Positions 1 to 21,009 of a stretch of 21,009 nt of DNA are shown here, one piece after another. This DNA comes from a virus. Below the pieces are notes generated by a model that was not told the origin of the DNA, did not search any database, and was given only the letters and a program-made list of their open reading frames with translations. The stretch covers positions 1-21,009 of the IMG/VR virus record IMGVR_UViG_3300021963_000781, one strand, 5' to 3'. The translations under genes were made by a program, and so were the position numbers. Within the stretch, counting starts at the first letter, position 1, and every line of letters starts with the position of its first letter.

Positions 1-2
1 GG

Positions 3-137
3 ATTGCCACAGCACAGAGTCTGGGATTTAATCACGCATCAACTATCAAGATGATGCTCAACACTCGTCCAGGCGTTGGTAACAACAAAGTAGAAGGACG
101 TGAAAAGTGGGAGGGAGTATATGTATTCACTAAATAA
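3..137 (+). CDS. C-terminal end of an unrecognised gene (cut by left edge)
   Basis: The frame starting at base 3 is open from the window edge to a TAA at 135-137 and gives 44 residues ending in EKWEGVYVFTK. The other two forward frames have stops within the first 55 bases. The next gene starts inside it at ATG 121, behind a strong ribosome binding site (GGGAGG), so the two overlap by 17 bases. This fits the tight coupling seen through the rest of this strand. The fragment is too short to assign to a family. Its real start lies outside the window. Confidence 0.5.
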   Translation: MATAQSLGFNHASTIKMMLNTRPGVGNNKVEGREKWEGVYVFTK

Positions 138-471
138 CGTGGTTATGACTGAAACAGAATATGATCACATCCATAGCAGTAAGTATCACTACTGGGCATG
201 GGTAGTGAAGTTCTATCTAACACACCCAGGTTGCCTATGGCGTGACCTGTGGTGGGCTTGGATGCCAGGTGAGATCATACGCTTCAACAGCACCAGTGAT
301 TGGGATCGTAGAGACTTTGAACGTTGGTTATGGAATAACGTTGGCATCAAGAACATCAGCTGGGGCTTGCGCATCGACAACTGGATTAAAACAGAAGGCT
401 ATGACTTTGCTATCAAAGTACGAGTAGGTAAACGTAAACATATATCACACCTAGCATTGATTGTCCGATGA
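121..471 (+). CDS. Small phage protein, W-L...G family, member 1
   Basis: A 116-residue protein rich in Trp. ATG 121 is preferred because GGGAGG (109-114) sits six bases upstream; an in-frame GTG at 100 has no comparable site. It carries FERWLWNNVG near residues 67-76. Its C-terminus, ending LALIVR, follows a strand-turn-strand pattern like the F-x-L-K ends of its neighbours. These similarities suggest it is a diverged member of the small-protein family that fills this strand up to 3140. Its stop overlaps the next start in ATGA (468-471), which implies translational coupling. No known function is recognised. The position in a chain of tiny genes fits an accessory or early host-takeover role, which is inference only. 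Confidence 0.75.
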   Translation: MYSLNNVVMTETEYDHIHSSKYHYWAWVVKFYLTHPGCLWRDLWWAWMPGEIIRFNSTSDWDRRDFERWLWNNVGIKNISWGLRIDNWIKTEGYDFAIKVRVGKRKHISHLALIVR

Positions 472-737
472 CCAATAACAATAAATTATATGCTACACCC
501 ACACTAAGACTAGATACAGTAGTAGGTGGGCAGACTTGGTGGCCTAGATTATTCAAAGCCCGTGAAGAATATTTTGGTCTTAGTGACCTCAACACTGCTA
601 CCATCGAAACATTCCAGTCGTGGTTAGAAGATGAATATGGTTTAAGATTGGTATTAGATAATTCAGGTGCTATCACTGATCAATATAAAATCATCGATGA
701 ACAGAAATATATTGTATTTGGATTGAAATTCTCGTGA
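468..737 (+). CDS. Small phage protein, W-L...G / FxLK family, member 2
   Basis: An 89-residue protein starting at the ATGA overlap with the previous gene. It contains FQSWLEDEYG around residues 47-56, followed by a C-terminal half ending in FGLKFS. The same arrangement (W-L-x4-G, then a terminal F-x-L-K-aromatic) recurs in several neighbours. The stop is shared with the next start in GTGA (734-737). No signal peptide or membrane segment is visible. The function is unknown. The shared motifs point to gene duplication and rapid divergence. Confidence 0.75.
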   Translation: MTNNNKLYATPTLRLDTVVGGQTWWPRLFKAREEYFGLSDLNTATIETFQSWLEDEYGLRLVLDNSGAITDQYKIIDEQKYIVFGLKFS

Positions 738-928
738 AAATAAAGATTAATGGACTATATCCTCAACAGAAAAGATGGTTGAGAGAATACATAGGTGAAC
801 AAGAATATTACCTACATACAGAGTTTGGTGGGCAAGGTTGGAATTTCCGATGGGAACAAAACAGTTATCAGTTGTATATTGCTGATGATCGATTAGCAAC
901 ATTATTTTTATTAAAGTTCGGACAATGA
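734..928 (+). CDS. Small phage protein, FxLK family, member 3
   Basis: A 64-residue protein that starts with GTG inside the GTGA overlap with the preceding stop. It has RWLREYIG near its N-terminus and ends in LATLFLLKFGQ, the clearest form of the family's C-terminal signature after members 4 and 8. It is the shortest member and seems to keep only the W-L core and the final strands. The downstream junction is ATGA (925-928). The function is unknown, and no targeting signal is seen. Confidence 0.7.
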   Translation: MKIKINGLYPQQKRWLREYIGEQEYYLHTEFGGQGWNFRWEQNSYQLYIADDRLATLFLLKFGQ

Positions 929-1152
929 CTGTTAGATTACAAACTATTGAATACTGGCCGTCAGCATATCTAGATTATGAGGCCACATGGCATAAGCACG
1001 GTATATCTAGTTTTGAGCGGTGGCTGGAGTTGCACAGAGGATGTCATGTTAGTTTTGCAGAGTTTTCTGTTAGTGCGGCATTTGTATTCGAACGTGACGA
1101 GGATGCCACAGCATTTATTTTAAAGTATGGAAAAAGAAATGGAACTAGATAA
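925..1152 (+). CDS. Small phage protein, W-L...G / FxLK family, member 4
   Basis: A 75-residue protein starting at an ATGA overlap. It has FERWLELHRG near residues 30-39 and DATAFILKYGKR near the C-terminus, so both family motifs are plain here. FERWL is shared exactly with the first member at 121-471. A short basic tail (KRNGTR) follows the signature. The next gene starts 26 bases before its stop. The function is unknown. The family assignment rests on motif spacing seen by eye, not on an alignment score. Confidence 0.75.
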   Translation: MTVRLQTIEYWPSAYLDYEATWHKHGISSFERWLELHRGCHVSFAEFSVSAAFVFERDEDATAFILKYGKRNGTR

Positions 1153-1384
1153 ACAAACAGTTTGGGATATATTAACCACAGATCGTAATGAGGACTTTAA
1201 GGAATATCGCAGACGCCATCGCACCACGTGGTTGACCAAAGAGCGTGAGATCTTATTGATAGCTAATATGGAAACCAGCCATATCATCAGTTGTATCAAT
1301 ATGCTGGAACGATTAGAACAACAGTATACTTTTGCCTACGGTGGCCTAATAGAAGAATTAAGAAAAAGAGGAGTCCTTTCTTGA
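1127..1384 (+). CDS. Hypothetical small charged protein
   Basis: An 85-residue, highly charged, mostly helical-looking protein. The start is uncertain: ATG 1127 overlaps the previous gene by 26 bases, and an in-frame ATG at 1139 is an alternative. The middle (DFKEYRRRHR) is basic. The end reads as an amphipathic helix containing LERLEQQYTFAYGGL. It lacks the F-x-L-K ending of the neighbours, so it is probably a different family inserted in the chain. The stop overlaps the next gene's start in TTGA (1381-1384). Confidence 0.65.
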   Translation: MEKEMELDKQTVWDILTTDRNEDFKEYRRRHRTTWLTKEREILLIANMETSHIISCINMLERLEQQYTFAYGGLIEELRKRGVLS

Positions 1385-1608
1385 AAATCACCATGCAGGA
1401 GTTTGAGGAATTTGAAAAACAATTTATGTTTGAGATATTAAAGAATCCCGACTATCGTCTAGGACAAGCGTTTAGTAATACGTTTCCAGAAATCGTTAAT
1501 GCCCTGTCCTCCGATGGTGACATTGGATATAGACAACAACAATGGTTGTGGGAGGCACGTTCACGTGATCGTGTATTAGAACTTATAGATTGGTATATCA
1601 TAAAATGA
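1381..1608 (+). CDS. Hypothetical small protein (TTG start)
   Basis: A 75-residue product if translation starts at TTG 1381. That start is supported by AGAGGAG (1367-1373) seven bases upstream and by a 4-base TTGA overlap with the preceding stop. An in-frame ATG at 1393 is the alternative. The sequence is acidic and aromatic near the N-terminus (QEFEEFEKQF) and ends in LIDWYIIK, which loosely recalls the hydrophobic-Lys ends of its neighbours but does not match them. The stop overlaps the phosphoesterase start in ATGA (1605-1608). The function is unknown. Confidence 0.65.
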   Translation: MKITMQEFEEFEKQFMFEILKNPDYRLGQAFSNTFPEIVNALSSDGDIGYRQQQWLWEARSRDRVLELIDWYIIK

Positions 1609-2411
1609 AGATAGCATTGGGTAGTGACCTACACTTAGAATTTGGCGCATTAGAACTACATAACACTGAGAATGCTGACGTATTGGTATTGAGTGGTGAT
1701 ATCTGTGTGGCTAAACACCTGAACGGTGTGCATCACCACGATGCCCGCTATAGGAAGTTCTTTCGTGAATGCAGTGAACGCTTCCCTCAAGTTATTTACG
1801 TGTTAGGTAATCATGAACACTACGCTTATGACGTACAATATACCGCTGGGCATTTAAAGCGTGAACTCGTTTACGATAATCTACATATCCTAGATGATGA
1901 AACCGTGGACATTGGGGGATATACTTTTATCGGCTCTACCTTATGGACTAATATGAACGAAGAAGATAGTCTTACCATGTATCATGTGACTACTATGATG
2001 AATGATTATACCAGTATCAAGAACAGTGCCAGGACCTTAAATGAGTGGGGTAAGCCTGCACGATTAACACCAGAGGATACTGTCGTGTTCCATAACAAGA
2101 GCATGGATTATATCAATCACATTACCTACAATCGTCCTAACTATAAGTTCATCGTAGTCGGACATCATTGCCCTAGCTTTAAGAGTGTGCATCCTAAGTA
2201 TGCTAAAGATACTATCATGAATGGTGCGTTCGCCAGTGACCTAGATGACTTTATCGCTTATCGTCCACAGATTCGTTTATGGACGCATGGACATACACAT
2301 GAGCCATTTGACTATAACATCGGTGAAACACGTGTGGTGTGTAATCCCCGCGGCTATATAGGTCATGAACATCGTGCTGATAATTTTCAACTACAGTATA
2401 TCGACCTATGA
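1605..2411 (+). CDS. Calcineurin-like metallophosphoesterase
   Basis: A 268-residue protein with the full calcineurin-like phosphoesterase motif set in order: D8-x-H10 in GSDLHLE, GD at 31-32, GNHE at 68-71, GHH at 186-188 and HGHTH at 228-232. These residues coordinate a two-metal centre in the family, which hydrolyses phosphomono- or diester bonds in nucleotides, nucleic acids or proteins. The substrate cannot be read from sequence. ATG 1605 is chosen over an upstream in-frame TTG (1590) because it forms an ATGA overlap and begins directly with the first strand (MKIALGSDLH). No signal peptide is seen, so it should be cytoplasmic. It is the only recognisable enzyme in the small-gene chain. 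Confidence 0.93.
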   Translation: MKIALGSDLHLEFGALELHNTENADVLVLSGDICVAKHLNGVHHHDARYRKFFRECSERFPQVIYVLGNHEHYAYDVQYTAGHLKRELVYDNLHILDDETVDIGGYTFIGSTLWTNMNEEDSLTMYHVTTMMNDYTSIKNSARTLNEWGKPARLTPEDTVVFHNKSMDYINHITYNRPNYKFIVVGHHCPSFKSVHPKYAKDTIMNGAFASDLDDFIAYRPQIRLWTHGHTHEPFDYNIGETRVVCNPRGYIGHEHRADNFQLQYIDL

Positions 2412-2671
2412 AAGCCGTAATACTTAAACATCGTGAATGGGATCAGATCTTTGCTAAGATTAAATCTGAGTATGCGGCGACTCCTAGTGTATACCTCATG
2501 CGTAATAAAATGCGTGAACAGCTGGGATTTACAGTGCGCGAGCACGTAAAATATAATGAACAAGATGTTGAATATGATAGCAATTCTGATTGGCGTGACT
2601 ATCGTAGCCAAATACATATTGACTTTTACGACGAAACCGCAAGAACTATGTTTGTATTGAAATACCTATGA
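2408..2671 (+). CDS. Small phage protein, FxLK family, member 5
   Basis: An 87-residue protein starting at the ATGA overlap with the phosphoesterase stop. The N-terminal half is basic and helical. The C-terminal half reads as strands and ends in TARTMFVLKYL, matching the family's A-T-x-F-x-L-K-aromatic ending. The W-L...G core is not clear here. The next gene again starts in an ATGA overlap (2668-2671). The function is unknown. Confidence 0.72.
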   Translation: MKAVILKHREWDQIFAKIKSEYAATPSVYLMRNKMREQLGFTVREHVKYNEQDVEYDSNSDWRDYRSQIHIDFYDETARTMFVLKYL

Positions 2672-2907
2672 TAGAATATAAAGATTGGCCACCACCAGAA
2701 GATTGGACCAGTGTAAAACTCAGCTGGGATTGGGTCATGCAGCATCACACACATAATACCAATGACATATACAACTGGGTCATACGTGCACCAGGAGGGC
2801 GTTTCCATATTAGTGGGTATAATGTTGGTAAACCTGGGGAAGGATTCGATTATCGTTTTGAGCGGCCAGCTGATGCCACATATTTTAGTTTGAACTTACC
2901 CCGATGA
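2668..2907 (+). CDS. Small phage protein, FxLK-like, member 6
   Basis: A 79-residue, Trp-rich protein with several Trp-Asp and Trp-Val pairs near the N-terminus, YNWVIRAPGG in the middle, and an end (ADATYFSLNLPR) that keeps the A-T-x-F-x-L spacing while losing the Lys. It is the most diverged of the probable family members. It starts at an ATGA overlap and ends in one (2904-2907). The function is unknown. Confidence 0.7.
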   Translation: MIEYKDWPPPEDWTSVKLSWDWVMQHHTHNTNDIYNWVIRAPGGRFHISGYNVGKPGEGFDYRFERPADATYFSLNLPR

Positions 2908-3140
2908 GCATATTAGACGGCGCCAATGGACGTAGATTTATCGTAGTCAGCCCTGAAGAGGTAGGTTGGGACCACTATACAGTAGTCATAGCAGATTTTG
3001 CTTGGTGGATACAGAATGAACGAGGTATATATACATGGATGGAGGCGCATTTGCCTAAAGGACGCATGCATCATGAAGGTATGGTCATCAGCATGCCCAA
3101 TGGAGATTTAGTAACAGCATTTTTACTCAAATGGGGATAA
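2904..3140 (+). CDS. Small phage protein, FxLK family, member 7
   Basis: A 78-residue protein starting at an ATGA overlap. It contains YTWMEAHLPKG in the middle and ends in VTAFLLKWG, so both family signatures are present. The start of the following lipoprotein gene lies ten bases upstream of its stop, inside the codons for the terminal Lys-Trp-Gly. No targeting signal is visible. The function is unknown. Confidence 0.74.
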   Translation: MSILDGANGRRFIVVSPEEVGWDHYTVVIADFAWWIQNERGIYTWMEAHLPKGRMHHEGMVISMPNGDLVTAFLLKWG

Positions 3141-3511
3141 GACTCTTAATCATTAGTTGTTTATTTCTGCAAGGTTGTGTTACCATGATAGCGGGTAACA
3201 TGGGCGCAGGTGCCACTGTGGTAGCTACTGCTGAAACTGTGGATAAGGCCAAGACAGCGGCAGATGTGGTAGCCTACGGAACTACAGGCAAGAGCCTGAC
3301 TGATCATGCTCTAGATGCTGTTACAGGCAGAGACTGCAATTTGATACACGTGTTTAATAAGTATCGCAAGGTATGTAAAGAAAAGATGCCTGATCTCAGC
3401 ACTAAAGAAAAGATCCGAGCATTCCAAAAAAGCAAAGGTCTAGAACCTACAGGAACTATAGGACCTCTGACACGCATAGCTATATGGCGTATCAAGAACG
3501 AATTAGATTAG
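3131..3511 (+). CDS. Small lipoprotein with peptidoglycan-binding-like C-terminus
   Basis: A 126-residue protein. Residues 1-16 form a short signal peptide (MGIRLLII...) ending in the lipobox LQGC, which predicts lipidation at Cys16 and membrane anchoring facing the periplasm. A Gly/Ala/Thr-rich stretch follows, then GKSLTDHALDAVTGRDC, a pattern I recall from small proteobacterial periplasmic lipoproteins. Residues about 90-118 (KIRAFQKSKGLEPTGTIGPL and the TRIAIW that follows) fit the PG_binding_1 helical repeat. The protein is presumably placed in the host envelope, perhaps for superinfection exclusion or envelope change during lysis; this is inference. It is too long and wrongly composed for a classic Rz1 spanin. 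It overlaps the previous gene by 10 bases and the convergent gene by 3 at their stops. Confidence 0.82.
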   Translation: MGIRLLIISCLFLQGCVTMIAGNMGAGATVVATAETVDKAKTAADVVAYGTTGKSLTDHALDAVTGRDCNLIHVFNKYRKVCKEKMPDLSTKEKIRAFQKSKGLEPTGTIGPLTRIAIWRIKNELD

Positions 3512-3747
3512 TGTAAGACCCTGGGAGCTATTTTTTGACTGATTTTTACGATATAGTTAAGGATATCTTTTAGTTCTTCACTGACTTCTTGCCCATCATC
3601 TTCAGGTAAACTTATACCGCGCAATTTGCCTTCAGGACTGACAACAAATACATAATCTTCTGGATGTATATCTTCTAATACATCTACTTCATCAACGTTT
3701 TCGTTTAAGTTGAGGTCTTTTATGGACTCTTCTGTGATTTTTGCCAT
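3508..3747 (-). CDS. Small acidic hypothetical protein
   Basis: A 79-residue, strongly acidic protein (DVLEDIHPEDYVFVV and PEDDGQEVSEELKD) with a weak AAGGA ribosome binding site upstream. It is the last gene of the long minus-strand run. Its start lies 56 bases inside the end of the metallopeptidase gene, in another frame. Its stop overlaps the stop of the convergent lipoprotein gene by 3 bases. No terminator could be recognised at this convergent junction. No known family is recognised. The charge suggests a small binding partner or inhibitor, but nothing in the sequence proves it. Confidence 0.7.
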   Translation of the reverse strand: MAKITEESIKDLNLNENVDEVDVLEDIHPEDYVFVVSPEGKLRGISLPEDDGQEVSEELKDILNYIVKISQKIAPRVLH

Positions 3748-4399
3748 TGTCGTTTTCCTTAAAGTATTTGATATTTTCTTTGACTTTTCTAAGTAATAGT
3801 TTAGTTATGTCGTGATCCTTGCCAAATGCCTTGTAGTACTGTTTTAAATCTGGACTATTAATCTTGCTAGCACTAGTAATATTTAACTTATATTTCAAAA
3901 GGTAGTGTCTAGCCGCGATATTTTGAGCATAAGCATCTATCTCATCGGGATCACCTAGATATTCTTGATCAGCTCGGACCTTAGGATCCTTGTGATGGCT
4001 AGTGTAGTTATTACGGTGCATGCGATATCTGCGATTGCGATACTGGCGTTGATGTTCATATTCGTGTATCAGTGTTTCTACTAGATCGATAGTTAATTTA
4101 TCTGCCATCTCCTGTGTAACTATTATCGGAGTAGTTTTAGGATGGTTGAAAATAAAATCGATAATGAATTGTTTTTTCTTTAGTTCATCTAATCCAGGAT
4201 CATACTCTGCACCGATAGTAAATTCATCAGGATCAAGTGCACCTTTAGCACCTGGATATAGTTTAACACGTACTGGATGATATCTGTTGAGATGTTTGCC
4301 CAGGGTTTTAACGAGATTGCGTGGTGTGATCTTACGACCTACGAGATGATTGGCCCACTCACTTATATGTTGGTATTCAAGAGTAGGGTTCAAATACAT
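3692..4399 (-). CDS. Putative HExxH zinc metallopeptidase
   Basis: A 235-residue protein with HEYEH at residues 112-116, the HExxH zincin signature, followed by DEIDAYA around 152-158 that could supply a third acidic zinc ligand (Glu153), as in gluzincin and SprT-like families. The fold and substrate are otherwise unclear. No signal peptide is present, so it should act in the cytoplasm or in the virion. It lies six bases downstream of the probable virion gene at 4406-5794, which makes capsid or tail protein processing possible (inference). The C-terminal 18 residues are very basic (HRRVHKRPQLKRKR) and are encoded where the next gene overlaps in another frame. Confidence 0.72.
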   Translation of the reverse strand: MYLNPTLEYQHISEWANHLVGRKITPRNLVKTLGKHLNRYHPVRVKLYPGAKGALDPDEFTIGAEYDPGLDELKKKQFIIDFIFNHPKTTPIIVTQEMADKLTIDLVETLIHEYEHQRQYRNRRYRMHRNNYTSHHKDPKVRADQEYLGDPDEIDAYAQNIAARHYLLKYKLNITSASKINSPDLKQYYKAFGKDHDITKLLLRKVKENIKYFKENDNGKNHRRVHKRPQLKRKR

Positions 4400-4405
4400 A
4401 ATGGA

Positions 4406-5794
4406 TTATCCTATTTTAATTGGGCTTATTCCATTCGCTTGCATTAGTGCTCTATTCTTACCTTCAGCTAGACTGGCTTTGATAGCATCACCATAAACAT
4501 CATTGGTTGCTAAACTAGCGATTAACTCACTAGCACCAGATCCTGAAGTATCAGCACCCATTCTGTGTAGGCCTGTAGCAAAACTCATACAGCTAGATAA
4601 ACTATTAGTAGGAGGAGTATAATTGGTTAAATCAACTCCAGCTTTTTTCCATAAGGTATTATTGTTATCTAACATAGTCTGCACTGCGGTTAAACTGCCC
4701 ACACTTGGTGAACTTACCATACTAGTTAATGTATCAACTGCGGCTGTACCTGTTACCATACCGGTGAAATCTGTTATACTAGGAACACCCGAACCAGAAC
4801 CTATCATGCTATTCAAATCAGTGGACATACCTGTTACATGCTCTCCGAGATCAGGAATAGCATCAAGCGTTGGCACACTAGGTACCTCCATGCCACTTAA
4901 CATAGCTGAAGCATCGGCTGGTGACTCAAAACTAGCACCTAGATCACTGAACTTTTCACCTACAGATTTAAGATCACCATTGAATCCTGTGATGCTAGCT
5001 GGATTAACCAATTTACTCACATCAGTTAGATCTTTTAAATTCTCAATTTTGGCGTAAGGACTGACACCAAATTGATCTGTTATTGTATTGATCGTCGTTT
5101 CATCAGTTACACTGCCAAGGACATTATCAACTGTTCTGCTGTATACAGGATCTGATATGTTATCTAGATCAACTCCGTTAGACTCTAACAGTTTATTGAT
5201 ACCTGTTGAATTACCTAGTTTTTCATCAGAAAGTTTATTAACTAATCCAGCACCAGTTCCAAAAGTTGACATGTCTGTGGTGTTAAATATCGGTCCAGCT
5301 TTTTCCATTACTGTGGCAGCATCTGTCAGACTGCCAAAGCTGGTATTTAATCCCTGTGTGGTTAAACTGCTCATATTAGTCACACCACTACCAAAATCAC
5401 TGAATTTGCTAGAGGATAAAAAATCTGAAGCTTTCTTTACTTCGGTAGCATCATTGATGTGTGCTTGAGCCTGCATGATCAATTGACCGAACGCCGCAGG
5501 GTTGCCTGATGGTGCCATGGCATTGTATTGTGTTTGTAAGTTACTGACTAGTGCTGTTGCTTGGCTGTTTAAGGGATTTAACGGAGCAGCTACAATGGCA
5601 TTTAATGCAGATATCGCACTGCTAAATGCCGCGGTGGTTGCTGATGGTAGTGCTATTGCGCCACCTTTACTTAATCCTATCATTGCTGTTAAGGTCGATG
5701 GGGTGATTGAAGCACTAGGTGTAGCTAGACTGACCTTGAGGTTTTCGGATACTACTGATCCTGCTTTTGCCGTTACTAATGATTCAATACCCAT
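4406..5794 (-). CDS. Ser/Thr/Gly/Ala-rich probable virion structural protein
   Basis: A 462-residue protein of low complexity, dominated by Ser, Thr, Ala, Gly and Leu, with many short blocks of the form SLT, DLxxxxxPASI and GSGSGVPSI that look like degenerate internal repeats. It has only one Cys (in SSCMSF, near residue 401) and few aromatic residues. This composition is typical of tail, baseplate or fibre-associated proteins of T4-like phages. No enzymatic motif is seen. Three long open frames on the opposite strand are shadows of its codon bias. It sits between the Sm-like protein and the metallopeptidase in one transcription unit. Structural protein is the best call, and no T4 homologue is assigned. 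Confidence 0.65.
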   Translation of the reverse strand: MGIESLVTAKAGSVVSENLKVSLATPSASITPSTLTAMIGLSKGGAIALPSATTAAFSSAISALNAIVAAPLNPLNSQATALVSNLQTQYNAMAPSGNPAAFGQLIMQAQAHINDATEVKKASDFLSSSKFSDFGSGVTNMSSLTTQGLNTSFGSLTDAATVMEKAGPIFNTTDMSTFGTGAGLVNKLSDEKLGNSTGINKLLESNGVDLDNISDPVYSRTVDNVLGSVTDETTINTITDQFGVSPYAKIENLKDLTDVSKLVNPASITGFNGDLKSVGEKFSDLGASFESPADASAMLSGMEVPSVPTLDAIPDLGEHVTGMSTDLNSMIGSGSGVPSITDFTGMVTGTAAVDTLTSMVSSPSVGSLTAVQTMLDNNNTLWKKAGVDLTNYTPPTNSLSSCMSFATGLHRMGADTSGSGASELIASLATNDVYGDAIKASLAEGKNRALMQANGISPIKIG

Positions 5795-5804
5795 TTCTTT
5801 TGCT

Positions 5805-6116
5805 CTATGTTATAATACCGCCAGCACTAGCTGGTTCAATACCAGTAGTTGTTTTAATGTAGTGATTTTCTACATCAGTGATAGTAGGACTGTGCATCAT
5901 AACATGTCCATTGTCTAGTGTTACATTCTTATTTAAGTCACTGGTAAACAAACTCTGTATCAGTCCTAATCCTTTTTGGCTAGGCATCACTGTACACGGT
6001 TTGTTTATAACGAATCCATTGTCTGTTTGATCTATGACTTTAGCAACGATTTCGTCACCGTTAACTAGTTTAAAACTTACAATCGTATCTTTGTTATACT
6101 TAGGTGTTGTTAACAT
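5805..6116 (-). CDS. Small beta-rich protein, possibly Sm/Lsm-like
   Basis: A 103-residue protein whose first 45 residues (VSFKLVNGDEIVAKVIDQT, then FVINKP) read as the bent beta strands of an Sm-like barrel: a strand, NGDEI, a strand, then an N-K-P turn. Similar short proteins occur in many T4-like marine phages as I recall, but the family name is not certain. An Sm-like fold would suggest RNA binding in the manner of Hfq, which is inference. The start ATG is supported by AAGGGG a few bases upstream. It overlaps the glutaredoxin gene by 17 bases, so it belongs to the reductase transcription unit. Confidence 0.68.
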   Translation of the reverse strand: MLTTPKYNKDTIVSFKLVNGDEIVAKVIDQTDNGFVINKPCTVMPSQKGLGLIQSLFTSDLNKNVTLDNGHVMMHSPTITDVENHYIKTTTGIEPASAGGIIT

Positions 6117-6369
6117 TTGAAACCCCTTCTAGTTTATTGAATAATTCTTCGTCTGGTAATTTAGCCAAACCTTGATAACCGCCCTCTACAAACAATTTAC
6201 CATTTTGATAAATCTGTGGCGCTGTTCTATGTCCTTGGGCAATCAACCACTCGCGTGCTTCTGGATCTTCATCGATCATAATCACTTCATGATTGATATT
6301 TTTATTTCTTAATAGTTGTTTTGCCTTCTCGCAGTAAGGGCAATTATTTTTTGAATATACTGTTAACAT
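6100..6369 (-). CDS. grx: Glutaredoxin
   Basis: An 89-residue dithiol glutaredoxin. The redox site CPYC is at residues 10-13 after the first strand (MLTVYSKNN). TAPQIY has the cis-proline at 51 and is followed by the GG (63-64) of the glutathione-binding loop. The length is normal for a one-domain class I glutaredoxin. It acts in the cytoplasm, passing electrons from glutathione to ribonucleotide reductase, which fits its place directly downstream of nrdB. AGGA lies six bases before the ATG. The CPYC site argues against the CGFS monothiol type that carries iron-sulfur clusters. Confidence 0.95.
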   Translation of the reverse strand: MLTVYSKNNCPYCEKAKQLLRNKNINHEVIMIDEDPEAREWLIAQGHRTAPQIYQNGKLFVEGGYQGLAKLPDEELFNKLEGVSNVNNT

Positions 6370-6377
6370 TTCTTGTC

Positions 6378-7478
6378 CTATAAATTTGGTAAATCATCGT
6401 AGTCAACGTTTTCGCCCATGACTCCGATTACATAATTTGTTGATTCATTTTCTTGTAAGGCTGTTTGTTTCTTGCTGGTATCGCTGTGTTTATTGAACCA
6501 AGGTATCGGAGTAGTCTTAGGTGCTGGCTCCTGATACTTGATACCGATATCTTTTAATGCTCCTGCGGCAGTATAGTCTACAAACTCTCTAAGGATGTTA
6601 GCGTTGAGACCAATAACTGGACCTAGTTTAAACAAGTAGTCTGCCCAGGCTTTTTCTTCACGGATGACATCAAGATACATAGCATAAACTTCATCAGCAC
6701 ACTCTTCTTTGACCTTAGCAAAGCGATTGTCTTCTTTTACTACCTGATTGATCAACCAAGCAGTCCATTCTTTATGTAGAACTTCATCTTGTAAGATCAA
6801 ACTGATGATATTACCGTTGCCGATGAAGATCTTGTTTTCAACCATTGCTAGACTAGTAGCGAATGATACCATGAAACGGAACGCCTCGAGTCCGTAACTG
6901 GCGTTTAGTGCCAACCATATGGCTCGTATATGTTCTTGTTCATCTATCTTGTGTCCTAGCTCTTTCTTACAATTGATAAGATGCAGGGCATCATAGTAGT
7001 TGCCTATGGTGGATGCCATACTGATAATCTCATTGGTGTCATGGATAGTGTTAAACACATCTTTAGGCACGTTATAGATATTACGTATGATATGGCTGTA
7101 GCTACGTGAATGTATGTTAGTTTCAAAGAAACTCCAATTATACATCAACGCTTCTAATTCTGGAATACTTACCACTGGTGTGAATACCTGCGCAGGTCCA
7201 CGTCCTTGTAAGCTGTCTAATGCTGTTTGTCGCAGTAGGTTACTAGTAAAGATATGCTTGACCGTATCGCTAGATTCTTTAAAATCATTACTATCTTTAG
7301 TCAGGCTGACTTCCTCTGGAACCCAAAAGAATCCACGAGCAGTCTGCTCTAATTTTACTAATTTGTTATATTTGACTTCTTCAAATCGTTGGATAGTCAC
7401 AGGACCCGCTGGGTCGAGGAACATCTTGCGATTAAGATAATCTGTGTCGTGTTTTAAATCGTATTGTGCTTTACTCAT
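6378..7478 (-). CDS. nrdB: Ribonucleotide reductase class Ia, beta subunit
   Basis: A 366-residue R2 subunit that holds the di-iron tyrosyl-radical cofactor used by NrdA to make dNDPs. The expected residues are visible: Asp88 in LDSLQGR, Glu119, His123 and radical Tyr127 in FETNIHSRSYSH, Glu198 in GLEAFRF, and Glu232 with His235 in DEVLHKEW. Compared with the E. coli sequence as I recall it (ETIHSRSY), there is one extra residue between the Glu and the His. The C-terminal tail ends in NVDYDDLPNL, the acidic peptide type that docks on NrdA. The gene starts one base after the stop of a small gene that separates it from nrdA. Confidence 0.96.
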   Translation of the reverse strand: MSKAQYDLKHDTDYLNRKMFLDPAGPVTIQRFEEVKYNKLVKLEQTARGFFWVPEEVSLTKDSNDFKESSDTVKHIFTSNLLRQTALDSLQGRGPAQVFTPVVSIPELEALMYNWSFFETNIHSRSYSHIIRNIYNVPKDVFNTIHDTNEIISMASTIGNYYDALHLINCKKELGHKIDEQEHIRAIWLALNASYGLEAFRFMVSFATSLAMVENKIFIGNGNIISLILQDEVLHKEWTAWLINQVVKEDNRFAKVKEECADEVYAMYLDVIREEKAWADYLFKLGPVIGLNANILREFVDYTAAGALKDIGIKYQEPAPKTTPIPWFNKHSDTSKKQTALQENESTNYVIGVMGENVDYDDLPNL

Positions 7479-7479
7479 A

Positions 7480-7746
7480 TTAGTAGCTTCTTAATGTTCC
7501 ATCATAATTGTCTTTAATTTCTTCGCCGTCTGGAGATTCTTCAAGATATTCGATAACTAATGCTCCCTCTGTATCAACATATACTTTATCCACATCATCA
7601 CGCATTAGAGTTTCGAGTATCATCTCTTCAGCTTCTTTTTCGATTTCAACTGGCTGTGAAACTCCTCGTTTAACTAGTTCGACTCTGATCTTTTCGATAG
7701 TGGTCCACTCTCGATCATTTTCATTTCTTAAAATTACAGTTTGCAT
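7480..7746 (-). CDS. Small acidic protein between nrdA and nrdB
   Basis: An 88-residue acidic protein with a high share of Glu and Asp. Its ATG lies in the last codons of nrdA (13-base overlap), and one base separates its stop from nrdB, so it is translationally bound into the reductase operon. The predicted pattern is mixed helix and strand (VDKVYVDTEGALVIEYLEE). It has no Cys and no motif I recognise, so it is neither a glutaredoxin nor an NrdI. A regulator or assembly partner of the reductase is a reasonable guess from position alone. Confidence 0.75.
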   Translation of the reverse strand: MQTVILRNENDREWTTIEKIRVELVKRGVSQPVEIEKEAEEMILETLMRDDVDKVYVDTEGALVIEYLEESPDGEEIKDNYDGTLRSY

Positions 7747-10067
7747 GCTTCACAATCCTCGTTTTCTGTTGATGATACTTCGTCTACTGATACTTCTGAA
7801 GTTTTAACTTCTTCTTGTATTTGTTTACTACCAGCTTTGTTAATCAAACTGTAGTAGAATGTCTTAATACCCCAAGCGTGTGCCTGCATTAGATTCTTAG
7901 CGATTAATGTAGTTGGTACTTTGCGATCTGGGAAGTGTGCTGGATTATAGAATGTATTTGTTGAAATACTTTGATCTACATAAGCCGCTAGCACTGCCGC
8001 AGTTTTCAAATAACCATCACAGTCTCGTTGTTCCCACATGAGTTGATATTTATTTTTTAATTTATTATATTCTGGTACTACTTGTATAAATGCACCTGCT
8101 TTTGATTCTTTGACTGAGATTAGGCTCATAGGCATCTCGATACCATTAGTCGAACCAATAACCACACTTGAACTCTCTACTGGAGCGATAGCCATCAAGG
8201 TAGCATTACGCACACCATAGGATCTCATATCGCTACGTAGTTGTTCCCAATCTAGTTCACGTGTCGGAGTGAAGTCAGCAAGTTTGTTAACTGCCCGAGC
8301 ACGATTCTCCCAGGGGAAGAATCCTTTACCATAGCGTGTATATTCGCTGTGCTTACATGCACCACGTTCTTTAGCCAACTCCACTGTGGCTTCTGTTAAA
8401 TAGAATGCCTGATGTTCCATCCATGTCTTAACTTCTTGCAGTGCTTCTGTTTCACCATAGCGTAGATTCTTTTTAGCATGCCAATAGGCCAAGTTAGTAA
8501 CACCAATACCTAGTGGTTGTATTTCATCATTACTTAATCGGCTTTGTATGCTTAAGAAATCTTGATAGTCAAGGATATTACATAAGCTACGTTGTAGAGT
8601 ACGGCAAGCACGGCGCATGTCTTCTGGATTGCGGAAAGCACCCCAATTGATACTACCTAACGTACAAAGAGCTATGCGACCAGTTGGATCGTCCAAGCGT
8701 TTAAATGGCTTGGTGGGCAGTAGGATTTCGCAACAGAGATTACTCTGATAGATTGTATGATACTCAGGATCAAATGGTCCTTGTTTCATAACATTGTCAA
8801 TAAACACCAGATAGATACGTCCAGTGTCAGTCCGCTCTTTAAGTATACCGCCTTTAAATACTTCTTCTGCTGTTAATACTTTCTTACGCAAACCTTTTTG
8901 CTTTTCATACTTGATATATAATTCTTCAAACAGTTTTGTATCTTTGTAAAACGCTTCATACAAGTCAGGCACTTCATTAGGATCAAAGAATGTGATATTT
9001 TCTTTGTTCTTGAATCTGCGCCAGAACATAGCATTCAGCACAACACCATAGTCCATGTGACGTACACGTGTTTCTTCAGTACCTTGATTGTTCTTTAATA
9101 CGATCAAGTCATCGAACTGATGATGCCATATAGGATAGAATACTGTGGCTGATGCATTACGGATACCACCTTGGCTACAACTACGCAAATCACCAAACCA
9201 TTTCTTAAGGAAGGGGATCATGCCTGTGTGCATGATTTCCCCGCCTCGTATAGGACTACCCAATGGGCGCAAACGACCTATCTCTAAGCCAATGCCTGCA
9301 CGCTTGCTAGCATACTTGGCCATCATCTCTCCGCTAGCAAAAATACTGTCTAGGTCATCGTCTGATTTGATCAATACACATGAACTAAACTGCTTTGTAG
9401 GGGTGCCTAGGCCAGCGAGCACTGGAGTGGCGAGCGTGAACAATCCGTCACTGGCACAGGCGTAGTAATCTTTAATATAACGTAATCTCTGTTGTGGATT
9501 TTCATTATGGAACACTGTGGCAGCCGCTATCATATAACGCACCTGTGGTGTTTCATATATTTGTTTTGTTGAACGATTTTTAACTAGGTATTTTTCAATT
9601 AACTGCTCAATGGCCGCATAACTATATTCTTCATCTTTGGCATGATCGATGATATCATCCATCTTGTTCCACTCTTCTTCAGTATACCAAGATAATAATT
9701 CTTCTGTGTAGAGTCCAGTGGCTACATTCGTTTTTACAATTTCGTATAAGTGTGGTACTTGATAGTCACCGTAGATATCTTTGCGTAGCATCGACAGTCT
9801 TTGTTTGCCTGCTACGAATTGATAGTTTGTGTGTCCTACTTCGGGTTCGTGTTCTACATCGATTAAATCAACTATCGCACGGAGTGTGATCTCATCAATC
9901 TCTCTAGTGCTGATACCATCGTAAAAGTGTGGTTGAGCTTTGATCTCTATCATACTCTGGCTAACATCAGCTATGCCCGAACATACTTTGGCTACCTGAT
10001 TTTGCCATTTTGTTAAATCTAGTGGTACGATTGCGCCACTACGTTTCTTAACTTGAATGTTGCTCAC
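7734..10067 (-). CDS. nrdA: Ribonucleotide reductase class Ia, alpha subunit
   Basis: A 777-residue R1 subunit that reduces ribonucleoside diphosphates. The N-terminus (about 1-95) fits an ATP-cone allosteric domain (VKKRSGAIVPLDLTKW). Active-site residues by motif are Cys230 in SSCVLI, Asn443, Cys445 and Glu447 in NLCCEI, Cys468 in ALCTLGSIN, radical-path Tyr738-Tyr739 in KTFYYS, and the C-terminal swinging-arm pair Cys772 and Cys775 in DCEACKL. The set is complete, so the enzyme should be active. The start is GTG 10067, chosen because AGAGG lies six bases upstream and the protein then begins directly with the cone. The second Cys next to the thiyl-radical Cys is unusual compared with the NLCLEI I recall from E. 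coli. Confidence 0.97.
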   Translation of the reverse strand: MSNIQVKKRSGAIVPLDLTKWQNQVAKVCSGIADVSQSMIEIKAQPHFYDGISTREIDEITLRAIVDLIDVEHEPEVGHTNYQFVAGKQRLSMLRKDIYGDYQVPHLYEIVKTNVATGLYTEELLSWYTEEEWNKMDDIIDHAKDEEYSYAAIEQLIEKYLVKNRSTKQIYETPQVRYMIAAATVFHNENPQQRLRYIKDYYACASDGLFTLATPVLAGLGTPTKQFSSCVLIKSDDDLDSIFASGEMMAKYASKRAGIGLEIGRLRPLGSPIRGGEIMHTGMIPFLKKWFGDLRSCSQGGIRNASATVFYPIWHHQFDDLIVLKNNQGTEETRVRHMDYGVVLNAMFWRRFKNKENITFFDPNEVPDLYEAFYKDTKLFEELYIKYEKQKGLRKKVLTAEEVFKGGILKERTDTGRIYLVFIDNVMKQGPFDPEYHTIYQSNLCCEILLPTKPFKRLDDPTGRIALCTLGSINWGAFRNPEDMRRACRTLQRSLCNILDYQDFLSIQSRLSNDEIQPLGIGVTNLAYWHAKKNLRYGETEALQEVKTWMEHQAFYLTEATVELAKERGACKHSEYTRYGKGFFPWENRARAVNKLADFTPTRELDWEQLRSDMRSYGVRNATLMAIAPVESSSVVIGSTNGIEMPMSLISVKESKAGAFIQVVPEYNKLKNKYQLMWEQRDCDGYLKTAAVLAAYVDQSISTNTFYNPAHFPDRKVPTTLIAKNLMQAHAWGIKTFYYSLINKAGSKQIQEEVKTSEVSVDEVSSTENEDCEACKL

Positions 10068-10085
10068 TTGAAACCTCTAATTTGT

Positions 10086-10547
10086 TTAATATTTTTCTAA
10101 CTGTAAATCTTTGCTTGAATATTGATATATCAGTTGTAACTGTTTTTCTTCGACTAACTTTGTATTTACTATTTCGTACGGCCAGTAATTAAGAATATAT
10201 TTTCCACTGTCTATCCAGGCTACATTATACCTAATTTTCTCTTTATAATCATAATATACTCTTATTTCTAATGGTACGTTCTTATGACTAGTGAAGTATA
10301 TAGTATATAACATTCCTAGTGATTTAGCAAGTTCGCAATAGTAGTTTTCGGCTAACAAGGTCCAGGGATCTGGCCAAGTATTTGGTGCATCTGGAGCCAA
10401 ATAATAAGTAACATACGGAGCAGTACTCCACATGTTATTAAGTTCTATTACTGCTTTGTCTAAAGGTAAATCGCTGAGTTGATGGCGGAAATCTTTCCAC
10501 TGGTTCAAACGATCCGATACTCGTAGATTCCAAAAATTAGACCACAT
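10086..10547 (-). CDS. Conserved phage protein next to tail fibre
   Basis: A 153-residue protein rich in Trp and Tyr. The most striking segment is NTWPDPWTLLAENYYCELAK, followed by SLGMLYT. I recall a similar W-P-D-P-W...Y-C...G-M-L-Y-T pattern from unnamed proteins encoded near tail genes of T4-like marine phages. ATG 10547 is preferred because it lies one base after the tail-fibre stop; a TTG nine bases earlier is possible. No signal peptide or known catalytic motif is present. Co-transcription with the fibre gene suggests a tail-fibre partner or chaperone, by position only. Confidence 0.75.
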   Translation of the reverse strand: MWSNFWNLRVSDRLNQWKDFRHQLSDLPLDKAVIELNNMWSTAPYVTYYLAPDAPNTWPDPWTLLAENYYCELAKSLGMLYTIYFTSHKNVPLEIRVYYDYKEKIRYNVAWIDSGKYILNYWPYEIVNTKLVEEKQLQLIYQYSSKDLQLEKY

Positions 10548-10548
10548 G

Positions 10549-12102
10549 TTAGACAAATGATCTTAGGCTATATTTGATCGTCCCATTTGCTACTGGTGCT
10601 GTATTTGATGTCGCATAAGTTAATGCTGCAGTGGTACCAAAACCTTGGAAATCTAAAGATACTCCAACTATGCCAGTTTCAGAATAATCATCTGAATAAA
10701 CAGCACTACCGCCAGATTGTGTAACTTTGATAGTTCCGACCCTGACATTACCTAGTCTGCTTACACTGTAGTCAATGATGTTAGTAGTAGTTGATGATAT
10801 TAATAACCCCACATTAGCTACTACTGTATTACCAGCTAGTGTTTTAGTATAACCAACACCTGTTTGTAGTGATCCGCTGGTTGTAAACGCACCCAATGTT
10901 GGATCACCGGTACCCAATAATTCAATCAAAGGTTTTACTGCTATGTTTGTAGAATCTCGGTCAAACAAATCACCAATACTGAAGTTGTTTGGCGTGTTCC
11001 ATGATAGTACTGCTGTGTTAGCAGTGCTGGAAATAATTCCAGTGGTATCACCGAGTCCAACAAATCTGAATCTGTTGAATGCGCTGATCACGCTGCTGTT
11101 GTCGGCTGAATAAATCGCCTGTTTAGCCACATTACTAAATGTGCTGGATGTTATTTTAACGTGTTGTGGACTACCAATGTTTGCTGAAGAGTACACACCT
11201 TGATAGAGATTATCAAATACGCAGTCTGTGGCTGTTACACCAGACACATTACCGTATGCTGAAATACCAAAAGTTATATTACCAAATGAACATTCTGTAA
11301 ATGACACTTGACTTACATTACCTTTGGTGTTTAATAATTGAACTCCAGCAGTTGCCCCAGGATTTAATGGACTGCTGATATTGCCTTTGAAATTAACACG
11401 ATCAAACATGACAGTAGTAGCACTGTCTACAACAGCTACGTTTGATGTTGCTAGTGTAGATAATGTTAGATCATTGATTTCTACCTGGAATGGTAATATT
11501 GATGTTGATGGATTCATCGAACTACCAAAATTACCGCGGCTGTCGCGTAATTGTATAACAGGTACTGTAGATTCTTGTCTGATAAATGTGCTTAACGGAC
11601 CATCACCACAGAGTATAGCATATGGAGGAATCGTTAACTGTGCAGTGATTCTATATACACCAGCTGGAAAGTGTAGTTTACGTCTTACACCAACAGTGGT
11701 AAAATAATCGCTTGGATAAATTTCGTCGATCGCACGCTGGATTTTAACAGTATCATCTGTCGTACCATCACCTACTGCACCGAAATCTTTAACTGAAATC
11801 TGTTCATCTAATTTGTGCTGTAGTGATCTAGTAACGGGACTGATCAGATTAGGACCAGTTATACTAGTATATCCAGATTCGTCACCTCTGAATATATATG
11901 ATTGGATAGCACTTAGGATGTCTTGGCTAGACGTTAAAATTTCAGTATTGCCTACTGCTGGTGCACCTTCTGAAATAGTACCGTTACCAATATATAGACG
12001 ACGTTGGTCTATGCTCCACCCAAATTCACCAGAAGCCAATTGTGGAAGATTTTCTTGTAAGCCACGACGGACTTGGATTTTAGATATCTGAATTACAGCC
12101 AT
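10549..12102 (-). CDS. Tail fibre/spike with pectate-lyase-type beta-helix
   Basis: A 517-residue protein. Residues 1-50 (VRRGLQENLPQLASGEFGWS and RRLYIGNG) match the short N-terminal module found in tail fibre and phage hyaluronidase-type proteins. Residues 103-125 contain VKDFGAVGDGTTDDT, the hallmark start of a pectate_lyase_3 right-handed beta-helix. The next 200 residues alternate short strands and turns rich in N, S, T and G. The C-terminal ~130 residues are a separate beta-rich region ending in YSLRSFV. It probably binds or degrades a host surface polysaccharide at the tail tip. A late-promoter octamer and AAGG precede it. Confidence 0.88.
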   Translation of the reverse strand: MAVIQISKIQVRRGLQENLPQLASGEFGWSIDQRRLYIGNGTISEGAPAVGNTEILTSSQDILSAIQSYIFRGDESGYTSITGPNLISPVTRSLQHKLDEQISVKDFGAVGDGTTDDTVKIQRAIDEIYPSDYFTTVGVRRKLHFPAGVYRITAQLTIPPYAILCGDGPLSTFIRQESTVPVIQLRDSRGNFGSSMNPSTSILPFQVEINDLTLSTLATSNVAVVDSATTVMFDRVNFKGNISSPLNPGATAGVQLLNTKGNVSQVSFTECSFGNITFGISAYGNVSGVTATDCVFDNLYQGVYSSANIGSPQHVKITSSTFSNVAKQAIYSADNSSVISAFNRFRFVGLGDTTGIISSTANTAVLSWNTPNNFSIGDLFDRDSTNIAVKPLIELLGTGDPTLGAFTTSGSLQTGVGYTKTLAGNTVVANVGLLISSTTTNIIDYSVSRLGNVRVGTIKVTQSGGSAVYSDDYSETGIVGVSLDFQGFGTTAALTYATSNTAPVANGTIKYSLRSFV

Positions 12103-12127
12103 GTTAGCACCTTAACTTAATATCTAG

Positions 12128-12135
12128 TATTTATG
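12128..12135 (-). promoter_or_regulatory. Probable T4-type late promoter for the tail fibre
   Basis: CATAAATA on the minus strand differs by one base from the T4 late-promoter octamer TATAAATA. It lies 26 bases upstream of the tail-fibre ATG, giving a predicted leader of about 20 bases that contains AAGG. It straddles the end of the nuclease gene. Confidence 0.55.
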
Positions 12136-12844
12136 CTAACTTATAATACTGCTCAACTCTGTCAAACCAACGGTCCATCCATATATTCCATTCGTTGCCT
12201 TGTAGGACCCAATGCTGGAATTCAGGGGTAGCAATAGTACCGTCTTCTAGCTTTTTAGGAGCCACTGCCATTAGGATTACACCCTGTTTAATGTCTGTGC
12301 CATGGGTTTCATTATGAGCGGCAGCATAGGCGCATAATTGCAAGAAATAGTCTTCAATCCACTCGGTTTTCTTGGGTTTATTAGTCTGTTTGTAGTCTAA
12401 AATTGCTGGAGCACCCTTATATAAGCCACAAGCATCTGTAGTACCTGCATAGAGGCCGCTAACGTATAAAGGCACTTCGATACCCCATATTTCGTCAGCA
12501 TCTTTAAGCCCGTGTTCTACCACTACTTGTGCCATTTTGTGTGCTTCTTGACTGTAGGGATTAGTACCTGGATCGGGCATTACTCTATCGTTACGCACAT
12601 AGTCCTCTAAAAATTTGTGCATACGTGTACCTCTGCCGGCGGCTTCTGTTACTATTTCCTGTGCTTTGGTTTCGCCTACACGTTTCTTCCAGTTATTTAG
12701 AGCATCAATTTTTTCTTGAGGTTTGGTTCTATCCAAGATAGTAGTAACGCTAGGAACTTTGGAACCGTCTGGTAAACAATAGTGACGTTTGCCTTCTACA
12801 GTCTGACGATTAATGGGGGTATAATTGTATTTTTGAATAAGCAT
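12131..12844 (-). CDS. PD-(D/E)XK nuclease, Cas4/RecB-like
   Basis: A 237-residue protein with the RecB/Cas4-type nuclease core: Glu123 in IEVPLY, Asp137 in GTTDACG, the central LDYKQT (Asp150, Lys152), and Gln169 in LQLCAYA. No four-cysteine cluster like that of iron-sulfur Cas4 or AddB enzymes is evident, since only about three Cys are scattered through it. It is probably a phage exonuclease used in DNA recombination or host DNA breakdown. The N-terminus (YNYTPINRQ then KVPSVTTIL) fits phage members of the family, which supports ATG 12844. That start lies only eight bases after a consensus -10 box, so the mRNA may lack a leader. Its strand and order place it directly downstream of iscA. Confidence 0.87.
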   Translation of the reverse strand: MLIQKYNYTPINRQTVEGKRHYCLPDGSKVPSVTTILDRTKPQEKIDALNNWKKRVGETKAQEIVTEAAGRGTRMHKFLEDYVRNDRVMPDPGTNPYSQEAHKMAQVVVEHGLKDADEIWGIEVPLYVSGLYAGTTDACGLYKGAPAILDYKQTNKPKKTEWIEDYFLQLCAYAAAHNETHGTDIKQGVILMAVAPKKLEDGTIATPEFQHWVLQGNEWNIWMDRWFDRVEQYYKLA

Positions 12845-12851
12845 AGCTAAT

Positions 12852-12880
12852 AGTATATATGACTATTTCAGCTATGTCAA
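12852..12880 (-). promoter_or_regulatory. Sigma-70 promoter before the nuclease gene
   Basis: The minus strand has TTGACA (12875-12880), a 17-base spacer and TATACT (12852-12857), which is close to the bacterial consensus. The -35 box includes the stop codon of iscA. The expected transcription start is around 12845, and the nuclease ATG begins at 12844, so transcripts would be leaderless or nearly so. The short gap has no ribosome binding site. Confidence 0.75.
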
Positions 12881-13197
12881 ACAGTAAATGATTCTCCGCA
12901 ACCACAACGTGCTTTTTCGTTAGGGTTTTGGAATTCAAAGCCTTCGTTAAGACCTTTTTTGGTATAGTCGATCTGCATGCCTTCTAAGTATACCAGATCT
13001 TTTTTATTGATGACGAGTGTAACACCACGATCTTCTATCTCGAGATCACCCTCAAACAGTTTATCAGCGAATTCTAATACGTAAGCAAAGCCACTACATC
13101 CTGAAGTTCGCACACCAATACGCATGCCAATGCCTTTGCCGCGATGGTATAAGGCATCTTGCATTTTTTTGCTGGCAGTTTCGGTAAGCGAGATCAT
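12877..13197 (-). CDS. iscA: A-type iron-sulfur carrier, IscA-like
   Basis: A 106-residue HesB/IscA-family protein with the three ligand cysteines: Cys34 in RTSGCSGFAYVLEF, and Cys98 and Cys100 in RCGCGESF. The residues around them (GLNEGFEFQNPN) are those of the IscA subtype as I recall it from E. coli. It would receive iron-sulfur clusters from IscU and deliver them to target proteins in the cytoplasm. The start ATG overlaps the stop of the DUF1289-type gene in ATGA (13194-13197), which couples their translation. The length is normal and no key residue is missing. Confidence 0.95.
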   Translation of the reverse strand: MISLTETASKKMQDALYHRGKGIGMRIGVRTSGCSGFAYVLEFADKLFEGDLEIEDRGVTLVINKKDLVYLEGMQIDYTKKGLNEGFEFQNPNEKARCGCGESFTV

Positions 13198-13364
13198 TTG
13201 TTTTTATTCTTTTCTATTATCCTATCCCATACAGATTTTCTTTGTTCATCTGTTAATTCGTACCATTCGAAGGCTTCATCTTGTGTGCGGAAACACCCGC
13301 TACACTCTCCACCTATGAATTGACATACACCTATGCAGGGACTCTCAATGGGGTTGCGTTTCAT
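13194..13364 (-). CDS. DUF1289-type four-cysteine small protein
   Basis: A 56-residue protein. It carries SPCIGVCQ, then GGECSGCFRTQDEAFEW, then TDEQRKSVW. This is the DUF1289 pattern (as in E. coli YdhL): two Cys three residues apart (10 and 14), then Cys21 and Cys24, followed by C-x-R-T-x-D-E and W. The four cysteines could bind zinc or an iron-sulfur cluster, though the family has no established function. It overlaps iscU by 20 bases and iscA by 4 (ATGA), so it sits in the middle of the iron-sulfur operon. The RBS is weak (AAAAAAGA), consistent with coupling to iscU translation. Confidence 0.9.
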   Translation of the reverse strand: MKRNPIESPCIGVCQFIGGECSGCFRTQDEAFEWYELTDEQRKSVWDRIIEKNKNK

Positions 13365-13734
13365 TCTTTTTTCTGTAGTCTGCTATGGCTGATTTGATCG
13401 CATCTTCTGCAAGCACCGAGCAGTGGATTTTTACTGGGGGTAATGCTAGTTCTTCCGCGATCGCTGAGTTTTTAATCTCTTGGGCTTCATCCAAAGTACG
13501 ACCTTTAAGCATTTCCGTGACAAGCGAACTGCTAGCAATAGCACTTCCACACCCATAAGTTTTAAACTTCGCATCTGTTATTATTCCATCATGCACTTCG
13601 ATTTGCAGTTTCATCACATCACCGCAGGCCGGTGCACCTACCATACCTGTTCCTACATCTGGACTATTCTTGTCCAAACTACCCACATTACGAGGATTTT
13701 CGTAATGGTCTAGAACCTGTTCTGAATAAGCCAT
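13345..13734 (-). CDS. iscU: Iron-sulfur cluster scaffold protein IscU
   Basis: A 129-residue IscU that looks full length and very close to the E. coli protein as I recall it (YENPRNVGS, GAPACGDVMKLQI and KTYGCGSAIASSSLVTE are shared). The cluster ligands Cys37, Asp39, Cys62, His104 and Cys105 are all present. The HscA recognition motif LPPVK (98-102) is intact, so it could still work with host HscA/HscB chaperones and the host cysteine desulfurase IscS; neither gene is in this window. It has GGAG seven bases before its ATG and is the first gene after a strong promoter. The close match to bacterial IscU points to host-to-phage transfer. Confidence 0.97.
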   Translation of the reverse strand: MAYSEQVLDHYENPRNVGSLDKNSPDVGTGMVGAPACGDVMKLQIEVHDGIITDAKFKTYGCGSAIASSSLVTEMLKGRTLDEAQEIKNSAIAEELALPPVKIHCSVLAEDAIKSAIADYRKKNETQPH

Positions 13735-13759
13735 TTAAATACTCCAATAGTATAGTAAA

Positions 13760-13788
13760 ATACTAAAGTATTTATAATCTTATGTCAA
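13760..13788 (-). promoter_or_regulatory. Sigma-70 promoter before iscU
   Basis: On the minus strand, TTGACA (13783-13788) is followed by a 17-base spacer and TAGTAT (13760-13765). Predicted transcription starts near 13753, giving a leader of about 19 bases that contains GGAG. It fills the 61-base gap upstream of iscU and overlaps a late-promoter octamer. Confidence 0.8.
13769..13776 (-). promoter_or_regulatory. T4-type late promoter overlapping the iscU sigma-70 promoter
   Basis: An exact TATAAATA on the minus strand lies within the spacer of the sigma-70 promoter and 35 bases upstream of the iscU ATG. In T4 this octamer is read by RNA polymerase carrying gp55. The predicted start is near 13763. 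Confidence 0.6.
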
Positions 13789-13795
13789 GTCTAAT

Positions 13796-14182
13796 TTAGA
13801 ATAGTTTTGCATCACGAGCTTTAGCCGCACGTTTTGCCATTTTTTCGACTGTGTCTACCGGTGCTTGAGTAGTTTCACCGTCTGGAGTGATTGTTGTAGT
13901 TGATTCATCATCAGCTGTGGGATCTGCCGAACTTAATTCAACTGTGTCCTTGTTATAGCTTTTGATTAGATTTTTAACTGCTGGATTGCCTTCTGCTGCG
14001 GCTACTAGTGCGTCATAATCAAAGGTACTGTCTGTGTTAAGTACCATGTTGATCAAACTCTGTGTTGATATTTTTGGAAGCTGTTCTTTGTCTTTGTATC
14101 TATGACGAATAAGTTCCAGAGCCGTTGTTAAATTTGACTCTGGAGTATTCTTTGGACTATGGATAAACTCATTAATCTTCAC
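13796..14182 (-). CDS. Conserved T4-like phage protein, unknown function
   Basis: A 128-residue protein starting at GTG, two bases after the upstream stop. The N-terminal 80 residues contain QSLINMVLNTDSTFDYDALV, a pattern I recall from unnamed proteins of T4-like cyanophages. The next part is Thr/Asp/Glu-rich and disordered, and the C-terminus is a basic helix (EKMAKRAAKARDAKLF). The start region MKINEF resembles the MKINEI start of another protein here (19070-19630). A virion or prohead-associated role is likely from its neighbours but not shown by any motif. Confidence 0.75.
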   Translation of the reverse strand: MKINEFIHSPKNTPESNLTTALELIRHRYKDKEQLPKISTQSLINMVLNTDSTFDYDALVAAAEGNPAVKNLIKSYNKDTVELSSADPTADDESTTTITPDGETTQAPVDTVEKMAKRAAKARDAKLF

Positions 14183-14184
14183 GA

Positions 14185-14865
14185 TTAGCGTAGTTCGCGG
14201 CCTAGCTCTTCTGCGCCACCCACGGCTGCATCTGTAGCGGCAAAGCCATCAGTTTCATCTTGATCTAGATCACTGCCTGGTGCTGGTGGTAGTTCAGCTG
14301 GAGCTTCTGTATCACCACCGCCTATTGCCATCGGTTGATCAACTTGCTCACCACTTAATACACGAACGCCATTGTCAACACCTTCACGTGCTGCCTGTAG
14401 ATTTTGCATTAGCGTGTTTAGTGTTTCACCAACTGCTGATTTAAATGACTCAGCTTGTTCTGAACCGATTTGATCTCGGATTGAATCTAATAATTGTGGT
14501 AATTGCTCGTTCTGCATCTTACCAACTTTCTCGATAGCGTCTTGGACGCTGTCTACCATGTCTTTAGCAGCTAATAGCACTTCTGCATTACCTACTTCGC
14601 CTTCTACTAGTTGTTGGCGATTTTCTTCCAACCAACGGCTTAGATTTTCTTTAACAGTCAATAATTCCATATAACGTGGATTACGTTCTGCTGTGTGCAA
14701 GTCCACGCTATGGCGGATTTTGTCAAGATTAGCTGAGATAGTTTCACTTAGCTTTTCTGCTTTTTCAACAGACATCTTGCTGTAATCAATAGCAAAACCA
14801 AAGCGGCTTTCCATTAATTTATTAATTTGTTTGGCTGATGTTTTTGCCATTTCTGCTAATTTCAT
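14185..14865 (-). CDS. Conserved helical phage protein, probable virion or prohead-associated
   Basis: A 226-residue, mostly alpha-helical protein. Key stretches are KQINKLMESRFGFAIDY near the N-terminus, ERNPRYMELL around 82-91, and DSIRDQIGSEQAESFK in the middle. The last 45 residues are Pro/Gly/Asp-rich and disordered. As I recall, T4-like cyanophages encode homologues of similar length, usually left unnamed or called virion proteins. It has AGGA before its ATG and a possible late promoter 29 bases upstream. No catalytic residues are apparent. A scaffold-like or internal head role would suit the composition, but this is inference. Confidence 0.77.
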   Translation of the reverse strand: MKLAEMAKTSAKQINKLMESRFGFAIDYSKMSVEKAEKLSETISANLDKIRHSVDLHTAERNPRYMELLTVKENLSRWLEENRQQLVEGEVGNAEVLLAAKDMVDSVQDAIEKVGKMQNEQLPQLLDSIRDQIGSEQAESFKSAVGETLNTLMQNLQAAREGVDNGVRVLSGEQVDQPMAIGGGDTEAPAELPPAPGSDLDQDETDGFAATDAAVGGAEELGRELR

Positions 14866-14880
14866 GGTTATAATTCCTGT

Positions 14881-15396
14881 TTAGACTTTAATATATTTAG
14901 CCAAGTTTATGTTTTTCTTTAATTCTTTCTTGACATGATCTATGCGAGCCATTGTTTCTGCGTATCTATTACTGTAGAGTTCTATTTCCCAGTCATTTTC
15001 TGTTTCTTGAGCACGTTTATAACGATATCTATAGAGTATAGCATCTGCTTCTAATTTAGCCAACTGTTGATCGTTGTCTTGTATATTCTTAGCCAGGATA
15101 TAGTCTTTTTTATGCAGGGCTATACAGTAAAATATAGCGTCTTTGCGGGTGAAAAAATCAAATAGCTGTTGGTCTTTTTGCTGTACACGCCAAGTTTTAT
15201 TATCTATTTTGAGTACCTTGTAAGCACCCACGACGACCGTGTCTGCGCCTACTTGATAGCAGAATGGTAGTTCACTGTTTTTGGATATTTTGTCAAGTTC
15301 GTTGTCTGTAAAGCGGCGGATCTTCTCGAGATCAATCTCAGTCAATACGTTTTTTGTAGTAGATTTTACCGTTTTCATTTGATCTAACCAAGACAT
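14881..15396 (-). CDS. Hypothetical phage protein, basic and helical
   Basis: A 171-residue protein. The C-terminal half is a long charged helix (residues about 105-165, YRYRYKRAQETENDWEIELY). The N-terminal half has strands around CYQVGADTVVVGAYKVLKI. The ATG at 15396 has AAGG immediately before it; an in-frame ATG six codons later is possible. It overlaps the gene upstream by 59 bases, unusually long for this window. The similarity to known families is not recognised. Position among late virion-type genes is the only clue to its role. Confidence 0.7.
   Translation of the reverse strand: MSWLDQMKTVKSTTKNVLTEIDLEKIRRFTDNELDKISKNSELPFCYQVGADTVVVGAYKVLKIDNKTWRVQQKDQQLFDFFTRKDAIFYCIALHKKDYILAKNIQDNDQQLAKLEADAILYRYRYKRAQETENDWEIELYSNRYAETMARIDHVKKELKKNINLAKYIKV
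14894..14901 (-). promoter_or_regulatory. Possible late promoter inside the end of a gene
   Basis: GCTAAATA on the minus strand is the same variant octamer found before the gene at 16865-17218. It is 29 bases upstream of ATG 14865, and the predicted start (14888) is an A. It lies in codons for Ala-Lys-Tyr, so chance is possible. Confidence 0.35.
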
Positions 15397-15544
15397 CCTT
15401 GACTGTTAATTGATTCGCCAGTAGTTGCTCACGTTCTTCTAGAGTGCTCTTAGCGATAGAGTCATCACCAAATCTGGACAAGAGCTCATGCTCTTCATTG
15501 GTGATAGGTAATAATAATTTATTTGTTAATTCTACGATTTTCAT
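15338..15544 (-). CDS. Small hypothetical protein with hairpin-buried start
   Basis: A 68-residue, charged protein (NEEHELLSRFGDDSIAKS, then LEEREQLLANQL) with a C-terminal strand-like end (GKIYYKKRID). I recall similar small unnamed proteins in T4-like phages. Its ATG is at the 3' edge of a perfect 10-bp inverted repeat, and it has only a weak GAG, in the loop, as ribosome binding site. A late-promoter octamer overlaps the far arm of the repeat, suggesting timed translation. The last 59 bases overlap the next gene. Confidence 0.7.
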   Translation of the reverse strand: MKIVELTNKLLLPITNEEHELLSRFGDDSIAKSTLEEREQLLANQLTVKDVLVRSNENGKIYYKKRID

Positions 15545-15568
15545 AAAGTTAAACTCGGTTAACTTTAT
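15543..15568 (-). promoter_or_regulatory. RNA hairpin covering a start codon
   Basis: A perfect inverted repeat has 10-base arms at 15543-15552 and 15559-15568 and a 6-base loop. On the minus-strand RNA it begins right after the stop of the 15569-15850 gene, and its 3' arm includes the first two bases of ATG 15544. No U-tract follows, so it is not a standard terminator. A transcript reading through would hide the start codon. Confidence 0.75.
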
Positions 15569-15573
15569 TTATT
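15566..15573 (-). promoter_or_regulatory. Probable late promoter inside the hairpin arm
   Basis: AATAAATA on the minus strand is one base from the T4 late octamer. The predicted start at about 15560 (an A) removes nearly the whole 5' arm of the adjacent inverted repeat, so late transcripts could not form it. Confidence 0.55.
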
Positions 15574-15850
15574 TGAATAAACCGTGGGCGATAATTCCTA
15601 ATAGTGCTGTTAGTATAATACCAAACACGCTGACTAAGATACTGAATGATCTATTGGTTTGTTTTTCGTCTTTCGATGTCAGGCTGTTTTTGATATCAAT
15701 GAGATGTTCCTCAAACTTGTCCATACGGGTATCAAGTTCTACTATCTTGCCTTCTAAGTTATGTAGTTTAGTTTCCAAGTTTTTGTACCTTTCGGCACAG
15801 ATTTCAACGTGGGCTTCTAAGTTCTCTTTTTCAATTTTAGTGGTTGACAT
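15569..15850 (-). CDS. Coiled-coil protein with C-terminal membrane anchor
   Basis: A 93-residue protein. Residues 1-60 form a heptad-like helix (NLETKLHNLEGKIVELDTRM). Residues 69-89 (FSILVSVFGIILTALLGIIA) are a single membrane segment near the end, leaving only four residues after it. This layout matches small phage membrane proteins of the haemolysin XhlA type, sometimes tied to lysis, but no lysis gene is seen nearby. The ATG has GAGAG seven bases upstream. A 96-base gap with short repeats lies in front of it. Confidence 0.78.
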   Translation of the reverse strand: MSTTKIEKENLEAHVEICAERYKNLETKLHNLEGKIVELDTRMDKFEEHLIDIKNSLTSKDEKQTNRSFSILVSVFGIILTALLGIIAHGLFK

Positions 15851-15886
15851 ACGTCGCTCTCAATTCTAAGCGATGCTTGTTGAATG

Positions 15887-15921
15887 TGCCTTAATCTGTT
15901 TGCCTTAATATGTGCCGTAAT
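15887..15921. repeat. Three short direct repeats in the intergenic gap
   Basis: TGCCTTAAT occurs at 15887-15895 and 15901-15909, and TGCCGTAAT (one change) at 15913-15921, with periods of 14 and 12 bases. They lie in the 96-base gap between the genes at 15569-15850 and 15947-16378. No promoter box was recognised between them. The role is unknown. Confidence 0.55.
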
Positions 15922-15946
15922 ATGATGTTGTAGCATCAACTATTAT

Positions 15947-16378
15947 TTAGTCATTGGTAATAGTTATAAAGTATATATTTTTAAATTCGCCGCTGGGATA
16001 GAACAAAGACAATTCTGGTTTTGCAGTTTCATCAAGACCCAATATTATTGGCGCTATACGGAAATCATTTTTTAATGTTCCATATCTGTCATTGTCTTGT
16101 GCATAGACATTTTCATGTTCTACACTGAATTCAAAACTCCAGACATTGTGGTCACCAGAATAGTCGATACCAAAACTATGTGTCTTGATATTTTCTTTTT
16201 TAACTCCAAGATAATCCAATTCGATCAACTGTGCTCTGAGGCTGAGTACCTGTATAACCGTTTCCCAATTACGTTGTTGATTGCGTTGTTTTTCTTTTTC
16301 TTGTGAATAAGACAGCACGTCTGTCTTGGTGATATCAACTAATGTATAAGCCCGATATCTATATAACAATTGGTCCAT
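15947..16378 (-). CDS. Conserved T4-like phage protein, unknown function
   Basis: A 143-residue protein beginning MDQLLYRYRAYTLVDITKT, then containing KEKQRNQQRNWETVIQVLSL, a combination I recall from unnamed proteins of T4-like phages. The C-terminal half looks beta-rich (VWSFEFSVEHENVY). ATG 16378 is preferred over a TTG six codons upstream, because the TTG would fall in the U-tract of the preceding terminator. No ribosome binding site is present. An exact late octamer ends six bases before the ATG, so the predicted RNA starts on the A of the start codon. The location in the late block suggests a virion role. Confidence 0.78.
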   Translation of the reverse strand: MDQLLYRYRAYTLVDITKTDVLSYSQEKEKQRNQQRNWETVIQVLSLRAQLIELDYLGVKKENIKTHSFGIDYSGDHNVWSFEFSVEHENVYAQDNDRYGTLKNDFRIAPIILGLDETAKPELSLFYPSGEFKNIYFITITND

Positions 16379-16383
16379 GCAGA

Positions 16384-16391
16384 TATTTATA
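16384..16391 (-). promoter_or_regulatory. T4-type late promoter giving a leaderless mRNA
   Basis: An exact TATAAATA on the minus strand lies directly behind the terminator at 16395-16422. Using T4 spacing, the transcription start is 16378, the A of the ATG of the next gene. Confidence 0.65.
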
Positions 16392-16394
16392 GGC

Positions 16395-16422
16395 AAAGAA
16401 AAAGGCAGGAATAAATCCTGCC
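16395..16422 (-). terminator. Rho-independent terminator after the 16444-16737 gene
   Basis: On the minus strand, GGCAGGA (16416-16422) and TCCTGCC (16404-16410) form a 7-bp stem with a 5-base loop, followed by TTTTTCTTT. It lies 22 bases after the stop of the small late gene. Confidence 0.88.
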
Positions 16423-16443
16423 CTTGATTCCAACCTGGTCAGA

Positions 16444-16737
16444 TTAGAATGTATAACTTGCTACAGTTGTTGTTGCTACTGCCGCGGATAAAATCGCTTC
16501 TAATTGAGTTGCATTAAGGCTTGTTCCTGATACTGCTACACGAAATGATCCGCTACCTGGAGTTCCTAAAATTTCAATTGAGCTAACTGTTTCAATCGCT
16601 CGTATTAATTTTTCAAAATCGCTTTCAGGGGCATCATAACTAACATGGACATTAGCTAATGACACTGTAAACATTGACAAGGCACGACCAGTAGCTTGAA
16701 ATGGACTCGCTCCACCGTTTACTCTTGTTAATGACAT
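16444..16737 (-). CDS. Small late protein, paralogue A of a tandem pair
   Basis: A 97-residue protein, Ser/Thr/Ala-rich, starting MSLTRVNGGA. It shares M-x-LTR-x-NG, an early GR, SYxAxxSDFE, and the I-x-GTPxSG turn with the product of the adjacent gene (16865-17218), so the two are clearly duplicates. No Cys, Trp or catalytic motif is present. It is a single-gene transcription unit: an exact late promoter, a 31-base leader with a 5' stem-loop and AGGAG, and a strong terminator. That arrangement suits an abundant virion protein such as a capsid decoration protein. The function itself is inferred from the layout. Confidence 0.85.
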   Translation of the reverse strand: MSLTRVNGGASPFQATGRALSMFTVSLANVHVSYDAPESDFEKLIRAIETVSSIEILGTPGSGSFRVAVSGTSLNATQLEAILSAAVATTTVASYTF

Positions 16738-16774
16738 AGTACTTCTCCTAATATTTGCGTCTAGCGCATATGAC

Positions 16775-16782
16775 TATTTATA
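16775..16782 (-). promoter_or_regulatory. T4-type late promoter for paralogue A
   Basis: An exact TATAAATA is found on the minus strand, 37 bases before ATG 16737. The predicted start is an A at 16769. The RNA would begin AUGCGC, able to form a small stem (GCG/CGC) close to its 5' end, with AGGAG further on. Confidence 0.75.
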
Positions 16783-16810
16783 GTTTGATTCTAAGGTATT
16801 CTATAGCCAT

Positions 16811-16841
16811 AAAAAAAGCACTGCCTAAACAGTGCTTTTTT
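16811..16841 (-). terminator. Rho-independent terminator after paralogue B
   Basis: GCACTG (16818-16823) and CAGTGC (16830-16835) form a stem with a 6-base loop. It is flanked by runs of A and T, so the minus-strand RNA ends in seven U and the structure could work in both directions. It lies 24 bases past the stop of the 16865-17218 gene. Confidence 0.9.
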
Positions 16842-16864
16842 AGTATTACTAATCCAACTAAGAA

Positions 16865-17218
16865 TTAAGCAAATGTTGCGCCGCTTAGACCGTTGTAGAT
16901 TGTAACTGTTGATGTTAAACCACTAGCTGCATCAATGTCAGTTGCTAACGCTGTAGCAACAGCTGCTGAGCTACCGGTCACGTCAATGATGTTACCTGAA
17001 GGTAGACCTTCAACCATGAATACTGCGTTACCAGATGCTGGTGTACCAACGATAGTAATTGTGCAGTGTTTTTGTAATGCAAATACAACTTGTTCGAAAT
17101 CGCTATCTGCGGCTTGGTATGATGTTTCAATACCAGAAGCTGCAACTTTAACGAATTTAACGTCACGACCTACTTGTTCTGCTGCTACTGCCCAACCGTT
17201 TGTTCTTGTTAATGCCAT
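16865..17218 (-). CDS. Small late protein, paralogue B of a tandem pair
   Basis: A 117-residue protein beginning MALTRTNGWA. It is similar along its length to paralogue A, with SYQAADSDFEQ and TIVGTPASG matching its SDFE and GTPGSG stretches, plus an extra ~20 residues near the C-terminus. It is rich in Ala, Val, Thr and Gly, with a single Cys. It has its own leader with AGGAG and a terminator, so it is also monocistronic. The two copies share even their upstream sequence, showing that the duplication included the control region. A virion surface or head protein is likely, on grounds of expression layout, and no family name is recognised. Confidence 0.85.
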   Translation of the reverse strand: MALTRTNGWAVAAEQVGRDVKFVKVAASGIETSYQAADSDFEQVVFALQKHCTITIVGTPASGNAVFMVEGLPSGNIIDVTGSSAAVATALATDIDAASGLTSTVTIYNGLSGATFA

Positions 17219-17258
17219 TTTAATTCTCCTAATAAATGTACGCTTTCGCGCATACTAT

Positions 17259-17266
17259 TATTTAGC
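17259..17266 (-). promoter_or_regulatory. Variant late promoter for paralogue B
   Basis: GCTAAATA is found on the minus strand, at nearly the same distance from the start (41 bases) as the exact octamer of paralogue A. The predicted start is an A at 17253, and the RNA begins AUGCGC as in paralogue A, here with a GAAA tetraloop between CGC and GCG. Confidence 0.6.
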
Positions 17267-17283
17267 TGAATCTGAAAAAAATA

Positions 17284-17844
17284 TTAGTCTTGATGTTTAG
17301 CAAAATATACTGCTATATCTGGTTGTATATTTTGTAGTCTATTGATGAATGTGTTGATGTTTTTAGTTACTGTGGTTCTATCGGATTTATGTGCTAGTTT
17401 CCAATCACCTACTTCTCTACGGATATTTTTATAGTCGCCGCTGCTAATTTTAAAGAATCGCTCTAAAGTCATAAACAATTGACGATCTAGATTAGGGTCT
17501 TTATTACCGTTAGCAATATCTCGCATGTATCTTTTTATCTGTAGTACAGGCACTGCGATGTTTGGATCTGTTTTAATTCGTTTGGCATGTTTATCTTGAT
17601 TGTTTAGGATAGCCAACATGTTTTGTAAATCTGTGGTGTTCATCCTTAGAACTTCAAAATTCTCATAGGCTATAGTACTCTTAGCATAGTCGCGGGCATA
17701 CTCTTTGTCGCTGTGTCTTAGTATCTCTAACATCATTATACAGAGAAAACTGGCTTTGGCGATATCTTCAGCAGTTTTATTTTCTAAAGTAGATTCACCT
17801 TTGTATATTCTAGCTTCTTTGAGTTCTTCGATAAATTCTAACAT
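17284..17844 (-). CDS. Conserved helical phage protein, unknown function
   Basis: A 186-residue, charged, all-helical-looking protein starting MLEFIEELKEARIYKG. Recognisable stretches are FFKISSGDYKNIRREVGDWK near residues 127-146 and an N-terminal YARDYAKSTIAYENF region. Its ATG shares one base with the stop of the upstream ligase-like gene (TAATG), so the two are translationally coupled and probably work together. No catalytic motif or signal is visible. I recall similar unnamed proteins next to the same partner in T4-like phages, which supports a joint function but gives no name. Confidence 0.8.
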   Translation of the reverse strand: MLEFIEELKEARIYKGESTLENKTAEDIAKASFLCIMMLEILRHSDKEYARDYAKSTIAYENFEVLRMNTTDLQNMLAILNNQDKHAKRIKTDPNIAVPVLQIKRYMRDIANGNKDPNLDRQLFMTLERFFKISSGDYKNIRREVGDWKLAHKSDRTTVTKNINTFINRLQNIQPDIAVYFAKHQD

Positions 17845-19073
17845 TAGCTTCTCTTAGCAAAATTGATTCGTGTAAAGTTCAATCTATCTACTAACTTGAT
17901 AGCACCACCATCATGTCCGATAGCAACGAAACCTTCAGGTGTTGTTACTTTGTATCCATTGTTGGTTTTCTGGAATGTGCTGATCCCTTCTACCTGTTGC
18001 AGTTTAGCCAACAGCATACCTTTAATTTCCACTAGGCGTTTGTAAACTGCTAACACTCCTAACAGGGCATTTGAATTATCTGCTATCCATTGTTCTTTCT
18101 GTTTGATCTTAGCCAAGCGATTCTGTGCTACACGATCAGTTACATTGGTGATATCTTTAGTCTGTTCATTGTGATAGTAGGTCATGAAATCTTTTAAGAA
18201 CTTGTTGGGATCAGATATCTGTACACCACCTCGTATGTTACGATTGATAAAAGGTTTGATCATGCGAGCAAATTCTTTATCAGCTATAATAATGTCAAAT
18301 CTCTGCGGTCCTAGTTTTTCCATTGTAGATAAAGTAGCCGACATCGATCTTTCTATCTTGGTATTCTCTGTAGGAGTAAGACTAGCGATACCGGTATAGT
18401 CTTTATATGTAGCATCATCACACCATACATCAGCTGTTTGATTAAATCCTTGTACATTAACCACAAAACTTGAACGCATGTCTTGTATGCTGTCACCTTC
18501 ATAGCTGGTATGGAATATGATGCCTAGCTTTGCACGGGCTATGCGTTGGCCCAGGGCTGAGTCGACTGGTACAGCATAGGTAATTGTATTGGGCGTGAAA
18601 ACCAAGCATTCTTCACCGTTGATGTTGGCAGTTTCTTTGCTGTTCTCTGTGAACATCAAATCACCTTGTACTACACCGCCGATGTTTAATTTAGATAGAT
18701 ATTTAAGAGATTGTAATAGTATGTCAGCTAGCTCAGGTTGATCACCGTAAAATTCTTCAATGTTTTTAGCTGTCTTACATAGTCGAGGATTACCTTTGCT
18801 GAACACTGCTTTTGTGCCTACAAAGAATCTACTGTCGCTAGGGTCTATACCGCAGATGATAGCAGGACTGCCATCCCACTTGACTGTTAATTTACTAGTA
18901 GTGCCTGTGCCTTCTGCCAACATATGACGTAGGCTTTCAACATAGTTAAGTGCTTCCTGTGCGCCAGCATACCCAGCATTAAACACTAGATCTTCTAAAT
19001 GTTCAAGATGGACATTCTTACTTTCTGTTAGTAAGAATCCCGGAGTTTGTTTTTTAATTTCAAATAATTTCAT
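17844..19073 (-). CDS. Ligase/nucleotidyltransferase-like phage protein
   Basis: A 409-residue protein. Residues 63-70 read TVKWDGSP, where K65-x-D67-G68 fits motif I of DNA/RNA ligases and capping enzymes, in which the Lys carries AMP or GMP. Further on are VVQGDLMF (134-141, motif III-like), LGIIFHTS (183-190, IIIa-like), TPEGFVAI (378-385, like the E-G-x-V of motif IV) and AIKLV (391-395, like motif V). A long helical insertion separates the last two from the rest. If the motifs are real, it may join or adenylylate nucleic acid ends, or modify another substrate. It starts in ATGA overlap with the gene before. Homologues in T4-like phages are usually unnamed, as I recall. The enzymatic reading is inference. 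Confidence 0.72.
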   Translation of the reverse strand: MKLFEIKKQTPGFLLTESKNVHLEHLEDLVFNAGYAGAQEALNYVESLRHMLAEGTGTTSKLTVKWDGSPAIICGIDPSDSRFFVGTKAVFSKGNPRLCKTAKNIEEFYGDQPELADILLQSLKYLSKLNIGGVVQGDLMFTENSKETANINGEECLVFTPNTITYAVPVDSALGQRIARAKLGIIFHTSYEGDSIQDMRSSFVVNVQGFNQTADVWCDDATYKDYTGIASLTPTENTKIERSMSATLSTMEKLGPQRFDIIIADKEFARMIKPFINRNIRGGVQISDPNKFLKDFMTYYHNEQTKDITNVTDRVAQNRLAKIKQKEQWIADNSNALLGVLAVYKRLVEIKGMLLAKLQQVEGISTFQKTNNGYKVTTPEGFVAIGHDGGAIKLVDRLNFTRINFAKRS

Positions 19074-19630
19074 AAGCCTCTTGCCATCTGTCTGGTTTGG
19101 TATGCTGGTTTAGCTCGTTTCTCTAATTCAGCGACATTGTGGGTATCAGAGATAACAGTGCCGTTGGCCATTCTCCAAAGCCCGTCTGTGTCTGATTTAG
19201 TTACTATTTCACCTGTTGGTGTTTTTACCTGTATAGGAGGTAATTTAACTGCACGTGGTTTAGGAGCGGCCATTCTACCACTGGCCACATCAAATGCCGC
19301 TTGTATTTCTTTAGCATACTGTGGTGGTATTAATTCATCTGTCTGTAGATCTTTCCAACCTTTTTTGGTTTTCTGATAATTTTGACCATTAATATTTAGA
19401 AGATTTTTTGCAGGAGTCCAGCTGACTTTGTCCTGTGGTTGTCCTGGTGTACCTGACGGTATGCTAACAGTGATACCTTGATTGTCTGGCAAATCCTCAA
19501 CATCAGTGAATTTCTTGAAATCCTTTTTAAACCCTTTCATAGCATCTCTATCTGCTACTGCGTTGGGTGCAAGACCTTTGGCTATACCTTTCCAAAATCC
19601 AGCTTCACTTAAAATTTCATTAATCTTCAT
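19070..19630 (-). CDS. Hypothetical protein with possible capsid-targeting N-terminus
   Basis: A 186-residue protein. ATG 19630 (MKINEILSEAGFWKGIAKG) is chosen over an upstream in-frame start because GGAAG precedes it and only 11 bases then overlap the previous gene. The first residues resemble the T4 capsid-targeting sequence, an M-K-x4-(I/F)-(L/I)-x-E stretch cut by the prohead protease after L-x-E; here the cut would follow ILSE. The rest has a basic part and two short repeats of a G-x-W/L-K-D-L type (TKKGWKDLQTDELIPP and DGLWRMANGTVISDT). No catalytic motif is seen. Its stop overlaps the ligase-like gene start in ATGA. Confidence 0.75.
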   Translation of the reverse strand: MKINEILSEAGFWKGIAKGLAPNAVADRDAMKGFKKDFKKFTDVEDLPDNQGITVSIPSGTPGQPQDKVSWTPAKNLLNINGQNYQKTKKGWKDLQTDELIPPQYAKEIQAAFDVASGRMAAPKPRAVKLPPIQVKTPTGEIVTKSDTDGLWRMANGTVISDTHNVAELEKRAKPAYQTRQMARGL

Positions 19631-19868
19631 CTTTGATCTTCCTGATACCGCGAGTGAATTTGCTGGGATCTTGTCCCTTGATAGCATTAAGAAGACGGCG
19701 CTCAAGCTCGCCAGCTTGCTCGGCTTCGTAATTTTCGTGGATGTACTTGATTAGGTTAATAGCACCGTTGATGATGTTATTAGCACGTGCTTCAAGGAGA
19801 TTTTCCTTGTCCTTGTGTGTGAGTAATTCGTCAAGTTCTGTGAGTATGCTACGGGTGCGTTTTTGCAC
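19620..19868 (-). CDS. Small conserved helical phage protein
   Basis: An 82-residue protein with a GTG start at 19868. That start is chosen over GTG 19877 because GGAG (19877-19880) is then eight bases away, whereas it would abut the other start. The sequence is helical: KRTRSILTELDEL, ARANNIINGAINLIKYIHEN, then ERRLLNAIKGQDPSKFTRGI. I recall the same pattern from unnamed T4-like phage proteins of about this length. A late octamer lies upstream, making it the first gene of a cluster that continues to 17284. The function is unknown. Confidence 0.8.
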   Translation of the reverse strand: MQKRTRSILTELDELLTHKDKENLLEARANNIINGAINLIKYIHENYEAEQAGELERRLLNAIKGQDPSKFTRGIRKIKDED

Positions 19869-19889
19869 GATTTTCACTCCAATTTAGTA

Positions 19890-19897
19890 TATTTATC
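19890..19897 (-). promoter_or_regulatory. Probable late promoter for the 19868-17284 cluster
   Basis: GATAAATA on the minus strand is one base from the T4 late octamer. The predicted start is an A near 19884, giving a short leader that contains GGAG and reaches GTG 19868. It lies in the gap after the helicase stop. Confidence 0.55.
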
Positions 19898-19913
19898 GAT
19901 GTTTAGATAAAGT

Positions 19914-21009
19914 TTATTCTACTTTTTTAAGCCCTGCAAGCATAGATTTAAGTTTACTGCTGTCTACACCAGCCTGTACTTTTGGAGCATCTTCTGTAGG
20001 ATTTACTGTACTACCTGTTTTAATCTGGCTTAGGATGTTACCAGCGCCAACACCTCTTAAGCCGCTTTCTTGCGCTTCTTCACCTGGATCTGTAATACGT
20101 AGAGTTTCTAAGTCATACTCTAAGTCAACTTTCATACCTACGCCACTTGAACTACGTGTTTTCATAAGTTGTAGTTGATAACGACCACGTTCACGCATAG
20201 CACGACTTGTAAATATACCAAACACGTTATCTGCTGTATTGATCTTACTTAAACCACCTGCGATGTGACTGTGGTCAAATTCAATTTCTTCCACAGCACC
20301 ACGATTTAACTGTGACGCAGTGATCATCAATATATTAAGTTCACGTGCTAGATTGCGTAGTTCTTCTGACACATATTTGTCTTTGACAAACAAATCATTT
20401 GGACTAACTTTAGCACTCACCGGCATGACCAAATCCAAATAGTCTACCATGATAAAATCTAGTCGCATACCTGTCTGTATCTGTAGTTCTTTCAAGTAAC
20501 TGCGGATCTGATTTACGTTTGACTGTGCTGGCATATATTTGATACGTAGCACACCAGATTTCTTACCTGCCATCTTGACTTTCATTTCAACTGTGTCTAG
20601 ATCTTTGAATACTTCTTTAGTTGACACATTGGCCACCATACTGTCCATACGCATAGCACAAAGTCCTTCACTAAGTTCTAAACTTAGATACACACCATTA
20701 AGTCCTTGGGTGACCCAATTGATTGCTATGTTCTGCATGAACAGAGATTTACCTGAACCAGATCCACCAGCAAAGATATTAAGTTCTCCGCGATTCATAC
20801 CACCAAACAATCTCTTGTCAAGGGTAGGCCAACCTGTACTTACCTGTCCGTTGTTGCTCTTGATCGCCATCAACCTAGCACGTGGATCTAAGAAATAATC
20901 TGTACCCATGTCTTTAGTAAGTGAAATCTGTACTGCATCTTTAATCAGTTTTTCTACAGGGTCATACTCACCTTTTTCCAACATGTCTGCTGCCTTAAGG
21001 ATAGCACGT
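19914..21009 (-). CDS. Replicative DNA helicase, DnaB/T4 gp41 type (5' end outside window)
   Basis: The frame is open to the right edge; the codons upstream of Met 20984 (RAILKAAD) continue it, so that Met is internal and the N-terminal domain is missing. Counting from this Met, Walker A is GGSGSGKS (73-80), Walker B is FIMVDYLDLV (177-186), and ITASQLNRG (221-229) is the sensor-type Gln motif of the RecA-fold family. A late arginine-containing stretch (MKTRSSSGVG) can serve as the arginine finger and DNA-loop region. This is the hexameric helicase that unwinds DNA ahead of the phage replication fork. The C-terminal tail (about 60 residues) is disordered. It matches gp41 better than bacterial DnaB by context, but no T4 symbol is assigned. 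Confidence 0.93.
   Translation of the reverse strand, partial: RAILKAADMLEKGEYDPVEKLIKDAVQISLTKDMGTDYFLDPRARLMAIKSNNGQVSTGWPTLDKRLFGGMNRGELNIFAGGSGSGKSLFMQNIAINWVTQGLNGVYLSLELSEGLCAMRMDSMVANVSTKEVFKDLDTVEMKVKMAGKKSGVLRIKYMPAQSNVNQIRSYLKELQIQTGMRLDFIMVDYLDLVMPVSAKVSPNDLFVKDKYVSEELRNLARELNILMITASQLNRGAVEEIEFDHSHIAGGLSKINTADNVFGIFTSRAMRERGRYQLQLMKTRSSSGVGMKVDLEYDLETLRITDPGEEAQESGLRGVGAGNILSQIKTGSTVNPTEDAPKVQAGVDSSKLKSMLAGLKKVE

Follow-up and report, generated by a model that had tools for sequence, protein, structure and literature searches.

Gain, loss and rearrangement of a tiny-protein domain at one site of T4-like phages, and its expansion in jumbo phages

A coupled gene chain of mixed content

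The window is the whole 21,009-nucleotide stretch of DNA analysed, a 21 kb IMG/VR record (IMGVR_UViG_3300021963_000781) whose source is a T4-like phage; the nearest cultured match of its NrdB is in Xanthomonas phage X1 (60%). The left 3.5 kb of the window is a co-directional gene chain. In the list below, members are the genes of the protein family defined in the next section, and leave-out E-values come from the profile test described there.

3..137 (+): C-terminal part of an upstream gene, truncated here, of the 380-aa family o11 (weak similarity to phrog_12517/DNA methyltransferase), which flanks the array in relatives
121..471 (+): gene A, 116 aa, non-member (leave-out E>30), ATGA-coupled to B, with an ortholog in locus L028
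468..737 (+): gene B, family M3, ends FGLKFS (leave-out best E 7e-5)
734..928 (+): gene C, family M15, ends FLLKFGQ (leave-out best E 4e-8)
925..1152 (+): gene D, family M19, FILKYG followed by a 6-residue tail (leave-out best E 4e-7)
1127..1384 (+): gene E, non-member, start at 1127 or 1139 (leave-out E>30)
1381..1608 (+): gene F, non-member, matching phrog_6714 at E 1e-6 (leave-out E>30)
1605..2411 (+): gene G, calcineurin-like phosphoesterase of 268 aa within the chain (PF00149 E 1e-8; phrog_1649 E 2e-55)
2408..2671 (+): gene H, family M1, ends FVLKYL (leave-out best E 3e-6; AlphaFold2 pLDDT 81)
2668..2907 (+): gene I, family M4, ends FSLNLPR (leave-out best E 2e-9; AlphaFold2 pLDDT 89)
2904..3140 (+): gene J, family M2, ends FLLKWG (leave-out best E 9e-7)
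3131..3511 (+): gene K, lipoprotein-like with a PG_binding_1 domain (Pfam), a conserved neighbour and non-member (leave-out E>30)

Eight junctions of the chain are exact 4-base overlaps, as a preliminary description of the sequence had noted: 468-471 (ATGA), 734-737 (GTGA), 925-928 (ATGA), 1381-1384 (TTGA), 1605-1608 (ATGA), 2408-2411 (ATGA), 2668-2671 (ATGA), and 2904-2907 (ATGA). The D/E junction is a 14- or 26-base overlap, depending on the choice of start, and the J/K junction is a 10-base overlap. The product endings listed in the same description are likewise all present, namely FGLKFS (B), FLLKFG (C), FILKYG (D), FVLKYL (H), FLLKWG (J), FSLNLP (I), and LALIVR (A). Of the W-(L/M/V)-x4/5-G core ascribed to five products, the form W-[LV]-x4-G occurs in A, B, C, D, and I, and J has W-M-x6-G. 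The reading of the chain as a row of small paralogues holds for B, C, D, H, I, and J and fails for A, E, F, G, and K; A, E, F, and K are set apart by the leave-out test and by profile-profile comparison (hhalign), and G is a phosphoesterase. The chain is mixed, with the latter five unrelated genes coupled into it among the family members.

Elsewhere in the window, positions 12877-13734 (-) carry phage Fe-S assembly genes with Pfam matches to Fe-S_biosyn (IscA-like), DUF1289, and NifU_N (IscU-like). The adjacent genes at 16444-16737 and 16865-17218 (-) encode similar small proteins that both start with MxLTRxNG, have no Pfam match and are probably paralogues.

Family membership and predicted fold

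Sequence profiles place B, C, D, H, I, and J in a single family of very small proteins that had not been catalogued before, here named the F-x-L-K/R-W family. Their common C-terminal domain reads W-x(4-6)-G ... F-x-[DN]-[EP]-x-D-A-x-x-F-x-L-[KR]-[WYF]-end. The seed profile was built from 58 proteins picked by their ending, and hence self-hits to this profile prove nothing; D and I, which lie outside the seed, were recovered at E 1e-6 and 3e-7. The iterated profile collects 153 members at E<0.01, with the best shuffled decoy not below E 0.26, and a wider set of IMG/VR loci holds 359 distinct members. Because members were partly picked by ending, a fair test is leave-one-family-out, in which a protein is matched to the profile after its own family has been removed. 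All six window families were recovered in this way (best E 7e-5 to 2e-9), the median for the family of B (M3) being only 0.013 and the support for families M7 and M13, outside the six, being marginal. The same search gave no match for A, E, F, or K (all E>30), and A, whose LALIVR ending had been counted as a weaker relative, is ruled out as a member.

Across 207 non-redundant members, the consensus retains W in 90% and G in 92% of rows with a residue at that position, and ends in F-x-[DN]-[EP]-x-D-[AY]-[TL]-x-F (92%)-x-L (88%)-[RK]-[WYF]. The family-type ending is found in 92 of 140 members, partly picked by that ending, compared with 0/212 genes in control loci of cultured phages. Profile-profile comparison with hhalign reaches a probability of 96% among member families and at most ∼4% for A, E, F, and K. 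Two other candidates were set aside. The phosphoesterase ends in F-x-L-Q-Y-I-D-L, which fits a loose version of the pattern and is taken as a coincidence, and a Walker-A motif is not a family theme, the strict pattern being present in 1 of 359 members.

AlphaFold2 models were generated from family alignments for H and I, two of the six window members. The H model (pLDDT 81) is predicted as beta-alpha-alpha-beta-beta-alpha with the F-x-L-K motif inside the last helix; the I model (pLDDT 89) is predicted as beta-alpha-beta-beta-alpha, its last helix spanning D-A-x-x-F and ending within the motif. The order beta-alpha(-alpha)-beta-beta-alpha is thus common to both models, and the single small fold suggested in the preliminary description is borne out within this scope of two members in six. 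The families of H and I belong to separate phmmer clusters. Foldseek searches of the PDB gave no match at E<=0.001, and searches of viral models gave none that was significant, the best being unnamed phage proteins with three Atu_ph07 proteins among those listed. The PII/GlnB and ferredoxin-like proteins share the predicted beta-alpha-beta-beta-alpha order and a weak Foldseek similarity to the H model, but differ in that the similarity stays at E >= 0.07 and a TM of ∼0.4 with no sequence match.

A shared ending could also have arisen as a convergent C-terminal tag on unrelated small proteins. Some family pairs, such as M1 and M8, align only over ∼20 C-terminal residues and have very different N-terminal parts, as convergence would predict. 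Convergence is nevertheless extremely unlikely, as the profile also covers the upstream W...G helix and strand, H and I have the same predicted fold order, and M4 and M6 align by hhalign over ∼60 columns at 96%.

Pfam, NCBIfam, and PHROGs searches with members gave no convincing match, the best being an isolated weak one to phrog_4615 (E 0.0018, one of 55). A PDB sequence search gave no match, and a literature search on the family motif returned only unrelated work.

Arrays in T4-like and jumbo phages

Related T4-like phages have gained, dropped, and rearranged copies of the domain at one fixed position, and in jumbo phages it is expanded. The position of the array is shared among relatives, where its usual borders are family o11 on one side and the convergent genes o6/o7 on the other. 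Copy number at this site is variable, as had been anticipated, with 1-10 members per T4-like locus and reshuffled content, many of the loci being contig fragments. One locus (L027) has two M1 copies in tandem, and six others (L031 and L034-L038) have a related phosphoesterase and zero members. Families M1-M4 are each present in at least 22 loci, with orthologues conserved across divergent contigs. The local expansion of one small fold that had been proposed is therefore supported by profile membership, the H/I fold match, copy-number variation, and the tandem M1 copies. The 4-base coupling is far commoner between members than elsewhere on these contigs: with a gene caller that gives no bonus for such overlaps, it is found at 83 of 125 member-member junctions versus 28 of 236 junctions of other small genes (Fisher p 4e-26).

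Unrelated cargo also occurs at array sites and includes radical SAM proteins, a tryptophan halogenase, a methyltransferase, and a GIY-YIG-looking gene (L018 4253-5239, L021 1882-2877, L147 5077-6660, L148 3074-5074 and 5961-6740, L143 4560-4865; Pfam matches except for L021 and the GIY-YIG-looking gene). At L142 8468-8803 and L143 2962-3285, two J-type members open with a terminase-like GRQ[ST]GKS, which gives them the look of fusions with a piece of some other gene.

A search with the family of I extended the set to 91 loci on contigs of up to 344 kb. The 344 kb contig has 22 member genes within its first 20 kb, of which ∼20 are nearly consecutive within 9 kb between a MoxR ATPase gene and a DUF2201/vWA gene. 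The same MoxR-array-vWA order is present in the other examined jumbo contigs with a vWA gene, and in each of the nine contigs that encode DUF2201_N, members lie immediately upstream of that gene. T4-like array contigs, including one of 149 kb, gave no DUF2201 or MoxR match; these contigs are fragments, so that absence of the pair from the T4-like array phages is not proven.

Detection of members in cultured phages required a wider profile, since tblastn of cultured phages with window-type or jumbo-type members gave no match. Sinorhizobium phage Phosso has 41 profile matches at E<=0.1, so that members number ∼40 in its genome. Among 72 proteins of Phosso and the Pseudomonas phage PA5oct, 41 match at E<0.01, 38 of these from Phosso, compared with 0/720 shuffled decoys. 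PA5oct has three members; one of them is unchanged in Paride and other close relatives by tblastn, which found only identical copies. In PA5oct (EST35_0247/0248; L164 2382-3416), a member lies directly upstream of a metallophosphoesterase gene, as in the phage group of the window. The Agrobacterium phage Atu_ph07 has two members. A profile search found no member at E<0.01 in T4, phiKZ, G, P-SSM2, HTVC008M, or BcepSauron, and the 22 bacterial and 90 archaeal pattern matches included none that was confirmed by tblastn.

The MoxR AAA+/vWA-metallopeptidase chaperone pair is known from group 2.2 jumbo phages, for which a role in virion assembly was proposed (Iyer et al. 2021, PMC7824862). In jumbo contigs the arrays are flanked by this pair (DUF2201_N and vWA), but the parts of that description available to us do not include a small-gene array, and the pair is undetected in the fragmentary T4-like contigs. 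The pair is thus already known, and the small-gene arrays go without mention in the literature searched, as far as its accessible parts extend. The array proteins could be clients, adaptors, or co-factors of this pair that dock at the shared C-terminal helix or a nearby acidic residue. The position of the array between the two genes wherever a jumbo contig has both, the nine DUF2201_N contigs, the two Phosso members that follow the vWA gene, the two Atu_ph07 members a few kb downstream, and the proposed assembly role of the pair all agree with such docking. We consider it unlikely, given the lack of DUF2201/MoxR matches in the T4-like fragments, the many Phosso sites at which members lie away from MoxR, and the gene order in Atu_ph07, Phosso, and S-TIM5, in which MoxR and the large gene next to it (a vWA gene in Atu_ph07 and Phosso) adjoin with no array between. 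The operon may also be a mere insertion hot spot, since unrelated cargo is found there too.

Expansion of a small domain within one jumbo phage genome has a precedent in the lineage-specific zinc ribbons of Bacillus phage G (∼35 copies, as mentioned in PMC7824862). The zinc ribbon is a different domain, and phage G has no significant match to the F-x-L-K/R-W family.

Expression, selection, and possible roles

Strong sigma-70-like promoters (11 of 12) precede none of 131 members individually, but do precede three of four o53 array leaders. All six MoxR leaders scored 10 or 11 of 12, over a scan of 200 rather than 110 bases. TTGAC-N17-TATAAT or a near match precedes three of four o53 leaders, some phosphoesterase copies, and the MoxR leaders. 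The T4-type late box TATAAATA is found in 0/140 members and is rare everywhere, with 9/597 among non-members. Early expression of the arrays is a tentative reading, because strong sigma-70-like sites also precede structural-side genes (20/348) and the late box is so rare. Median dN/dS values within families are 0.07-0.21, compared with 0.09 for the phosphoesterase, and the members are therefore real genes under purifying selection.

Minor structural or internal virion proteins, or assembly proteins, from a coupled cluster would be consistent with the assembly role proposed for MoxR/vWA in PMC7824862 and with the many uncharacterised virion proteins of Atu_ph07. Such a role is very doubtful, as members have no late promoter box, their copy number ranges from 0 to ∼40 with no conserved order, and none of the three PA5oct members carries the ESI-MS/MS note that the PA5oct record gives to other proteins.

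The preliminary description compared the layout with host-takeover or anti-defence islands. Early-type promoters and variable gene content fit this comparison, while purifying selection within the families argues against a fast arms race; a role in host takeover or anti-defence is compatible with the sequences. An anti-defence island, in which each member would block a different host immune protein, would explain the small size, tandem layout, early-type operon, and content that varies between close relatives. It is rather improbable in view of dN/dS values well below 1 and the orthologues of M1-M4 maintained across divergent contigs; PADLOC, a defence-protein library and hence a weak test, gave no match.

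T4-type early host-takeover clusters consist of genes that are mostly unrelated to each other. They resemble the arrays in their small, tightly packed genes and probably host-type promoters, but differ in this mutual unrelatedness, and T4 has no match to the F-x-L-K/R-W family.

The explanation that we tentatively prefer, while stopping short of calling it probable, is a diversified early host-reprogramming toolkit of co-translated paralogues built on one scaffold. B, C, D, H, I, and J would be paralogues that have diverged from a single small domain of ferredoxin-like type (beta-alpha-beta-beta-alpha), the C-terminal helix of which would carry D-A-x-x-F-x-L-[KR]-aromatic. Each array may form a single polycistronic unit transcribed from upstream sigma-70-like promoters, and its proteins would for this reason be made together, probably early. 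The shared helix and sheet would provide a constant scaffold on which the variable N-terminal part and loops select the partner. Each duplicate may have taken on a separate target among host or phage proteins, serving as its inhibitor or adaptor, and may afterwards have been kept by purifying selection; such a set of partner-specific copies would constitute the toolkit. Several points count against the toolkit: purifying selection does not identify partners, the AlphaFold2 models cover two of six window members, the families of I and H compare weakly by direct hhalign (probability 1.7), Foldseek gave no match at the E<=0.001 threshold, and M7 and M13 are marginal in the leave-out test. A broader and more doubtful possibility is an unrecognised phage superfamily in which one scaffold, in co-translated arrays of up to ∼20 genes (∼40 per genome), would supply evolvable partner-specific adaptors and would be coupled to a MoxR/vWA unfoldase in jumbo phages.

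For the majority of genes in large phages, a function has yet to be assigned. Hundreds of unlabelled small phage genes here reduce to one family with one predicted fold, and a fixed site is named at which a gene array expands and contracts among phages. In jumbo phages, the arrays are linked to a chaperone pair of unassigned target. The function of the family is open to deletion and pull-down studies because members are present in cultured phages, namely Phosso of Sinorhizobium and, in Pseudomonas, PA5oct and Paride, the last with at least one.
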